This document shows positions 1-64,000 of a stretch of 64,000 nucleotides of DNA, one piece after another. Position 1 is the first letter of the stretch; each line of letters begins with the position of its first letter. The notes under the pieces are model-generated. The model did not search any database and was not told where the DNA came from. It saw only the letters and a program-made list of their open reading frames with translations. The position numbers and the translations under genes were made by a program. This DNA comes from Microbacterium proteolyticum. Its GTDB lineage: Bacteria; Actinomycetota; Actinomycetes; Actinomycetales; Microbacteriaceae. The stretch covers positions 744,001 to 808,000 of the forward strand of contig NZ_JAUSZZ010000001.1 of assembly GCF_030818075.1 (NCBI RefSeq), written 5' to 3'.

Positions 1-995
1 TGTTCACCGCGCTCGGCATGGCGCCGGCCGCGGGCCTCACCTGGGTGCTCTCGATCGTCGGCCTGGTGCTCATCGTCCGTGCTGCACTGATCCCCCTCTT
101 CGTGAAGCAGATCAAGAGCCAGCGCAAGATGATGGAGATCGCTCCCGAGTTGCGCAAGGTGCAGGAGAAGTACCGCGGCAAGAAGGATCAGCTCTCTCGC
201 GAGGCGATGAGCCGCGAGACCATGGCTCTGTACAAGAAGCACGGCACCACTCCTGTCTCGAGCTGCCTGCCCCTGCTGGTGCAGATGCCGATCTTCTTCG
301 CACTCTTCAGCGTGCTCAACGACGTGGCGAAGCACGCCACCAACAACCAGGGTGGTGTGGGCCTGCTCACCCCCGAGCTGACGCGCGAGTTCTACGACGC
401 CCGGTTGTTCGACGTGGCATCCATGCATGTCAACCTGGTCACCGCGTGGGGTCAGCCCGATGGTCAGATCACCGTCGCGATCTTGTTGACCCTCGTCGTT
501 CTGATGATCGCATCGCAGTTCTTCACGCAGCTGCAGATCATCTCGAAGAACCTGTCGCCCGAGGCCAAGACCGGTCAGGCGTACCAGATGCAGAAGATCA
601 TGCTCTACATCCTGCCGCTGGCCTTCATCTTCTCCGGTGTCTTCTTCCCCCTCGGCGTCGTCATCTACTGGTTCGTCAGCAACCTGTGGACGATGGTGCA
701 GCAGTTCATCGTCATTCGCGAGATGCCGACTCCCGGTTCCGACGCCGCCAAGGCACGCGAAGAGCGTCTGGCCCGCAAGGGCAAGGCCATCGATTCGTCG
801 GGCAAGGTCGTGCCGATGGAGAAGTACCAGGCCGAGCAGCAGCGCCTGCTGGAAGAAGCCGAGCGTGCGCGCGCTGCCGCTCCCAAACGTCAGCAGCCCG
901 TCGGTAAGCAGCGGGCGAAGAAGCAGCAGTCCGCCAAGAACGCGGGTGCGGCGGGCGGAACCGCCGGCGCCCCCGGATCCACACCCGCCTCCTGA
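1..995 (+). CDS. yidC: YidC membrane protein insertase (5' end cut by window)
   Basis: Inserts and folds proteins in the cytoplasmic membrane, alone or with SecYEG. The frame is open from base 3, so the true start lies left of the window. The visible part has the YidC/Oxa1 core: a helix running into RAALIPLFVKQ with the conserved groove arginine, a charged cytoplasmic hairpin (KSQRKMMEIAPELRKVQEKY), the hydrophobic LVQMPIFFALFSVL segment, and two further membrane segments ending near IYWFVSNLWTMVQQF. The tail from about residue 280 is rich in Lys, Arg and Ala, as in actinobacterial YidC, and probably touches the ribosome. The jag gene starts 15 nt downstream, the usual origin-proximal order. 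Confidence 0.97.
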   Translation, partial: FTALGMAPAAGLTWVLSIVGLVLIVRAALIPLFVKQIKSQRKMMEIAPELRKVQEKYRGKKDQLSREAMSRETMALYKKHGTTPVSSCLPLLVQMPIFFALFSVLNDVAKHATNNQGGVGLLTPELTREFYDARLFDVASMHVNLVTAWGQPDGQITVAILLTLVVLMIASQFFTQLQIISKNLSPEAKTGQAYQMQKIMLYILPLAFIFSGVFFPLGVVIYWFVSNLWTMVQQFIVIREMPTPGSDAAKAREERLARKGKAIDSSGKVVPMEKYQAEQQRLLEEAERARAAAPKRQQPVGKQRAKKQQSAKNAGAAGGTAGAPGSTPAS

Positions 996-1010
996 CCACC
1001 GGAGATCACG

Positions 1011-1514
1011 ATGACGACGTCCGATCAGATCGCACCCGAGCAGACCACCGCCACCGAAGAGCAGCTCGAGCAGGAGGGCGACATCGCCGCCGACTACCTC
1101 GAGGGCTTGCTCGACATCGCTGACATCGACGGCGATCTCGCCCTGGATGTGCGCGCCGGCCGGGCCTACGTGTCTGTGGAGGCGGACGACGCCGACGCGC
1201 TCCAGAGCATCTCGCACCCCGACACGGTGCAGGCACTGCAGGAGCTCACCCGCCTCGCCGTGCAGAGCTCGACGGGTCGCTTCTCCCGTCTGATTCTCGA
1301 CATCGGTGGGTCCCGCGACGCTCGTCAGCGTCAGCTCGAGACGCTGGTCGACCGCGCGATCGCGCGTCTCCAGGAGGGCGCGTCGCAGGCTTCGCTCCCC
1401 GCGATGTCGAGCTACGAGCGCAAGCTGGTGCACGACATCGCGGCGGACCGCGGCTACGCCTCCGAGTCCTTCGGCGAGGGCGCGGAGCGACACACGGTTC
1501 TGCGACGAGGCTGA
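1011..1514 (+). CDS. jag: Jag/KhpB-type KH-R3H RNA-binding protein
   Basis: Product of 167 aa. An acidic N-terminus leads into a KH-like region (about residues 28-95, with DGDLALDVRAGRAYVSVEA) and a C-terminal R3H domain with the diagnostic R-x3-H in SSYERKLVHDIA. The family (Jag, KhpB, EloR) binds RNA and is tied to cell elongation and division in Gram-positives; the target here is unknown. The N-terminal Jag domain of longer homologues is absent, as is usual in Actinobacteria. It is preceded by a GGAG ribosome site, sits between yidC and rsmG, and ends 7 nt before rsmG, so these three are probably co-transcribed. Confidence 0.93.
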   Translation: MTTSDQIAPEQTTATEEQLEQEGDIAADYLEGLLDIADIDGDLALDVRAGRAYVSVEADDADALQSISHPDTVQALQELTRLAVQSSTGRFSRLILDIGGSRDARQRQLETLVDRAIARLQEGASQASLPAMSSYERKLVHDIAADRGYASESFGEGAERHTVLRRG

Positions 1515-1521
1515 GCTCAGG

Positions 1522-2151
1522 ATGCCGGAACACCTCGAAGCGGAGCCCGATGCAGCCGCACAACTCTTCGGAGACCGCATCGAGACGGCCCGGAGGTTCA
1601 CCGCGAACCTCGCGGCGTACGGTGAAGAACGCGGGCTCATCGGCCCGCAGGAGGTTCCGCGTCTGTGGACGCGTCACATCCTGAACAGTGCGATTGCTGC
1701 TCCGTTCTTCACGGGGTCCGCCGTCGACGTCGGGTCGGGCGCAGGTCTTCCGGGGCTCGTGCTCGCGATCGCGCGGCCGGACGTGGAGTGGACGCTCATC
1801 GAACCGATGGAGCGCCGAACCGCGTGGCTCACGGAGCAAGTCGCCGACCTCGGTCTCGAGAATGTGTCGGTCGAACGGATGCGCGGCGAGGAGTGGGCGC
1901 GCGGTCGGGTGTTCGACGTGGCGACCGCGCGGGCGGTGAGTGCCCTGCGCACGCTTCTTTCGTTCACCGCTCCCCTGGTACGCCCGGGTGGACGACTGGT
2001 CTTCCTGAAAGGCGCGAACGTCGCGGGCGAGATCGAGGCTGCGTCCAAACAGATCCGCAAGTACGGTCTGCAGGACGTGGCCGTCGAGGTGGTGGGTGAA
2101 GGGCTTCTCGATGAGCCCACCCGCGTCTTCTTGGCAACCGTCACCCGCTGA
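1522..2151 (+). CDS. rsmG: 16S rRNA (guanine527-N7)-methyltransferase RsmG
   Basis: Uses S-adenosylmethionine to methylate N7 of G527 in 16S rRNA; loss of the family gives low-level streptomycin resistance. The 209-aa product has the RsmG N-terminal helix (LFGDRIETARRF), the substrate region GPQEVPRLWTRHILNS and the SAM-binding motif VDVGSGAGLPGLVLAIARP (about residues 69-87). The ATG at 1522 is chosen because it lies 7 nt after jag and gives a normal family length; the frame is open further upstream but only inside jag. The gene-free parS region follows, so this is the last gene of the yidC-jag-rsmG group. Confidence 0.96.
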   Translation: MPEHLEAEPDAAAQLFGDRIETARRFTANLAAYGEERGLIGPQEVPRLWTRHILNSAIAAPFFTGSAVDVGSGAGLPGLVLAIARPDVEWTLIEPMERRTAWLTEQVADLGLENVSVERMRGEEWARGRVFDVATARAVSALRTLLSFTAPLVRPGGRLVFLKGANVAGEIEAASKQIRKYGLQDVAVEVVGEGLLDEPTRVFLATVTR

Positions 2152-3197
2152 CCCTGTCAACATGTAAACATGTCCTGTTCGCGTTGGACACCTCGCATTC
2201 TTCGATAGCTGGTGTGTCGCGGTCGTCCGCGTGAGCCGCATCCGATGGGGCGCGCGTCGATCGGCGTCGCGCCGGTGGCGCACATCCCGATGCACGACGG
2301 AGCCTTGGTCCGGAGCTCGTTCTCTTGAAGTGCCTTCGGCGCCGTTCGTTCTCCTCCTTCGGCCTCGTTCGCAGGCAACGGTGGTGCGCGTCGTATCGAC
2401 GTGAGGGCGGGCGGACGCGACGTCGTGCGTTGTGCAAACGCGGACGTGGGTTCGTCTACTCATCTCCACGGTGAGGTCCGCTCGCTCTCTCATCCCCAGT
2501 GGCTGCGCATCGTCACGTACCGTTGAGTCGGATACCCAGCGCTGGGGAGTAAGCAAGCCGTGGCCGGTCCGGGCGAAGCCGCCCGTGAGAGAAGCACGGG
2601 CACCGTGATTCTGCGTCGTCGATGTTCGCCGTCGCAGCAACACGCTGCGCTCCCCCGGTGATCGGCGCCGGTATCGAGCGGATGCAGGCGGTGTAAGGAA
2701 TCGTTGAGGCTGTGTCCGTGCCTCAACACCGAGGTAGCCGGTTGCCGTCGTTCGCCGGGGTGAGAGTGAGATCCGACGGGTACAGCGTGGGTTGGGACCG
2801 ACGCCGAGGGGCGCTCGGGATTCCGACGATGAAGAAGGGCGTGCGCCGGTTTGGCGCTTCCGAGGTCTGGGACATCGTTCTCGGCGCCCCGGGCCCACCC
2901 GCTCCCCCTGCACGGCTCCGTCGCTCGCCGAGTGTCTCGGCGTCGAATCACGGGGTTTGGGAAGCTTCCCTTAGCGAAGGCGAGGCCGCGGGGTGACCGC
3001 GGTCCGCAGCGGCGGCCGAGTGGATGGATGTCTAGCGCGAGACGTGGGGTTCGCAAGGATCAGCTCCCCCGGAAGCTGTCGGGACGCCGGGGTGTCCGCG
3101 CGAGCACCGCCGCATGCGTGCATCTGTGCGCGGGGTTCATGATGGGGTGAGCGAGTGACGACGGCTTGCATGACATCGCGGGCAGACAGTCGGCGTC

Positions 3198-3211
3198 GTT
3201 TCACGTGAAAC
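3198..3211. promoter_or_regulatory. parS site 1
   Basis: Perfect GTTTCACGTGAAAC palindrome, the near-universal ParB binding site. It loads the ParB-CTP clamp that spreads along DNA. Confidence 0.95.
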
Positions 3212-3504
3212 ATGGGATGCCGATGGTCCGTCACATGGTGTCGTGGAGGTGTGGGCGCGCGCTGTTAGCGATCGGTAAACGTGCATGGATCGCCAGAGGG
3301 AGATCACGGGTCCCGCCTTCGATCGCTCGAAGGCCGATGTGAGACTCGCATGCGACCCGCGAGCCGGTATCGCAGCAGGCGGATCAATCCTGGTCGGATC
3401 TGCACGGGTGAGGGGACGACGAGCGCCAACCCGTCCGCGCCATTGTCCGCACGTCACGGACCCCCGCGCTTGACCGCGACGTCGTTGTGCCCCGCGTCCA
3501 TCGT

Positions 3505-3518
3505 GTTTCACGTGAAAC
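3505..3518. promoter_or_regulatory. parS site 2
   Basis: Perfect GTTTCACGTGAAAC, 307 bp after site 1. The flanks TG..AG extend it towards the 16-bp consensus. Confidence 0.95.
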
Positions 3519-4133
3519 AGACACGCTTGCCACCCAAGGAGAGCTACCCCGACGGGGGTGCTCGCCATCGGTGGAGACCTGCCTCGACCATGGGCAGAGG
3601 CGCTGAGCAGCCAGTGCGGTTCAGCGCGTCGAGGAGGGAAGCGAACGGCGGGTGTCGAGTGGTGGCGAGTCGAGAACGCCATGTGTACAGCCAGATCGTC
3701 GAGGTCCAGGTGCAGCGTGAGCCTTGCAGGCTGAGGCGTCGGCCGTCCGATTACGACGCGCGTCGAATGTCATTCCGAACCGCGCCCCGCATCCGAAGAG
3801 GGTGCGTGAGCCGGAGGGCGATTGATTCACGGAAAGGTGCAGACATCCATGCCTTCTCCCCTCCCCCGTTCGGTCGCGTCATCCCGCGCCGCCGATTCGG
3901 CGTCCGACGACCATGGGGCATGGTCGACCACCTCGCGTGGAATCTGGTGTTGGTGAACCTTGTGTCAGGGCGACGCGGCATGTGCGAGTCCGGCGGTGGA
4001 TGTGGAGCACTGGCGTGGGGTGCCTCGAAGCCAGTTCATCCGTCAGCTGACGCAGCGACCAAGAGCTGGAGCGCGAGCCCCCCATAATGAGCTGAGTCTC
4101 CCTTGACGGCCTGCAGCCGGCCGCCGAATCGAT

Positions 4134-4147
4134 GTTTCACGTGAAAC
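4134..4147. promoter_or_regulatory. parS site 3
   Basis: Perfect GTTTCACGTGAAAC, 629 bp after site 2. Confidence 0.95.
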
Positions 4148-5229
4148 GAAGCGGCGATGTGGTCGTGACAGCGTGAGCCGCCATGCGTGGCACAGCAGAG
4201 TGTTTTTTCCGAACGTGCTCGGAAGCGTTAGGGCGGCGGGCCCCGTCGCGCACACGCACAGTGTTGCACTGCGCGTCAAGGAAGATCAGACCGCCGCTGC
4301 GCGTGGCGGCACATCGTCGGCATGGTCGGTCTTGTCAACACATCGCTGGCCGCGGCATCTGAGTGCGTGCAGTCGTACGCTGATGACTCATGTGCGAATA
4401 TGCCGTGTGGCCCCGGGGTGGGCTGCTCCGTCTGGATCGCGTTTGACGCTCCGCGGCACGCTGTGGGGGCGTCTGCATAGATGCCGCGGCCATCCCGTGA
4501 ACAACGGACCTCCGCAGCCGCGGCGCACATGGCGACCAAGGCCCAATTGGCCTCCGCGGCGCAACCCCTCGATCGCCCTATGTGCGGTCCGCATGAGTGT
4601 GCCGGTTGACGAACGGCGTCGTGACGCTCGGAAAGAACGACCACAGTGCCGCTGTCGCGCAGCCTGGCTGCGACGGACTGCCGGCATGAGAGGCGATGGA
4701 GTCGGCTTGGTGCATCGGTGTTGCTCAGCGCGACGACCCCGCGCCCAGTGGATCCTTGACAAACGTCCGTCACGAGGGACCGTCCGGTTTGCAACCCGGG
4801 CGCAGCGAGGGGTGCCAGGCGAAGCGCTCCTCGATCACGACCTCCTGAAGTGCACCCGTGTGTGATGCCTGTGGTCGGGCGCCGAACGCTGTGCCGGGAG
4901 GAGGTGGTCGGTGATGGTGACGTCGCGGGCGACATCGCACGCACGAGGCGCGTTGGCGGTCTCGGCAAAGGTTGTGAGATGTGTCATCCGCCCTCGGAGT
5001 ACTTCAGGTAGCCACCCGATCGAGGTGCCGTCGGTCCAGAGCGTGCGGTGACATGACTGTGATCGAGATAACCCGATCCTGAGCCAGTGCCGGAGGTGGC
5101 CCGAGCGACCCGTGGGGGCAGAACGATGATGCAGAGGTGGGGAGAGGTTGGTCGTTGTGCCGGGGATGGCGTGGGATCACAACGCCATTGGTGGTGGAGG
5201 AGGTGCCGCCCGATCCCATGGCAAGCGAC

Positions 5230-5243
5230 GTTTCACGTGAAAC
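5230..5243. promoter_or_regulatory. parS site 4
   Basis: Perfect GTTTCACGTGAAAC. The 1096-bp gap from site 3 is the longest in the field. Confidence 0.95.
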
Positions 5244-5467
5244 GTCAACGCTGGTGCGGCGGCCGAGACGCTTGGGCCGATGCGCCCCCGGGTCTGAAGA
5301 TGCTGGGACTCCGCGTCGAATCGAGTGCCGAACCAGCTCGGCTTGATCTCTTGGGAGCCGACCGGAACGGGCCGCTGTCCCGCCACGGTGGGATGAAGGT
5401 CCCGCTGACATCACCCGGGCGGAGTGCGGAACGGCACGCTTGTAGTGCCCGAGAACTGACAGGCGGC

Positions 5468-5481
5468 GTTTCACGTGAAAC
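5468..5481. promoter_or_regulatory. parS site 5
   Basis: Perfect GTTTCACGTGAAAC, 238 bp after site 4, the closest spacing. Confidence 0.95.
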
Positions 5482-6007
5482 GTGCCGCTCACCACGCCAA
5501 TGGACTGGCGGTTATCCGAGATGAATCTCACTGCGCGGTCGATACCGGCCCGCCGGTCGTGGTGAGGCGCTGAGACTCGTGTTCCGCTCCGAACCCGACA
5601 GGGCGGGCGCGGGAAGAAGAGGCAGCGTGGAAAGAACCGCAACCGAACGCGCCGCACTTGCCGCCACCGTTCAGCGCGCTGCCCGGATCACCCGAACGGC
5701 GGTCATAGGCGGAGGGTTCAGCGCGGCGATGGGCGCACCCTTAACTGATGACAGCGACTGGTCTGAATGAAGACCAGTACGGTTCTGGGAACGAGCAGTA
5801 AGCCCACTGAAACTCGATCGCGCCGCACTTCGCATTTCATCGAAGATCTGCCGCGGCCATCGTGGGTGGTTTCGACGGCGAACGGGAGCCGCGAGGGCAC
5901 GGCCCACGCGCAAGACCGTAGACCACGTGCTTCTGAATTGGCACGAACGACAGAGACGATTCCCCGCCCCGAGGACCGGTTTGCTGAAGGTGGAGCTCGG
6001 CCGCCCC

Positions 6008-6021
6008 GTTTCACGTGAAAC
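6008..6021. promoter_or_regulatory. parS site 6
   Basis: Perfect GTTTCACGTGAAAC, 540 bp after site 5. Confidence 0.95.
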
Positions 6022-6352
6022 ATCCGACGCACCGTCGCGAACCGTCAGGATCTGCACCCACACCGGCTACCGTGAAGGAACCCGGCGCATTAAGGAAAGA
6101 AGGGATCCGTCGCGGGTTGCCGAGCGCCGACGATGTCGGAGGACTGCAGCGGCCGTCGGTGAGGTGGACACCGTCGGAATCTGTCAGCTCACCTGTCGCA
6201 GGCGACGAGGCGGCAACGCGGGCGCTGCTGCAGCGTCCGCGCTTCGTGTGCGGCGCCACCGCCCGCGCTGCGGCCCGAGTCGGCTGGAACAGGCGGCCCC
6301 TCCGCGTCGCGCTCCCCTGGCGCGGTCGGCGGGTGATGTCGGATCCCGCGGG

Positions 6353-6358
6353 TAGACT
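6353..6358 (+). promoter_or_regulatory. putative -10 element of parAB
   Basis: TAGACT matches the actinobacterial TANNNT -10 pattern and lies 26 nt before parS site 7 and 32 nt before the parA GTG at 6391. The same hexamer occurs before rpsF (42084) and, on the minus strand, before the DUF6049 gene (14252-14257). No convincing -35 element is visible. Confidence 0.45.
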
Positions 6359-6383
6359 GAGCGAGTTGGCGACGGTGAGAGGT

Positions 6384-6397
6384 GTTTCACGTGAAAC
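6384..6397. promoter_or_regulatory. parS site 7, overlapping the parA start
   Basis: Perfect GTTTCACGTGAAAC, 376 bp after site 6. The GTG inside the palindrome (6391-6393) is the best start codon of parA, so ParB bound here would cover the ribosome-site and start region of its own operon. Confidence 0.95.
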
Positions 6398-7308
6398 AGT
6401 CCGGTGAGGCGTCATCCTCGTTTTCGCTCGATGACTCCCCCATCGCCCGTGAGATCGCCGATCTGTCCGCGCGACGACGCGCGCTCGAGGCGGTCGAGGT
6501 CGAGCTCAGCGGACGAACACGCATCCTGACCGTGTCCAATCAGAAGGGCGGGGTCGGTAAGACGACGACAGCGGTGAACATGGCCGCAGCGCTCGCGTCG
6601 ATCGGTGCTCGCGTGCTGGTGATCGATCTCGATCCGCAGGGGAATGCGTCCACAGCGCTCGGCGTCGCACACCACGCGGATACCCCCAGCATCTACGACG
6701 TGCTCATCAATGAGGTTCCCCTCGTCGACATCGTCCAGACGAGCCCGGAAAGCCCCCGGCTTCTGTGTGCGCCCAGCACCATCCACCTCGCCGGCGCGGA
6801 GATCGAACTCGTTTCGCAGGTCGCACGTGAGCACCGCCTCCGCGGCGCCCTCCGCGACTACCTCGCCATCGAGGACAACCATCTCGACTTCGTCATCATC
6901 GATTGCCCTCCGTCACTCGGCTTGCTGACGATCAACGCGTTCACCGCAGCGGACGAGGTCATGATCCCGATCCAGTGCGAGTACTACGCGCTGGAGGGTC
7001 TCAGTCAGCTCCTCGGCAGCGTGCAGATGATCCAGAAGCACCTCAACCCGACTCTTCATGTGTCGACGATCCTGCTCACGATGTATGACGGGCGCACGCG
7101 GCTGGCCCAGCAGGTCGCCGACGAGGTCCGGTCGCACTTCACACGTGAGGTGCTCGAGACGGTCATTCCCCGATCGGTTCGCGTGTCCGAAGCGCCGAGC
7201 TTCGGACAGACTGTCATCGCCTACGATGGCCAGTCGGCGGGCGCGATCGCCTACCGCGAAGCCGCGGTCGAGATCGTCGCTCGCGACACCACCGAGAAGG
7301 ATTCCTGA
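6391..7308 (+). CDS. parA: chromosome-partitioning ATPase ParA
   Basis: Walker-type ATPase that binds DNA non-specifically as a dimer and moves ParB-parS complexes, segregating the origin. It has the deviant Walker A KGGVGKTTT with the signature lysine (residues 52-60), Walker A' LVIDLDPQGNAS and Walker B FVIIDCPPSLG. Two in-frame GTG starts exist. The one at 6391 has GAGAGG 8 nt upstream, whereas for 6382 that sequence overlaps the start; I therefore prefer 6391 (305 aa). The first codons are built from parS site 7. The stop overlaps the parB ATG by one base, so the two are translationally coupled. Confidence 0.96.
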   Translation: MKQSGEASSSFSLDDSPIAREIADLSARRRALEAVEVELSGRTRILTVSNQKGGVGKTTTAVNMAAALASIGARVLVIDLDPQGNASTALGVAHHADTPSIYDVLINEVPLVDIVQTSPESPRLLCAPSTIHLAGAEIELVSQVAREHRLRGALRDYLAIEDNHLDFVIIDCPPSLGLLTINAFTAADEVMIPIQCEYYALEGLSQLLGSVQMIQKHLNPTLHVSTILLTMYDGRTRLAQQVADEVRSHFTREVLETVIPRSVRVSEAPSFGQTVIAYDGQSAGAIAYREAAVEIVARDTTEKDS

Positions 7309-8285
7309 TGGCAAAGAGGACCGGCCTGGGCCGCGGTATTGGCGCGCTCATCCCCACCGCCGAACCGTCGGAGGCGCGACCGGTCGATGTGTTCTTCCCC
7401 GGCGGATCCGCGGCGGAGAAGACCGGGTCATCCGAGGCGGCCTCTGTGAAGGCGGTCGGAGAAGCGGACCAGCTGGTCTCCGTTCCGGGTGCGCGGCTCA
7501 TTCACATCGATCCGGCATCCATCGTGCCGAACCCACGGCAGCCGAGAACCAATTTCGACGCCGACGATCTCGCTGAACTCGTGCATTCCGTCCGCGAGTT
7601 CGGCGTCCTTCAACCTGTGGTCGTGCGCGACAAGGGCGACGGGACGTATGAACTCATCATGGGCGAGCGGCGCACACGCGCGTCGCGAGAGGCGGGTCTC
7701 GAGAGCATTCCGGCCGTCGTCCGCGAAACGGACGACGAGTACCTGCTCCGCGACGCGCTGCTCGAGAACCTGCACCGCTCCCAGCTGAATCCGCTTGAAG
7801 AGGCGTCGGCATATCAGCAGCTGCTCGAAGACTTCGGCATCACGCAGGAGGAGCTCGCAACGAGGATCGGCCGCTCACGGCCTCAGATCAGCAACACCAT
7901 TCGACTCCTGAAGCTGCCGGTCCCCGTGCAGCAGCGCGTTGCGGCGGGCGTCCTCAGTGCCGGACACGCGCGCGCCATCCTCTCTTTGAACGACCCTCGC
8001 GAGATGCAGAAGCTCGCGGACAAGATCGTCAACGAGGACCTCTCCGTCCGCGCAGCGGAGGCGGCGGCGAAGATGCCCGGTGTGGTGCCCGTACGCCAGA
8101 AGCCGCGGTCCGGCACCCGTCAGGCCGGCCTCGACCAGGTCGCGGAGAGGCTCGGCGACCGGTTCGACACGAAGGTCCGCGTGTCTTTGAACGCGAAAAA
8201 AGGCCAGATCAGCATCGATTTCGCATCAATTCAGGACCTGAACCGCATCTTGTCGACGCTGGGGGAAGAGGCCTACACGGGCTGA
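7308..8285 (+). CDS. parB: ParB CTPase, parS-binding partition protein
   Basis: Product of 325 aa. A basic N-terminal KRTGLGRGIGALIP segment (the ParA-stimulating peptide) is followed by a variable linker of about 45 aa, the ParB/Srx-like CTP-binding domain with NPRQPR (about residues 75-80) and GERRTRAS (about 117-124), and a parS-recognising helix-turn-helix near EELATRIGRSRPQISNTIRLL. The C-terminal dimerisation segment follows KARVSLNAKKG-like sequence. CTP-dependent clamps load at parS, spread, and recruit ParA and SMC. It directly follows parA and acts on the seven parS sites just upstream. Confidence 0.96.
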   Translation: MAKRTGLGRGIGALIPTAEPSEARPVDVFFPGGSAAEKTGSSEAASVKAVGEADQLVSVPGARLIHIDPASIVPNPRQPRTNFDADDLAELVHSVREFGVLQPVVVRDKGDGTYELIMGERRTRASREAGLESIPAVVRETDDEYLLRDALLENLHRSQLNPLEEASAYQQLLEDFGITQEELATRIGRSRPQISNTIRLLKLPVPVQQRVAAGVLSAGHARAILSLNDPREMQKLADKIVNEDLSVRAAEAAAKMPGVVPVRQKPRSGTRQAGLDQVAERLGDRFDTKVRVSLNAKKGQISIDFASIQDLNRILSTLGEEAYTG

Positions 8286-8347
8286 CGCTCCCTGAGGCGA
8301 TAGATGCGAGAACGCGCTCGACGGGTCCGCGGGTAGGCCGCTCGACG

Positions 8348-8353
8348 TACGCT
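8348..8353 (+). promoter_or_regulatory. putative leaderless -10 (TACGCT)
   Basis: TACGCT ends 6 nt before the GTG at 8360. This is the same spacing as the -10-like hexamers before 15915, 20696, 28317 and 44430, suggesting transcription starts at or next to the start codon. Confidence 0.45.
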
Positions 8354-8359
8354 GGAATG

Positions 8360-8707
8360 GTGACAGCGAACGACGACACCATCCGCCGCCGTGCCAGCCT
8401 CGAGCTGTTGCGCGCCGAGGCGTCCGACGAGCTGGCGGTCCTCATCCACGAACGCCTGCGCGGCGGTGAGGACCCGTGGGACTTCATGGAAGACCTGCCG
8501 AGCGTCGATGAACTGGTCGTCCTGACGCTCCGCGCGGAGAACATCGCCGAGAACGGTGGCCAGCGTCCGAACCGTTCGCGCAATTATCGGGTGCTGAGGC
8601 AGATCTCCCTCGACTATCCCCCTCTGACGCGAGCGGTGTGGCGCATTCTGGGCGACGAGGAGCCCCACCGACGGTGGGACGCCAGCGTCCGTCTTGACGC
8701 GTCCTGA
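8360..8707 (+). CDS. conserved hypothetical protein
   Basis: About 115 aa, soluble, acidic and helical by composition, with no signal peptide or membrane segment. It contains EASDELAVLIHERLRGGEDPWDFMEDLPSVDELV and a C-terminal RILGDEEPHRRWDAS. I do not recognise the family. Codon use fits the neighbours (third positions mostly G/C), so it is a real gene. ATG 8357 and GTG 8360 are adjacent starts; the -10-like hexamer at 8348 favours 8360 for a leaderless message. It lies between parB and the convergent trxA. An 11-nt direct duplication, GTCCTGAGGGC, spans the stop codon. Confidence 0.7.
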   Translation: MTANDDTIRRRASLELLRAEASDELAVLIHERLRGGEDPWDFMEDLPSVDELVVLTLRAENIAENGGQRPNRSRNYRVLRQISLDYPPLTRAVWRILGDEEPHRRWDASVRLDAS

Positions 8708-8875
8708 GGGCCGTCCTGAGGGCTGTCACCGGCTGACTTCCTCGATCTGCGTACGGTCGGTCGGAGCCGACCTGCGATTCGGGGCCATGAACGCCACACG
8801 CGGCCTCGCTCGCGCGGCGTGGACCACTGACGTACCGATACCGCGCGATCGCGGCCGGGGCTCGGCATCCGGATA

Positions 8876-8915
8876 CACGAAAGTCCCGGATCCGTTCGGA
8901 CCCGGGACTTTCGTG
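8876..8915. terminator. bidirectional terminator between the 8360 gene and trxA
   Basis: Perfect 14-bp inverted repeat (8876-8889 against 8902-8915) with a 12-nt loop. The arm AAAGTCCCGG on one strand pairs with CCGGGACTTT on the other. It lies 9 nt beyond the trxA stop on the minus strand and 170 nt beyond the preceding gene, so it can serve both convergent genes. Confidence 0.8.
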
Positions 8916-8923
8916 AAGACGTG

Positions 8924-9247
8924 TCAGCCGATGAACGGCGCGAGGTCCTGCTCGAGCGCGAACTTGGGCTTGGCGCCGATGATGGTCGTCTTGACCTCGC
9001 CGCCCTGGAACACCTTCATCGCGGGAATCGAGGTGATCTGGTACTTCATCGCGAGGTCCGGGTTCTCGTCGACGTTGAGCTTGAGGATCGTGATCTTGCC
9101 CGCGTTCTCGTTCTGGATCTCGTCGAGCACGGGAGCGACCATGCGACAGGGGCCGCACCACTCGGCCCAGAAGTCCACGAGCACGGGGCCGTCAGCCTGC
9201 AGGACGTCCTGCTCGAACGTGGCGGAGGTCGTCGCCTTGGCAGTCAT
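8924..9247 (-). CDS. trxA: thioredoxin
   Basis: Classic 107-aa thioredoxin, a cytoplasmic protein disulfide reductant. The active site WCGPC is at residues 30-34 after VLVDFWAEW, the cis-proline is in TSIPAMKVF, and GGEV and the C-terminal LAPFIG are normal. A ribosome site AAGGAGAAATGCA precedes the ATG. It lies 62 nt downstream of trxB on the same strand, so reductase and thioredoxin are probably expressed together, with reading continuing from murJ. Confidence 0.97.
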   Translation of the reverse strand: MTAKATTSATFEQDVLQADGPVLVDFWAEWCGPCRMVAPVLDEIQNENAGKITILKLNVDENPDLAMKYQITSIPAMKVFQGGEVKTTIIGAKPKFALEQDLAPFIG

Positions 9248-9309
9248 TGCATTTCTCCTTAGATGGAAGCGTCAGTAGATGAAAACGCCGGTGAGCGCGG
9301 TTTTGTTCC

Positions 9310-10296
9310 TCAGACGACCGCGGCGTCGGGGAGGCCCTCGATGGGGCTTTCCGACACGGCGGGTTCGCCGGCCTCGCCGCGGGCGGCGAGGAAGTGCTCC
9401 ACGTCGAGGGCGGCGACGGTGCCGCTGCCCGCGGCGGTGATGGCCTGGCGGTAGGTGGGGTCGATCACGTCGCCGGCGGCGAAGACGCCTTCGACCGACG
9501 TGCGAGAGGACCGGCCGTCCACCCAGATGGTGCCCTGGTCCGTGAGCTGCAGCTTGTCGTGCACGAGGTGCGTGCGCGGATCGTTGCCGATCGCCACGAA
9601 CAGACCGTCCAGGGGCAGCTCGCGCGTCGTGTCGTCCACGGTCGACCGCAGACGCACACCGTTGACGGCGTCGTCACCGAGGATCTCGTCGACCGCGCTG
9701 TTCCAGATGAACTCGATCTTGGGATTGGCGAAGGCGCGCTCCTGCATGATCTTCGAAGCGCGCAGCGAGTCCTTGCGGTGGATGACGTACACCTTGGAGG
9801 CGAACTTCGTCAGGAAGTTGGCCTCTTCCATGGCGGAATCGCCTCCGCCGACGACCGCGATGGTGCGGTCACGGAAGAAGAAGCCGTCGCACGTGGCGCA
9901 CCACGACACCCCACGGCCGGAGAGGCGTTCTTCGCCCTCGAGGCCGAGCTTGCGGTACGCAGAGCCGGTGGCGTAGATGATCGACACGGCCTCTTCGACC
10001 TTGCCGCTGCCGAGGGTGACCGTCTTGACGGGGCCGTCCAGCTGGAGCGAGACGACGTCGTCGTAGAGCACCTGCGCGCCGAAACGCTCGGCCTGGGCCT
10101 GCATCTTGGCCATGAGGTCGGGACCCTGGATGCCGTCCGGGAAGCCCGGGAAGTTCTCGACCTCGGTCGTGTTCATGAGGTCGCCGCCGGCTTCGACGGA
10201 ACTCGCGACGACGAGGGGCTCGAGATTGGCTCGGGCGGCGTAGATGGCTGCCGTATAGCCGGCCGGGCCCGATCCGATGATGATGACGTGACGCAC
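9310..10296 (-). CDS. trxB: thioredoxin-disulfide reductase
   Basis: FAD- and NADPH-dependent enzyme that reduces thioredoxin. The 328-aa product has the FAD motif GSGPAG (residues 8-13), the redox pair CATC (133-136), the NADPH motif VVGGGDSAMEEA and the C-terminal FAD motif FAAGDVIDPTYRQ. The GTG start at 10296 is chosen for its strong AGGAAGG site 7-8 nt upstream and because the protein then opens with VRHVIIIGSG; the frame continues upstream without family resemblance. A 73-nt gap separates it from murJ. Confidence 0.96.
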   Translation of the reverse strand: MRHVIIIGSGPAGYTAAIYAARANLEPLVVASSVEAGGDLMNTTEVENFPGFPDGIQGPDLMAKMQAQAERFGAQVLYDDVVSLQLDGPVKTVTLGSGKVEEAVSIIYATGSAYRKLGLEGEERLSGRGVSWCATCDGFFFRDRTIAVVGGGDSAMEEANFLTKFASKVYVIHRKDSLRASKIMQERAFANPKIEFIWNSAVDEILGDDAVNGVRLRSTVDDTTRELPLDGLFVAIGNDPRTHLVHDKLQLTDQGTIWVDGRSSRTSVEGVFAAGDVIDPTYRQAITAAGSGTVAALDVEHFLAARGEAGEPAVSESPIEGLPDAAVV

Positions 10297-10369
10297 GGTT
10301 GCGCCTTCCTCTCGTTGATTCCGTCGGATGAAACCCATGCTAGCCGTGGGCTATTCCACGGCCGCGGGG

Positions 10370-11989
10370 TCAGCGCTTGGGGAGGAACCGCCGACCGAGT
10401 GCGAGCGCGGGCTCGAGCTCAGGCGCTCTCAGGAGGGCCAGGATGCCGAGGTACACCGCGAGCACGACCGAGCCGATCAAGGCCGCTCCGACGGCACCGC
10501 CCAGCTCGCTGTCGGAGATCCACCCCTCCGTTCCTCCGCAGACCAGAACGACGGCCCAACCGGCGCCGGCAGCGGGAAGGGCGACGAGGGCGAATCGTCC
10601 GAGAGGGACCACCCACTCGCGGAACCCGATGCCGCCGAGACGACGGTGGAGGATGACGGTGGCGATGACCAACTGCACGATGCTGGCGAAGGACTGCCCC
10701 AGTGCGATCGCTGCTGCGAGTTGTCCGATCGGGATGATGCCGGCGGCGAGGAGCTGGCCGGCACCGATCGCCGTCACAACGACGAGGACCCCCTGCACGA
10801 GAGTGAAGAAGAACGGGGTGCGCGTGTCGTTGAAGGCGTAGAACGTGCGTTGGACGACGAAGAGCACCGCGAGCGGGAGGAGGCACGTGAGGAAGCACAG
10901 CAGCACGGGAGCTGCGGCGAGAGCCTCACCCGAGGTGTTGGTGAACACGCGCGACGCGGGCACGGCAGCCACCGCGAGAGCGGCGGTCGCGGCGACGATG
11001 AAGAGGCCGAGCACGCGGATGCTGCTCACGATGTCGGCCCGCACATCGTCGTCGCGACCGGCTGCGGCATGCTCGCTGAGGCGTGTGAAATACGGCGTCC
11101 CGATCGAGAGCACGATGACCGAGTAGGGCAGCATGAACACCAGCCAGGCGTTCTGCGTGGCCAGAACGGCGGGTCCGTCTCCCGTGGCCTGCCACAGCAC
11201 GCGCGACTGCACGATGCCCGCGAGCTGGCCGACGATGACCATCAGGAAGGTCCAGCCCGCCAGGCGGCCGATGTTGCGCAGGCCCACACCTCGCCAGTGG
11301 AAGTCGGGGCGGAGCTGCAGGCCCGCGCGGCGCCAGAAGACCAGCAGCACCACGGTCTGCAGCACGATGCCGCCGGTGGTGATGCCGCCGAGGAGGCCGA
11401 TCATGAGCGGTGTCCACTGGCTCACCGCAGGGTTCGGCCCGCCGAAGACCCAGAGGAACCCGGCGAAGCCGACGATGGACACGACATTGTTCACGATCGG
11501 CGCCCACGTGTAGGGCCCGAAGACGTTGCGCGCGTTGAGGATCTCGCCGAGCAGGGAGTACAGCCCGTAGAAGAAGATCTGCGGCAGACACCAATAGGCG
11601 AACGCGGTCGCCAGGGCGATCTGATCGGGCGACGCGTCCGCCGAGGTGTACAGGGCGACGATCAACGGTGCAGCGATCATGGCGATCGCGGTGACGACCA
11701 GGAGGATCAGGGTGCCCAGCGTGAACAACTTCGACACGAATGCCCGGCCACCGTCGTCATGCGCCGCCGCCTTGACGATCTGCGGCACGATGACCGCGGT
11801 GAGCACGCCGGTGGAGATGACCGCGTAGATGTTGTTCGGCAGCGAGTTGGCCAGACCGAACGCGTCGCCCGCGAAACTCTCGACCGAGCCGACGATGCCG
11901 ACCAGCACCACGATCCGCAGCAGGCCGGTCACCCGCGAGACGATCGTGCCGGCGCCGATGAGCACACTCGCCCGTCCGATACTGCTCAC
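10370..11989 (-). CDS. murJ: MurJ-type lipid II flippase
   Basis: Integral membrane protein of the MOP superfamily that flips lipid II for peptidoglycan synthesis. The 539-aa product has about 14 hydrophobic segments, starting with IGRASVLIGAGTIVSRVTGLLR, which is the MurJ/MviN signature, and including NSLPNNIYAVISTGVLTAVIVPQIV. It lacks the long C-terminal pseudokinase extension found in mycobacterial MviN. The GTG start at 11989 overlaps the stop of the DUF6049 gene (GTGA), so translation is coupled. Pairing with a DUF6049 protein matches the Rv3909-Rv3910 arrangement of mycobacteria. Confidence 0.94.
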   Translation of the reverse strand: MSSIGRASVLIGAGTIVSRVTGLLRIVVLVGIVGSVESFAGDAFGLANSLPNNIYAVISTGVLTAVIVPQIVKAAAHDDGGRAFVSKLFTLGTLILLVVTAIAMIAAPLIVALYTSADASPDQIALATAFAYWCLPQIFFYGLYSLLGEILNARNVFGPYTWAPIVNNVVSIVGFAGFLWVFGGPNPAVSQWTPLMIGLLGGITTGGIVLQTVVLLVFWRRAGLQLRPDFHWRGVGLRNIGRLAGWTFLMVIVGQLAGIVQSRVLWQATGDGPAVLATQNAWLVFMLPYSVIVLSIGTPYFTRLSEHAAAGRDDDVRADIVSSIRVLGLFIVAATAALAVAAVPASRVFTNTSGEALAAAPVLLCFLTCLLPLAVLFVVQRTFYAFNDTRTPFFFTLVQGVLVVVTAIGAGQLLAAGIIPIGQLAAAIALGQSFASIVQLVIATVILHRRLGGIGFREWVVPLGRFALVALPAAGAGWAVVLVCGGTEGWISDSELGGAVGAALIGSVVLAVYLGILALLRAPELEPALALGRRFLPKR

Positions 11990-14244
11990 GGTCGTGTCTC
12001 CTGCTCGATGTGGGGGGTGTCGATCGCGTCTTCGGCGTCGCCTTCGGCGTGGCCGCGGCCGTCGGCATCCGGGTCCTTGATCCCGATCCCGTCCACCGGG
12101 GCATCGGCATCCTGAGTCGAGGCCGACTCCGCACCGGCGCGGACACGGCGGCGGCGCGCGACCGTACGCCAGACGCCCAGACTGAGGAAGCCGATCACGA
12201 GCGCGACGATGACGACGAGCCCGATGCTCTCCCATTCGGCCCGCACCTCGACGTCGACGCGCTGGGGCGCTCCGACCGGCTCGCCGGTGGGGCTGTACAG
12301 CTGAAGGTCGACGGCGACCTCGCCGTTGGCGATCCGCGCTTCGACGGGCACCTCCACGCGCGTGTTCGCGGCTGCCTGCGCCTCGACCGTGGTGCGGTCC
12401 TGGACGCGGAGTCGCGCGTCGTTCGGACGGGCGGCGAGGACGACGGTCACCGGCCACGGCAGATCGTTGCGCACCCACGGCCGAAGCGGTGCACTGGAGC
12501 TGACGAGACGGAAGTCGGAGGAGAGGATGCCGACGGAGCCCAGCGTCGTCTGCGTGCCGGCGCGGTGGTCGGCGACGGCCGAGCGCGCGGCATCCCCCGT
12601 CCACGAGACGCTGATGACCTGCAGGAGTTCGGCGCGCTCGCGGCCGGTGAGAAGCTCCGGCTGCGCGAGGATCGTGGCGAATCGGTCGACGGCCTGCTCG
12701 TCGGCGAGCAGTTCGCCCACCTCGGCGACGCGGGAGGAGTCGACGGACGGCGCGGCGAGCGAAATCTCGGATGCCGGTCGACTCGCGACGGCGTCGAGTG
12801 TCGATCCGACGAAGCCCGGCGCGGCCGAGACGAGGCCGAGGGCTGCGCGCAGGCTCACTCGGGAGCGGTCGGTGCCGCGGTCGAGGACCGCGAGAACGGG
12901 CTGGTCGCCGGCAGCGGCGCGTGCGACAGCCAGGTAGCCCTGGGCGGCGGCGAGGGAGGCACCCCGTCGCGTCGTGTCGTTCTCCCCCGCGGCGGCGGTC
13001 AGCGCGCGTGACACCTCGGCGTCGTACACCGGGGTCGACACCCCTCCCACCGCGCCCGTGGCGGGACGCGCCCCGGAGACGTTCGACGAAGCCAGCAGCA
13101 CGCGAGTGGGCTCTTCGGGGGTGCCGGAGGCGCCCAGAGCGGCCACCGTCTCGGGCCCCGCCGAGCCTGTGGCCGGCCAGAACACATTCGATCGGGCGGT
13201 GCCGATGTCGAGCAGCGTCGACAGCGATGGGTACGTGGGGTGTCCCGGGCTCGACGAGGCGGCAGGCTCCGGACTCGACACGGCCGAGACCGCCGGTGCG
13301 GGCCGCGTGAAGTCGGCTTCGACCATGTACGACTGCAACGAGGTCGGGCCCAGCGGGGCGCCGAGACCCGCCTGCACCTGGGCGGCCACGTCCGAATCGC
13401 CGTACGTGAGGGCGAAGCGGTCGTTGGGCAGGGCGAGCAGGCGCTGCAACCACGCGACGGCGGTGGGCGGGGCGGCGGAGCCGAGTACGCGGATGGCCGC
13501 CGGGATGGCCGGGTCGACCGCCAGGGTGGCCGTAGTGCCGTCGACGGCGTCGAGCTGCGCCGACAGGGCGCCGTCAACCGCCGTGAGCTCCGCGAGCTCA
13601 TTGCCGGTGAGCAGACCCCGCGTCATGGGTGCTGCCGTGATGGGGACCACGAGGGCGATCGGTGTCGCGGTGCCGTCAGCGGGGACGACCACGACACTGG
13701 ATGCCGTCCGACCCCCCGCCGCGACCAGCACCGGGTAGACCCCTGCGGGGCGTGCGGCCAACGTCGGGTCGGTGGGCGGAAGGGTCACGGTGGTGGAGGC
13801 CTGCGCGCCCGGGTCGGCGGCATCCACGGATCCGACGGCGACCTGCTGCATCGTCTGGCCCGTGGCGTCGCCGTCGAGCCAGCGGTCGAGGGCGACGTCG
13901 TCGCCGAGTGGTGCCGAGCCGATTGAGAGGGCGACAGGGGTCGCCGACGTGGCGGTGGAACCCGCCGACAGGGTGACGACGACCGAGAGGGGGTCACCGG
14001 GGCGCAGGATGCCGTTCGCCGCCGGGGCGGCCGAAAGCACTGACGGGGTGGTGTCGCCCGCGGGCGTCGGGTCGGGGGTCGCGGCGACCGCGGCAGCGGA
14101 GGGCAGCACGACACCGAGCACGAGGGCACCGGCGGCGAGGGTCGCCAGGAGTCGGCGCGCGAGAGGGCGCCGCAGCACGGGTGGGCCCGGAGGCGGGGAA
14201 GTCACGGTCATACGAACGTCGGGTGGCACGAGGGGGCCTCGCAT
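11986..14244 (-). CDS. DUF6049 family membrane-anchored secreted protein
   Basis: About 752 aa. An N-terminal signal region (RRLLATLAAGALVLGVVLPSAAAVAA) precedes a long extracytoplasmic part. One membrane helix near the C-terminus (SIGLVVIVALVIGFLSLGVW) follows a beta-rich stretch with NGEVAVDLQLYSPTGEPVG, and a short charged tail ends the protein. The family is uncharacterised but is conserved directly upstream of murJ, suggesting a role in envelope assembly. The frame opens at 14274, but a -10-like TAGACT at 14252-14257 sits 7 nt before the ATG at 14244, so I take that leaderless start; 14211 is another option. Confidence 0.85.
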   Translation of the reverse strand: MRGPLVPPDVRMTVTSPPPGPPVLRRPLARRLLATLAAGALVLGVVLPSAAAVAATPDPTPAGDTTPSVLSAAPAANGILRPGDPLSVVVTLSAGSTATSATPVALSIGSAPLGDDVALDRWLDGDATGQTMQQVAVGSVDAADPGAQASTTVTLPPTDPTLAARPAGVYPVLVAAGGRTASSVVVVPADGTATPIALVVPITAAPMTRGLLTGNELAELTAVDGALSAQLDAVDGTTATLAVDPAIPAAIRVLGSAAPPTAVAWLQRLLALPNDRFALTYGDSDVAAQVQAGLGAPLGPTSLQSYMVEADFTRPAPAVSAVSSPEPAASSSPGHPTYPSLSTLLDIGTARSNVFWPATGSAGPETVAALGASGTPEEPTRVLLASSNVSGARPATGAVGGVSTPVYDAEVSRALTAAAGENDTTRRGASLAAAQGYLAVARAAAGDQPVLAVLDRGTDRSRVSLRAALGLVSAAPGFVGSTLDAVASRPASEISLAAPSVDSSRVAEVGELLADEQAVDRFATILAQPELLTGRERAELLQVISVSWTGDAARSAVADHRAGTQTTLGSVGILSSDFRLVSSSAPLRPWVRNDLPWPVTVVLAARPNDARLRVQDRTTVEAQAAANTRVEVPVEARIANGEVAVDLQLYSPTGEPVGAPQRVDVEVRAEWESIGLVVIVALVIGFLSLGVWRTVARRRRVRAGAESASTQDADAPVDGIGIKDPDADGRGHAEGDAEDAIDTPHIEQETRP

Positions 14245-14251
14245 CGCGACG

Positions 14252-14257
14252 AGTCTA
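14252..14257 (-). promoter_or_regulatory. putative leaderless -10 (TAGACT) of the DUF6049-murJ operon
   Basis: On the minus strand TAGACT is followed by 7 nt and then ATG 14244. The opposite strand carries TAGCCT at 14284-14289 for the divergent methyltransferase gene, so the two promoters are back to back. Confidence 0.4.
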
Positions 14258-14300
14258 GGCCCGAGTCCCTTCACGCCCGCCGATAGCCTCGCCCAGACGG

Positions 14301-15824
14301 TTGAATGGACCGGTGCTCCCCGAACCGGACCCCCGACTCTGTCACGCGCTCTCCCTCGATCTGCGAGGCGCCGGCTACGCGAGTGCCGCGCTCCGCGATG
14401 CCTGGGGAACGGAGGCCGACGACGCCGTGGCCCGGGGCCTGCGTCGCCCGGCCGAACGTGCTCTCGCGAACCGGACGGATGCGCTCGCCGTGCTGGGTCG
14501 GCTGTGGGCGCTCGGCCTCGCGGTGAGCCGCGCGCAGGCGGAATCGGCTCTCCCCACGGTGGGCGTGGACGGCGCGGTGGCCCTCGGGCTCGCGCGCGTC
14601 GACGGTGACGATCTGCATCCCGAGGTGCTCGTGCGCCCGCAGGCGTTCGCCGACGACAGCGGCGAGGTCGAATGGTGGATCGCGAGCGACCTCGATGAGG
14701 CCGCGTTGCAGGGCCCGCTCCCCGAGGACCACGTGCTCGGCGTCGGCGGAGCGTCGCAGACGCTGGCCCGCCTGCAGCTGACGCGCCCGGCGCGGACGGC
14801 CCTCGACATCGGAACCGGATGCGGCATCCAGGCGCTGCGCCTGCGTCGTCTGGTCGCGCACGTCGTCGCGACCGACATCTCCCAGCGCGCCCTGCGCTTC
14901 ACGCGGCTGAACGCGCTGGTGAACGGCGTCGACGGGATCGAGACACGGCACGGGTCGCTCTTCGAACCGGTCGCCGGCGAGACCTTCGACCGGGTGGCAT
15001 CCAACCCCCCGTTCGTCATCACGCCCCGCGTCGAGGGGGTGCCGGCATACGAGTACCGCGACGGCGGGCTGGAGGGCGACGCGCTCGTGGCCGCCGTCGT
15101 CGCGGGCGTCGGCGCGCACCTCTCCCCCGGCGGTGTCGCCCAGTCGCTCGGCAACTGGGAATACCGCGCGGACGAGTCGGGACTCGACCGGGTGCGCTCC
15201 TGGGTCGGCGACGACATGGACGTCTGGGTGATCGAGCGCGAGGTGCTCGACCCCCTCGCGTATGCGGAGCTGTGGGTGCGCGACGGCGGCACCGTGCCCG
15301 GCACACCCGCCTACGCGCGGCTCATCGATGCGTGGCTCGAGGACTTCGCCCGTCGGGGCGTGACGGGCATCGGGTTCGGATACGTGCTGTTGCGGAAGCC
15401 CCTGGCCGGCGGCCCGACGCTGGCGCGGTACGAGCGCGTCGCGGGCGGCGGGGAGGCCGCCTTCGGACCGCACCTGGCCGCGTGCCTGGCCGCACACGAC
15501 CGCGCGGCGCTCCTCGACGACGACGATCTGTCGACCAGCGTGCTGCAGGTCGCGCCCGATGTCACCGAGGCGCGGCACCATCGGCCGGGCGAGGCCGATC
15601 CGTCGGTCATCGAGCTGCACCAGGGCGGCGGGTTCGCGCGGCGCATCGAGGTGGACCCGGCGCTCGCGGCGCTCGTGGGCGCGTGCGACGGCGACCTGGC
15701 CGTGGGACCGCTCATCGACGCGATCGCGCAGTTGATGGAAGTGGATGCCGCGCACCTCCGCGCCGATCTGCTGCCTCGCGTGCGCGAGTTGCTGGTGACG
15801 GGGTTCCTCGCGTTCGCGGACTGA
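14301..15824 (+). CDS. class I SAM-dependent methyltransferase (HemK/PrmC-like N/A-methylase fold)
   Basis: About 507 aa. An N-terminal helical domain of about 160 aa (ALSLDLRGAGYASAALRDAWGTEA...) precedes a Rossmann methyltransferase with motif I ALDIGTGCGIQALRL, motif II VVATDISQRALRFT and the catalytic NPPF in DRVASNPPFVIT, which is typical of enzymes methylating planar amide or amino groups. The N-terminal part matches actinobacterial DUF7059-type proteins; the substrate (protein, tRNA or rRNA) is unknown. The start is uncertain: TTG 14301 or GTG 14313, neither with a good ribosome site. It is divergent from the DUF6049 gene and followed 90 nt later by cca. Confidence 0.85.
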   Translation: MNGPVLPEPDPRLCHALSLDLRGAGYASAALRDAWGTEADDAVARGLRRPAERALANRTDALAVLGRLWALGLAVSRAQAESALPTVGVDGAVALGLARVDGDDLHPEVLVRPQAFADDSGEVEWWIASDLDEAALQGPLPEDHVLGVGGASQTLARLQLTRPARTALDIGTGCGIQALRLRRLVAHVVATDISQRALRFTRLNALVNGVDGIETRHGSLFEPVAGETFDRVASNPPFVITPRVEGVPAYEYRDGGLEGDALVAAVVAGVGAHLSPGGVAQSLGNWEYRADESGLDRVRSWVGDDMDVWVIEREVLDPLAYAELWVRDGGTVPGTPAYARLIDAWLEDFARRGVTGIGFGYVLLRKPLAGGPTLARYERVAGGGEAAFGPHLAACLAAHDRAALLDDDDLSTSVLQVAPDVTEARHHRPGEADPSVIELHQGGGFARRIEVDPALAALVGACDGDLAVGPLIDAIAQLMEVDAAHLRADLLPRVRELLVTGFLAFAD

Positions 15825-15901
15825 AGACGCCTGGCCTCGGCCCACCGGCTTCAGGGCCTCCGCGGGGGCGGAGGCTGAAAAGCGCTGTCGGCGCCCCCGG
15901 A

Positions 15902-15907
15902 TAGGCT
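15902..15907 (+). promoter_or_regulatory. putative leaderless -10 (TAGGCT) of cca
   Basis: TAGGCT lies 7 nt before the cca ATG and there is no Shine-Dalgarno sequence, as expected for a leaderless message. Confidence 0.45.
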
Positions 15908-15914
15908 CGAAGGC

Positions 15915-17342
15915 ATGCTGAACATGGCGGAGGGTCTCGCGCGCCTCGAGGAGCTCGCCGCGCACCCCGTGGTCGTCACCGTCGCCCTTGCGTTCGCCGA
16001 AGCGGGGCGGGATCTCGCGATCGTGGGCGGCCCCGTGCGCGACGCGCTGCTGGGCCGCACCACCCACGACTTCGACTTCACCACCGACGCCCGCCCCGAC
16101 GAGATCCTCGCGCTCGTCAAGCCCGTCTCGTCGACCCAGTGGGACGTCGGCCGCGCCTTCGGCACCATCGGTGCCCGCGTGAAGGGGGAGCAGGTCGAGA
16201 TCACGACGTTCCGCGCCGACAGCTACGACGGTGTGACGCGCAAGCCCACCGTGGAGTTCGGCGACACACTGGAGGCCGACCTGTCCCGCCGCGACTTCAC
16301 CGTCAACGCGATGGCCCTGCGCGTACCCGCCCGTCAGCTCGTCGACCCCACGGGCGGCGTCGAAGACCTCATCGCCGGGCGCCTGCGGACCCCGATCGAC
16401 CCCGCGGTCAGCTTCGGCGACGATCCCTTGCGCATGCTGCGCGCGGCGCGCTTCTCGTCGCAGCTCGACTTCGCCGTCGACCCCGAGACGCTCGAGGCCG
16501 TGGCGGAGTTGCGTGCGTCTCTGGCGATCGTCAGCCCCGAGCGTGTGCAGGCCGAGCTCGTGCGCCTGTTGCAGACCGACGACCCGGTCCGCGGCATCCG
16601 CGTGCTCGTCGAGACCGGTCTGATCGAGGAGTTCCTCCCCGAAGTACCGGCGCTGCGCCTCGAGGTCGACGAGCACCACCACCACAAAGACGTCTACGAG
16701 CACTCCCTCACCGTGCTGCGACAGGCGATCGCGCTCGAGAAGAGCCGGCATCCGGATGCCGCCCCCGACGTGCCCCTGCGCCTGGCCGCATTGCTGCACG
16801 ACATCGGCAAACCCGCCACCCGGCGCCTCGAAGACGGCGGCGGCGTCACGTTCCACCACCACGACGTCAAGGGCGCGCGCATGGCCCGCAAGCGCCTGCA
16901 GGCGCTTCGGTTCGATGCGGCGACCATCACGGTCGTCGCACGGCTCGTCGAGCTGCACCTGCGCTTCTTCGGGTACGCCGAGGGCGCGTGGACGGATGCC
17001 GCGGTGCGCCGCTACGTGCGCGACGCCGGCGACGAGCTCGAACGCCTGCACATCCTGACGCGCGCCGACGTGACGACGCGCAACAAGCGCAAGGCTCAGC
17101 GCCTGGCATCCGCCTACGACGACATCGAGGCCCGTATCGCCGCCCTGCGCGAGCAGGAGGAGATCGACGCGATCCGCCCTGAACTCGACGGCAACCGCAT
17201 CCAGGAGGTGTTGGGGCTCACGCCCGGCCGCGAGGTCGGCGAGGCGTACCGCTTCCTGCTCGACCTGCGCCTCGACGAGGGCGTGGTGGGCGAGGAGGTC
17301 GCCGAGCAGCGCCTGCGCGAGTGGTGGGCCGCGCGGGACTGA
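15915..17342 (+). CDS. cca: CCA tRNA nucleotidyltransferase
   Basis: Adds or repairs the 3'-CCA end of tRNA without a template. The 475-aa product has the class II nucleotidyltransferase motif GGPVRDALLG (about residues 38-47), the metal-binding DFDF (about 52-55), the RRDFTVNA motif, and the RNA-binding core with DPLRMLRAARFSSQLDF. A C-terminal HD domain carries LLHDIGKP and HHHDVKGA, so 2',3'-phosphatase activity is possible. Length and order match actinobacterial PcnB/CCA enzymes. It sits alone, read from its own promoter towards the convergent HAAS gene. Confidence 0.95.
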   Translation: MLNMAEGLARLEELAAHPVVVTVALAFAEAGRDLAIVGGPVRDALLGRTTHDFDFTTDARPDEILALVKPVSSTQWDVGRAFGTIGARVKGEQVEITTFRADSYDGVTRKPTVEFGDTLEADLSRRDFTVNAMALRVPARQLVDPTGGVEDLIAGRLRTPIDPAVSFGDDPLRMLRAARFSSQLDFAVDPETLEAVAELRASLAIVSPERVQAELVRLLQTDDPVRGIRVLVETGLIEEFLPEVPALRLEVDEHHHHKDVYEHSLTVLRQAIALEKSRHPDAAPDVPLRLAALLHDIGKPATRRLEDGGGVTFHHHDVKGARMARKRLQALRFDAATITVVARLVELHLRFFGYAEGAWTDAAVRRYVRDAGDELERLHILTRADVTTRNKRKAQRLASAYDDIEARIAALREQEEIDAIRPELDGNRIQEVLGLTPGREVGEAYRFLLDLRLDEGVVGEEVAEQRLREWWAARD

Positions 17343-17343
17343 G

Positions 17344-17361
17344 GAGGGCCGTGCGGCCCTC
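17344..17361 (+). terminator. hairpin after cca
   Basis: GAGGGCC-GTGC-GGCCCTC, a 7-bp GC stem immediately after the stop with no T-run. This is the I-shaped type common in high-GC Actinobacteria. Confidence 0.5.
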
Positions 17362-17373
17362 GGGTCGTCGTCC

Positions 17374-17407
17374 GTGGCCCCGGGGCGCGATCGGTGGCCT
17401 CGGGGCG
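17374..17407. repeat. paired GTGGCCCCGGGGCG motif, 20-bp period
   Basis: GTGGCCCCGGGGCG at 17374-17387 and GTGGCCTCGGGGCG at 17394-17407 are direct repeats exactly 20 bp apart. The same motif, with the same 20-bp period, occurs at 44232 and 44252. The rest of the 17343-17584 gap shows nothing recognisable. Confidence 0.6.
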
Positions 17408-17584
17408 GCGAGGGCGTGCGGATACGACGTCAGGGACGTGCTCCGCGTGCCCCCACACGCCGGACCACGCCCCTGACGGGTCGCGGAGGTCACTCCTCCG
17501 CATCGACCTCCCCGGGTCGCTGCGCCGCGAGCGCCGCCGTGACCAGGTGAGTGAGATCGATGCTCACGATGCGCGGCTCGTCGC

Positions 17585-18691
17585 TCACGGCGTGGCCGTG
17601 CCCGGAACCGTGGTCGGGGTCGGCTCGGCGGTCGGGGACGGTTCCGCGGTCGGAGTGGCGCTCGCCGTGGGCGCCGCGGCGCTCGGAAGCGGCTGGACGC
17701 GGTCGAAGGGGAACGGCAGCAGGGTGGCGTTGCGAAGGTCGTACGCCTCGTCCCAGGTCTGTTCTCCGGCCGGGATCTCGCGCAGGGGGAAGACATTCCA
17801 CGCGTCGGTGCCGCCCGGGATGACGTACGGCACGGGCACGGGTCCGCCGCCCCCGGAGAAGTACGAGTCAGAGCGCTGGGTTCCCCCGTCTCGTCCGACG
17901 GTCGTGAGTGGGTCGCCGTCCTGGTCGAAGAGCTGCACCGCGGGAATCGGATTGCCGTCGGCGTCGAAGGCGTAGATGTTGCGGATCCGTTCGCCGTCGA
18001 CCGAGAGGCCGGGCGTGGAGGGGGGTGCCGCCATGCTGTCGTTCGAGGATGCCCACACCATGTTCTGCAGGCTGCTGCCGAGGCCCGCGACCGTGAAGGG
18101 CGCGAGCAGGAGAGCGAAGACGGTCGCCGTCGTCCGCAGTCCGCGGACGATGGCGTTGGGTGCCCATCTGCCGCGACCCCACTGCACGCTCACTAGGAGC
18201 AGGGCGGTCATGAGCACGATGCCCGGGAACTGCACGGCACCGATCAAGTGGGCGACCGGTCCGGTCATCCAGCCATACCCCGACCACAGGAACGGGGCGA
18301 TGAAGAGGTAGAGCACGACCGCGCGAAGGACCCACCACAGCGGCCGCAGGGATGTCGAAAGGTCGAGCAGCCAGGCTCCCGCGGGACTCCTGCGCACGAA
18401 GGAGCCCGTCTCGCGCCAGCCGTCGCGCACGATCTGCAGGACCGGCGTTCGCTTCCCGCCCGTCCGCACGCTGCGCTCAGGAAGTCCCGCGGCCGCACGG
18501 AGTTCTTCGGCGTAGGTCGTGGCATCCGGAAGCTCGAAGGCGTCGCCCGCCTCGGCGGCCTGATCGGACAGATCGGCTTCGAGACCGTCGAGCAGGTCGT
18601 CGACGTCGTCGGAGGGGAGGTCGTCGAGATGCGCGCGCACCGCAGCGGCGAACGCGCGGATGTCGTCGCGGACCGGCGTGGTGGTGATCAT
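17585..18691 (-). CDS. HAAS-domain membrane protein
   Basis: About 368 aa. The N-terminal 70 residues (AFAAAVRAHLDDLPSDDVDDLLDGLEADLSDQAAE) form a helical HAAS-type signalling domain. Next come several membrane helices (WWVLRAVVLYLFIAPFLW, GPVAHLIGAVQFPGIVLMTALLLVSV, TTATVFALLLAPFTVAGLG), then an extracytoplasmic C-terminal part ending in a Thr/Pro/Ala-rich tail. Such proteins are routinely paired with PadR regulators. The ATG overlaps the padR stop (ATGA), so they form one unit. The physiological signal is unknown. Confidence 0.82.
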   Translation of the reverse strand: MITTTPVRDDIRAFAAAVRAHLDDLPSDDVDDLLDGLEADLSDQAAEAGDAFELPDATTYAEELRAAAGLPERSVRTGGKRTPVLQIVRDGWRETGSFVRRSPAGAWLLDLSTSLRPLWWVLRAVVLYLFIAPFLWSGYGWMTGPVAHLIGAVQFPGIVLMTALLLVSVQWGRGRWAPNAIVRGLRTTATVFALLLAPFTVAGLGSSLQNMVWASSNDSMAAPPSTPGLSVDGERIRNIYAFDADGNPIPAVQLFDQDGDPLTTVGRDGGTQRSDSYFSGGGGPVPVPYVIPGGTDAWNVFPLREIPAGEQTWDEAYDLRNATLLPFPFDRVQPLPSAAAPTASATPTAEPSPTAEPTPTTVPGTATP

Positions 18692-19047
18692 CGTGCGTCT
18701 CCGATCGTGCGCAGCTTCGTGGTGGACGTGCGGTCGTCGAGGAGCGTGGTCATCGCCGACGAGAAGTGCGCCCAGCTGTCGCGCTGCGCATCGAGCAGTT
18801 CGCGGCCCTGGGCATTGATGGCGTAGTACTTGCGGTGCGGTCCCCCGTCGGACGGGACGACGTAGCTCGACAGCGCCCCCGCGGAGTACAGCCGGCGCAG
18901 AGTCCCGTAGACCGACGCGTCCCCCACCTCGCCCAGTCCTGCATCCCGCAGGCGCCGCACGATGTCGTACCCGTACCCGTCGTCGTGCTGCACGACCGCG
19001 AGCACGGCGGCATCCAGCACCCCTTTCAACAGCTGCGTCGTATCCAC
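18688..19047 (-). CDS. PadR family transcriptional regulator
   Basis: 119-aa winged-helix regulator. QLLKGVLDAAVLAVVQHDDGYGYDIVRRLRDAG is the PadR N-terminal winged helix; VYGTLRRLYSAGALSSYVVPSDGGPHRKYYAINAQGRELL is the wing. The GTG start has a GAAGGGGG ribosome site. It is translationally coupled to the downstream HAAS protein and probably represses its own operon through the palindrome at 19089-19104. Confidence 0.93.
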   Translation of the reverse strand: MDTTQLLKGVLDAAVLAVVQHDDGYGYDIVRRLRDAGLGEVGDASVYGTLRRLYSAGALSSYVVPSDGGPHRKYYAINAQGRELLDAQRDSWAHFSSAMTTLLDDRTSTTKLRTIGDAR

Positions 19048-19088
19048 GCGGCCCCCTTCGCTTGTCTGCCTCGGACAGTACCACGCGA

Positions 19089-19104
19089 TACGCAGTAGTG
19101 CGTA
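19089..19104. promoter_or_regulatory. probable PadR operator
   Basis: Perfect palindrome TACGCA-GTAG-TGCGTA, 42 bp upstream of the padR start. It falls where a repressor of the padR-HAAS promoter would bind. Confidence 0.6.
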
Positions 19105-19240
19105 GTGCGGGATGCCCGCCTTTTATCAGGGGGTCGGCAAGGTGGAGTCCACGCCTGCGGCGTCGCCGCTGACGTTCCCGGGACGCGTGTCGTGCCTGAG
19201 AACCGCATGACGCCCCCTCCCGTCCGGCGAGAGGGGGACT

Positions 19241-19246
19241 TACACT
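19241..19246 (+). promoter_or_regulatory. putative -10 (TACACT) of the GAF regulator gene
   Basis: TACACT lies 33 nt before the GTG at 19280, which has its own GGGAAG ribosome site. No clear -35 element is visible. Confidence 0.4.
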
Positions 19247-19279
19247 GAAGACTCCTCCGTCACCGTCGATGGGAAGAAC

Positions 19280-20566
19280 GTGCCCTCTCCGTGGTCGCGA
19301 CCTTCGATCTCCCCCGAGAACTCGGGCCTGATGATCGCGCGTGCCCACGACGAACTCCTCGCCGGCAATGACGATCGGCGACTCGCCGATGTGCGACCGC
19401 TCGTGCGGGAATCGTGGCGGCGGTCGTTGGCATCCCTCGTCGGCCCCGAGGGTCTGCCGACCCTCGACTTCTCCCGCGAGGAACTCGACGAGTACCGGCG
19501 ACAGCATCCTCTCGCCGGCGTGATGGACATGGTGCGGGCGCTTCTCCTGCCTGGCACCGCCGAGGAGTCCGGCGTCGTCGTGGCGGTGGGCGATGCGGCG
19601 GGACGTCTGCTGTGGGTCGAGGGCGATCGGCACGTGCGCACGCTCACCGGCGGCATGGGTTTCGTGGCCGGGGCGAACTGGGCCGAGGAAGTGGTGGGCA
19701 CTTCCGCACCGGGAACCGCGCTCACTCTGGGGCGTTCGGTGCAGATCCGCGGTGCGGAGCACTTCAATCGCCTGGTGCAGCCGTGGTCGTGCACCGCAGC
19801 GCCCGTGCACGACCCCGAGACGCGTCGCCTGCTCGGCATGATCGACGTCACCGGCGGACCCGAGGCCGTCACCCCGCAGGCGCAGCTGCTCGTGGATGCC
19901 ACGGCCCGGGCGATCGAGAACGAGGTCCTCGTGGCGCGGCTGCGGGCGCAGTCGACCCCTCCGCCCCGGAGGGCGTCGCCGTCGCGGATGGTCTTGCACA
20001 CGCTCGGCCGCGACCGGGCACTGCTGGAAGTGGGAGGGTCGGGGCTCGAACTCAGCGCTCGACACGCGGAGATCCTGACGCTGCTCGCCGTGCACCGAGA
20101 GGGCATGTCGGCCGAAGCGCTGAGCGAGGCGGTGTACGGCCACTCCGCTGTCGAGACCCTGCGGCCCGAGATGGTGCGGCTGCGGCGTGCACTCGTTCCC
20201 TTCGCACCGTCGCTGGTACCCGCATCGCGACCGTACCGTCTGCCCGACGTCATCGAGACCGATGCGCAGCACGTGCTCTCGTTGCTCGACCGGGGTGCTC
20301 ATCGCGTCGCCCTCGCGGCCTGCGCGGGCCCCGTGCTCCCCCAGTCGGATGCGCCGGGCATCGTCGAGCTCCGGGAGTCGGTGCGCGCGGCCCTGCGGGA
20401 GACCCTGATGGCCGAGGCGGGCGTCGATGTGCTGCTCGCCTTCGCCGACACCGCGGACGGGCACGACGACGAGGAAGTGCTGAGGCTGTGTCTGTCGATG
20501 CTGCCCGCCCGCTCGCCCAAGCGTGCCGGACTCGTCGCGCGGATCGAGCGACTGGAGCGGGAGTGA
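19280..20566 (+). CDS. GAF-domain transcriptional regulator
   Basis: 428 aa. The N-terminal third (RPLVRESWRRSLA...) resembles AcoR-type regulators; the GAF-like sensor spans roughly residues 95-215 (VVVAVGDAAGRLLWVEGD, GMGFVAGANWAEEVVGTSAPGTAL, MIDVTGG). The C-terminal part carries a winged-helix-like segment (LELSARHAEILTLLAVHREGMSAEALSEAVYG) instead of an AAA+ domain, so it does not look sigma-54 dependent. In Actinobacteria such regulators stand next to an NAD-aldehyde dehydrogenase and a DUF779 gene, as here, and are thought to respond to aldehydes or alcohols. GTG start with GGGAAG upstream. Confidence 0.85.
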   Translation: MPSPWSRPSISPENSGLMIARAHDELLAGNDDRRLADVRPLVRESWRRSLASLVGPEGLPTLDFSREELDEYRRQHPLAGVMDMVRALLLPGTAEESGVVVAVGDAAGRLLWVEGDRHVRTLTGGMGFVAGANWAEEVVGTSAPGTALTLGRSVQIRGAEHFNRLVQPWSCTAAPVHDPETRRLLGMIDVTGGPEAVTPQAQLLVDATARAIENEVLVARLRAQSTPPPRRASPSRMVLHTLGRDRALLEVGGSGLELSARHAEILTLLAVHREGMSAEALSEAVYGHSAVETLRPEMVRLRRALVPFAPSLVPASRPYRLPDVIETDAQHVLSLLDRGAHRVALAACAGPVLPQSDAPGIVELRESVRAALRETLMAEAGVDVLLAFADTADGHDDEEVLRLCLSMLPARSPKRAGLVARIERLERE

Positions 20567-20572
20567 GGGTGC

Positions 20573-20590
20573 GGGGCGACTTGTCGCCCC
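20573..20590 (+). terminator. hairpin after the GAF regulator
   Basis: GGGGCGAC-TT-GTCGCCCC directly after the stop codon, followed by TT. Six to eight GC-rich pairs. Confidence 0.6.
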
Positions 20591-20683
20591 TTGCGCGTCA
20601 GGACGAGGGGCGGCTTGGCGGCGACGGCGTCCCCGGCGCGCAGTGATGGGCCGGAGCCGACCCCCGATGTCGGAGCCCCTCGT

Positions 20684-20689
20684 TACGCT
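20684..20689 (+). promoter_or_regulatory. putative leaderless -10 (TACGCT)
   Basis: TACGCT ends 6 nt before the ATG at 20696. No Shine-Dalgarno sequence is present. Confidence 0.45.
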
Positions 20690-20695
20690 GAACAT

Positions 20696-21220
20696 ATGGA
20701 CGAAAACGCGCTGGACATCTTCTCGGCAGCTCGCGCCCGTCGCGACGTGGGGCGCATCCGCGAGGCGCTCGCCGAGGTCAAGGCGGGCGACGTCGCGCGG
20801 GTGATCGTGCGTTCTCCGCGCTATGGTCTGTACGCCCTCGAGGGCACCGTGCGCATCGGAGTCGGCGGCCAGCCGCTGGTGGGTGACGTCATCCTCGCCA
20901 CCAGCGCCGAGATCCAGCGCATCGACCTCGGTATCGACGCCCCGCAACCGGCGCTCGAGGCCGACGTGGTCGACCCGTCCACGCTCCCCCACGGCACGCC
21001 CGTGCGCGTCACCTTCCTCACGCCGACGCACCAGACGTTCGCGCTGACCGGTCCCATCACGGCCGGCAACGACCGCTTCCTCCTCGTCGGTAGCTGGATC
21101 GTCGCAGACGACCGCGCCATCGCGCCGCGCGTACAGAGCATCGAGCGTCTCGACGACGTCGACCTGCACGAGGTCAACGTGCCGCCACTGCGCTCGGTGC
21201 TCGCCGACGCCGACGCGTAA
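20696..21220 (+). CDS. conserved hypothetical protein
   Basis: About 174 aa, soluble and beta-rich by composition (VARVIVRSPRYGLYALEGTVRIGVGGQPLVGDVILATS). No signal peptide, membrane segment or recognised catalytic motif. The pattern of short turns separated by V/I-rich strands suggests a small barrel, but I do not recognise the family. ATG 20696 is chosen because a -10-like TACGCT lies 6 nt upstream; the frame is open 105 nt further but reads as low-complexity. The 3' end, including the stop codon, is the first unit of a four-copy 44-bp tandem repeat. Confidence 0.72.
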   Translation: MDENALDIFSAARARRDVGRIREALAEVKAGDVARVIVRSPRYGLYALEGTVRIGVGGQPLVGDVILATSAEIQRIDLGIDAPQPALEADVVDPSTLPHGTPVRVTFLTPTHQTFALTGPITAGNDRFLLVGSWIVADDRAIAPRVQSIERLDDVDLHEVNVPPLRSVLADADA

Positions 21221-21370
21221 AGGGCGGGTTTGGCGGCGCGGTGTTCGCTGACGCCGTCGCGGAAGGGGCGGGGTTGGTGGCGCGGTGCTCGCTGTCACTG
21301 ACGCGTAGAGGGCGGGTCTGGCGGCGCGGTGCTCGCCGACGCTGACGCGTAGTGGCGGGCCCGCGGCGGC
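21196..21370. repeat. four-copy 44-bp tandem repeat derived from a gene's 3' end
   Basis: Units begin at 21196, 21240, 21284 and 21328, each opening GGTG(C/T)TCGC and continuing through a degraded form of the same 44 bp. The fourth is slightly shorter and diverged. Unit 1 holds the last eight codons and the TAA of the 20696 gene; the other three lie in the following gene-free 480 bp. Units differ at several positions, so the array is not recent. Confidence 0.8.
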
Positions 21371-21510
21371 TGCGCACCCGTCGTCCGCGCCGGCAGAACG
21401 GATGCCACGGCCGCGGGGTCGTTGCATCCGTCGATCGCGGGTGAGACCGGCGTGGGTCCGCCGACGGTGCCGAGCGCGCCCGCGCCCCGGCCGCGCCGTC
21501 GCTTGGCCCT

Positions 21511-21594
21511 CGCCGAGATCACATGATCTCGCCGAGATCACCCGTGTTGGCGCGGAACGGCATGTGATCTCGGGCGGATCGTGTGATCTCGGCG
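21511..21594. repeat. large imperfect palindrome with four CGCCGAGATCAC copies
   Basis: Arms of 34 bp (21511-21544, 21561-21594) around a 16-nt loop. Each arm holds two copies of a CGCCGAGATCAC-like motif 19 bp apart: starts at 21511 and 21530 on plus, and 21563 and 21582 read on minus. The first copy also forms the exact palindrome CGAGATCACATGATCTCG. It lies 110 bp before the aldehyde dehydrogenase ATG, so it may be an operator for the upstream GAF regulator, or one of the stem-loop repeat elements seen elsewhere in this window. Confidence 0.75.
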
Positions 21595-21703
21595 CACGCC
21601 GCTCCACCGCGTGCAATCGGATGCAACCTCTGTCGGCGTACGGTCGCCGCATCGCCGCCCCACACTCGACCGCGGCGATTCATGACCGTCGAAGGAGACC
21701 AGC

Positions 21704-23254
<1,551 letters not shown>

Positions 23255-23261
23255 TCGGCAG

Positions 23262-23289
23262 GGCGCCGGGGCTCGCGGGCCCCGGCGCC
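23262..23289 (+). terminator. strong hairpin after the aldehyde dehydrogenase
   Basis: GGCGCCGGGGC-TCGCGG-GCCCCGGCGCC: an 11-bp perfect GC stem starting 8 nt after the stop, with no T-run. Confidence 0.7.
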
Positions 23290-23348
23290 GCGCTCCTGCG
23301 CTCGTGGGGGCTGGCGGCACCCGGAGGCACGCTGTGCCCGCCTGATCA

Positions 23349-23398
23349 TGTCCCACTTTGTGCGAGTTCGCCGCCGCTTTCTCGCACGAAGTGGGACA
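23349..23398. repeat. stem-loop element A
   Basis: 18-bp arms TGTCCCACTTTGTGCGAG (23349-23366) and its near-perfect complement (23381-23398, one G-T mismatch) around a 14-nt loop. A third arm, TCGCACGAGGTGGGACAC, recurs alone at 23483-23500. Together they fill most of the 366-bp gap between the aldehyde dehydrogenase terminator and the DUF779 gene. Confidence 0.75.
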
Positions 23399-23620
23399 CG
23401 GCTCCGGCGCGTCGTCCTCTGTCGGGGATTGCGGCACCACGTGGAGCGCCATGTCCGGGCCGTGCGCTTTCGGACTTTCGCGTCGCACGAGGTGGGACAC
23501 AGTGTCCGTCCGCCGCTGAAGGCGGGGCGCCGGCGGCCGAAACGTCCCCGTTCGTGCCGGCCGGGGACACCCCGCTCGCACCGGGCGGGACATGACTACT
23601 CAGAGCAAGGAGAAGAACGG

Positions 23621-24013
23621 ATGCCGGAGTTCTCACGCGTCGAGGTGACGGATGCCGCTGCCGCACTGCTGCGCGACCTGACGGCGAAGCACGGCCCGCT
23701 GATGTTCCATCAGTCCGGTGGCTGCTGTGACGGCAGTTCTCCCATGTGTTACCCGGTGGGGATGTTCCTCACCGGCCCGAGCGACGTGCGCCTCGGCGCG
23801 ATCGACGTCGGTCTGGATGACCCGATCGAGGTCTACATGTCGGAGTCGCAGTTCGAGTACTGGAAGTTCACCCACCTCACCATCGATGTCGTGCCGGGCC
23901 GCGGCGCCGGCTTCTCGGTGGAGGGTCCGACGGGCATGCGGTTCCTCATCCGGTCGCGGATGTTGACGGAGCCGGAGGCGGTGGCGTTCGGGGTGCAGAC
24001 CGTTCGCGAGTAA
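23621..24013 (+). CDS. DUF779 family protein
   Basis: 130 aa, small and soluble. It carries the Cys-rich signature HQSGGCCDGSSPMCYP (residues about 32-47), which could bind metal, and ends in RFLIRSRMLTEPEAVAFG. The biochemical role is unknown, but DUF779 proteins repeatedly follow NAD-aldehyde dehydrogenases, so a helper or detoxification role in the same pathway is likely. The ATG has AAGGAGAA upstream, and the long frame to its left is not coding. Its last 68 bp overlap an antisense small membrane-protein gene. Confidence 0.9.
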   Translation: MPEFSRVEVTDAAAALLRDLTAKHGPLMFHQSGGCCDGSSPMCYPVGMFLTGPSDVRLGAIDVGLDDPIEVYMSESQFEYWKFTHLTIDVVPGRGAGFSVEGPTGMRFLIRSRMLTEPEAVAFGVQTVRE

Positions 24014-24254
24014 GGGCGGCCCGCCAGAGACGGTCGCTTATGAAGGCGGTGAGGGCGAAAGCCGTCACGAGGACCGGTACCGACAGCACAGCTCTGGGTG
24101 CGAGGCCGCCCACCAGGAAACCGATCAGCGTGATCGAAAGCCCGGCGGTGATGCTCGTCCGTGGTCGCAGCGGGTCGACGAGAAGGCCGATGCCGATGCC
24201 GATCAGAGCGACGAAGACTCCGACGATGACCGCGAGGTCGACTGTTTCGTTCAT
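23946..24254 (-). CDS. small three-helix membrane protein
   Basis: 102 aa with three hydrophobic segments (LAVIVGVFVALIGIGIGLL, ITAGLSITLIGFLVGGL, AVLSVPVLVTAFALTAFI) and a Pro/Ala-rich tail. I do not recognise the family. The ATG at 24254 has GGAGG 8-9 nt upstream, good evidence for translation; a GTG at 24263 would overlap that site. It runs convergently into the DUF779 gene, and the last 22 codons overlap it on the opposite strand, so the C-terminal end is less certain. Confidence 0.65.
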   Translation of the reverse strand: MNETVDLAVIVGVFVALIGIGIGLLVDPLRPRTSITAGLSITLIGFLVGGLAPRAVLSVPVLVTAFALTAFISDRLWRAALTRERSAPRTPPPPAPSTSATG

Positions 24255-24501
24255 GGTGAGCACCTCCGCACGCAGTGTCGTTCGAACTGCCAGCGTGGCA
24301 CGCGCGATGGCCGCGGTGTGGTGGTTTCACCCCCCAGGCTCCGCCGATTCGCCCGAGGGTAGTCGCGCGGTGTGGTCGTCGTCCCTGCAGAACCGGCCCG
24401 CGCGTTCGGCCCTTTCGCGCTCGACCACGAGCGTCGCTTCGAGCCCGTGCGCTGGGGTGGCTGCAGCGCGGCCAGCGTTGCGTGCCGCGCGCGTTCTACC
24501 C

Positions 24502-25002
24502 CTACGGTGCGGGTGGAGGCGGGGTGGGGAGCCCGCCGTAGTAATCGAGCGGGTTACCGGGCACGCAGATGCCGCCGAGGCTGATGGCATAGGTGGGAGA
24601 CGTGGCGAAGGAGATGGCCTTGACCGGTCCCCCTGAACCGAACACGACGATGACCGGGTCGGTGACGACGCGGGAATCGATTCCGATCGACGTCCAGTAG
24701 TCCACGACGCGTTGGGCGTCGGCCGCCGGGTCGGTTCCGGGCGTGCCGGCGTATCCACCGTGACCGAAGGTGACGCCGGGGCGGTCATCGATCTGGCAAT
24801 CCTGGGGGATGGGCTCGCCCTGGGCATCCCGCACCCAACCCGTGGCACCGGAGGCGGCCATGGTTCCGTCGAGCACGCTCATGGTCTGATCCCGTGCCTG
24901 TTCGGGTGTCATGTACTCGTTCTCCTCCGTCGTTGTGCAGCCCGTCATGAGTGAGGCCGCTACGGCGACCGTCACGAATGCACGTGCAACTCTCGCGCTC
25001 AC
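24502..25002 (-). CDS. putative lipoprotein
   Basis: 166 aa with a lipoprotein signal: basic start, hydrophobic core and lipobox LMTGC (Cys22), so lipid-anchored outside the membrane. The mature part (MTPEQARDQTMSVLDGTMAASGATGWVRDAQGEP...) and the Pro-rich end belong to no family I recognise. The GTG start overlaps by 4 nt (GTGA) the stop of the ancestral reading frame of the upstream hydrolase, which argues that the two were translationally coupled. Third gene of the 27243-24502 cluster. Confidence 0.82.
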   Translation of the reverse strand: MSARVARAFVTVAVAASLMTGCTTTEENEYMTPEQARDQTMSVLDGTMAASGATGWVRDAQGEPIPQDCQIDDRPGVTFGHGGYAGTPGTDPAADAQRVVDYWTSIGIDSRVVTDPVIVVFGSGGPVKAISFATSPTYAISLGGICVPGNPLDYYGGLPTPPPPAP

Positions 25003-25230
25003 AGTCCGATTCCCGGTGCTCTCATGACGTCCCTCCAGAACGGTTCTCCGGGGCTCGGGCCCTTCGGGACCGCTGGCGTTGTCCGACCACCTTGACCGGT
25101 TGTCGCGAGCGCGGCGTTACGAAGCGCTTCGGTGCCCTTGTCGAAGTACCCCCAACCCTGACCCGCCGGGACAAGAGCGCTGTGGTCGGTGACGGGATGC
25201 ATTCCATTGTCACCGTCGGTGCGAAAGCTT
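24999..25230 (-). pseudogene. displaced C-terminal frame of the DUF1023 hydrolase
   Basis: Reading on from the hydrolase after a one-base shift near 25221-25230 gives RTDGDNGMHPVTDHSALVPA and then GWGYFDKGTEALRNAALATTG. This looks like the genuine family end, unlike the Arg-rich tail of the uninterrupted frame. It stops at 24999, overlapping the lipoprotein GTG. In the genome as given it can be translated only by frameshifting. Confidence 0.7.
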
Positions 25231-26893
25231 GAGCGCCGAAGGACGGTGAGACGGGATCTATCGGGTGCGCCGGACTTGTCCTACCCGTCCAGGCCCACTG
25301 ATCCCCTTGCCCGTTCTCCATCACGGGGATGACGTTCCGAGCCTGTCCTGCGTACACCGCGTTCGCTCGGATGTCGGCCGCCGAATCCACGGCGGCTGGG
25401 AGGCCAGCGGAACCGACGGCGACAAAGGCGTCCACCTCCGGTGTCTCGGGCAGGGTCAACGCGATTGCCGAGGTCGTCGTGCCGTACGAGTGGCCGATCA
25501 CCGAGAGCGCCGGACCATCCGGTCGAGCGGCGACCAACCCGCTAAGAGCCCGGCTGAGCTGCAGCCCGCCTTGTTCGGCATTCGCGTCGTCGAGGACCTG
25601 GAATAGGCCCTGGCTGAGAGGGATCGGAGGCGTCTCGTAACCGATCCACGCGACGACCGCGTTTCTCGTCACCGGGGACACGCGCGATTGTTCGTCGAGG
25701 ATATTCTGCGCAGCAGCTGCCCAGCCCGTCATGTCCTTCGTCGTCGTCCCCATTCCAGGAACGGCGTAAGCGACATTCGTAGCATCGTCGAGGTCGCCAA
25801 TCGACACGGCGGCTAACGGAGGATCGTCCGATGTGAGCGAAACGAGAGACCGCGGGGCTCGGTTCGGTGGGGATGCCAGGGCCACCTCGATGTTCAGAAG
25901 GTTGTCCAGCCGCTCTCGCAGGATCTTCAGTCGAGAATCACGCCCCCCACCCGCTCCGCCGACGGGGTTCCACGCGGGATCGTCTCTCTTACGCTCCGCT
26001 TCCAGCGCCTCTCGGGCTGCTGCGATCGCGTGCGTCAACGCCAGTCGATTCGCATCGTCGCGCGACGCATAGTCGACTCCCTCGAGGTTTCCGACGATGA
26101 GCGGCGCTCCTGAGATGAGAGCGTCGGCACGCGCGCTATCGAGGGTCCGCCACCAGGCGGCAACGTCCGAGGCCCCCGGTGGATGGGCTCGAAGCATCCG
26201 CTCCCAGTCGGGGTGTTCACGCAGGAGCTCCGCGACGGCGTCCATGTCGCTATCGGCGAGACGCTGAAGGATTTTCATCGAAACCGTCGCGCAGAAAGCG
26301 GCGCTCTTCTGACCCCACGTCAGCGATGGAATTCTCGGAGAACTCGACGTCCATGTCATCGGCGAGACCCCGTCGGCGTCGCCTATCCGACTGAGGTCGC
26401 GCTCGCACTCCTCCAGCGCAGCGAAGACGAGTGCGCGCAGGCTCGCGCATCGTTCCTGCAATTCCGCGTTCTGCGAGAACCCGTAGGGACCCCATCCCGC
26501 CAGAGGATCACTCGGGTCGTCGCGGGAGCCGGTCTCGCTTCTGCGATACGCCAGGACGGTGGCGCGGTGGGCGGCGATATCGCTGATGAGCTGAGTGCGC
26601 GTCCACTCCAGCGCCGCCAGCGTCTCAGCCAGCGTGCTCAGAGCGAGGGATGCCGTTACGGAGGTGTCCCTGAAGTCGGTGGCCGCCGCAGCCGTTGGCT
26701 GCATCGCGCTCACGGCGCGGCCGGTGTCAGGGGTGTCGAAGACCTGGGGCAATGTCCGCCACCTCGCGGAGGCATCGGCGACGCACGCGAACACCGTGCG
26801 TCCTGACGACGCCATGGCGTCTGCGGCAGCGATGAGAGCAGCCGGGTCGACAGGAAGGTCGGGGACGGCGCCGACATCGATGAGGGCGCTCAA
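25022..26893 (-). CDS. DUF1023-type alpha/beta hydrolase, C-terminus frameshifted
   Basis: 623-aa open frame. Residues 1-330 are helical and resemble the N-terminal module of actinobacterial secreted or ESX-linked proteins (PDLPVDPAALIAAADAMASSGRTVF). From about residue 385 it is a DUF1023 alpha/beta hydrolase with AYAVPGMGTTTKDM and the nucleophile elbow GHSYGTTT (Ser469). After about residue 556 the sequence becomes Arg-rich and unlike the family, while the next frame continues the expected one: one base appears to be missing, or a -1 slip is needed at GCTTTCGC. The ATG overlaps the preceding gene's stop (ATGA). Substrate unknown. Confidence 0.8.
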   Translation of the reverse strand: MSALIDVGAVPDLPVDPAALIAAADAMASSGRTVFACVADASARWRTLPQVFDTPDTGRAVSAMQPTAAAATDFRDTSVTASLALSTLAETLAALEWTRTQLISDIAAHRATVLAYRRSETGSRDDPSDPLAGWGPYGFSQNAELQERCASLRALVFAALEECERDLSRIGDADGVSPMTWTSSSPRIPSLTWGQKSAAFCATVSMKILQRLADSDMDAVAELLREHPDWERMLRAHPPGASDVAAWWRTLDSARADALISGAPLIVGNLEGVDYASRDDANRLALTHAIAAAREALEAERKRDDPAWNPVGGAGGGRDSRLKILRERLDNLLNIEVALASPPNRAPRSLVSLTSDDPPLAAVSIGDLDDATNVAYAVPGMGTTTKDMTGWAAAAQNILDEQSRVSPVTRNAVVAWIGYETPPIPLSQGLFQVLDDANAEQGGLQLSRALSGLVAARPDGPALSVIGHSYGTTTSAIALTLPETPEVDAFVAVGSAGLPAAVDSAADIRANAVYAGQARNVIPVMENGQGDQWAWTGRTSPAHPIDPVSPSFGAQAFAPTVTMECIPSPTTALLSRRVRVGGTSTRAPKRFVTPRSRQPVKVVGQRQRSRRARAPENRSGGTS

Positions 26894-27243
26894 AAGACGA
26901 CCGATCCGGAGCCGCGTCTGTAGGAGGTCTCAGCGGTACTTTTCGCCACGGCATCCGTCTGCACCGCCATCTCGTCGTCGCCCGCGATGTAGGCGAGCGT
27001 GGCGTCTTGCACTCTCCGAGCGACATCACCCGCGTACGACGCCATGCCGGGACCGCTCCGGCGGCGGGTCGAGAAGACCGACACCAGGACCTTCCTGACG
27101 TCGGAAGCGTCGGGGCGGAGTGAGGCGATGGCGTCGTCGACCGCGATCAACGTCTGCGCGACGGCCTCGATGACGTCATCGAGGTGCGCCGAGACATCGG
27201 ACATGACGTCTGCGACGCCGGTGGCATCCACGGAATATCGCAT
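26890..27243 (-). CDS. ESX/WXG100-like small helical protein (DUF6507-like)
   Basis: 117 aa, almost entirely helical: MRYSVDATGVADVMSDVSAHLDDVIEAV, then a linker and ARRVQDATLAYIAGDDEMAVQTDAVAKSTAET. No signal peptide. Shape and partnering are those of WXG100-superfamily proteins, though no W-x-G is present. It overlaps the DUF1023 hydrolase by 4 nt, so the two may interact as substrate and chaperone or as a secreted pair. The ATG at 27243 is preferred over the open frame to 27321, which reads into the terminator hairpin. Confidence 0.7.
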   Translation of the reverse strand: MRYSVDATGVADVMSDVSAHLDDVIEAVAQTLIAVDDAIASLRPDASDVRKVLVSVFSTRRRSGPGMASYAGDVARRVQDATLAYIAGDDEMAVQTDAVAKSTAETSYRRGSGSVVF

Positions 27244-27271
27244 GCGACACACCCTAGGGAAGCTGGGCAGG

Positions 27272-27308
27272 CCGGGAGGGCGGGGTGTGGATAACTCCAC
27301 CCTCCCGG
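27272..27308 (-). terminator. hairpin after the methyltransferase gene
   Basis: Arms CCGGGAGGG (27272-27280) and CCCTCCCGG (27300-27308), with extra GTG/CAC pairing inside. It is 33 nt beyond the methyltransferase stop and just upstream of the ESX-like gene. Confidence 0.6.
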
Positions 27309-27340
27309 GAAACGGAATCACCCCATCGGTGCGCAGGGCC

Positions 27341-28171
27341 TCATGCCGGCTTCGATGCGCGGATCGTGTAGCTCAACGGCATGACCGAGGGTTGCGCGGC
27401 CAGCGCGTACTCGCCGTCGGGGCGCTGGGTCATGCGGCCCGGGAGGGCCTCCCACGGCACGCTGTCGTGCTCGATGAGCGCGTCGAGGCGGAGGTCCTGG
27501 TCGAGCAGGGCGGTGACGATCTCGCCGAGGCCCCGGTTCCACTCGTATGTGCGGGTCGACGTCAGTGGCGCGGAGACCTCGACGTAGGTGCTCTCGTCAT
27601 CCCACTCGAGGGGCGTGCTCTGCTCGAAGTAGGGAAAAGCCAGCGACAGACCGGGGAGCGTCTCGTTCATGGACCACAGGATCGGATGCCCCTCGCGAAG
27701 ATGCAGCGTGCCCCCGGGAGCCAGCAGATCGGCCACGATGCCCGCCCATTCCGTGATCGAGGGCAGCCAGCACAGCGCGCCGATACCGGTGTAGACGATG
27801 TCGAACGTTCCGCGGGGCAGCACCTTCGCGGCATCCCGGACGTCGGCCTGCACGTAGTCGATGTCGGCACCGGCCTCGTCAGCCAGACGGCGAGCCTCGA
27901 CGACGGCGTTCTCGGAGAAGTCGAGGCCGGTCACCCGCGCACCCAGGCGCGCCAGCGAGAGGGTGTCGGTGCCGATGTGACACTGCAGGTGCACGGTACG
28001 CCGACCGGCAATGTCGCCGAGCAGTGGCAGGTCGAAGCGGACGACGTCGGAGAGCGCGTCCGCGTCGGCGACATAGCGCTGCACTCCGTAGCCCGAGCCG
28101 TCGCGGGCCGCATGGAGCGTCGCACGCTCGTCCCAGTTGGCGCGGTTCGCATCGATGTAGTCGGAGGTCAT
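27341..28171 (-). CDS. class I SAM-dependent methyltransferase
   Basis: 276 aa. Motif I TVHLQCHIGTDTLSLARLGARVTGLDFS has the uncommon HLQCHIGTD form found in a family of small-molecule methyltransferases; later motifs are YVQADVRDA and FDIVYTGIGALCWLPS. The C-terminal part (RTYEWNRGLGEIVTALLDQDL) is also typical. Substrate unknown. The ATG at 28171 follows GGGAAGGG with good spacing, so the longer frame to 28243 is rejected. It is divergent from the ATP-grasp gene. Confidence 0.87.
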   Translation of the reverse strand: MTSDYIDANRANWDERATLHAARDGSGYGVQRYVADADALSDVVRFDLPLLGDIAGRRTVHLQCHIGTDTLSLARLGARVTGLDFSENAVVEARRLADEAGADIDYVQADVRDAAKVLPRGTFDIVYTGIGALCWLPSITEWAGIVADLLAPGGTLHLREGHPILWSMNETLPGLSLAFPYFEQSTPLEWDDESTYVEVSAPLTSTRTYEWNRGLGEIVTALLDQDLRLDALIEHDSVPWEALPGRMTQRPDGEYALAAQPSVMPLSYTIRASKPA

Positions 28172-28304
28172 GGCATCCCTTCCCGCTGGCACAGCCTTGA
28201 CACGATACAGAGTCCGGATGCCGAGCACCGTCTGCCCGAGCACGGATCGCCGGCGACGTGACCCTACGTGACAGCCCGTTCATCTCGATGTCGGAGGCTC
28301 GCGT

Positions 28305-28310
28305 TAGCCT
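28305..28310 (+). promoter_or_regulatory. putative leaderless -10 (TAGCCT)
   Basis: TAGCCT lies 6 nt before the ATG at 28317. No ribosome site intervenes. Confidence 0.45.
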
Positions 28311-28316
28311 GGCGGC

Positions 28317-29258
28317 ATGTCGGGCAAGATCTATGTCATCCACGAGAACCCCCAGTGGATTCCGCCGTTCGCCGCGGCGTTCGAAGCCGAGGGGGTGCCG
28401 TTCGAAGAATGGCTGCTCACCGACGGATCGATCGACCTCGCGGTCGAGCCGCCCGAAGGCGTGTTCTGGTCGCGCCTGAGCGCCTCCGCGCACACGCGCG
28501 ACCACGCGCACAGCAAGGAGTTCGGGCGTGCGGTCCTCCGCTGGCTCTCGTCCTGGGGCCGCACGGTCATCAACGGCGCCGACGTGCTCGAGCTCGAGGT
28601 GAGCAAGGTCGCGCAGCACGCGGCGCTGCGTCACGCCGGCATAGACGTGCCCCGCACGGTCGCCGTCTTCGGCACCGACGTCCTCGTCGCCACGGCCGAG
28701 GACTTCGGCGCACCCTTCATCAGCAAGCACAACCAGGGCGGCAAGGGTCTGGGTGTTCGCCGGTGGGATTCGCTCGCCGAGTTCGCCGAGTGGGTCCACT
28801 CCCCCGCCTTCGAGCCCTCTCCCGACGGCATCACGCTGCTGCAGGAGCTGCTGGTCGCCAAGGCCCCGTTCGTCACCCGCGCCGAGTTCGTGGCCGGTGA
28901 ATTCGTGTACGCCGTGCGCGTCGACACCAGCGCCGGCAGCTTCGAGCTGTGCCCGGCGGAGGCGTGCGCGCTGCCCGGCGCCGATGGCGTCGAGCCCGAG
29001 CCGCTGTTCCGGCGTCGCGACGACGTCGACCAGGCCCTCATCGACGGCTACCTGGCGTTCCTCGCGGCGGAGGGCATCGGGATCGCGGGTATCGAGTTCA
29101 TCGAGACGCGCGACGGTCGGACGGTCACGTACGACGTCAACACCAACACCAACTACAACCCCGACGTCGAGGCCACCGCTCCGCGCTCCGGACCGCGGGA
29201 GATCGCCCGCTGGCTCGGCTCGCTGCTGCCGCGAGAGGTCGTGAATTCGCGTGGTTGA
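28317..29258 (+). CDS. ATP-grasp (RimK-like) ligase
   Basis: 313 aa. ATP-grasp folds join a carboxylate, via acyl phosphate, to an amine or thiol. Visible signs: the central domain KVAQHAALRHAGIDVPRTVAVFG, the ATP-binding lysine and glycine loop ISKHNQGGKGLGVR, and the metal-binding end IEFIETRDGRTVTYDVNTNTNYNP. The closest named group is RimK/alpha-L-glutamate ligase-like; the substrate is not deducible. It overlaps metY by 8 nt, so coupling with sulfur amino acid metabolism is likely. Confidence 0.85.
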   Translation: MSGKIYVIHENPQWIPPFAAAFEAEGVPFEEWLLTDGSIDLAVEPPEGVFWSRLSASAHTRDHAHSKEFGRAVLRWLSSWGRTVINGADVLELEVSKVAQHAALRHAGIDVPRTVAVFGTDVLVATAEDFGAPFISKHNQGGKGLGVRRWDSLAEFAEWVHSPAFEPSPDGITLLQELLVAKAPFVTRAEFVAGEFVYAVRVDTSAGSFELCPAEACALPGADGVEPEPLFRRRDDVDQALIDGYLAFLAAEGIGIAGIEFIETRDGRTVTYDVNTNTNYNPDVEATAPRSGPREIARWLGSLLPREVVNSRG

Positions 29259-30561
29259 GCCCGCAGCGCCCTACTCCGACTGGGACGGTTTCGGTTTCGC
29301 CACGCGCCAGGTGCACGCCGGCGAGGTCGAAGATCTCACGCACGGGTCTCGCATCACGCCGGTGCATCTGTCGGCTGCCTACCGGTTCGCGTCGTTTCAA
29401 GAGGCGACGGATCGCTTCGCGGCTGCCGACCTCGGTCACCTCTACTCACGCAACCTGAACCCCACCAACCAGGTCGCCGAGCGCCGGCTCGCATCGCTCG
29501 AGGGTGGTTCGGGCGCGCTCGTCGTGGGATCGGGCCAGGCGGCGATCACCATGGCGCTGCTGGGCCTCGCCGGAACCGGCGAGCACATCGTCTCGACGGC
29601 CAGCATCTACAGCGGCACGCGCGTGCTCTTCGACCGCACCTTCGCCCGCATGGGCGTGACGGTCGAGTACGTCTGGGACCCGCTCGACGAAGCCGAGTGG
29701 GACGCGCTGATCCGTCCCGAGACGAAGGCAATCTTCACCGAGACGCTGCCCAACCCGAAGAACGACATCGTCGACATCGCCGCGGTGGCTCGCGTCGCCC
29801 AGCGACACGGTCTCCCCCTCGTCGTCGACAACACCATTGCGACCCCGTTCCTCATCCGCCCGATCGAACAGGGTGCCGACATCGTCGTGCACTCCGCGAC
29901 CAAATTCCTGTCGGGGCATGGAGCGAACCTCGCCGGGGCGGTGGTCGATGGCGGAACGTTCGACTGGGCGGCATCCGATCGCCCCTACCGTGGGCTGACC
30001 GAGACGCCCATCGCCGAGCACGCGTCGCTGGTCGACGCATTCGGCGACCGCGCGTTCGAGCTCTACCTGCGATTCGGCATCGCCAACGACACCGGCCCCG
30101 CTCTCTCGCCGTTGAATGGCTTCCTGTTGCAGCAAGGCATGGAGACGCTGTCGGTCCGCATGCGCCAGCACCTCGCCAGCGCGCGGACGATCGCCGAATG
30201 GCTCGAGGGCCAGGATGCCGTCGAGAGCGTCGACTACGCCGGACTCCCGTCGCACCCGCAGCACAACCTCGCGGTCCGCGACTACGGCGGACTCTCGGGC
30301 TCGGTGTTCTCCTTCACCGTGCGCGGTGGACGGGACGGTGCCGAACGCTTCTTCAACGCGCTGCGCCTGTTCAGCCGCATGACGAACATCGGCGACACAC
30401 GTTCGATGGCGCTGCACCCCGCGACGACGACGCACCTCGGCTTCACACAGGAAACCCGCGACCGCCTGGGTATCGGCGACGGTCTCATCCGTCTCTCGAT
30501 CGGTCTCGAGGATGCCGAAGACCTCATCGCCGACCTCGAGCAGGCGCTCCGCGCGGTGTAG
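29251..30561 (+). CDS. metY: O-acetylhomoserine sulfhydrylase (PLP, Cys/Met metabolism)
   Basis: Makes homocysteine directly from O-acetylhomoserine and sulfide. The 436-aa product has the N-terminal FATRQVHAGEVEDLTHGSRITPVHLS, the PLP region GSGQAAITMALLGLAGTGEHI, the Schiff-base lysine in HSATKFLSGHG (Lys218), and the C-terminal SRMTNIGDTRSMALHPATTTH, all characteristic of the MetY group rather than MetB or MetC. GTG start inside the end of the ATP-grasp gene. Two flavin monooxygenases that could release sulfite from organosulfur compounds lie downstream. Confidence 0.92.
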   Translation: MVEPAAPYSDWDGFGFATRQVHAGEVEDLTHGSRITPVHLSAAYRFASFQEATDRFAAADLGHLYSRNLNPTNQVAERRLASLEGGSGALVVGSGQAAITMALLGLAGTGEHIVSTASIYSGTRVLFDRTFARMGVTVEYVWDPLDEAEWDALIRPETKAIFTETLPNPKNDIVDIAAVARVAQRHGLPLVVDNTIATPFLIRPIEQGADIVVHSATKFLSGHGANLAGAVVDGGTFDWAASDRPYRGLTETPIAEHASLVDAFGDRAFELYLRFGIANDTGPALSPLNGFLLQQGMETLSVRMRQHLASARTIAEWLEGQDAVESVDYAGLPSHPQHNLAVRDYGGLSGSVFSFTVRGGRDGAERFFNALRLFSRMTNIGDTRSMALHPATTTHLGFTQETRDRLGIGDGLIRLSIGLEDAEDLIADLEQALRAV

Positions 30562-30655
30562 GCGCGCGATAGGCGGTATAGGCGCGCGATCGGTCGAGAA
30601 CGGCCGTTCGCGCGTCGTGCGGTGATCCTGGGCGCCGTTCGGGGTCGTTTGGCGT

Positions 30656-30713
30656 CGAGTGTCCAAGACACGCCGCGTGCCACCGGGCACTTGCGGCGTG
30701 TTGTGGACACTCG
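30656..30713. repeat. stem-loop element B1
   Basis: 21-bp arms (30656-30676, 30693-30713; 19 of 21 pairs) around a 16-nt loop. The arm core is GTGTCC..ACACGCCGC. It lies in the 380-bp gap after metY, which also contains two copies of AGGCGCGCGAT near 30563 and 30582 and no gene. Confidence 0.8.
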
Positions 30714-30806
30714 ACAGGTTGCGTAGGCAGCTTCCGGCGGCGGCCTCTACGGGCCGAGTGACGGTGCGCCCGGTCCGGCTGCGGTACCGTCCGGCGTCAT
30801 CGGGCG

Positions 30807-30866
30807 TTGAGCGTCCACAACACGCCGCATCGACCTCGGCCCGCGCGGCGTGTTTCGGACACTCAA
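30807..30866. repeat. stem-loop element B2
   Basis: 22-bp arms (30807-30828, 30845-30866; 19 of 22 pairs) with a 16-nt loop. The arms are close copies of those of B1, 150 bp away, so this is a duplicated element. Confidence 0.8.
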
Positions 30867-30942
30867 CAGGGTCGCGCGGAGGTAGCGCGGCGTCGAGCGC
30901 GGCACCTGTCCCAGCGGGGTCGAGGCCCGCGCGGCATTGACC

Positions 30943-32004
30943 TCAGGCGTCGCGCTGCGCCTCGAGACGCCGTACGCGCGGGATCACCTCGGCGGCGAAA
31001 CGCTGCATCTCGGGCAGGTGCGGCGAGAACTGCAGCAGCAGGGTCGAGACACCCACGTTGGCGAACGCCACGATTCGCTCGGCGACCTGGTCAGGGGTGC
31101 CGACGAGGTTCGGCCGGAGGCCTCGGTTCGACACCGAGTACTCCTTGAGATCGACCTGGGTGTCGAGCTTCGACTTGCTCACGAAGTCCTGGTACGACCC
31201 GTACGCCGCTCCCCCGCGCACGTCCGTGATGCGATCGATCTCGGCCTGCGCCTCGTCCTCGGTGTCGCGAACGATCGCGTAGGCCGCCATGCCGAACGCC
31301 TCGAACGGGGTCGCGCCGGCCTCGGAGCGGCGGCGGCGCATGTCGGCCACCTTCGTCTCGAGCTCGTCGAGCGTGCCGCCGTGGGTCAGATACGCGTCCG
31401 CGAAGCGGGTGATGGCCGTGCGTCCCGCCTCGCTCTCGCCGCCGGCGTACAGCCGCGGCTGAACCTGCGGCTTCGGCTCGGTGTACGTGCCCTCGGTGCG
31501 GTAGTACTCGCCCTCGTACGCGAAGGGCGTCTGCGACCACAGGCCCCGCAATACCTCCACCCACTCGATGGTGCGCGCGTACCGGTCGTCGTGCGCGCTG
31601 AAGAGCCCCTCGTACTGCTTGGCCTCTTCTGCCCACCACGCCGAGACGACGTTGAGCGTGAAGCGGCCGCCGCTGATCTCGTCGATGGTCGCCGCCTGCT
31701 TCGCGGTGTGGAACGGGTTGTGGAAGCCCGGGCGCACCGCCGTCATCAGCTCGAGCGACGAGGTCACCGCCGCAAGGGCCGCGGTCACCGCCCACGCGTC
31801 GAGCGAGGGCGCTTCGACGCCCTTGATGTCGTTGAGGTTCAGCTCCGGAATCAGCGTGAGATCGAAACCGCCTTCCTCGGCGGCTCGGGCGATCTCCGCG
31901 ATGTGGGAGAAGGACGCGGGGGTGTGCTCGTCGTCGACATTGCGCAGCCACCCGCCGAAGATCGGGGTCCAGTAGCCGAAACGAACGCGCTGGGAGGATG
32001 TCAT
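30943..32004 (-). CDS. LLM-class flavin-dependent monooxygenase (SsuD-like)
   Basis: 353 aa, luciferase-like TIM barrel: RFGYWTPIFGGWLRN, RPGFHNPFHTAKQAATIDEISGGRFTLNVVSAWW, and the C-terminal NLVGTPDQVAERIVAFANVGVSTLLLQFSP. This subgroup uses FMNH2 and O2 to cleave carbon-sulfur bonds, as in alkanesulfonates. No flavin reductase is encoded nearby, so one must be supplied elsewhere. It is divergent from the SfnG-like gene, with 123 bp holding both promoters. The exact substrate is inferred only. Confidence 0.85.
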   Translation of the reverse strand: MTSSQRVRFGYWTPIFGGWLRNVDDEHTPASFSHIAEIARAAEEGGFDLTLIPELNLNDIKGVEAPSLDAWAVTAALAAVTSSLELMTAVRPGFHNPFHTAKQAATIDEISGGRFTLNVVSAWWAEEAKQYEGLFSAHDDRYARTIEWVEVLRGLWSQTPFAYEGEYYRTEGTYTEPKPQVQPRLYAGGESEAGRTAITRFADAYLTHGGTLDELETKVADMRRRRSEAGATPFEAFGMAAYAIVRDTEDEAQAEIDRITDVRGGAAYGSYQDFVSKSKLDTQVDLKEYSVSNRGLRPNLVGTPDQVAERIVAFANVGVSTLLLQFSPHLPEMQRFAAEVIPRVRRLEAQRDA

Positions 32005-32127
32005 GCATCCATCCTCACGGGCTGAGAGAGAGGGAGCGTCACACGGCGAAACGGGCCGTCACATGTCGTTGACGTGTCGGCGGGCGGGTGCGACGGTTGC
32101 CGGGTTCCGATCCGCGAGGAGGATGCC

Positions 32128-33261
32128 ATGACCGAAACCACCCCCACCCACGAGCCGTTGAAGTTCGCCTACTGGGTGCCCAACGTCAGCGGCGGGCTCG
32201 TCATCAGCTCGATCGAGCAGCGTACCGATTGGGGCTACGACTACAACGTCAAGCTGGCGCGGACCGCGGAGCGGGTCGGCTTCGAGTACGCGCTGAGCCA
32301 GGTGCGCTACGCCTCCAGCTACGGCGCGGCACAGCAGCACGAGTCCACATCGATCAGCCTCGCCCTGCTGCTCGCCACCGAGAAGCTCAAGGTCATCTCG
32401 GCGATCCACCCCGGCATCTGGCATCCGGCCGTCCTGGCGAAGTTCATCAACACCGCCGACCAGTTCTCGCACGGCCGGGCGGCGGTCAACGTCGTGAGCG
32501 GCTGGTTCAAGGACGAATACACCGACCTGGGCCTCGAGTGGCTCGAGCACGATGAACGGTACGAGCGCGCGGCGGAGTTCATCCAGGTGCTGCGGGGCCT
32601 GTGGACGCAGGAGAAGTTCTCGTTCCACGGGAAATACTACGACATCACCGATTTCACGCTGCGGCCGTTCCCGTACGAGGTACCCGGGCGCGCGCACCCG
32701 GACATATTCCAGGGCGGGAATTCGACCGCTGCACGCTTCAACGGCGGTGCGTACAGCGACTGGTACTTCTCCAACGGCAAGGACTTCGACGGGTTCACCG
32801 AGCAGTACGACGACGTCACGCGCATCGCCGCCGAGCACGGCCGCCGCACGCGTTTCGGTCTGAACGGATTCGTCATCCAGCGCGACAGCCGGGCCGAGGC
32901 CGAGCAGCAGCTGCGCGAGATCATCGCCCACGCCGATGGCGGAGCGGTCGAGGGCTTCCGCAAGAGCGTGCAGGAGGCCGGCAACGCCACGACAGACAAG
33001 AAGGGCATGTGGGCCGACTCGACCTTCGACGACCTCGTGCAGTACAACGACGGCTTCCGCACGCAGCTCTTCGGCGACGCGCAGCAGATCGCCGAGCGGA
33101 TCATCGAGTACAAGAAGCGTGGCGTCGACCTGTTCCTGCTCGGCTTCCTGCACTTCCAGGAAGAGCTGGAGCGATTCGGCGAGACGGTCATCCCCATCGT
33201 GCGCGAGCTCGAGGCCGACCTCGCTCGCACGGGCGACCCCATCGGGGTTGCCGCGCGGTGA
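32128..33261 (+). CDS. sfnG: dimethylsulfone monooxygenase-like flavoprotein (SfnG family)
   Basis: 377 aa. LKFAYWVPNVSGGLVISSIEQRTDWG at the start, RPTAVNVVSGWFKDEYTDLGLEWLEHDERY-like sequence in the middle and FLHFQEELERFGETVIP near the end are the SfnG signature. SfnG converts dimethylsulfone to methanesulfinate using FMNH2. The ATG has GAGGAGG upstream; the frame to 32074 is discarded. With the SsuD-like enzyme and MetY this suggests organosulfur use feeding methionine synthesis. Confidence 0.85.
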   Translation: MTETTPTHEPLKFAYWVPNVSGGLVISSIEQRTDWGYDYNVKLARTAERVGFEYALSQVRYASSYGAAQQHESTSISLALLLATEKLKVISAIHPGIWHPAVLAKFINTADQFSHGRAAVNVVSGWFKDEYTDLGLEWLEHDERYERAAEFIQVLRGLWTQEKFSFHGKYYDITDFTLRPFPYEVPGRAHPDIFQGGNSTAARFNGGAYSDWYFSNGKDFDGFTEQYDDVTRIAAEHGRRTRFGLNGFVIQRDSRAEAEQQLREIIAHADGGAVEGFRKSVQEAGNATTDKKGMWADSTFDDLVQYNDGFRTQLFGDAQQIAERIIEYKKRGVDLFLLGFLHFQEELERFGETVIPIVRELEADLARTGDPIGVAAR

Positions 33262-33274
33262 TCCCGTGACTCGG

Positions 33275-33306
33275 AAGGGGCCGGATGCCATGGCATCCGG
33301 CCCCTT
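33275..33306. terminator. bidirectional terminator, 32-bp perfect palindrome
   Basis: Uninterrupted self-complementary 32 bp centred on CCATGG, with AAGGGG at one end and CCCCTTTT at the other. It lies between two convergent genes, with a T-run on the sfnG side. Confidence 0.85.
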
Positions 33307-33332
33307 TTCGTCACCCCGCGACGGGAGCGGGA

Positions 33333-35127
33333 TCAGCGCATTCGACGCGAGCGGCGGAGAAGGACGATCGCGAGTCCCGCGATCAGCGCGCCGCCTCCCA
33401 TCATCACTGCCGGCAGCGCCGGGGTTCCGCCGGTCGAGGCCAGGCGCCCGACGGACGCTCCCGCCGACGCGGACGTCGACGGCTGCGGCACCGCGCCGGA
33501 ACCGGACGTGTTCGTCGGCGCCGGTGTCGGGACCGCGGTGGGACTGGGGCTCGGGACGACCGCCATGCGCGCGGCCACCGTCGACGGTGCCGATGCGAGG
33601 AGGGTCCTATCGGGCGCGGATGCCGTTGCGGTCGCCGTGTTGGTCACGGAGCCCGCCGCGACGTCGGCCGTGGTCACGACGTAACTCGCGCTGAACACCG
33701 CGGATGCTCCGGGGGCCAGCGGCGCCACGGTGGCCGGGCTGACCGCGCTCATCGTGCCGGAACCCGAGAACGCGTTCTCGACGATGCGGACACCGGAGAG
33801 CGTCACGTTGCCGGTGTTCTCCACGGTGAAGCGGTAGGGGACGGTGTCACCCACGGCGAAGATCGTGCCCGGCGGGGCGGCGATCGCCTTGTCGAGCGTG
33901 AGGGCCGGTGCGGAGCGGATGGGCAGGGCCGCGGTCGAGGCGGCGGAGGTGACGGTCGAACGCCGGGAGAACTGGGCGGAGGCGGTCGCGGTGTTCGAGA
34001 GCGAACCGGCGTCGACATCGGCCTGGGTGAGCGTGTATCCGGCCGTGAATGTGGCCGTTGCGCCGGGAGCGAGGGAGCCGACCGTTGCGGGGGTGACGGT
34101 GCCGAGCTGTCCCGTACCGGAGAACGATCCCTCGATGATGCGCAGGTCGCGCACGGCGAGACCCCCGGTGTTCTCCACCTTGAAGGTGAACATCACGGTC
34201 TGGCCGGCGACGTAGGGACCGGATGCCGACGGCGACACGGTCTTGGTCAGCGCGAGGCCCGCGCACAGTCCACTGTCTTGCGGGGAGCTTGCACCCCAGA
34301 AGTACAGGCCGGTGGAGGCGATGCTCGTGACGGCGATCGGTGCCGTGGATGCTGACGTGGGCAGGCTTTGGACGGCGTAGATCTCCCCCGAACCGCTGGG
34401 CAGGTAGATAACACCGGCCGACTGCGCGGCGCTGAAGGTGGGGGGTACCGTCCCGATCTCCACGACCGAGTTGTCGGGCTTGATGCGGAACAGGGGTGCT
34501 GACGCCGGTCCCGGTTCCGACGGCGAGGATGTCACCGTCGGCGAGGGAGAGGAAGTCGCCCGCGGAGCCGAAGCCGGCCGGGAACGATGCCCGGAACGGA
34601 GTTGCGACGCCGGTGGTGGGGTTGATCTGGAAGATCTGGGTCGTTCTGCTGCTTCCGGTGAGCAGGCTGCCGTTCGGCAGGGCGCTGAGGGCGTTCGATT
34701 CATAGCCCACGGGCAGTCCGGTGAGGGGGATGGCGGCCACCTCGCTGCCGGTCGTCGCGTCGATCTGCCACAGCATGCTCTCGCGGACCCCGTACAGGGT
34801 GGTGCCGTCGTCGTTGAAAGCGATGTCGTAGTAGTCACCCGACAGGGGGACCGAGCTGAGCAGGGTTCCGGTGGTCGAGTACTCGTTCAGCAGGGGACGA
34901 CCGGCCCCCGTGGGCGTGTTCGCGTAGATGGTCGCCGGCTGACAGGAGGGGGCAGCCTCTGCGGCGGGTGCCGCGATGATCGGAGCGGCAAGGCCGAGGG
35001 TCGTCGCGAGCAGCGACATCGCGGTCACGGCGACCGCTCGCATCCGTCCGTGACGCGTCCGACGAACACGTCCGGGACGACCGAGAGGCCGTTCGGGGCG
35101 AAGAGGCAGTGAGGAAGTGGGGGCCAC
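33333..35127 (-). pseudogene. DUF11-repeat cell-wall protein, frameshifted
   Basis: As one protein: an N-terminal signal peptide (MSLLATTLGLAAPIIAAPAAEA); a DUF6923/propeller-like domain (DIAFNDDGTTLYGVRES, YESNALSALPNGSLLTG); two DUF11 repeats (SPSASGPYVAGQTVMFTFKV and GTIFAVGDTVPYRFTVENTG); a Thr/Pro linker; and a C-terminal LASTG sorting motif, membrane helix and RRSRRMR tail. The frame breaks at 34493-34496: the upstream frame reads GVSTPVPHQA and the next reads APLFRIKPDNS, fixed by removing one base from a four-G run. So it is a broken gene or a sequencing error. GTG start at 35127 with GGAG. Confidence 0.8.
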
Positions 35128-35454
35128 GAGGTCTCCTGGAGCATCGGGTGAATCGGCATTCCGCGCGGGGTGAGGTGTCGGGGGATTTCGGTGACGCGTG
35201 CGGAGGGAGCGAAGGGCACCGTGCGCGCTCCGCGCGACGTCCTGAAGCTAGCGGGCGGGAGACGGACGCCGGGAAGTGGGGCGCCCGGACGTCAACTTCG
35301 GGCTACGGAGGCCTCCGCATCACCCGCATGCGACGGGCGATCATCCGGCCGTGGTCGTCGACCGGACCCGTATTGACTCACGCGATACGACCTTCTCCGG
35401 GCCCGCGTACTCGCCGTACGGGCGAGCCCGGCTCCGCCGATCGAGAGCTCTCCC
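35128..35454. other. 327-bp intergenic region, nothing recognised
   Basis: Divergent gap between the DUF11 protein and the small membrane-protein gene. It must hold both promoters, but I see no convincing -10/-35 pair, repeat or RNA. Confidence 0.5.
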
Positions 35455-35718
35455 ATGCCGCAGATGCACGCCCCTCGCACCGTTCGCACCGACTCCACCC
35501 GATCGGCGCCCGCGCTCGACACCGACCGCCCGGAACGGGCTGAGTCGGTCCGGACCGTCGGGATCGACGCGCCTCCGACGCGGACACCGGTCGGACGGGA
35601 GGGCGAGCGCGAGCACCGGGAGGCCGTCGCGTTCTTCCGCGGTGCCCTCGTGGCATCCGCTGTCGTCGCGCCCTTCTGGGCTGCCGTCGCGATCGTGGCC
35701 TGGCTCGTCACTCGGTGA
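35455..35718 (+). CDS. small membrane protein
   Basis: 87 aa. A Thr/Arg/Pro-rich, presumably disordered N-terminal half, then a charged REGEREHREAVAFF segment and one membrane helix (GALVASAVVAPFWAAVAIVAWLV) at the extreme C-terminus. Family unknown. Support comes from a GAGAG ribosome site, a clean single helix and G/C-rich third positions. It is convergent with the response regulator, 18 bp apart. Confidence 0.55.
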   Translation: MPQMHAPRTVRTDSTRSAPALDTDRPERAESVRTVGIDAPPTRTPVGREGEREHREAVAFFRGALVASAVVAPFWAAVAIVAWLVTR

Positions 35719-35736
35719 CGACGGACGGCGCGGCGG

Positions 35737-36342
35737 TCACGGGTCCTCGACGAGACGGTCTCCCGTGGCGGCCTGCATCCACAGAGCGAGTTGGACGCGG
35801 TTGCTCGTCCCGGTCTTGTCCATCGCCCGCGAAACGTAGGTCTTCACCGTGTTCGGACTCAGATGAAGAGTGAGCGAGATCTCTTCGTTGCTCGCGCCCG
35901 CGGCGACGAGCTCGACGACCTGCAATTCGCGATCCGACAGGACGGCGCGGTCGATGGGCGCGCTCCGTTCCTCACCGACGAGCGCGGCGATCAGGTCAGC
36001 GGCGGGAGCCGTCTTGGGGATGAAGGTGTCGACGCCGACGTTGCGTGCGTCCGCGTGCAGTGCCGCATCGCCGATCGACGACATCAGCACGATCCGCAGG
36101 GCGGGGTGGAGCATCCTCACCCGGCGCGCCAGCGACAGCCCGGACTCCTCGGGCATCACGACATCCATCAGCAGGACGTCGGGGTCGTACTCGGCGAGGG
36201 CGGGGAGCAGGCCGGTCCGACCGGAGAGGTCGGCCACCACGGTCACCTCGAGGCTCCCGCGCAACAGCAGGCGGATGCCGGTGCGGACCAGCTGATCGTC
36301 GTCGACGACGATCACGCGTTTCGGATGGCGAGACACCGGCAC
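35737..36342 (-). CDS. LuxR/NarL-type response regulator
   Basis: About 201 aa. Receiver domain with acidic pocket VVDDD, phospho-acceptor in DVLLMDVVMP, and switch residues MSSIGD and PKTA; C-terminal LuxR helix-turn-helix LSDRELQVVELVAAGASNEEISLTLHLSPNTVKTYVSRAMDKTG. The GTG at 36342 has GAGGGAAG upstream and gives a normal length; the open frame to 36522 is not coding. It is encoded back to back with its probable kinase at 36487. Confidence 0.93.
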   Translation of the reverse strand: MPVSRHPKRVIVVDDDQLVRTGIRLLLRGSLEVTVVADLSGRTGLLPALAEYDPDVLLMDVVMPEESGLSLARRVRMLHPALRIVLMSSIGDAALHADARNVGVDTFIPKTAPAADLIAALVGEERSAPIDRAVLSDRELQVVELVAAGASNEEISLTLHLSPNTVKTYVSRAMDKTGTSNRVQLALWMQAATGDRLVEDP

Positions 36343-36486
36343 CGACTTCCCTCTTTCTTCGCCCACGGGGGCGCGCGTGCGGGCCGTGTGCGACGTACAA
36401 GCCCGCCCTGGGGCCACGCTATCGACAATGCGGGTGCGCAGCGGGGGAGGAACCGGGCCGCGCGTCAACTTGCAGTGACATCGACG

Positions 36487-37434
36487 ATGCGGCCGGGTTT
36501 CGACGCGGGAGCTTCTCCGCATGGCGAACGGGGAAGACCGCCCCGCTTCGACGGGTCGGGAGAGCGACCGCCTCGCCGCGTGACGGCGTGGTTCGTGCTC
36601 GCCGGGGTGGCGGCCGGCGCAGGGCAGTTCCTCGTTGCGGTCGCTCTGGGGGCGGGCACGGTCGGTGCGGCACTCGCAACCGTGGTGGCGTCCATCTCCT
36701 TACTCCTGACCATCGGCGCCGGCGGGGCCGGGATCATCGCCGCGCACCAGCGCCGCAATGACACGGAATCCGGCCGCGAGCTCGAGCACGTGCTGCGCGA
36801 GGCGCCCCGTATCTCCGAGCGGGCCGCCGCCACGGAGCGCGCTCGCATCTCGCGGATTCTGCATGACGACCTCGGTCACAACCTGGCCCTCATCAATCTC
36901 TTCGTCAGCAGCATCGAGACGGCCGACCTCACCGAGGAGGAAGTCCGGGAGGCCCTCGCGACCATCCGCGAGCAGAATCACGCTGCTTCGCAGGCGCTCG
37001 TCCAGGCGCTGGACGGGCTTCGCGGTCAGCCGCCGGCGGCTTCGTTCGGTGATCGGCTCGAGGAGCTGACGGGCGACGTCGAGCGAGCCGGACTCCGGAT
37101 CGAAACCGATTTGCCGTCGGATCTCTCCGTGGGGGTCGGCGATGCGGCGCTCGTTCTGCGCACCATCCGCGAGGGTCTGACCAACGCGGTGAAGTACGCC
37201 CACCCGGCACGTGCGCGGGTGGCGATCTCGGTGGACGGTCGCACGTCGACTACGACCGTCACCATCACCAACCCGGTGCCGCGGGACGCGCGGCAGGGCC
37301 CGCGGACATCGAGTGGGAGCGGGATCCGCCGCCTGCGGGAAGACGCGAGCGCCATCGGAGCGACCGTCTCGTTCGTCATCGACGACGATCGCGCCCGCCT
37401 CTCGCTCGTGCTGCCGTCGGTGCGTGCGTCCTGA
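36487..37434 (+). CDS. NarL-family sensor histidine kinase
   Basis: About 315 aa. Two membrane helices (AWFVLAGVAAGAGQFLVAVAL, GAALATVVASISLLLTIGAGG) with almost no loop between them, so it probably senses within or near the membrane. Next is a HisKA_3 domain with the phospho-acceptor in ARISRILHDDLGHNLALINL, and an HATPase domain (LRTIREGLTNAVKYAHPARARV, GSGIRRLREDASAIGA). The start is uncertain: ATG 36487 or GTG 36475. It is divergent from the response regulator, with 144 bp between. Confidence 0.9.
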   Translation: MRPGFDAGASPHGERGRPPRFDGSGERPPRRVTAWFVLAGVAAGAGQFLVAVALGAGTVGAALATVVASISLLLTIGAGGAGIIAAHQRRNDTESGRELEHVLREAPRISERAAATERARISRILHDDLGHNLALINLFVSSIETADLTEEEVREALATIREQNHAASQALVQALDGLRGQPPAASFGDRLEELTGDVERAGLRIETDLPSDLSVGVGDAALVLRTIREGLTNAVKYAHPARARVAISVDGRTSTTTVTITNPVPRDARQGPRTSSGSGIRRLREDASAIGATVSFVIDDDRARLSLVLPSVRAS

Positions 37435-37473
37435 GATGTGGTGGATGCCGTCGTCGCGACGCCCCGCGCACGC

Positions 37474-38385
37474 TCAGGGCCGATCCACGCCCTCGAGCAT
37501 CGCTCGCGAACGCTCCGTCTGCGCCCGCAATGCCTCGGCCAGGGCGGCCACGGCGGGGATGCGCAGGGCATCGTCGCGCGCGATCATCCAGTACGGCAGT
37601 CGTTCGGCGATCTCGTCGGGGAGGAGCCGCTCGAGATCATCGTGCCGGTCGGCCGCGAAGCACGGCAGCATCCCGATGCCGGCCCCCGCGCGCGTCGCCT
37701 CGACCTGCACCAGGACGTTCGTCGAACTGACCCCGTCGCGCATGCGCGGGACGACACGACGGGGAAGATCGAGCGCCTCGACCTGCAGCATCGAATCGAC
37801 GAAGTAGACGAGGCGGTGCTGTTGCAGCTCGTCCCGGGTGCGCGGCCGTCCGAGCTGCTCGAGGTATGCCCGCGAGGCGTACATGCCCAGGGTGTAACGC
37901 CCGATCTCCACCGCCTGGCCGCGTGAGGTCTGCGGTTCTCCCACGACGACCTCGAGGTCGAGGCCGGGGCGGTGCAGGGTGGCGCGTCGCTGTGCCGTGA
38001 CGATCTCCACGGTGAGAGACGGATGCCGCCGGCGCAGTGCCGCGATGGCGGGGGCGGCGATGTACGCGCTGAAGCCGTCCGTCGCCGACATGCGGACGAC
38101 GCCCGACACCGGGTCGGGTTCGTCTCCGCCGCCGGCCAGGTGCGACATGGCCGCCTCGATACGGCCCGCCGTCTCGACCGCGTGGCGACCGAGCGCCGTC
38201 AGCTCCCATCCGCGTCCCGATGCCGAGACCACGCGGCCGCCCAGAGCGTCCTCCAGCGCGGCGATACGGCGGGCGACGGTGGTGTGGTCGACGCCGCGGA
38301 CGGCGGCTGCCGCCGTATAGCGGCCGGTGCGCGACACGGCCAGCAGCGTGAGGAGGTCGTCTGCGCGCACAGTGGGGGCATCCAT
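37474..38385 (-). CDS. LysR-type transcriptional regulator
   Basis: 303 aa. N-terminal winged helix (LLTLLAVSRTGRYTAAAAVRGVDHTTVARRIAALEDALGGRVV) and a periplasmic-binding-like effector domain (GVVRMSATDGFSAYIAAPAIAALRRRHPSLTVEIV, GAGIGMLPCFAADRH). The ATG at 38385 is the first in-frame start next to the operator palindrome. It is divergent from the MHS transporter, the classical LysR layout, and probably controls the transporter-SDR pair. It converges with the kinase gene. Confidence 0.93.
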   Translation of the reverse strand: MDAPTVRADDLLTLLAVSRTGRYTAAAAVRGVDHTTVARRIAALEDALGGRVVSASGRGWELTALGRHAVETAGRIEAAMSHLAGGGDEPDPVSGVVRMSATDGFSAYIAAPAIAALRRRHPSLTVEIVTAQRRATLHRPGLDLEVVVGEPQTSRGQAVEIGRYTLGMYASRAYLEQLGRPRTRDELQQHRLVYFVDSMLQVEALDLPRRVVPRMRDGVSSTNVLVQVEATRAGAGIGMLPCFAADRHDDLERLLPDEIAERLPYWMIARDDALRIPAVAALAEALRAQTERSRAMLEGVDRP

Positions 38386-38386
38386 G

Positions 38387-38402
38387 TGTGCAATTCTGCA
38401 CA
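38387..38402. promoter_or_regulatory. probable LysR operator
   Basis: Perfect palindrome TGTGCA-ATTC-TGCACA immediately upstream of the lysR ATG. It contains the T-N11-A core expected for LysR-type regulators. Confidence 0.65.
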
Positions 38403-38489
38403 GCCCCAGCGCAGGCTTGGGCATTGCCGCGCTTTCGCCGCCCGCTCAGACTGATCCGCGGATGTCACCGTCGACACCGAAGGAGCAGC

Positions 38490-39866
38490 ATGGACACCCC
38501 CACCCGCGCGCGACAGAGCGCCGAGCCCTCCACCCACCGGATCCGCCGGGTGGTCGCCGCCTCGATGGCCGGCACCGTCGTCGAGTGGTACGAGTTCTTC
38601 CTCTACGCCACCGCCGCCAGCCTGGTCTTCGGCACGTTCTTCTTCCCCTCGTCGGGCTCGCCGCTCGACGGGATCATCGCCGCATTCGTGACGTACGCGG
38701 TCGGCTTCGTCGCGCGACCCCTCGGCGGCATCGTCTTCGGTCAGATCGGCGATCGCTTCGGCCGCAAGCCCACGCTGCAGGCGACGATCATCATCGTCGG
38801 CGCCGCGACCTTCCTGATGGGATGCCTCCCCGGTTTCGCGAGCGTCGGCTACTGGGCTCCGGCGATGCTCGTCGCCCTCCGTTTCATCCAAGGCTTCGCC
38901 GTGGGCGGCGAGTGGGGAGGAGCGGTCCTCCTCGTCGCGGAACAGAGCCCCGATCGCCGCCGTGCGTTCTGGTCGAGCTGGCCGCAGGCGGCTGTGCCGG
39001 TCGGCAACCTGCTGGCGACGCTCGTGCTGCTCATCACGTCGTTCGTCCTGAGCCCGGCGGCGTTCCTCGACTGGGGATGGCGCATCGCGTTCTGGCTGTC
39101 GGCGGTGATCGTGCTGGTCGGCTTCTGGATCCGCCGCCACGTCGAGGAAGCGCCGATCTTCCTCGAGGCCAAGGCGCAGGTCGAGCAGGAGAAGGCGACC
39201 TCGTTCGGTGTCGTCGAGGTGCTGCGCCGGTACCCGAAGGGTGTCGTCCAGGCGATGGGCGTGCGGTTCGCCGAGAACATCGTCTACTACATCGTCGTCA
39301 GCTTCTCGATCGTCTACTTGAAGATCGTCCACTCGTACGACACGAGTCAGCTGCTGCTTGCGCTTCTCATCGCGCACGTCGTGCACTTCCTCGTCATCCC
39401 GCCGCTGGGCCGACTCGCCGACCGCATCGGCCGCCGCCCGGTGTACCTCGCGGGAGCGATCCTCAGCGCGACCTGGGCGTTCTTCGCCTTCCCGATGTTC
39501 GACACGCTCAACCCCGTGGTCATCGTGCTCGCGGTCACCATCGGGCTCGTCTTCCACGCCGGCATGTACGCCCCGCAGCCCGCCGTGATGGCGGAACTCT
39601 TCCCCACCCGCATGCGCTACTCGGGCGTCTCGCTCGGCGCGCAGGTCACGGCGATCCTCGCCGGATCGCTGGCTCCGATCCTGGCGACGCAATGGCTGCG
39701 CGACTTCGGCTCGTGGCTGCCCATCGCGATCTACATCGTCGTGGCGTGCATCGTGACGTCGATCGCCGTGCTGTCGCTGAAGGAGACCCGCGGCATCTCG
39801 CTGCGCGACATCGACGCGGCCGACGCGGAGCGCACGCGTCGCGACGCCGCGAAGGGAGCCGCATGA
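38490..39866 (+). CDS. MHS-family MFS transporter (metabolite:proton symporter)
   Basis: 458 aa with 12 predicted helices. The start RRVVAASMAGTVVEWYEFFLYATAASLVF and GQIGDRFGRKP (loop 2-3 motif) are the marks of the metabolite:H+ symporter group, which carries citrate, ketoglutarate, shikimate, proline or related organic acids and betaines. AAGGAG precedes the ATG. The stop overlaps the SDR start (ATGA), so transport and oxidation of one substrate are likely linked; the SDR suggests a hydroxy acid such as 3-hydroxybutyrate. Confidence 0.92.
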   Translation: MDTPTRARQSAEPSTHRIRRVVAASMAGTVVEWYEFFLYATAASLVFGTFFFPSSGSPLDGIIAAFVTYAVGFVARPLGGIVFGQIGDRFGRKPTLQATIIIVGAATFLMGCLPGFASVGYWAPAMLVALRFIQGFAVGGEWGGAVLLVAEQSPDRRRAFWSSWPQAAVPVGNLLATLVLLITSFVLSPAAFLDWGWRIAFWLSAVIVLVGFWIRRHVEEAPIFLEAKAQVEQEKATSFGVVEVLRRYPKGVVQAMGVRFAENIVYYIVVSFSIVYLKIVHSYDTSQLLLALLIAHVVHFLVIPPLGRLADRIGRRPVYLAGAILSATWAFFAFPMFDTLNPVVIVLAVTIGLVFHAGMYAPQPAVMAELFPTRMRYSGVSLGAQVTAILAGSLAPILATQWLRDFGSWLPIAIYIVVACIVTSIAVLSLKETRGISLRDIDAADAERTRRDAAKGAA

Positions 39867-40612
39867 GCGCGGATCTCACGGGCCGGCGCGCCCTGGTCAC
39901 CGGGGGCGCGAGCGGTATCGGCGAGGCGATCGCACGCGCCTTCGCCGGCGCCGGTGCCGAGGTCACGGTCGCCGACCTGAACGCCGAGGGCGCCGACCGG
40001 GTCGCCACCGAGATCGGTGGTCGCGCCTGGGCGGTCGACCTCTCCGACACCCCGGCGCTGCGCGAGCTGACGCTCGACGTCGACATCCTCGTCAACAACG
40101 CCGGCATCCAGCACGTCAGTCCCATCGAACAGTTCGACCCCGAGCGCTTCTCGTTCATGCTGCGGCTCATGCTCGAGGCACCGTTCCTGCTCATCCGCGC
40201 GGCACTCCCGGGCATGTACGCGCGCGGCTTCGGCCGCGTGCTCAACGTGTCGAGCGTGCACGGCATCCGGGCATCGGAGTACAAGTCGGCCTACGTCACG
40301 GCCAAGCACGGCCTCGAGGGTCTGTCGAAGACCACCGCACTCGAGGGCGGTCCGCGCGGCGTGACCAGCGTGTGCATCGATCCGGGCTACGTGCGTTCGC
40401 CGCTGGTGGAGAAGCAGATCGCCGACCAGGCCCGCAGCCACGGGATCGCCGAGGAGGAGGTGCTCGAGACGGTGCTGTTGAAGGATGCCGCGATCAAGCG
40501 CCTCGTCGAACCCGCCGAGGTCGCCTCGCTGGCGCTGTGGTTGGCCGGACCCGACGCCGCCATGGTCACCGGCGCGAGCTACACGATGGACGGCGGGTGG
40601 TCGGCGCACTGA
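39863..40612 (+). CDS. SDR oxidoreductase, 3-hydroxybutyrate dehydrogenase-like
   Basis: 249 aa. Cofactor motif TGGASGIGEAIA (residues 14-25), structural NNAGIQHVSPIE and catalytic Ser-Tyr-x3-Lys (NVSSVHGI and YVTAKHG). NNAGIQHV and DPGYVRSPLVEKQI are typical of D-3-hydroxybutyrate dehydrogenases, which interconvert 3-hydroxybutyrate and acetoacetate with NAD. Translationally coupled to the MHS transporter and probably under the divergent LysR regulator. Confidence 0.88.
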   Translation: MSADLTGRRALVTGGASGIGEAIARAFAGAGAEVTVADLNAEGADRVATEIGGRAWAVDLSDTPALRELTLDVDILVNNAGIQHVSPIEQFDPERFSFMLRLMLEAPFLLIRAALPGMYARGFGRVLNVSSVHGIRASEYKSAYVTAKHGLEGLSKTTALEGGPRGVTSVCIDPGYVRSPLVEKQIADQARSHGIAEEEVLETVLLKDAAIKRLVEPAEVASLALWLAGPDAAMVTGASYTMDGGWSAH

Positions 40613-40722
40613 CCGCGCGTGTCGACGGCGGCCGAGCGTCGTCGTGGAGTGCGGTGGCCGATCCTGTCGAAGTCACCGACCCGCGGCTCCAGAGGCTCCG
40701 CCGAACGTCTGACCCGCCGCGG

Positions 40723-41829
40723 TCAGTTCCCGAGCACGTCGACGACGATGCTGAAGAGCCACCACCCGCCGACGGCGAGCGCGACGACGACGGTCACCCA
40801 CGAGAAGCCCCGGCGCAGGCGTCGCCCGGGCGCCGCGACGCCCGCGGGCGGGGGAGTGAGCAGGGTCGAGGGCTGCGGGAGGCCGGATGCCGCGGCGCCG
40901 CCCGTCGGAGTGGCGGTCAGCCGCTCGTCTCGCCATCGTGCCCACTGCGCGAGCTTGTCGTCGAGGGCGGCGATGGTCGACATGACCCACTGCCAGGTCG
41001 CCGAGTCGAGCGTCGACAGGTCGCGCCGGGAGTAGAGGAACAGCCAGTCGTCGATGATCTCGACGTCGAGCTGAGCGGCGTTGTCGATGAACCGCGCCAT
41101 GACGTCGGGCGTGAAGAGGTAGAGCGCGTCGCGCTCGTAGCCCTCGGGGCAATACAGCGCGAAGTGCTGGTCGAAGTCGCCCTCGAGGCTGAGCCGTTGC
41201 GCGCGGCCGAAGGTGACCGGCAGGTTGGAGCCGCCGAACAGGCCGTTGTTGCCCACGGCATCCAGAACGATGTGGGGGAGCGGAGTGTCGAGGCGCAGCG
41301 CGGCATAGCCCCAGCGGTGGGTCTGCTTGTTCTTGCCCGATCCGGTCTCGTAGCTGTAGTTGGCCACCTCGACGAATCGCGGCGTCTCGCGCCGCATCAG
41401 GTCGTGCGTGCCCCGGTCGCGGCCGATGTCGAAGATCATCCCCGGCAGGGGCGGGTCGGAGTACCCCGGATGCCAGGTCATGCCGTTGGCGCGCGCGAAT
41501 CGATCGAGCCGGTACCGGCGGACCGCCGCCGCTCCGAAGCCCCGCAGGATCGTCACCGCGACGATGACGACGATCGCGAGGACGACGATGAGCGGCAGGG
41601 CGACGAGCGGATCGCCGCTGTCGCCCGCGACGAACGAGACCGCGATGGAGAGGAAGATCGGGACCACGACGAGGGCGAACGCCAGCCCCACGAGCGAGAG
41701 GATGACGATCGACAGGGTGCGTCCTCGCAGAGCCCCGCGGGTGCGCAGCTCGGCCGTGAACGCGCGGACCGCCGCCTTGTCGACGGGACCGGTCAGCGGA
41801 GCGGTGTCGAGCTGCGCTGGTGTCGTCAT
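40723..41829 (-). CDS. uncharacterised membrane protein (DUF3137-like)
   Basis: 368 aa. Two N-terminal membrane helices (LSIVILSLVGLAFALVVVPIFLSIAV, LIVVLAIVVIVAVTILRGF), a large soluble middle part with WHPGYSDPPLPGMIFDIGRD and HIVLDAVGNNGLFGGSNLPV, a Pro-rich linker and a final helix (FSWVTVVVALAVGGWWLFSIVV). The overall order resembles DUF3137-type proteins, but I cannot assign a function. ATG 41829 has GGAGG upstream. It converges with the SDR gene. Confidence 0.8.
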   Translation of the reverse strand: MTTPAQLDTAPLTGPVDKAAVRAFTAELRTRGALRGRTLSIVILSLVGLAFALVVVPIFLSIAVSFVAGDSGDPLVALPLIVVLAIVVIVAVTILRGFGAAAVRRYRLDRFARANGMTWHPGYSDPPLPGMIFDIGRDRGTHDLMRRETPRFVEVANYSYETGSGKNKQTHRWGYAALRLDTPLPHIVLDAVGNNGLFGGSNLPVTFGRAQRLSLEGDFDQHFALYCPEGYERDALYLFTPDVMARFIDNAAQLDVEIIDDWLFLYSRRDLSTLDSATWQWVMSTIAALDDKLAQWARWRDERLTATPTGGAAASGLPQPSTLLTPPPAGVAAPGRRLRRGFSWVTVVVALAVGGWWLFSIVVDVLGN

Positions 41830-42083
41830 GTGTCGCCTCCCCTCTTCCGACCGTATCGGGACCGTCCGACATCGGGGAGGGGTGGGTCTGGTGGCCGGGG
41901 AGGGCAGCGCCGGAGGCGGACCGGCGGGGGCGCGCTGGAGGCGCCTGCGGGGCGGGTTGCGTCTCTTCTGGGCGCCCGTTGCGCGCCCCCGTGCCCGAAG
42001 CTCGCCCCGAAACGCTCGACGTCCCGGAACCCCACCCCACACGGGCCCCGACCTCGCGATTCCGGGGTGCCCGCGGCATCCGT

Positions 42084-42089
42084 TAGACT
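42084..42089 (+). promoter_or_regulatory. putative -10 (TAGACT) of the rpsF operon
   Basis: TAGACT sits 113 nt before rpsF in the 373-bp gap 41830-42202. The long leader between them may hold translational control, as rpsF-rpsR leaders do elsewhere, but no specific structure was confirmed. Confidence 0.4.
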
Positions 42090-42202
42090 ACGAAGGTTGT
42101 CCGGCGACGCCTCTGCGCGTGTGAGCCCGTGACGACGTGCAACACACCCTCCTGCTGCCGGGAAATGCCCGTCAGCCGTTCTAGTCCGAAGGAGGTGGGT
42201 TA

Positions 42203-42595
42203 GTGACGCACCAGTACGAACTCATGGTCATCTTCGATCCCGAGGTCGACGAGCGCCAGGTCGCTCCGAAGCTCGACGGATTCCTCAAGGTCATCACGGC
42301 CGATGGAGGAACCATCGACAAGGTCGACATCTGGGGCCGCCGTCGCCTGGCTTACGAGATCCGCAAGAAGAACGAGGGCATCTACGCCGTCGTCAACTTC
42401 GTCGCGACCAGCGAGGCCACGAACGAGCTCGACCGTCAGCTGAAGCTGAACGAGCAGATCATGCGCACCAAGGTTCTGCGCGCCGAAGAAGCGATCGCAC
42501 AGGTCGCCGCCGAGGCCAAGCGCTCCGAAGAGAAGGCCGCCCGCAAGGCCGCCGCTCCCCGCAAGGTCGAGTCCGCCGAGAAGGCTGCGAAGTAA
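42203..42595 (+). CDS. rpsF: 30S ribosomal protein bS6
   Basis: 130 aa. [29 protein letters not shown] and [22 protein letters not shown] are the bS6 core, which pairs with bS18 on the 30S platform. The C-terminal [18 protein letters not shown] tail is the usual Lys/Ala extension. The GTG start has a strong GGAGGTGG site. First gene of rpsF-ssb-rpsR-rplI. Confidence 0.97.
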
Positions 42596-42600
42596 CGACG

Positions 42601-43119
42601 ATGGCCGGCGAAACCGTCATCACCGTCGTGGGGAACCTCACCGCTGACCCCGAGCTGCGTTACACGCAGAACGGGCTTCCGGTGGCGAACTTCACCATCG
42701 CGTCGACCCCCCGCACGTTCGACCGTCAGGCGAATGAGTGGAAGGACGGCGAGGCGCTCTTCCTGCGCGCCTCGGTGTGGCGCGAGTTCGCCGAGCACGT
42801 CGCCGGTTCGCTGACGAAGGGCAGCCGTGTCATCGCGACCGGTCGCCTCAAGCAGCGTTCGTACCAGGACCGCGAGGGCAACAACCGCACCTCCATCGAA
42901 CTCGAAGTCGATGAGATCGGCCCCTCGCTCCGCTACGCGACCGCCCAGGTCACCCGTGCCGCCGGTGGCGGCGGTGGTGGCGGCGGCGGCCAGCGCCCGC
43001 AGGTGCAGCAGTCGAACGACGAGCCGTGGTCGACCCCCGGCTCGAGCAATGGCGGCGGCAACAGCGGCGCGGACGCGTGGAGCACTCCTGGCTCCTACGG
43101 AGACGACACCCCGTTCTGA
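42601..43119 (+). CDS. ssb: single-stranded DNA-binding protein
   Basis: 172 aa, cytoplasmic tetramer protecting single-stranded DNA. The OB fold spans residues 1-110 ([46 protein letters not shown]); then a Gly-rich linker ([16 protein letters not shown]) and the acidic partner-binding tail DDTPF, which recruits repair and replication proteins. It starts 5 nt after rpsF. Confidence 0.97.
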
Positions 43120-43220
43120 TCTTCGCTGCGCCTCTCGGCGCGACGACCCCCGAAATTCCGGATGCCATGCCCCGGTCCGCGTGACCGCTTCGGCATCCGA
43201 ACCACACGAAAGAAGGAAGC

Positions 43221-43475
43221 ATGGCTGGCAAGGCCACTGGCGACCGCCGCAAGCCGCGGAAGGGCGCGAAGAACGCAGCCCCCGCGAAGGCGATCCGCGT
43301 CGGCGTCATCGACTACAAGGACGTCGCAACCCTCCGCAAGTTCATCTCGGAGCGCGGCAAGATCCGCGCCCGTCGTATCACCGGTGTCTCCGTGCAGGAG
43401 CAGCGCCTGATCGCCCGCGCCATCAAGAACGCGCGCGAGATGGCTCTCCTGCCCTACGCCGGCGCCGGCCGCTAA
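43221..43475 (+). CDS. rpsR: 30S ribosomal protein bS18
   Basis: 84 aa, very basic. [51 protein letters not shown] is the bS18 signature. There is no Cys zinc motif, so it is the zinc-free (C-) form. AAGGAAGC precedes the ATG. The 101-bp gap after ssb contains no gene. Confidence 0.97.
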
Positions 43476-43485
43476 GGAGCACCCG

Positions 43486-43938
43486 ATGGCAAAGCTGATT
43501 CTCACGAATGAGGTCACCGGGCTCGGTAGCGCCGGTGATGTTGTCGAGGTCAAGAACGGGTACGCCCGCAACTACCTCATCCCGCAGGGCTTCGCCGTGG
43601 CCTGGAGCCGTGGTGGCGAGAAGCAGGTCGCGTCGATCCGCGCCGCTCGCGAGTCCCGCGCGATCCACGCCCACGAAGACGCCGTGGCACTGAAGAACTC
43701 GCTCGAGTCGAACACCGTCAAGCTGTCGGTCAAGGCCGGCAACGAGGGTCGCCTCTTCGGTTCGGTCAAGCCCTCCGACGTGGCCGACGCTGTGAAGGCC
43801 GCCGGTCTCGGCGAGCTCGACAAGCGCAAGATCCAGATCACCTCGGCGATCAAGTCGGTCGGCGAGCACGAGGCGACCGTTCGCCTGCGTGACGACGTCA
43901 CCGCCGTGATCACCCTCCAGGTGGTCGCCGCGAAGTAA
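43486..43938 (+). CDS. rplI: 50S ribosomal protein bL9
   Basis: 150 aa. N-terminal domain [36 protein letters not shown], a long connecting helix, and the C-terminal domain with [18 protein letters not shown] and [19 protein letters not shown]. It starts 10 nt after rpsR and ends the operon before a strong terminator. Confidence 0.97.
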
Positions 43939-43953
43939 TTCGCTGCACTCTCG

Positions 43954-43994
43954 AGAACGGCCCCGTTCCTGCTTCGGCAGGGCGGGGCCGTTCT
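43954..43994 (+). terminator. terminator of rpsF-ssb-rpsR-rplI
   Basis: Long interrupted stem closed by a TTCG tetraloop: AGAACGGCCCCG pairs with CGGGGCCGTTCT and CCTGC with GCAGG. It starts 15 nt after the rplI stop. Confidence 0.85.
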
Positions 43995-44201
43995 GCGTGT
44001 CGGCGGGGTGGGGTCGTTTGGCGTGTCGGTGGGGTGGGGTGGCCGTGCTGCGTGTCGGTGGGGCGGGGTCGTTTGGCGTGTCGGTGGGGTGGGGCGGCCG
44101 GTCCGCGTGTCGGTGGGGTGGGGTCGTTCTGTGGGTCGGGCGGTGGGGCGGCCGTTCCGCGTGGCGGCGAGGCGGTTCTGCGTGTCGGGCGAGGCGGGGT
44201 C
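43986..44201. repeat. degenerate 55-bp tandem repeat
   Basis: Units start at 43986, 44041, 44096 and 44150, each opening GGCCG and holding two CGTGTCGG-GGGGTGGGG half-units of about 27 bp. The first unit overlaps the right arm of the rplI terminator, so the array probably grew from it. The 490-bp gap 43939-44429 has no gene. Confidence 0.75.
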
Positions 44202-44231
44202 GGGGCGGTGCGGTGCTTTCGGGGCGCGCGG

Positions 44232-44265
44232 GTGGCCCCGGGGCGCCGTGCGTGGCCCCGGGGCC
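44232..44265. repeat. paired GTGGCCCCGGGG motif, 20-bp period
   Basis: GTGGCCCCGGGGCG at 44232 and GTGGCCCCGGGGCC at 44252 are exactly 20 bp apart. Same motif and period as at 17374/17394. Confidence 0.6.
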
Positions 44266-44417
44266 ACCGGCGCACCGCTTCACGGCGCACCCTTCCCGTC
44301 CTCGGGTGGGGAAACCGCCGCCCCCTCCGCGCAGGACGGGCGACGGCTTCGGCGGCCTCGCCCATTGGGGCCAGCCGCGCGTCTCCCGGCCCGTCCATCG
44401 CCCGGATGCCGCGACCC

Positions 44418-44423
44418 TAGGCT
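44418..44423 (+). promoter_or_regulatory. putative leaderless -10 (TAGGCT)
   Basis: TAGGCT ends 6 nt before the GTG at 44430. It would drive the run from 44430 to 47859. Confidence 0.5.
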
Positions 44424-44429
44424 GATGCC

Positions 44430-46145
44430 GTGACCGAAAGCCGCGAACCCGAGCGCCTCGTACGGCGCTTCGCGCGCGAGACGAACCTCCTGATCGCCGG
44501 TCGACCCTTCGCGGTGCGCGGCGAGAACGCGCCGGCCCTGCACGATCTGCTCGCGCGGCTCGGTGGCATCCCGAGTCCTTCGCCTGCTCCCGGCCGCGTC
44601 GAGTTCGATCTGGATGCCGGCACCACGCTGCTCGACGGAGCGACCCTGCCGGAGCGCGGGGACGCGGCCGGCCGCATCGGGTTCGCCCGCATGCACATGC
44701 CCGTCGCTCGGGCGATGGCCGACCGCCTCGACCTGAGCGGTCTGCGAGTCGGTGTGGCGATGGTGCTCGAGCCGAAGACGGCCGTGCTGTCGCTGCTGCT
44801 GCGCGAGCGCGGTGCCGAGGTGTCGGTGTACGCGCACCCCGATGAGACCGATGTCGCGGTCGCCGAGGAGCTGCGATCGCGCGGCTTCTCCGTCACGGCC
44901 GACCCGGATCTCTCCGGCGACGCGGAGCGCGTCGCCGCGCTCGCGTTCCTTCGCGCGGGCATCGACGTGCTGCTGGACGACGGCGCGCACCTCATCCGTC
45001 TCGCCCACGAAGACGACCCCGCCCTGCTGGACGGCTGGATCGGCGCGTGCGAAGAGACGACGAGCGGCCTCACACCCCTGCGGCGGATGCAGCATGCCGG
45101 CATCCTGCGCATCCCCGTGATGGCGGTCAACGACGCCCGCATGAAGACGATGTTCGACAACCGGTACGGCACGGGGCAGTCGTGCGTCTTCGCGATCGCC
45201 GACCTGCTCGAGGAGCGGGGGATTGCGCTCACCGACCAGCCGGCCCTCGTGCTCGGATACGGTCCCGTGGGGCAGGGGGTCGCGGCGCACCTGCGCGCCT
45301 TCGGCGTCGAGGTACGCGTGGCCGAGACCGACCCGGTGCGCGCGCTCGAGGCCCGGCACGACGGGTTCGTGACGGGGCCGGCGGTCACCTTGGCATCCGG
45401 TGCCCTCGTCGTCTCGGCGACGGGCGTCCCCGCGACGGTGACACCCGACATCGCCGCTGTCGCGCGCGCGATCGCGGTGGCCGGGGGAGTGCCCGGCGAG
45501 GTCGTCCCGCTCGCTCGACCGTCGTCGGGGCCGGGCGCCATCCTCGACGGCGCTCTCTCGGGTGCGGGCGCGCCGGGTGCGGTGTCGTTGACTTCGGCTA
45601 AATGTTCGCCGGACGGGCTTCCTGGCGGTCATTTGGCGCAAGTCAGCGGGGAGGGTGTGGGTGCGGAGGGTGCTGTGTCGTTGACTTCGGCGGAATGTTC
45701 GGCTGACGCGGTTTCTGGCGGTCATTTGGCGCAAGTCAGAGGGGAGGGTGTGGGTGCGGAGGGCGTTGTGTCGTTGACTTCGGCGAAATGTTCGCCGGAC
45801 GGGGCTCCTGGCGGTCATATGGCGCAAGTCAGCGGGGACGCAGGTGAGAAGGGTGCGGGCGCGGCGCTGCTGCTCGGCGGTGGGGGAGCGGTCAACATCA
45901 CCGCGGCCGAGGGCAACCCCATCGAGATCATGGACCTGTCGTTCTCGGTGCAGCTCGCGGCGCTGGGGGAGCTGCTCGCGCGTCGACCCGGGCCCGGCGT
46001 TCATGCCATCTCGTCCGAGGTCGACGACCTCGTCGCCCGTACCGCCCTGGCCGTCCGCGGTGCGGCGATCGACCCGCCTCGCGCGCTCGACGTCGACGGG
46101 CTCGACGACTGGCGCTCGCCGAGATACCGCGGCGGTGACGGGTGA
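44430..46145 (+). CDS. divergent S-adenosylhomocysteinase homologue with repeat insertion
   Basis: 571 aa, of which about 480 are family sequence. Recognisable: substrate region EETTSGLTPLRRMQHAGILRIPVMAVNDARMK, then FDNRYGTGQS, the NAD motif LGYGPVGQGVAAHLRAFG, and the C-terminal NITAAEGNPIEIMDLSFSVQ. The usual GHFDxE histidine is not visible; that place reads AVAGGVPGEVV. Residues 384-476 are three 31-aa repeats encoded by palindromic DNA, inserted without breaking the frame. The C-terminal Lys/Tyr of canonical enzymes is also missing. It may hydrolyse a modified nucleosyl-homocysteine. The stop overlaps the amidohydrolase start (GTGA). Confidence 0.82.
   Translation: MTESREPERLVRRFARETNLLIAGRPFAVRGENAPALHDLLARLGGIPSPSPAPGRVEFDLDAGTTLLDGATLPERGDAAGRIGFARMHMPVARAMADRLDLSGLRVGVAMVLEPKTAVLSLLLRERGAEVSVYAHPDETDVAVAEELRSRGFSVTADPDLSGDAERVAALAFLRAGIDVLLDDGAHLIRLAHEDDPALLDGWIGACEETTSGLTPLRRMQHAGILRIPVMAVNDARMKTMFDNRYGTGQSCVFAIADLLEERGIALTDQPALVLGYGPVGQGVAAHLRAFGVEVRVAETDPVRALEARHDGFVTGPAVTLASGALVVSATGVPATVTPDIAAVARAIAVAGGVPGEVVPLARPSSGPGAILDGALSGAGAPGAVSLTSAKCSPDGLPGGHLAQVSGEGVGAEGAVSLTSAECSADAVSGGHLAQVRGEGVGAEGVVSLTSAKCSPDGAPGGHMAQVSGDAGEKGAGAALLLGGGGAVNITAAEGNPIEIMDLSFSVQLAALGELLARRPGPGVHAISSEVDDLVARTALAVRGAAIDPPRALDVDGLDDWRSPRYRGGDG
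45579..45857 (+). repeat. three in-frame copies of a 93-bp palindromic element
   Basis: Units start at 45579, 45672 and 45765; 93 bp equals 31 codons (AVSLTSAKCSPDGLPGGHLA...). Each unit carries 22-bp inverted arms, in unit 1 at 45589-45610 and 45624-45645, 17 of 22 paired, with a 13-nt loop. Length is a multiple of three and no stop is introduced. Confidence 0.88.
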
Positions 46146-47437
46146 GCGTCGTGCTGTACTCGGCATCCCTCGTTCTGCCGATCACGGCGCCGCCGATCCG
46201 CGAGGGGGCGATCGCCGTGGCCGACGGCAGGATCCGCCACGTCGGCGACCGCGGGTGGGTTCGGCGTGAACTGCACCTCCGCGGGGTCGCCTTCGACGAG
46301 GTGCACTGGCCGGGCGTTCTCACCCCGGGACTGGTCAACGCGCATTCGCACCTGCAGTACACGGGCATGGCCGAGCTCGGTCGCGGCTCGTACGACGGCT
46401 TCGACGACTGGGACGAGGCGTTCACCCCGGTCTACCGCGCCGGTCGCGACTGGGCCGCGGATGCCAGGACCGGCGCGCTCGCGATGATCGCCGCGGGCAC
46501 GACCGCGGTGGCCGACATCGCCACCGACGTCGCCGCAGCGTCGGCGCTGCACGACGCACGGCTGCACGGCATCACCTATTGGGAGGTGATGAGCTGGACC
46601 AACGCCGCGTGGGCGGAGCGCGGCCGCGACGAGGTGCGGGAGCGGCTCGACGCACTGCCCGCCCCTCCGGGGACGGGGCTGTCGCCGCACGCGCCGTACT
46701 CCCTCGACGTGGAGCCGCTGCTGGAGATCCCCGACATCGTGCGCGAGCGGGGGAGTCGCCTGCACCTGCACCTCGGCGAAGCGGCCTTCGAGCGCGAGCA
46801 CGGCGAGGCGGAGCCCTGGCAGGCGCGACGGCCGGAGAGCTTCCGGGCCCTGCGCGACGAGGGCTTCGGCACGGGCGCGACGGAGTTCGTCGACGAGCTG
46901 GGTGTGCTCGGGCCCGACTGTCACGTCGCGCACGGCGTCTACATGACTGCCCGCGACCGGGCGATCCTGCGGGCGCGTGGCACGAGCGTGGCGCTGTGCC
47001 CGCGCTCCAACGCGGTGATCGGGTTGGACGAGCCGCCGGTGGCGGCCTACCTGGTCGAGGGCAACGCGCTGGCCGTGGGCACCGACTCGCTGGCATCCAG
47101 CCCTTCGCTCGATCTGCTCGCCGACGTGTCGGTGCTGCACCGTCTCGCGCGGACGCAGGGGTACTCCAACCGCGACCTGGCGCCGCTGCTCCTGCGCGCG
47201 GCGACGCTCGGCGGGGCGCACGCGATGGGTCTCGACACCGGACCTGCCCGCACGGGGTACCTCGCGGTCGGCGCCGTGGCCGACCTCGCCTTCTTCGACA
47301 TCCCGATGTCGGAGGTCGATGACACCATCGAGCACCTGGTGGTCGGCGGCGCGGGTTCGGCGGCTGCCACCTTCATCGACGGCGAGGCCCGATGGGTCTC
47401 GGCGGGGTTCACGACACAGACCGGAGTTCGCGCATGA
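46142..47437 (+). CDS. amidohydrolase of the SAH/MTA deaminase-chlorohydrolase group
   Basis: 431 aa. Metal ligands in TPGLVNAHSHLQYTGM (HxH), SPHAPYS, HLHLGEAAFERE (third His), VAHGVYM and VGTDSLASSPSLDLL (Asp): the ATZ/TRZ-SsnA-MtaD subgroup, which removes an amino or halide group from a purine- or triazine-like ring. Coupling to a homocysteinase homologue suggests deamination of S-adenosylhomocysteine or a relative before hydrolysis, as in the archaeal DadD route; this is inference. GTG start overlapping the previous stop. Confidence 0.85.
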   Translation: MSVVLYSASLVLPITAPPIREGAIAVADGRIRHVGDRGWVRRELHLRGVAFDEVHWPGVLTPGLVNAHSHLQYTGMAELGRGSYDGFDDWDEAFTPVYRAGRDWAADARTGALAMIAAGTTAVADIATDVAAASALHDARLHGITYWEVMSWTNAAWAERGRDEVRERLDALPAPPGTGLSPHAPYSLDVEPLLEIPDIVRERGSRLHLHLGEAAFEREHGEAEPWQARRPESFRALRDEGFGTGATEFVDELGVLGPDCHVAHGVYMTARDRAILRARGTSVALCPRSNAVIGLDEPPVAAYLVEGNALAVGTDSLASSPSLDLLADVSVLHRLARTQGYSNRDLAPLLLRAATLGGAHAMGLDTGPARTGYLAVGAVADLAFFDIPMSEVDDTIEHLVVGGAGSAAATFIDGEARWVSAGFTTQTGVRA

Positions 47438-47859
47438 CCGACCGCCCCGAGACCGCCCGTCTGCTCGACCTGGAGCCGCACCCTGAGGGCGGGTGGTTCC
47501 GGCGCATGTGGACCGGCACCTACGAGGTCGACACCCCCACGGGGGCGCGGCCCGCCGCGACGTGCATCCACTATCTGCTGACGCCGGGCGAAGAGAGCGC
47601 CTGGCACGTCGTCACGAGCGACGAGCTGTGGCTCTGGCATGGACCGGGGGCGCTCGAGCTGTCGCTCGGCGGCGACGGAGCGGCGCCGGGCGAGGTGCAC
47701 GTCGTGACGCTCGGACCCGACCTGGCCGCCGGGCACGTGCTGCAGCACACCGTGCCCGCGGGGGTGTGGCAAGCGGCGCGACCCGCGGCCGAGCAGGAAG
47801 TCGTGGTGAGCTGCGTCGTGTCGCCTGGTTTCAGCTTCGAGGACTGGCGTCTGGCATAG
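47434..47859 (+). CDS. cupin, DUF985 family
   Basis: 141 aa single-domain cupin. HPEGGWFRRMWTG near the N-terminus, TCIHYLLTPGEESAWHVVTSDELWLWHGPGALEL and GHVLQHTVPAGVWQAAR are the DUF985 marks. A small-molecule isomerase or binding role is possible; function is not established. The ATG overlaps the amidohydrolase stop (ATGA), so it belongs to the same message. Confidence 0.88.
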   Translation: MTDRPETARLLDLEPHPEGGWFRRMWTGTYEVDTPTGARPAATCIHYLLTPGEESAWHVVTSDELWLWHGPGALELSLGGDGAAPGEVHVVTLGPDLAAGHVLQHTVPAGVWQAARPAAEQEVVVSCVVSPGFSFEDWRLA

Positions 47860-47973
47860 CGCCGCCGCAAGTCTTCGCGTTTCTCCGCTGAGCGACACCG
47901 AAACATGCGCTCGATACCATATGCACCACACAGCACTCCGGGGATGACCCCGATACGTCCACGAGGAGACACC

Positions 47974-48837
47974 GTGACCGTTTTCGCACGCCTGCGTCGC
48001 ACCGCCGCCCTGACCGCCGTCGTCGCCGCCACCGCCCTCTCGCTGACCGCCTGCGCGTTCGCGCCGACCGGCTCCGATCCGGCAGCGCCCGCCTCGGAGG
48101 GCGCCCTGCAGACGGTGACCCCCGGCAAGCTCACCATCGCGACGGGCGAGCCGGCGTTCTCGCCGTGGGTCGAGAACGACGACCCCGCCTCGGGTGAGGG
48201 CTTCGAGGCCGCCGTCGCCGACGCGGTCGCGACGCAGCTCGGCTTCGACAAAGAGAACGTCGTCTGGGTGCGCTCCACCTTCGACAGCGCCATCGCTCCC
48301 GGGGCCAAGGACTGGGACCTCAACTTGCAGCAGTTCTCCATCACCGAGGAGCGCAAGCAGGCCGTCGACTTCTCGTCGCCGTACTACACCACGACGCAGG
48401 CCGTCGTGACGACCGGGTCGTCGCCCGCGGCATCCGCCACCACCGTGGCTGAACTCAAGAACGTCCCCGTCGGCGTGATGAGCGCGACCACGAGTTACTC
48501 GGTCGCCGAGGAGCAGCTGGGTACCGCCAACCTCAGCGTCTTCAACTCCAACGACGACGCCGTCGCCGCCCTGCAGGCGGGCCAGGTCGATGCCATCGTG
48601 GTCGACCTGCCCACCGCCTTCTACCTCGCCGGTGCCGTGCTCGACGACGGCGAGGTCGTCGGTCAGCTGCCCGACTCCTCCGCCGGCGGCGACGAACTGG
48701 CCTTCGTGCTGCCGAAGGGGTCGGCTCTGACCGCGCCGGTGTCGGAAGCGGTCGACGCCCTGCGCGCCGACGGGACCCTCGACGAGCTGCAGCAGAAGTG
48801 GCTCGCCGACGCGGTCGACGCGCCCGTGCTCGGCTGA
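47974..48837 (+). CDS. amino-acid-type ABC transporter substrate-binding lipoprotein
   Basis: 287 aa. Lipoprotein signal with lipobox LTAC, then an SBP_bac_3 domain: KLTIATGEPAFSPWVE, FEAAVADAVATQLG, DWDLNLQQFSITEERKQAVDFSSPYYTTTQAVV, and QAGQVDAIVVDLPTA. Polar amino acids are the usual ligands, but the catabolic neighbours suggest a homocysteine-like thioether. GTG start after GAGGAGAC. A 114-nt gap with TACCAT at about 47916 may hold a second promoter. Confidence 0.9.
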   Translation: MTVFARLRRTAALTAVVAATALSLTACAFAPTGSDPAAPASEGALQTVTPGKLTIATGEPAFSPWVENDDPASGEGFEAAVADAVATQLGFDKENVVWVRSTFDSAIAPGAKDWDLNLQQFSITEERKQAVDFSSPYYTTTQAVVTTGSSPAASATTVAELKNVPVGVMSATTSYSVAEEQLGTANLSVFNSNDDAVAALQAGQVDAIVVDLPTAFYLAGAVLDDGEVVGQLPDSSAGGDELAFVLPKGSALTAPVSEAVDALRADGTLDELQQKWLADAVDAPVLG

Positions 48838-48842
48838 CAGTC

Positions 48843-49709
48843 GTGACATCCCCGTCGGCCACCGCGTGGCACCCGAGCGAGCTCGAACTCGCACGGCGTG
48901 CCACGCGGCGGCGGCAGTCGACGCGGTCGGTGCTCATCGCGCTGGTCAGCTCGGTGGTGTTCGTCGTCGTGGTCGGCTGGGCGATCCTCTCCAGCCCCGG
49001 CTGGGAAGACGTGCGGCGGAGCTTCTTCGACGTCGACATCGCGATCGCGGTCTTCCCCGCGATCCTCACCGGCCTGTGGGTCAACATCCAGGTGCTGATC
49101 GTCGCCGCGATCGCCGCGGCGATCCTCGGGATCACGTTGGCGATGCTGCGCTCGCTGCGGGGCCCGGTGTTCTTCCCCCTCCGCGCGCTCGCGACCATTT
49201 ATACCGACCTCTTCCGTGGCATCCCACTGCTGATCGTGCTGTACCTGGTGGGCTTCGGTCTGCCGGCGCTGGGAGTCTTCGGTCGCGTGCCCGCGGTGCT
49301 GTGGGGGACCGTCGCGATCGTGCTGACGTACTCGGCGTACATCGCCGAGGTGCTGCGCGCGGGGATGGAGGCGGTGCACCCGTCGCAGCGCGTCGCGGCC
49401 CGTTCGCTGGGCTTGACGCACGGTCAGACGCTGCGGATCGTCGTGATCCCGCAGGGCGTGCGCAAGGTCGTCCCGGCGCTCATGAACGACTTTGTGTCGA
49501 TGCAGAAAGACGTCGGTCTCATCTCGGTGCTCGGGGGAGCAGTGGATGCCGTGCGCGCGGCACAGATCGAGGCGGCCCAGCTTTACAACTTCACGCCGTA
49601 CATCGTGGCCGCTCTGCTGTTCGTGGCGATGGCGCTTCCGATGATCCGCCTCACCGACTACGTCTCGGCGCGACTGGCGAAGCGCGAGCAGATGGGCGGT
49701 GTGGTGTGA
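48843..49709 (+). CDS. amino-acid ABC transporter permease
   Basis: 288 aa. A cytoplasmic N-terminus of about 35 residues, then helices including SVLIALVSSVVFVVVVGWAIL and ILTGLWVNIQVLIVAAIAAAILGI. HisM-type coupling motif EVLRAGMEAVHPSQRVAARSLGLTHGQTLRIVVIPQGVR. It begins 5 nt after the binding-protein gene and ends overlapping the ATPase GTG. Confidence 0.93.
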   Translation: MTSPSATAWHPSELELARRATRRRQSTRSVLIALVSSVVFVVVVGWAILSSPGWEDVRRSFFDVDIAIAVFPAILTGLWVNIQVLIVAAIAAAILGITLAMLRSLRGPVFFPLRALATIYTDLFRGIPLLIVLYLVGFGLPALGVFGRVPAVLWGTVAIVLTYSAYIAEVLRAGMEAVHPSQRVAARSLGLTHGQTLRIVVIPQGVRKVVPALMNDFVSMQKDVGLISVLGGAVDAVRAAQIEAAQLYNFTPYIVAALLFVAMALPMIRLTDYVSARLAKREQMGGVV

Positions 49710-50449
49710 GCGTGCTCGACGTGCTGCGCGTGCGCAAGGCATTCGGTGATCACGTGGTGCTCGACGGCATCGATCTCTCGATCGAGCAGCACGAGGTGGT
49801 CGTGCTGATCGGCGCCTCGGGGTCGGGCAAGTCGACGCTGCTGCGCACCATCAACCTCATCGAGCGCGTCGACGACGGGCAGATCCTGCTGAGCGGCGAC
49901 GACCTGACCGACCCGACGATCGATCAGGATGCCGCCCGCGCCCGCATCGGCGTGGTCTTCCAGCACTTCAACCTCTTCCCGCACCTGCGGGTGATCGACA
50001 ACGTCACCCTCGCCGCGCGCAAAGTGCACCGGATGCCGAAGCCCGAGGCCTACGCCCGCGGTACCGAGCTGCTCGAACAGCTCGGGCTGGGTGCCAAGGC
50101 CCGCGAGTTCCCCGACCGGCTGTCGGGCGGGCAGCAGCAGCGCGTCGCCATCGTGCGCGCCGTGATGACCGACCCCGAACTGCTGCTGCTCGACGAGATC
50201 ACCTCGGCGCTCGACCCTCAGCTCGTGGGCGAGGTGCTCGACCTCGTCCGCGTGCTGCGAGACCGCGGATCCACCATGCTCATGGCCACGCACGAGATGT
50301 CGTTCGCCCGCGAGGTGGCGGATCGCATCGTGTTCATGAAGGGGGGGCGCATCGTCGAGCAGGGTCCTCCGTCGCAGATCCTCGACGATCCGCAGCATCC
50401 CGACACCGTCGCGTTTCTCGAGCGGGAGCGGCGCGGCGGGGCGCTCTGA
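49706..50449 (+). CDS. amino-acid ABC transporter ATP-binding protein
   Basis: 247 aa, GlnQ type. Walker A GASGSGKST (36-44), Q-loop VVFQHFNLFPHL, signature LSGGQQQR, Walker B ELLLLDEIT (with T where many homologues have P) and switch His in ATHEMSF. GTG start overlapping the permease stop (GTGA). Last gene of the transporter. Confidence 0.95.
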   Translation: MSVLDVLRVRKAFGDHVVLDGIDLSIEQHEVVVLIGASGSGKSTLLRTINLIERVDDGQILLSGDDLTDPTIDQDAARARIGVVFQHFNLFPHLRVIDNVTLAARKVHRMPKPEAYARGTELLEQLGLGAKAREFPDRLSGGQQQRVAIVRAVMTDPELLLLDEITSALDPQLVGEVLDLVRVLRDRGSTMLMATHEMSFAREVADRIVFMKGGRIVEQGPPSQILDDPQHPDTVAFLERERRGGAL

Positions 50450-50592
50450 GCCGCCTTCAGACACCGGTTCGCCGCGGCCGGTGGGCAGTTCTTCACCGTC
50501 GCGCCTTCTAGCCGGCTCGGCTGCGCACGGCGACACCGGCCGCCGGGGGTGGGCCCCGGCAGCCGGCGTCTGCGGCGTCGCGCGCTTGTTCG

Positions 50593-52368
50593 TCAGGCCA
50601 TGCGGTTCCGGCGCGACCTCGCGATCAGTCCGGTGACGAGCAGGGCGAGGGCACCGACGCCCAGGCCCCACACACCGCCGAGGTCACTCCCGGTCACGGC
50701 GAGCGTCCGAGGAGCGGATGCCAGAGGCAGCCCCGTCGCGGAGCTCACCGACGCCGTGGTGCCCTGAACGGGCATGGACGTTGCCGAGGTGCCGGGGTTC
50801 CCCGGCGTTCCGGGGTTTCCCGGGTTGCCGGGCGTTCCGGGGTTCCCCGGGTTGCCGGGCCTTCCGGGGGTGCCAGGGTTGCCGGGCGTTCCGGGGGTGC
50901 CAGGCGTGCCGGGTGTTCCGGGTGTTCCGGGTGTTCCGGGGGTTCCGGGGGTTCCGGGGGTGCCGGGGGTTCCGGGGGCTCCGGGGGTGCCGGGGCTGCC
51001 GGGAGTCCCCGGGGTGCCGGGGGTGCCAGGTGTGCCAGGAGCGCCGGGGGTTCCGGGGTTCCCCGGGGTGCCGGGGGTGCCGGGCGTGCCGGGGTTCCCC
51101 GGGGTTCCGGGCGTTGCCGGGGTGCCGGTGTGCGACCCGCCGGTGTGGCTGTCGCCGATGATCGACACGGCGTTGCCGCCGACGGTGACGGGCAGCGAGA
51201 TCGGGGCGATCAGCTGGTTGCCGCCGAGGATGCTGTCGGTGCCGCCCGTGGTGGGGTCACCCGCGTGTCCGCCGTTGGCGCCGCCGGTTGTGGTGGTGTC
51301 CTCCGAGGTGCTGTCGCCGACGACGGAGATGGCGTTGCCTCCGACGGTGACGGGCAGCGAGATCGGGGCGATCAGCTGGTTGCCGCCGAGCAGGCTGTCC
51401 GCGCCGGCCGTGCTGACGTCGCCGACGGAGCCCGCCGAGCCACCTGCGTCGGTCGTTCCGCCCGAGGTGGTGGCATCTGTGCTGTCGCTGTCGCCGATGA
51501 CGGAGACGGCGTTGCCGCCCACGGTCACGGGAACGTCGACCGAGACGACGCCCTGGTTGCCGCCGGTCAGGCTGTCGGTGCCGCCGGTGGTGGCGTCACC
51601 TGCCTGCCCGCCGCCGCTGGCGCCGCCCGAGGTGGTGGCATCCGTGCTGTTGCTGTCGCCGACGACGGAGACGGCGTTGCCGCCCACGGTCACGGGAACG
51701 TCGACCGAGACGACGCCCTGGTTGCCGCCGGCCAGGCTGTCGGTGCCGTCGGTGGTGGCGTCACCTGCCTGTCCGCCGTCACTGCCGCCGCCTGAGGTGT
51801 CGGCGTCCGTGCTGTCGCTGTCGCCGATGACGGAGACGGCGTTGCCGCCCACGGTCACCGGAACGTCGGCCGAGACGACGCCCTGGTTGCCGCCGAGCAG
51901 GCTGTCCGCGCCGTCGGTACTGACGTCGCCGCCGGAGCCGGCCGAGCCGCCTGAGCCGTCCGACCCGTCCGAGGTGGTGGCATCCGTGCTGTCGCTGTCG
52001 CTGTCGCCGACGACGGAGACGGCGCTGCCGCCCACGGTCACTGGGACGTCGACCGAGACGATGCCCTGGTTGCCGCCGAGCAGGCTGTCGGCGCCGTCAG
52101 TGCTGACGTCGCCGACGGAGCCGGCCGAACCACCTGAGCCGTCCGAGCCGTCCGACGTCGTGGCATCCGTGCTGGTGCTGTCGCCGACGACCGAGACGGC
52201 GTTGCCGCCGACCGTCACGGGCGCGTCGACCGCAACGACGCCCTGGTTGCCGCCGAGCAGGCTGTCGGCCCCCGAGGGTTCCGCGGCGTTCGCGACGCCG
52301 CATCCGAGGACGACCAAGCCGCCCCCGACGAGCGCGCCCATGAGGACGCGCGAGTGGATCTTGCGCAT
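50593..52368 (-). CDS. surface protein: seven chaplin-like repeats plus collagen-like stalk
   Basis: 591 aa. A signal peptide ([19 protein letters not shown]) is followed by seven units of about 50 aa, each with [25 protein letters not shown], close to the Streptomyces chaplin pattern. Spacers are Asp/Ser/Thr/Gly-rich. About 120 residues of Gly-x-Pro triplets ([12 protein letters not shown]) form a collagen-like stalk. The end is [10 protein letters not shown], a helix and RSRRNRMA, a class E-type LAxTG sortase signal. The repeats lack the paired Cys of some chaplins. AGGAG precedes the ATG. Probably wall-anchored, aggregating at the surface. Confidence 0.85.
50786..51126. repeat. collagen-coding 9-bp-type repeats
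   Basis: Runs of CCGGGxGTT/CCGGGxGTGC encoding Gly-(Thr/Asn/Ala)-Pro triplets inside the surface-protein gene. The repetition makes slippage and length variation likely. Confidence 0.8.
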
Positions 52369-52446
52369 GAGAGTTTCTCCTGAAGGTGAGTGAGGGTGCG
52401 CGTGCGCGCGGGATCGTCTGCCGTGCGGAGCACGGCGCGACCGGCC

Positions 52447-53880
52447 TCAGTCAGGAGAAGCGTCGGTGTCGTAGACGGGGATGGCGGGGAGGTCGTCGTC
52501 GACGGCGCCCCCGTGAGCCAGAAGGGCCAGAGCCGCCGAGAATGCGCCAGGCTCCAAGGTGGCGGCGGTGGCACCGCCCGCTCCCGAGCCCGTGGATGCC
52601 GAAGATCCGGCGCCCGCACCCGCACCCAGGGTCAGAGCGACCACGTCGTCGGTGGGGGAGCCGTCGGAGGGCGACGGGGCATCCGCCGAGGAGGGGACGG
52701 ATGCCGTCGCCACGGCGTCGAAGAAGCGCGCGATGCGGTCGGCCGACGTCGGCGCCGGGGCGGACACGGTGGCGGTCTGTGCAGGAGACGTCGGTGCCGC
52801 AAGAGCAGGGGCGATGGCGTCCGGCGCGGTCGGCGTCTCGCTGCCCGCGGGTGCCGTCGGCGTCACGGGAGGAGCCGTGCGGCCCGGTGCGGACGGCAGA
52901 AGCCCGCCGGCTCCACCCGGAACCGCGGGCACGATCGGGGAGATCTCGGGCACCGTGCCCACGACGACCGGCAGGGTTTCGTCGACGGTGCCGGCGACAT
53001 CCGTGACGATTGCGCCGAGCCCGGTGTGCTCGACCACCGCACCCACGACGGGGAGGGACTCGGCGGTGTCGACGACCGGATCGACGACCGCGCCCACCAC
53101 GCCTGATGAAGCGACCTCGGTCACGACACCCGTGACGGCACCGAGGGTGCCGGTGACGGCCGTGTTCGCCGTGTCCCCCGCGCCGCTGAGGATCGTGGTG
53201 GCGGTGCCGACGGTGTCCACGACCGCGCCGCCCGTGCCGATGGCATCGGGAACGACCTCGCTGATGGCATCCGGAACGACCGCGCTGACGGTGGCGACGA
53301 CGGCAAGGGCGGAGTCGGTGGCCGGCGCGACGACGTCCGCTCCCGAAGCCGGAACCACCTGAGCGACGGATGCCACAGACTCACCGGCCATGTCGGCCAC
53401 AGGGCTCACGACGACCGCCGCCACGGGCTCGACGACCGCCTGTGCGGCCATCTCGACGACGTCTGTCGTGGGCTCCACGAGGGTTGTCGGCTGGACCGCG
53501 GCGGTAGCGACAGGCTCCACGACGGCGGTGGGAGCGGGGTCGACGACGGTGTGAGCGGCGGGCTCGACGACGTCATCGGCGACGGGCTCCACGACGTCGG
53601 CCACCGACGGCGGCACCGCAGCGGCAGCCGGCGCCACGACGGTGGTGGCGACGGGCTCGACCACGTCGGTGGCGACCGGCTCCACGACATCGGAGGCGGT
53701 ATCGGTCACCGCATTCACCGTTGTACCGGCGCCGCCCAGCAGACCCGACCCGGAGTCGGCGGCGAACGCCGAGGAGGCGGATGCGAAGAGAGAGATCAGG
53801 GCGACGGCGAGGGCCACGAGCAGGCCGAACAGGAACACGCGCAGTATGCGCGGCGCCCCTGACCGCCACGTGGCATCCAT
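52447..53880 (-). CDS. secreted Val/Pro/Ala-repeat protein
   Basis: 477 aa. A signal peptide or anchor (RVFLFGLLVALAVALISLFASASSAFA) is followed by about 300 residues of short hydrophobic units such as VVEPVATD, VVDPAPTA, VVSPVADM and VVPDAI, spaced by 8-12 residues, then a Pro/Thr/Ser-rich tail. No enzyme motif. The pattern suggests an extended, self-associating surface material. ATG 53880 has GGGGGG(C)GAA upstream and puts the signal peptide at the start; the longer frame to 54084 runs into the DnaA-box region. It lies just upstream of the chaplin-like gene, same strand, 78 bp apart, so they may act together. Confidence 0.75.
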   Translation of the reverse strand: MDATWRSGAPRILRVFLFGLLVALAVALISLFASASSAFAADSGSGLLGGAGTTVNAVTDTASDVVEPVATDVVEPVATTVVAPAAAAVPPSVADVVEPVADDVVEPAAHTVVDPAPTAVVEPVATAAVQPTTLVEPTTDVVEMAAQAVVEPVAAVVVSPVADMAGESVASVAQVVPASGADVVAPATDSALAVVATVSAVVPDAISEVVPDAIGTGGAVVDTVGTATTILSGAGDTANTAVTGTLGAVTGVVTEVASSGVVGAVVDPVVDTAESLPVVGAVVEHTGLGAIVTDVAGTVDETLPVVVGTVPEISPIVPAVPGGAGGLLPSAPGRTAPPVTPTAPAGSETPTAPDAIAPALAAPTSPAQTATVSAPAPTSADRIARFFDAVATASVPSSADAPSPSDGSPTDDVVALTLGAGAGAGSSASTGSGAGGATAATLEPGAFSAALALLAHGGAVDDDLPAIPVYDTDASPD

Positions 53881-54064
53881 GATTCGCCCCCCATGGTGAA
53901 TCGCCGACTCCTCCAGAGCGGCGACGATACGCCCGAGTTCATCCGGGCGAAAGTGTCGGGGGTGAACTCTGCGTGATTCGTCCGTGGCCGCTGGATAAAC
54001 GGCGACACGCCGCGCGTCGCCGAGATTTGACAGGACGCCGACGATCGGTAGGGCCTCGGCCGAG

Positions 54065-54276
54065 TTATCCCCCGAGTTGTACACATGCGTTTGTCAAGTC
54101 GGAGAACCTTCAAGGCCTACTTCAACCCGGATTTCCCCACACATCCTGTGGACAAGAAAAGCCCAGGTCAGGATGCCCATACGGGCCGCAATCCACATTC
54201 ATCCACCGAGTTCTCCACAGGAGTTGTGCACAGACACGGCGGCGTTTCCCGCACACTCTCCACAGAGTTATCCACA
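54065..54276. promoter_or_regulatory. cluster of DnaA-box-like sites upstream of dnaB
   Basis: Within 212 bp: TTGTACACA (54077-54085), TTGTCCACA on the minus strand (54147-54155), TTCTCCACA (54211-54219), TTGTGCACA (54224-54232) and the classical TTATCCACA (54268-54276), plus weaker CTCTCCACA (54256), TTATCCCCC (54065) and TTCCCCACA (54133). It lies in the 592-bp gap before dnaB; the AT content is higher than its surroundings. Confidence 0.8.
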
Positions 54277-54472
54277 GGCCTGTTTGCATGGGGAGGAGGC
54301 GATATCTAGCGTGGGGGCAGCCCTTCGGGCACACCGGTCACCATCCGCGCGCGTCGATGTCGGACGTGGGTGATTCGATGCCTCCGAGGACGTTCCACCA
54401 CTCGCCACCTCCCTCCGTTCGCGCCCGCGCGACGAAGCGGTGCCGGGGCGCCCGAGATCAGAAGGAGAGCCT

Positions 54473-55840
<1,368 letters not shown>

Positions 55841-55876
55841 TCGAGAACCCGGCCCCCTCGGCGTCACGGCCGAATC

Positions 55877-56152
55877 TTGTTCTTGTCTCACCGGTCTCGG
55901 ACCTGGCAGCGGCCGCCCGACTTCCACGAGCGGACGCTCGGTTTCGACGCGGCGTGCTCGGGACGGCTCAACCGTCCTGCGGCTATCTCGTCACCGCCAC
56001 CCGCGTCGCCCAGACGTGCCGCTGACGGGGTCGCGGAGCACCCGGACGTCCCAGTCGCGGGCGGGCAGGACGAGGCGGGCACCGGCCAGGTGCAGGGGTT
56101 CACGGACCCGGAGGGCAACGTGTTCTCCGTCTTCGACCAGCCGCGGAGCTGA
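55877..56152 (+). pseudogene. remnant of a VOC/glyoxalase-family gene
   Basis: A 91-aa frame begins with WQRPPDFHERTLGFDA (like the start of a VOC domain after a lost N-terminus) and ends GFTDPEGNVFSVFDQPRS, the standard VOC end. The middle is Arg/Pro-rich and unlike the family, so it seems to have drifted out of frame. About 50 residues short of a normal VOC protein. It occupies most of the 466-bp gap between dnaB and mmsA. Confidence 0.55.
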
Positions 56153-56306
56153 CCGACTGACTGCCTGCGACTTCGGTTCTGCCGCGGGCACCTCTGCCGA
56201 TGTGTCGGACCGCACCGCGACCGTTCGACCAGACGGCAGAATGCGCGGAACCGGGACGGCCGTACTGTCGCTCTTGCGCCTGACGGCGCCGATAGAGGAG
56301 GACAGG

Positions 56307-57836
56307 ATGGCAAATCAGTCGCTGGTCGACGTCGCGGTGGTCTCGCACTGGATCGACGGAGCGGAGCGTGCCTCGACCTCGGGCCGGACGGCGCCCGTGT
56401 ACAACCCCGCGACCGGTGCCGTGCAGGCCGAGGTGGCTCTGGCGAACCAGGACGAGATCGATCAGGCGATCGCGTCCGCCGAGGCGGGGTTCCGCGTGTG
56501 GTCGACCTACTCGATCGCCAAGCGCCAGGCCGTCCTCTTCGCCTTTCGCGAGCTCCTCAACGCCCGAAAGCCCGAGCTGGCTCGCCTGGTGACCAGTGAG
56601 CACGGCAAAGTCGTCTCGGATGCCATGGGCGAGATCCTCCGCGGCCAGGAGGTCGTGGAGCTGGCCACCGGGTTCCCGCACCTGATCAAGGGCGCCTACA
56701 GCGAGAACGCCTCCACCGGCGTCGACGTCTACTCCCTCAAGCAGCCGCTGGGTGTAGTCGGCGTCATCTCCCCCTTCAACTTCCCCGTCATGGTGCCGCT
56801 GTGGTTCGTTCCCATCGCTCTCGCGGCGGGGAACGCGGTCGTGCTGAAGCCCTCCGAGAAGGACCCGTCGGCGGCGCTGTGGATGGCAAAGCTGTGGAAG
56901 GAAGCCGGGCTCCCCGACGGCGCGTTCACCGTCCTTCAGGGCGACAAGCTCGCCGTGGACGGTCTGCTGACCAGCCCGGTCGTGCAGTCGATCTCGTTCG
57001 TCGGGTCGACGCCGATCGCGCAGTACATCTACGAGACCGCGTCGAAGAACGGCAAGCGCGTGCAGGCCCTGGGTGGGGCGAAGAATCACATGCTCGTCCT
57101 GCCGGATGCCGACCTCGACCTCGTCGCCGATTCCGCCGTCAACGCCGGTTACGGTGCGGCCGGTGAGCGCTGCATGGCGATCAGCGTGGTCCTGGCGGTG
57201 GAGCCCGTCGCCGACGACCTCGTCGCGAAGATCACCGAGCGCATCAAGAAGCTGCGCATCGGCAACGGCGCGGGTGTCGACGGCGTCGAGCCCGACATGG
57301 GTCCGCTGATCACCGACGTGCACCGCGACAAGGTCTCGTCGTACGTCGACATCGCCGAGGCCGACGGCGCCAAGATCGTCGTCGACGGGCGCAACTACGA
57401 AGTCGCCGGCCACGAGGACGGCTTCTTCTTCGGCCCCACCCTCATCGACGGCATCCCCACCACGAGCCGGGCGTACACGGAGGAGATCTTCGGGCCCGTC
57501 CTCTCCGTCGTGCGGGTCTCCTCCTACGAGGAGGGCCTGGACCTGATCAACAGCGGCGAGTTCGGCAATGGCACCGCGATCTTCACGAACGACGGAGGAG
57601 CCGCCCGCCGCTTCCAGAACGAGGTGCAGGTCGGCATGATCGGCATCAACGTGCCCATCCCGGTCCCCGTCGCGTATCACTCGTTCGGCGGGTGGAAGAA
57701 GAGCCTGTTCGGCGACGCCAAGGCGTACGGTGTGCACGGCTTCGACTTCTTCACCCGCGAGAAGGCCGTCACCAGCCGCTGGCTCGACCCCGCCACCCAC
57801 GGCGGCATCAACCTCGGCTTCCCCCAGAACAGCTGA
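56307..57836 (+). CDS. mmsA: CoA-acylating methylmalonate-semialdehyde dehydrogenase
   Basis: 509 aa, ALDH fold. SPFNFPVMVPLWFVPIALAAGNAVVLKPSEKDP, FVGSTPIAQYIY and the nucleophile in GAAGERCMAIS (Cys289) identify MmsA, which turns methylmalonate or malonate semialdehyde into propionyl- or acetyl-CoA in valine, inositol or beta-alanine breakdown. GAGGAGGA precedes the ATG. With the aminotransferase and PucR regulator nearby, a route from an amino acid via a semialdehyde is plausible. Confidence 0.94.
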   Translation: MANQSLVDVAVVSHWIDGAERASTSGRTAPVYNPATGAVQAEVALANQDEIDQAIASAEAGFRVWSTYSIAKRQAVLFAFRELLNARKPELARLVTSEHGKVVSDAMGEILRGQEVVELATGFPHLIKGAYSENASTGVDVYSLKQPLGVVGVISPFNFPVMVPLWFVPIALAAGNAVVLKPSEKDPSAALWMAKLWKEAGLPDGAFTVLQGDKLAVDGLLTSPVVQSISFVGSTPIAQYIYETASKNGKRVQALGGAKNHMLVLPDADLDLVADSAVNAGYGAAGERCMAISVVLAVEPVADDLVAKITERIKKLRIGNGAGVDGVEPDMGPLITDVHRDKVSSYVDIAEADGAKIVVDGRNYEVAGHEDGFFFGPTLIDGIPTTSRAYTEEIFGPVLSVVRVSSYEEGLDLINSGEFGNGTAIFTNDGGAARRFQNEVQVGMIGINVPIPVPVAYHSFGGWKKSLFGDAKAYGVHGFDFFTREKAVTSRWLDPATHGGINLGFPQNS

Positions 57837-57856
57837 GGCTCCCTGCCCCCTCGCGC

Positions 57857-57912
57857 GAGTCGCCAGGATGTGTCGCTTCCGGTCATGCCGCGGCGACACA
57901 TCCTGGCGACTC
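57857..57912. repeat. stem-loop element C
   Basis: Perfect 20-bp inverted arms (57857-57876, 57893-57912; GAGTCGCCAGGATGTGTCGC) around a 16-nt loop, 20 nt after mmsA and 29 bp before the convergent PucR gene. It could act as a bidirectional terminator, but has no T-run and shares the geometry of the other intergenic elements. Confidence 0.85.
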
Positions 57913-57941
57913 ACGCGTCGGTGCGGGAGGCTCGGCGTTCG

Positions 57942-59462
57942 TCATTCCGCCGTCAGCTGCAGCGCGTTCCACAGCTCGGCGCGGCCGGCGAAGCCGTCGA
58001 GGTCGAGCCCGAGACGCACGGCTGCGCCGTCGACGCGGTGGCGCAGGGTGTGACGGTGGATGCCGAGCTCGTCGGCCGCCGGTCCCCACGAGCCGTTGTG
58101 CTCGAGCCACACCTCGAGGATGCGCCGGAGCTCGACGTCGTCGGCGAGGGGGAGCAGGATGTGGCGGGCGACCTCGTGCGCGCGCGTCTGCTCGAGATGC
58201 CCGAGGATTCCCGCACCGGCGAGCTCGTCGAAGAACACGACGGGCTGTCGCGCCGAGCTGCGCTCCTCCGCGCGACGCGCCTCGGTGAGCGCCACCGCGA
58301 AGTCATCCCACCCCACACGCGACGACACCCCGCCCGTCGGACCGTGCGGTGCCGCCGCGTCGAAGAGCCCCGCGTCGTCGCCGTCGCGGAACACGGCCAC
58401 GACGTGCTCGCCCTGCTCGGCGAAGAACAGCGCACCGGGACGCTTCTCGGCCACCACCTCGAGCGCCGGGATCAACGGGTGCGTGTCGAGCGCGTCATCC
58501 GAGTGCGCGACGGCGAGGCGGGCCACGCGGATCGGCTCCGCCGGCAGACGCCCCCACAGGTGACGCACCGTGTCGCCCGCGACCCCCGTCACGCCCGCGG
58601 CGAGCAATTCCAGGATGCCGCTGCGCAAACGCCGACGTGCGATGTCGAGCGTGCTGCTCTGTTCGAGCGAGATGCTGGCGAGGGCGATCACGCTGTCGAC
58701 GAGGTCTTGCCGCGCCCGGTCGAAGGATTCGCCGGCGATGCCCACCGCGAGCACTCCCCGGAGCTGTCCGCCCTGGCCCAGGGTCTGCAGCATCACCTCG
58801 CCCACCCCGCCGAGGCTCACCCGGGCGGCCGCCGCCCGTCGGCCGGCCAGGACGGTGCCGACCGCTTCGCTCACGTCGTCTTCGAGCGCGGTGGGGACAC
58901 CGCTCGTCTGCGGCACGAGCACGCGCGCCCCGGCCGCGTCGAACAGCGCGACCCACGTCTGCAGCGCCTGCTCGAGTTCGCGCAGGATCGCGCTCAGTCC
59001 GTCGGGGCGGAGCGCGGCCCGCGCCACCCGCCGCTGCGCGAGGAGGGAGCGTTCCAGGCGCGCGCGTTCGTCGGCGGCCGTCGCATCGGACACCGCCTTG
59101 ATGATGCCCATGAACGGCGTCTCACGTGACACCTCCAGCAGCGGCAGACCATGCCGCGCACATTGCTCGATCAGTGGGGCCGGCACCTCCGACAGGAGGA
59201 TGCCGACCGAGACGCCGAGAGCACGCACCCCGAGACCGACCAGGCGCGCGACGTAGTCGCCCGGGTCGGCGCTGTGCGGAGGGAGGAACGGCGCGCCGTC
59301 GGTGAGCAGCAGGCCGCCCGGCTCGAGCCACGGCGTCGGGTCGGGCAGATCGGAATTGTGCGCCCACGCGAGCGGAGCCGCGAGGGTCGACTCGTCGACG
59401 GATGCCAGGGGCGTCAGGCGGAAGGTGGGGTCGGCCATGAGTGAGCGCAGGTCAGCGGGCAC
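57942..59462 (-). CDS. PucR family transcriptional regulator
   Basis: About 506 aa. N-terminal PucR domain (PWLEPGGLLLTDGAPFLPP, YVARLVGLGVRALGVSVG), a central GGDEF-like/CdaR region with QTLGQGGQLRGVLAVGIAGE, and the C-terminal helix-turn-helix EVWLEHNGSWGPAADELGIHRHTLRHRVDGAAVRLGLDLD. GTG 59462 has GAGGGG upstream; ATG 59438 is an alternative. It is divergent from the class III aminotransferase, which it probably controls. Confidence 0.92.
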   Translation of the reverse strand: MPADLRSLMADPTFRLTPLASVDESTLAAPLAWAHNSDLPDPTPWLEPGGLLLTDGAPFLPPHSADPGDYVARLVGLGVRALGVSVGILLSEVPAPLIEQCARHGLPLLEVSRETPFMGIIKAVSDATAADERARLERSLLAQRRVARAALRPDGLSAILRELEQALQTWVALFDAAGARVLVPQTSGVPTALEDDVSEAVGTVLAGRRAAAARVSLGGVGEVMLQTLGQGGQLRGVLAVGIAGESFDRARQDLVDSVIALASISLEQSSTLDIARRRLRSGILELLAAGVTGVAGDTVRHLWGRLPAEPIRVARLAVAHSDDALDTHPLIPALEVVAEKRPGALFFAEQGEHVVAVFRDGDDAGLFDAAAPHGPTGGVSSRVGWDDFAVALTEARRAEERSSARQPVVFFDELAGAGILGHLEQTRAHEVARHILLPLADDVELRRILEVWLEHNGSWGPAADELGIHRHTLRHRVDGAAVRLGLDLDGFAGRAELWNALQLTAE

Positions 59463-59592
59463 GCGGCATCCCCTCTTCTTCCAATCTGCCGTTCGGTCGA
59501 TCAGGGCTGAAGGCGAACGACACATCGGCATCGTATCGGTCCGCTTGCGAGAGCAGGATGAACGCGACGACCATTCCGAGCATCGAGGACCC

Positions 59593-60927
59593 ATGACACT
59601 CATCGCAGACGCCGCCCCCGCCACGCCCAACGCCGACATCTCGGAGGCCGACCGCACCCACGTCTTCCACTCCTGGTCGGCCCAAGGCTCGCTCGCGCCG
59701 ATGCCGATCGTGTCGGGCGCCGGATGCGTGGTGTGGGATGCCGAGGGCAACGAGTACCTCGACTTCTCGAGCCAGCTGGTCAACGTGAACATCGGCCACC
59801 AGCATCCAAAGGTCGTCGCGGCCATCCAGGCGCAGGCGGAGCTGCTCACCACCGTCGCGCCCGCCCACGCGAACGCCACCCGCGCACAGGCCGCGGCGAT
59901 GATCTGCGAGGTCGCTCCCGCGGGCTTCTCGAAGGTGTTCTTCACCAACGGCGGGGCCGACGCGAACGAGAACGCCATCCGCATGGCCCGCCTGTTCACC
60001 GGCCGCGACAAGGTCATCTCGCGCTACCGCTCGTATCACGGCAACACCGGTGCCGCGATCGTCGCCACCGGCGACTGGCGCCGCATCCCCAACGAGTACG
60101 CCCGCGGCCACGTGCACGTCTTCGGCCCCTACCTGTACCGCTCGGAGTTCTGGGCCACCACCGAGCAGGAGGAATGCGCGCGAGCGCTGCACCACCTCGA
60201 GCGGGTCGTACAGGCGGAGGGGGCGTCGACGATCGCCGCGATCCTGCTCGAGTCCGTTCCCGGCACGGCGGGCGTCATGACGCCGCCGAAGGGCTACCTC
60301 GCCGGTGTCCGCGAGATCTGCGACCGCTATGGCATCGTGCTCATCCTCGACGAGGTCATGGCCGGATTCGGGCGCACGGGGGAGTGGTTCGCGTTCGACG
60401 CGCACGGCATCACCCCCGACCTCATCACCTTCGCCAAGGGCGTCAACTCGGGCTACGTGCCCGTCGGCGGCGTCATCATCTCCGACGCGATCGCCGCTCA
60501 CTTCGACGACCGCGTCTTCCCCGGCGGACTGACGTACTCGGGTCACCCCCTCGCCGCGGCGAGCATCGTCGCCGCCGTCGGCGCCATGCGCGAAGAGGGG
60601 ATCATCGACAACGCCCGGCGCGTGGGTGCCGAGGTGATCGGGCCGCGACTCGCCGCACTCGCCGAGCGTCACGAGCTGATCGGCGAGGTGCGCGGGAGCG
60701 GCGTGTTCTGGGCGATCGAGCTCGTCGACGACCGCGAGACGCGGACGCCGGTCTCGGCCGCGACCATGGGCGCCCTCAAAGCCGCGCTGCTGGGCCGGGG
60801 CCTGCTGCCCTTCGTCGCCGACAACCGCATCCACGTGGTGCCGCCGTGCGTCATCACCGATGACGAGGCCCACCGAGGCCTCGACATCATCGACGCGGTG
60901 CTCACCGAGTTCGCCTCGGCGCGCTGA
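59593..60927 (+). CDS. class III PLP aminotransferase
   Basis: 444 aa. WDAEGNEYLDFSSQLVNVNIGHQHPKVV, the PLP region FFTNGGADANENAIRMAR, LILDEVMAGFGRTGEWFA and the lysine loop TFAKGVNSGYVPVGGV define omega-aminotransferases such as taurine:pyruvate or beta-alanine:pyruvate enzymes. The products would be semialdehydes, which fits MmsA on the other side of the regulator. The ATG follows GAGGA. It lies 19 nt upstream of the dehydrogenase gene. Confidence 0.92.
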   Translation: MTLIADAAPATPNADISEADRTHVFHSWSAQGSLAPMPIVSGAGCVVWDAEGNEYLDFSSQLVNVNIGHQHPKVVAAIQAQAELLTTVAPAHANATRAQAAAMICEVAPAGFSKVFFTNGGADANENAIRMARLFTGRDKVISRYRSYHGNTGAAIVATGDWRRIPNEYARGHVHVFGPYLYRSEFWATTEQEECARALHHLERVVQAEGASTIAAILLESVPGTAGVMTPPKGYLAGVREICDRYGIVLILDEVMAGFGRTGEWFAFDAHGITPDLITFAKGVNSGYVPVGGVIISDAIAAHFDDRVFPGGLTYSGHPLAAASIVAAVGAMREEGIIDNARRVGAEVIGPRLAALAERHELIGEVRGSGVFWAIELVDDRETRTPVSAATMGALKAALLGRGLLPFVADNRIHVVPPCVITDDEAHRGLDIIDAVLTEFASAR

Positions 60928-60946
60928 CGCGGATCGGACACCGGCC

Positions 60947-62281
60947 GTGTCGACCACCCTCGTGCCCCCCGTCCCCCGCCATCGCGACATGATGACCGCA
61001 CCCGCCGCCGCGATCGCCGCGCGTCTGCACCGCGCCGGCGGGGGCGCGCGCGGCCCGCTCGGCGACGCCCGGGCGCAGTTCGAGGCGGCGAGCCGTCTGC
61101 TCGGCCTCGACCCCGCCCTGCACGCGGTGCTGAGCGTGCCGCACCGCGAGATGACCGTCATGCTGCCGCTGCGGCGTCCCGACGGCACGACCGAGATGGT
61201 GGCCGGTCACCGCGTGCAGCACTCGCTCGCGCGCGGCCCCGGAAAGGGCGGCATCCGGTTCAGTGCCCACGCGGACCTCGACACCGTGCGCGCTCTCGCG
61301 ATGTGGATGACGTGGAAATGCGCGCTGTTCGACCTGCCGTTCGGTGGTGCGAAGGGTGCGATCGCGGTCGACCCCGGTGGCCTCGGACGGGGCGAGTACG
61401 AGCGTCTCGTGCGCCGCTACGCCCGGGCCGTGGCCCCCATCACGGGGGCGGACACCGACATCCCGGCGCCCGATGTCGGGTCCGGCGCCGACGAGATGGC
61501 CTGGATGATGGATGCCGCGCCGGCCGGCGGTGCGGGGTGGGGCGTCGTCACCGGCAAACCGCTCGCGCTCGGCGGCTCGCAGGGCCGGGCCGCCGCCACC
61601 TCGCTGGGTGTCGCCACCGTCGCACTGCTCGCGCTAAGGCGTGCCGGGATCGACCCGCGTGAGGCGACAGCGGCGGTGCACGGGTTCGGCAAGGTCGGTC
61701 GGGGCGCCGCCCTCGAGCTCTCCCGCGCCGGCGTGCGAGTGACTGCGGTCGCCGACGTGCGAGGCGGCACACGCGCCCTCGACGGCCTGGACCTGCCCGC
61801 GCTCGCCGCCCACGTCGATGCCACGGGCAGCGTCGCGGGATTCCCCGACGGCGATGCGCTCGCCGCGGCCGACGTGCTCACCGAGGCCGTCGACGTGCTC
61901 ATCCCCGCCGCCGTCGAGGGTGTCATCACCCACGAGAACGCCGACCGCGTGAGCGCGCGCATCATCGTCGAGGGGGCGAACGGCCCGGTCACCTCGACGG
62001 CGGAGGCCGCGCTGCGCCATCGCGGGATCGAGATCGTGCCCGATCTGCTCGCCAACGGCGGGGGCGTCGTCGTCAGCTACTTCGAATGGGTGCAGGCGCG
62101 GCAGGGATGGTGGTGGGATGCCGCCGACGTCGAGCACCGCCTCGCGCAGCGTATGAGGGAGTCGTGGCGGCTCGTCGCGGACCGCGCGTCGGCGGAGGGC
62201 GTCGACCTGCGCACGGCGGCGACCGCGCTCGCCGTGGAGCGGGTGGCGGCGGCCGTGCGCGCGCGCGGGTCGGAGGGCTGA
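60947..62281 (+). CDS. Glu/Leu/Phe/Val-type dehydrogenase
   Basis: 444 aa. VQHSLARGPGKGGIRFSAHADLDTVRALAMWMTWKCALFDLPFGGAKGAI holds the substrate and catalytic lysines; DVGSGADEMAWMMD, VHGFGKVGRGAALELSRAG (NAD motif) and IIVEGANGPVTSTAEAAL complete the family. It would oxidatively deaminate glutamate or a branched amino acid, regenerating an acceptor for the upstream aminotransferase. Starts: GTG 60947 or ATG 60989, neither with a strong ribosome site. Confidence 0.9.
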   Translation: MSTTLVPPVPRHRDMMTAPAAAIAARLHRAGGGARGPLGDARAQFEAASRLLGLDPALHAVLSVPHREMTVMLPLRRPDGTTEMVAGHRVQHSLARGPGKGGIRFSAHADLDTVRALAMWMTWKCALFDLPFGGAKGAIAVDPGGLGRGEYERLVRRYARAVAPITGADTDIPAPDVGSGADEMAWMMDAAPAGGAGWGVVTGKPLALGGSQGRAAATSLGVATVALLALRRAGIDPREATAAVHGFGKVGRGAALELSRAGVRVTAVADVRGGTRALDGLDLPALAAHVDATGSVAGFPDGDALAAADVLTEAVDVLIPAAVEGVITHENADRVSARIIVEGANGPVTSTAEAALRHRGIEIVPDLLANGGGVVVSYFEWVQARQGWWWDAADVEHRLAQRMRESWRLVADRASAEGVDLRTAATALAVERVAAAVRARGSEG

Positions 62282-62321
62282 GCCGGAGCGGTGGTCGTGG
62301 CGCCGAGCCCGTGCGGGCGGG

Positions 62322-63062
62322 TCAGAAGGCCGCCCGCACGGCCTCGCGCTCGGCGACGGTGAGATCGGCCTCGTAGAAGCGGTAGATGCTCTCGACGCTC
62401 GCCTGGCGTGCGGCATGCGCGTCGCGTGAGCGGATGATGTTCACGAGCTTCGTGCCGTCGGCGGCGCTGCGCCGCAGCAGAGCGGTCGGTTCGCGATGCG
62501 ACGCGATGCGCCCGCCCATGAGGTCGGTCATCGTCTCGCTGACGACGCTGCCGCACACCGCGATCAGGCTGTTGTGCGCGGCCGCGCGGATGGTGTCGTG
62601 AAAAGCGCGCACGAGATCCGGGTAGAGGGTGACGTCACCGGAATCGACGCAGTCGTGCAAGCGCTGCGAGTTCTCGTCGATGCGGTCCATCTGCTCGTCG
62701 GTGTGGTGCTGCGCGGCCAGGAAGCTCGCCGTCCCCTCGAGGAACAGCCGGAACTGCAGCAGCTCGGCGCGGCTGGTCGCGCTCCGCGACAGCTGGCCGA
62801 GCGACTTCTCGAGCAGACGCGGGGTGAAGGCCGCGATCACCGGCCCCCGCGGGTCGCCCGGGCGGGACTCCACCACGCCGGTCGCCTGCAGCACGCGCAG
62901 CGCCTCGCGCACGGTGGCGCGACTGACCGAGAAGTCCTCCATGAGCCGGCGCTCACCGGGCAGGCGGTCGCCCGGCTGAAGCTCGCCGGAGTCGACCGCG
63001 GCCTCGATCTGCTCGACGATTCCCTCGTACGCGCTGACCTTCTGAACGGGGGTGAACGCCAC
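62322..63062 (-). CDS. FadR-subfamily GntR regulator
   Basis: 246 aa. Winged helix (YEGIVEQIEAAVDSGELQPGDRLPGERRLMEDFSVSRATVREALRVLQATGVVESR) and a helical FCD effector domain with metal-binding pattern residues (LFLEGTASFLAAQHH, FHDTIRAAAHNSLI, SRDAHAARQASVESI). GTG start with GAGGGA upstream. It is divergent from the peptide-type binding-protein gene; two perfect palindromes lie between them. Confidence 0.93.
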   Translation of the reverse strand: MAFTPVQKVSAYEGIVEQIEAAVDSGELQPGDRLPGERRLMEDFSVSRATVREALRVLQATGVVESRPGDPRGPVIAAFTPRLLEKSLGQLSRSATSRAELLQFRLFLEGTASFLAAQHHTDEQMDRIDENSQRLHDCVDSGDVTLYPDLVRAFHDTIRAAAHNSLIAVCGSVVSETMTDLMGGRIASHREPTALLRRSAADGTKLVNIIRSRDAHAARQASVESIYRFYEADLTVAEREAVRAAF

Positions 63063-63099
63063 TTTTTGTCCCTCGATTTCGGTGGAGGACGCGCCGTGT

Positions 63100-63112
63100 A
63101 AACAGTCTGTTT
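63100..63112. promoter_or_regulatory. second palindrome upstream of gntR
   Basis: AAACAG-T-CTGTTT, 13 bp, 38 bp before the gntR start. Possible auxiliary site; it does not match the GntR TNGTNNNACNA pattern. Confidence 0.4.
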
Positions 63113-63151
63113 CCTGGCTTGCTCCGCTCTGGGCGTCATCCTATCGTTCGA

Positions 63152-63170
63152 TTACTGGTCAGACCAGTAA
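63152..63170. promoter_or_regulatory. GntR/FadR operator
   Basis: Perfect 19-bp palindrome TTACTGGTCAGACCAGTAA containing TGGTCAGACCA, an exact fit to the FadR-subfamily consensus TNGTNNNACNA. It overlaps the region just after a -10-like TATCGT at 63143-63148 and lies 44 bp before the binding-protein GTG, so it would block transporter transcription. Confidence 0.8.
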
Positions 63171-63213
63171 ACCGGTTCTGTCGTCCATTGACGCCCCTAC
63201 CCAGGAGTAACCC

Positions 63214-64000
63214 GTGACTCTTCTCTCCCGCCGCTCCGGCGCCGCCGCTCTCGGTGCGGCTGCGCTCGCGCTCGCGCTCACCGCGTGCGCGGGCAGCACC
63301 ACACCCGCCGAAGGTCCCGCCCACGACCCCGTCGCGACCATCGGACTGACCGGCGAACCGGTCAACTTCGACCTCACCACCACCTCGGGCGCGGCCATCC
63401 CGCAGGTGCTGCTCAACAACGTCTACGAGACCCTCGTCTCGATCGACCAGGACGGCGAGCTCGCCCCGCAGCTCGCGACCGCGTGGACGGTCAGCGACGA
63501 CGGCCTCACCTACGACTTCACCCTTCAGGAAGGTGTCACCTTCTCGAGCGGCGCCGAGTTCACCGCCGACGACGTGAAGTTCTCGCTCGAGCGGGTCAAG
63601 ACGAACTGGACCATCAACCAGGGCAAGATGGCCCTCCTCGACCACGTCGAGGTCGTCTCGCCCACCGAGGCCCGTGTCATCCTGACCACGCCCAGCAACT
63701 CGTGGCTGTACAACATGGCCGGCACCGTCGGCATCATGTTCGACACCGACGGCGTCGCCGACCTGGCCAACACCCCCGTCGGCACCGGCCCGTTCACCAT
63801 CACCGAGCGCGTGCAGGGCGACCACATCTCGCTCGCCGCGCGCGACGACTACTGGGGCGAGGCGCCCGCGATGCAGGACATCACGCTGCGCTACTTCGCC
63901 GACGCCACCGCGAGCACCAACGCGCTGCGCGCCGGTGACGTCGACATGCTCTACAACATGCAGGCGCCCGACCTCGTCTCGCAGTTCGAGACCCGACCCC
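63214..64000 (+). CDS. family 5 ABC transporter substrate-binding lipoprotein (3' end cut by window)
   Basis: The first 262 residues are visible and the frame runs off the window. Lipoprotein signal (SGAAALGAAALALALTACAGS), then an SBP_bac_5 domain: GLTGEPVNFDLTTTSGAAIPQVLLNNVYETLV, LATAWTVSDDGLTYDFTLQEGVTFSSGAEFTADDVKFSLERV, and NTPVGTGPFTITERVQGDHISLAARDDYWG. The family binds peptides, nickel or other compounds. GTG start with CAGGAG upstream. Its promoter contains the GntR operator; the cluster of deaminating enzymes upstream suggests an amine- or peptide-derived ligand. Confidence 0.93.
   Translation, partial: MTLLSRRSGAAALGAAALALALTACAGSTTPAEGPAHDPVATIGLTGEPVNFDLTTTSGAAIPQVLLNNVYETLVSIDQDGELAPQLATAWTVSDDGLTYDFTLQEGVTFSSGAEFTADDVKFSLERVKTNWTINQGKMALLDHVEVVSPTEARVILTTPSNSWLYNMAGTVGIMFDTDGVADLANTPVGTGPFTITERVQGDHISLAARDDYWGEAPAMQDITLRYFADATASTNALRAGDVDMLYNMQAPDLVSQFETRP

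Follow-up and report, generated by a model that had tools for sequence, protein, structure and literature searches.

The best-known cases of palindromes that code for protein come from Rickettsia. In the available text of PMC2229807, RPE measure 105-146 bp and include 19 in-frame cases, and the references of the same paper contain reports of palindromes in protein genes for Wolbachia and Methanocaldococcus jannaschii. The family described here, found in Microbacterium, resembles RPE as characterized there in that its palindromic repeats occur both between genes and fused in frame within protein genes. It differs in its length of 57 bp (about 63 bp with a flanking CGN), which lies outside the RPE range, in its 13-bp centre and its tandem arrays, in that half of its loci are common to other species, and in that its loci are mainly intergenic, with three cases inside open reading frames. 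The portion of PMC3733652 considered here defines REP by a GTAG or CGTC tag and stems of 5-13 bp, with a RAYT association for GTAG. Like these REP and BIME sequences, the Microbacterium elements are short palindromes that form clusters, mostly downstream of genes and in some cases within them, whereas they end in CGN-TGACTT and have 22-bp arms, and no Y1 transposase was found, so that they depart from REP in tag, stem and RAYT association. PARCEL, presented in the accessible part of PMC2996958 as a 25-residue amphipathic protein motif, likewise involves dyad-symmetric DNA encoding tandem protein repeats, but in the Microbacterium family different genes encode different peptides and the majority of copies are intergenic. 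The tandem repeats of Borgs share units divisible by 3 in open reading frames and disordered stretches, although neither the word 'palindromic' nor a dispersed dyad family appears in the available text of PMC9879509. Palindromes within protein genes are, in these partial accounts, already a known kind (PMC2229807, PMC3733652, PMC2996958), and among the paper titles returned by a literature search none concerned a family of palindromes in Microbacterium or Microbacteriaceae.

The window examined here is a stretch of 64,000 nucleotides (positions 744001-808000) of the source genome, G000, a single contig of 3.77 Mb from Microbacterium proteolyticum, which its closest named relatives would place in the M. 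testaceum group. Its features of interest are the following, with the evidence in brackets.

44430..46145, plus strand: adenosylhomocysteinase-like open reading frame (AdoHcyase / AdoHcyase_NAD), 571 codons (family matches; dN/dS outside the insert)
45501..45872, plus strand: the complete additional segment of 124 residues (358-481) (orthologue comparison; predicted structure)
45560..45838, plus strand: tandem array of three 93-bp units (Tandem Repeats Finder and repeat search)
45589..45645, no strand assigned: 57-bp dyad element, copy 1 (dyad scan and covariance model)
45682..45738, no strand assigned: 57-bp dyad element, copy 2 (dyad scan and covariance model)
45775..45831, no strand assigned: 57-bp dyad element, copy 3 (dyad scan and covariance model)
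45646..45681, plus strand: G-rich spacer of 36 bp between copies 1 and 2 (sequence)
45739..45774, plus strand: G-rich spacer of 36 bp between copies 2 and 3 (sequence)

Tandem Repeats Finder described the array at 45560-45838 with a period of 93, 3.0 copies, 87% matches and no indels, a second repeat search returned three registered copies, and the frame of the gene stays open across all three, the array being open in two of its six frames. An earlier sequence-only reading of this DNA had proposed three 93-bp tandem units that leave the frame unbroken, which these results bear out; the limits it gave, 45579..45857, are about 19 bp off. Its 22-bp inverted arms are correct in length and surround a centre of 13 bp in each dyad, but they are imperfect, because only 17, 15 and 16 of the 22 positions form Watson-Crick pairs. 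It had also likened the array to the Rickettsia elements. This likeness holds for the outcome, an in-frame palindrome in a protein, and fails for size and for demonstrated mobility; the array works like an RPE as described in the literature, a class of which it is at most a putative member.

Two arm patterns, allowing up to three mismatches, each match only the three array dyads in the window, against 0 expected from 100 shuffles. The idea that the intergenic palindromes of the window share the same arm-loop geometry did not hold, since the other long dyads, at about 8.87, 21.5, 23.3, 30.65, 30.80 and 57.85 kb among others, have different arms and centres. Two dyads about 153 bp apart at 30651-30871 have the related arms GTCGAGTGTCC..ACACGCCG and GTTGAGCGTCC..ACACGCCG and constitute another palindrome family. 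The dyad at 23344-23403, with arm TGTCCCACTTTGTGCGAG, has arms like those of dyads adjoining XDH-like genes in other Microbacterium genomes (L290, L292, L296, L302), and the near-perfect dyad at 57848-57921 (21 of 22 pairs, centre about 16-22 bp) is unlike the 57-bp family. Tandem repeats of other kinds are also present: a G-rich 55-bp repeat at 43986-44197, not a 57-bp dyad, lies just before the AdoHcyase-like gene, with an open reading frame on its other side that we take to encode ribosomal protein L9, and 9/27-bp and 165-bp repeats at 50788-52269 lie within the reverse-strand frame 50593-52368.

Comparison with orthologues placed the insert after the NAD-binding part and ahead of the C-terminal NITAAEGNPIE motif, as previously stated, and found it absent from the orthologues compared. 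At this position, where the AdoHcyase-like protein has 124 residues, the orthologues of nine relatives (identity from 81% down to about 63%) have only 9-12 and six more distant ones have 31-32, both sets comprising only loci with a regular-expression match. The nearest orthologue among the genomes compared, from the close relative G020, has 11 residues, and the covariance model finds no element in the G020 genome. The same peptide in other orthologues, which would have spoken for an old domain, was searched for as well, and among 4950 scored candidates the insert peptide was found once, in the AdoHcyase-like protein itself. On these comparisons, the insert looks private to one lineage, with one genome carrying the insertion. 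The predicted structure has pLDDT of about 25-60 in the insert, below 50 at residues 363-461 and 470-475, and mostly above 90 in the remainder, while dN/dS outside the insert is 0.19-0.22 against six relatives, indicating purifying selection. Because of this high pLDDT outside the insert and these dN/dS values, the enzyme looks maintained while carrying a floppy, predicted disordered insert.

Among the three copies, 17 of the 93 columns vary, distributed as 4 of 44 in the arms, 5 of 13 in the loop and 8 of 36 in the spacer (arms against the rest, Fisher p 0.035), with no difference in the core half-site. Their pairwise differences at codon positions 1, 2 and 3 number 12, 10 and 12, counts that are small and not independent. 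Since the differences are spread evenly over codon positions and spare the core arm bases, the constraint on them looks to be at the DNA level. Over 21 arrays, per-site differences amount to 0.036 in the core half-site, 0.091 in other arm bases and 0.156 in loops, with exceptions in which the order is reversed at 1034 and 3478 kb, and for other arm bases against loops at several loci. The conservation of the core is partly ascertainment, because the scan used the core to find the elements.

The palindromic unit recurs elsewhere in the genome, according to both a half-site pattern and a dyad scan. The pattern, allowing up to two mismatches, matched 83 + 76 = 159 places in G000, and the reversed control pattern matched 0. 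In the window and 22 other stretches of G000, 100 scan matches, less a weak one at 3372406 and two overlapping register duplicates, left 97 elements at 26 loci, and the centre is 13 bp in all 97 with 9-19 bp allowed. A covariance model, which presupposes the 57 positions, recovered the same loci and at least three further sites (3601606, 3630548, 3630787) outside the 97 analysed. The G000 half-site reads TGACTT..G....ATG..CG, its positions being conserved at 0.87-1.00 with most of these bases required by the scan itself, and beyond the 57 bp conservation is confined to a CGN at either end, which belongs to the dyad and gives a unit of about 63 bp. The 57-mers are 92% identical within a locus and 71% between loci, from which the arrays appear to grow locally. 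By a purpose-made simple gene caller, 23 of the 26 loci are intergenic, the gap being convergent at 12, tandem at 8 and divergent at 3, while three lie inside open reading frames; gaps of at least 60 bp in the window comprise 8 convergent, 17 tandem and 10 divergent ones. Soon after the array at G000 1034786 (L097) there is a run of at least 28 G, a possible sequencing or assembly problem.

The three coding cases are the AdoHcyase-like gene with three copies, an XDH-like gene at 501 kb with two, and a frame at 1170 kb, presumably encoding an amidohydrolase, with one. In the XDH-like gene (L091:2407-5439; G000 500906-503938), the two in-frame elements have an 84-bp period and sit in the linker between the iron-sulphur and molybdenum parts, and the element at 1170 kb sits in a low-complexity C-terminal tail. 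Two different frames are used and the encoded peptides are unrelated. The spacings within frames, 84, 93 and 93, are all divisible by 3, compared with only 13 of 68 intergenic spacings of up to 300 bp. In the XDH-like linker, the dyad stands in the same phase at four of 30 loci (G000, G055, G044 and G006, decayed in G006), and since the phase is kept in four species, residence in coding sequence can be old. Further XDH-like homologues, such as P0157 and P0177, have periodic linker peptides, seen as protein only.

The covariance model matched at least 28 of 119 genomes of the genus, G000 included (up to 47 candidates scored per genome), and in a family-wide sample 13 of 198 other genomes, all of other genera, matched more weakly. 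Among the 15 other-genus loci listed, 13 have a centre of 13 bp, one has 12 and one is without a clear element. Shared places were assigned from the neighbouring genes after manual verification that the element lay on the corresponding side, with eight loci examined in G058; elements on the opposite side of a shared gene (G049 at 527 kb, G049 and G052 at 932 kb) were not counted. On this basis, G007, G058, G049 or G052 carries an element at the position orthologous to 12 of the 26 G000 loci, or to 13 with the XDH-like linker. Nine of 13 loci in G007 are at places common to G000, the more distant G049 and G052 share only the 3336-, 3371- and 3372-kb places with G000, and these two genomes, with 16 and 17 loci respectively, have nine places in common. 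Copy number changes in place, for example at 3336 kb, where G000 has 3 elements and G007 and G052 have 1 each. Arm types differ at three of the nine places common to G049 and G052, TCACTTGCGCT against TGACTTG.CGTATATG, a comparison in which four of the 17 G052 elements, those with centres of 12 or 14 bp, are out of register.

The array in the AdoHcyase-like gene is probably a DNA-level passenger, derived from a family of protein-bound dyads, that came to lie in a tolerant loop and there expanded to three tandem copies. The 57-bp unit belongs to a set of dyad DNA sites of Microbacterium that are mostly intergenic and have weaker relatives in other Microbacteriaceae. Because the length of the centre is near-fixed, its sequence is free, the conserved bases are specific and the places are conserved, we infer a putative sequence-specific dimeric DNA-binding protein that would read two half-sites at a set spacing. 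One copy would have entered a length-tolerant loop of the AdoHcyase-like gene in this lineage and then been tripled in tandem with its flank, as at most family loci in G000, the tandem copies arising perhaps by replication slippage or unequal exchange. Within the gene, only changes that keep the frame (93 = 3 x 31) would have survived.

A selfish mobile palindrome of the MITE or Rickettsia type, still jumping and landed in frame by chance, is an unlikely origin for the array, even though it would account for the many dispersed copies and for the empty AdoHcyase-like locus in the orthologues compared. Arrays near 840 and 846 kb, whose 57-mers are up to 98% identical (one difference; between-locus maximum 0.982), suggest recent copying over a short distance and fit such an element, whereas identity between loci averages 71%, 13 of the 26 loci are common to at least one other species and only the CGN flank is conserved outside the element. 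A point against the passenger reading is that the element at another locus nearest to the AdoHcyase-like array is only 79% identical, so no donor is seen. The mobility of the dyad family is demonstrated only insofar as new loci exist. The Y1/RAYT transposase domain PF01797 is absent from G000 and from 118 of 119 genus genomes, its one occurrence being in G041, which is not among the 28 with elements; a RAYT/Y1 transposase as mover was rejected on this absence. Searches of 72,556 plasmid records, 50,697 phage records and IMG/VR, with one G000-type query or pattern each, gave no match, which also speaks against a mobile palindrome, and on this result a phage, plasmid or viral origin was rejected.

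A gene for an MTES_1575-like nuclease (G000 3371387-3372226) at L109 (G000 3371333-3372786; PF18741 at 31.2 bits, below the cut-off of 38.2) is flanked on both sides by elements in G000, G007, G049 and G052, which would suit a mobile palindrome, yet none of 30 other PF18741 loci has a family-like element. Its neighbouring gene presumably encodes peptide chain release factor 2. As PF18741 finds a match in 118 of the 119 genomes and exceeds its cut-off in 50, the presence of this domain family cannot be correlated with that of the elements, and the PF18741 nuclease was rejected as the cognate protein on the grounds that the flanked genes represent one orthologous locus and that the other 30 loci lack the element. 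A looser motif occurs in 10 of 27 dyads at PF18741 loci and in 9 of 87 at three control sets, but it counts only as a lead, since it was selected post hoc and a single locus supplies half of the ten. The plain density of dyads, 0.219 per kb at PF18741 loci, is unspecific for them, because one control set reaches 0.182 per kb, the others having 0.065 and 0.075. At one PF18741 locus (L346, in G054), several dyads with arms like CGATTGCGCCACGTGAGCC surround the nuclease-like gene.

A further, rather doubtful proposal is that the dyads are recognition sites of an undescribed chromosome-wide system, in which many of the same places, numbering roughly 12 to 24 loci per genome, would be kept while the arms are rewritten to each genome's own current type. 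The arms would track a rapidly evolving cognate protein, possibly a PD-(D/E)XK-like nuclease resembling MTES_1575, and genes such as the AdoHcyase-like one could host a site within their coding sequence.

It is improbable that the elements form a family of RNA hairpins acting as 3' end stabilisers, terminators or mRNA structures, with three hairpins in the AdoHcyase-like mRNA. The mostly intergenic position, with 12 of the 26 loci in convergent gaps, favours such a family, and the three divergent loci tell against it. The coding strand of the three elements gives good RNA folds (-29.4, -20.8 and -24.0 kcal/mol; z -5.1, -1.9 and -2.2), and no Rfam family reaches its gathering score in the window. 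The hairpin centre would be 13 nt of free sequence, which is unfavourable to this explanation. Matching between the arms of an element exceeds that of shuffled arms in G049 (0 of 2000 shuffles) and G007 (P 0.006), as a hairpin would also give, and not in G058 (0.867) or G052 (0.106), where the four out-of-register elements lower the values. In G000, by contrast, the arms match at 17.02 of 22 positions against 16.97 for arms shuffled between loci, column shuffling agrees, and neither procedure finds RNA-stem covariation beyond column make-up. Because paired arms match no better than shuffled ones, the half-sites of G000 behave like sequence that is read, and a stem role may apply in other species.

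The polarity of the non-Watson-Crick pairs also argues against RNA hairpins, since it tracks the replication strand. G-T tends to one strand per locus and, with dnaA at 742 kb in G000 and the terminus assumed opposite, is found on the leading-strand sense at all 13 right-arm loci and at 10 of the 11 left-arm ones, hence at 23 of the 24 that could be scored (two-sided p 3e-6). Several of these rest on 1-4 pairs, and two loci were left out because their G-T and A-C counts are equal. Among ten scorable loci with co-oriented genes or within open reading frames, the polarity fits replication at nine and transcription at six, running against transcription at 305, 432, 501 and 678 kb. Spacers are skewed in the same sense, with a G+T content of 0.69 on the right and 0.37 on the left, and more so than other intergenic DNA of the same stretches, which has 0.52 and 0.47. 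Replication-linked mutation bias or orientation-dependent tandem expansion could underlie the polarity, and either would give it.

An ordinary variable-number tandem repeat, or an old disordered domain selected as protein, is very improbable. A unit divisible by 3 and intrinsic disorder, as in the Borg protein repeats, would be natural for it, but the unit carries a dyad found genome-wide, the differences between copies are even over codon positions and the peptide is confined to one protein among the candidates scored. That copy number or assembly at the array is an artefact is scarcely credible, for although a single genome is concerned, tandem repeats are hard to assemble and the evidence is the assembled sequence, the copies differ at 17 columns and the frame stays open.

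The dyads of this Microbacterium lineage are sites whose places are often kept and whose arm type is sometimes switched, which multiply in tandem and can lodge in frame in enzymes. Their enzyme hosts are an AHCY-like loop in one species and an XDH-like linker in four. Such cases allow constraint on the DNA to be told apart from tolerance by the protein, and the dyad sites offer a set of markers with which to look for a protein that would read them.
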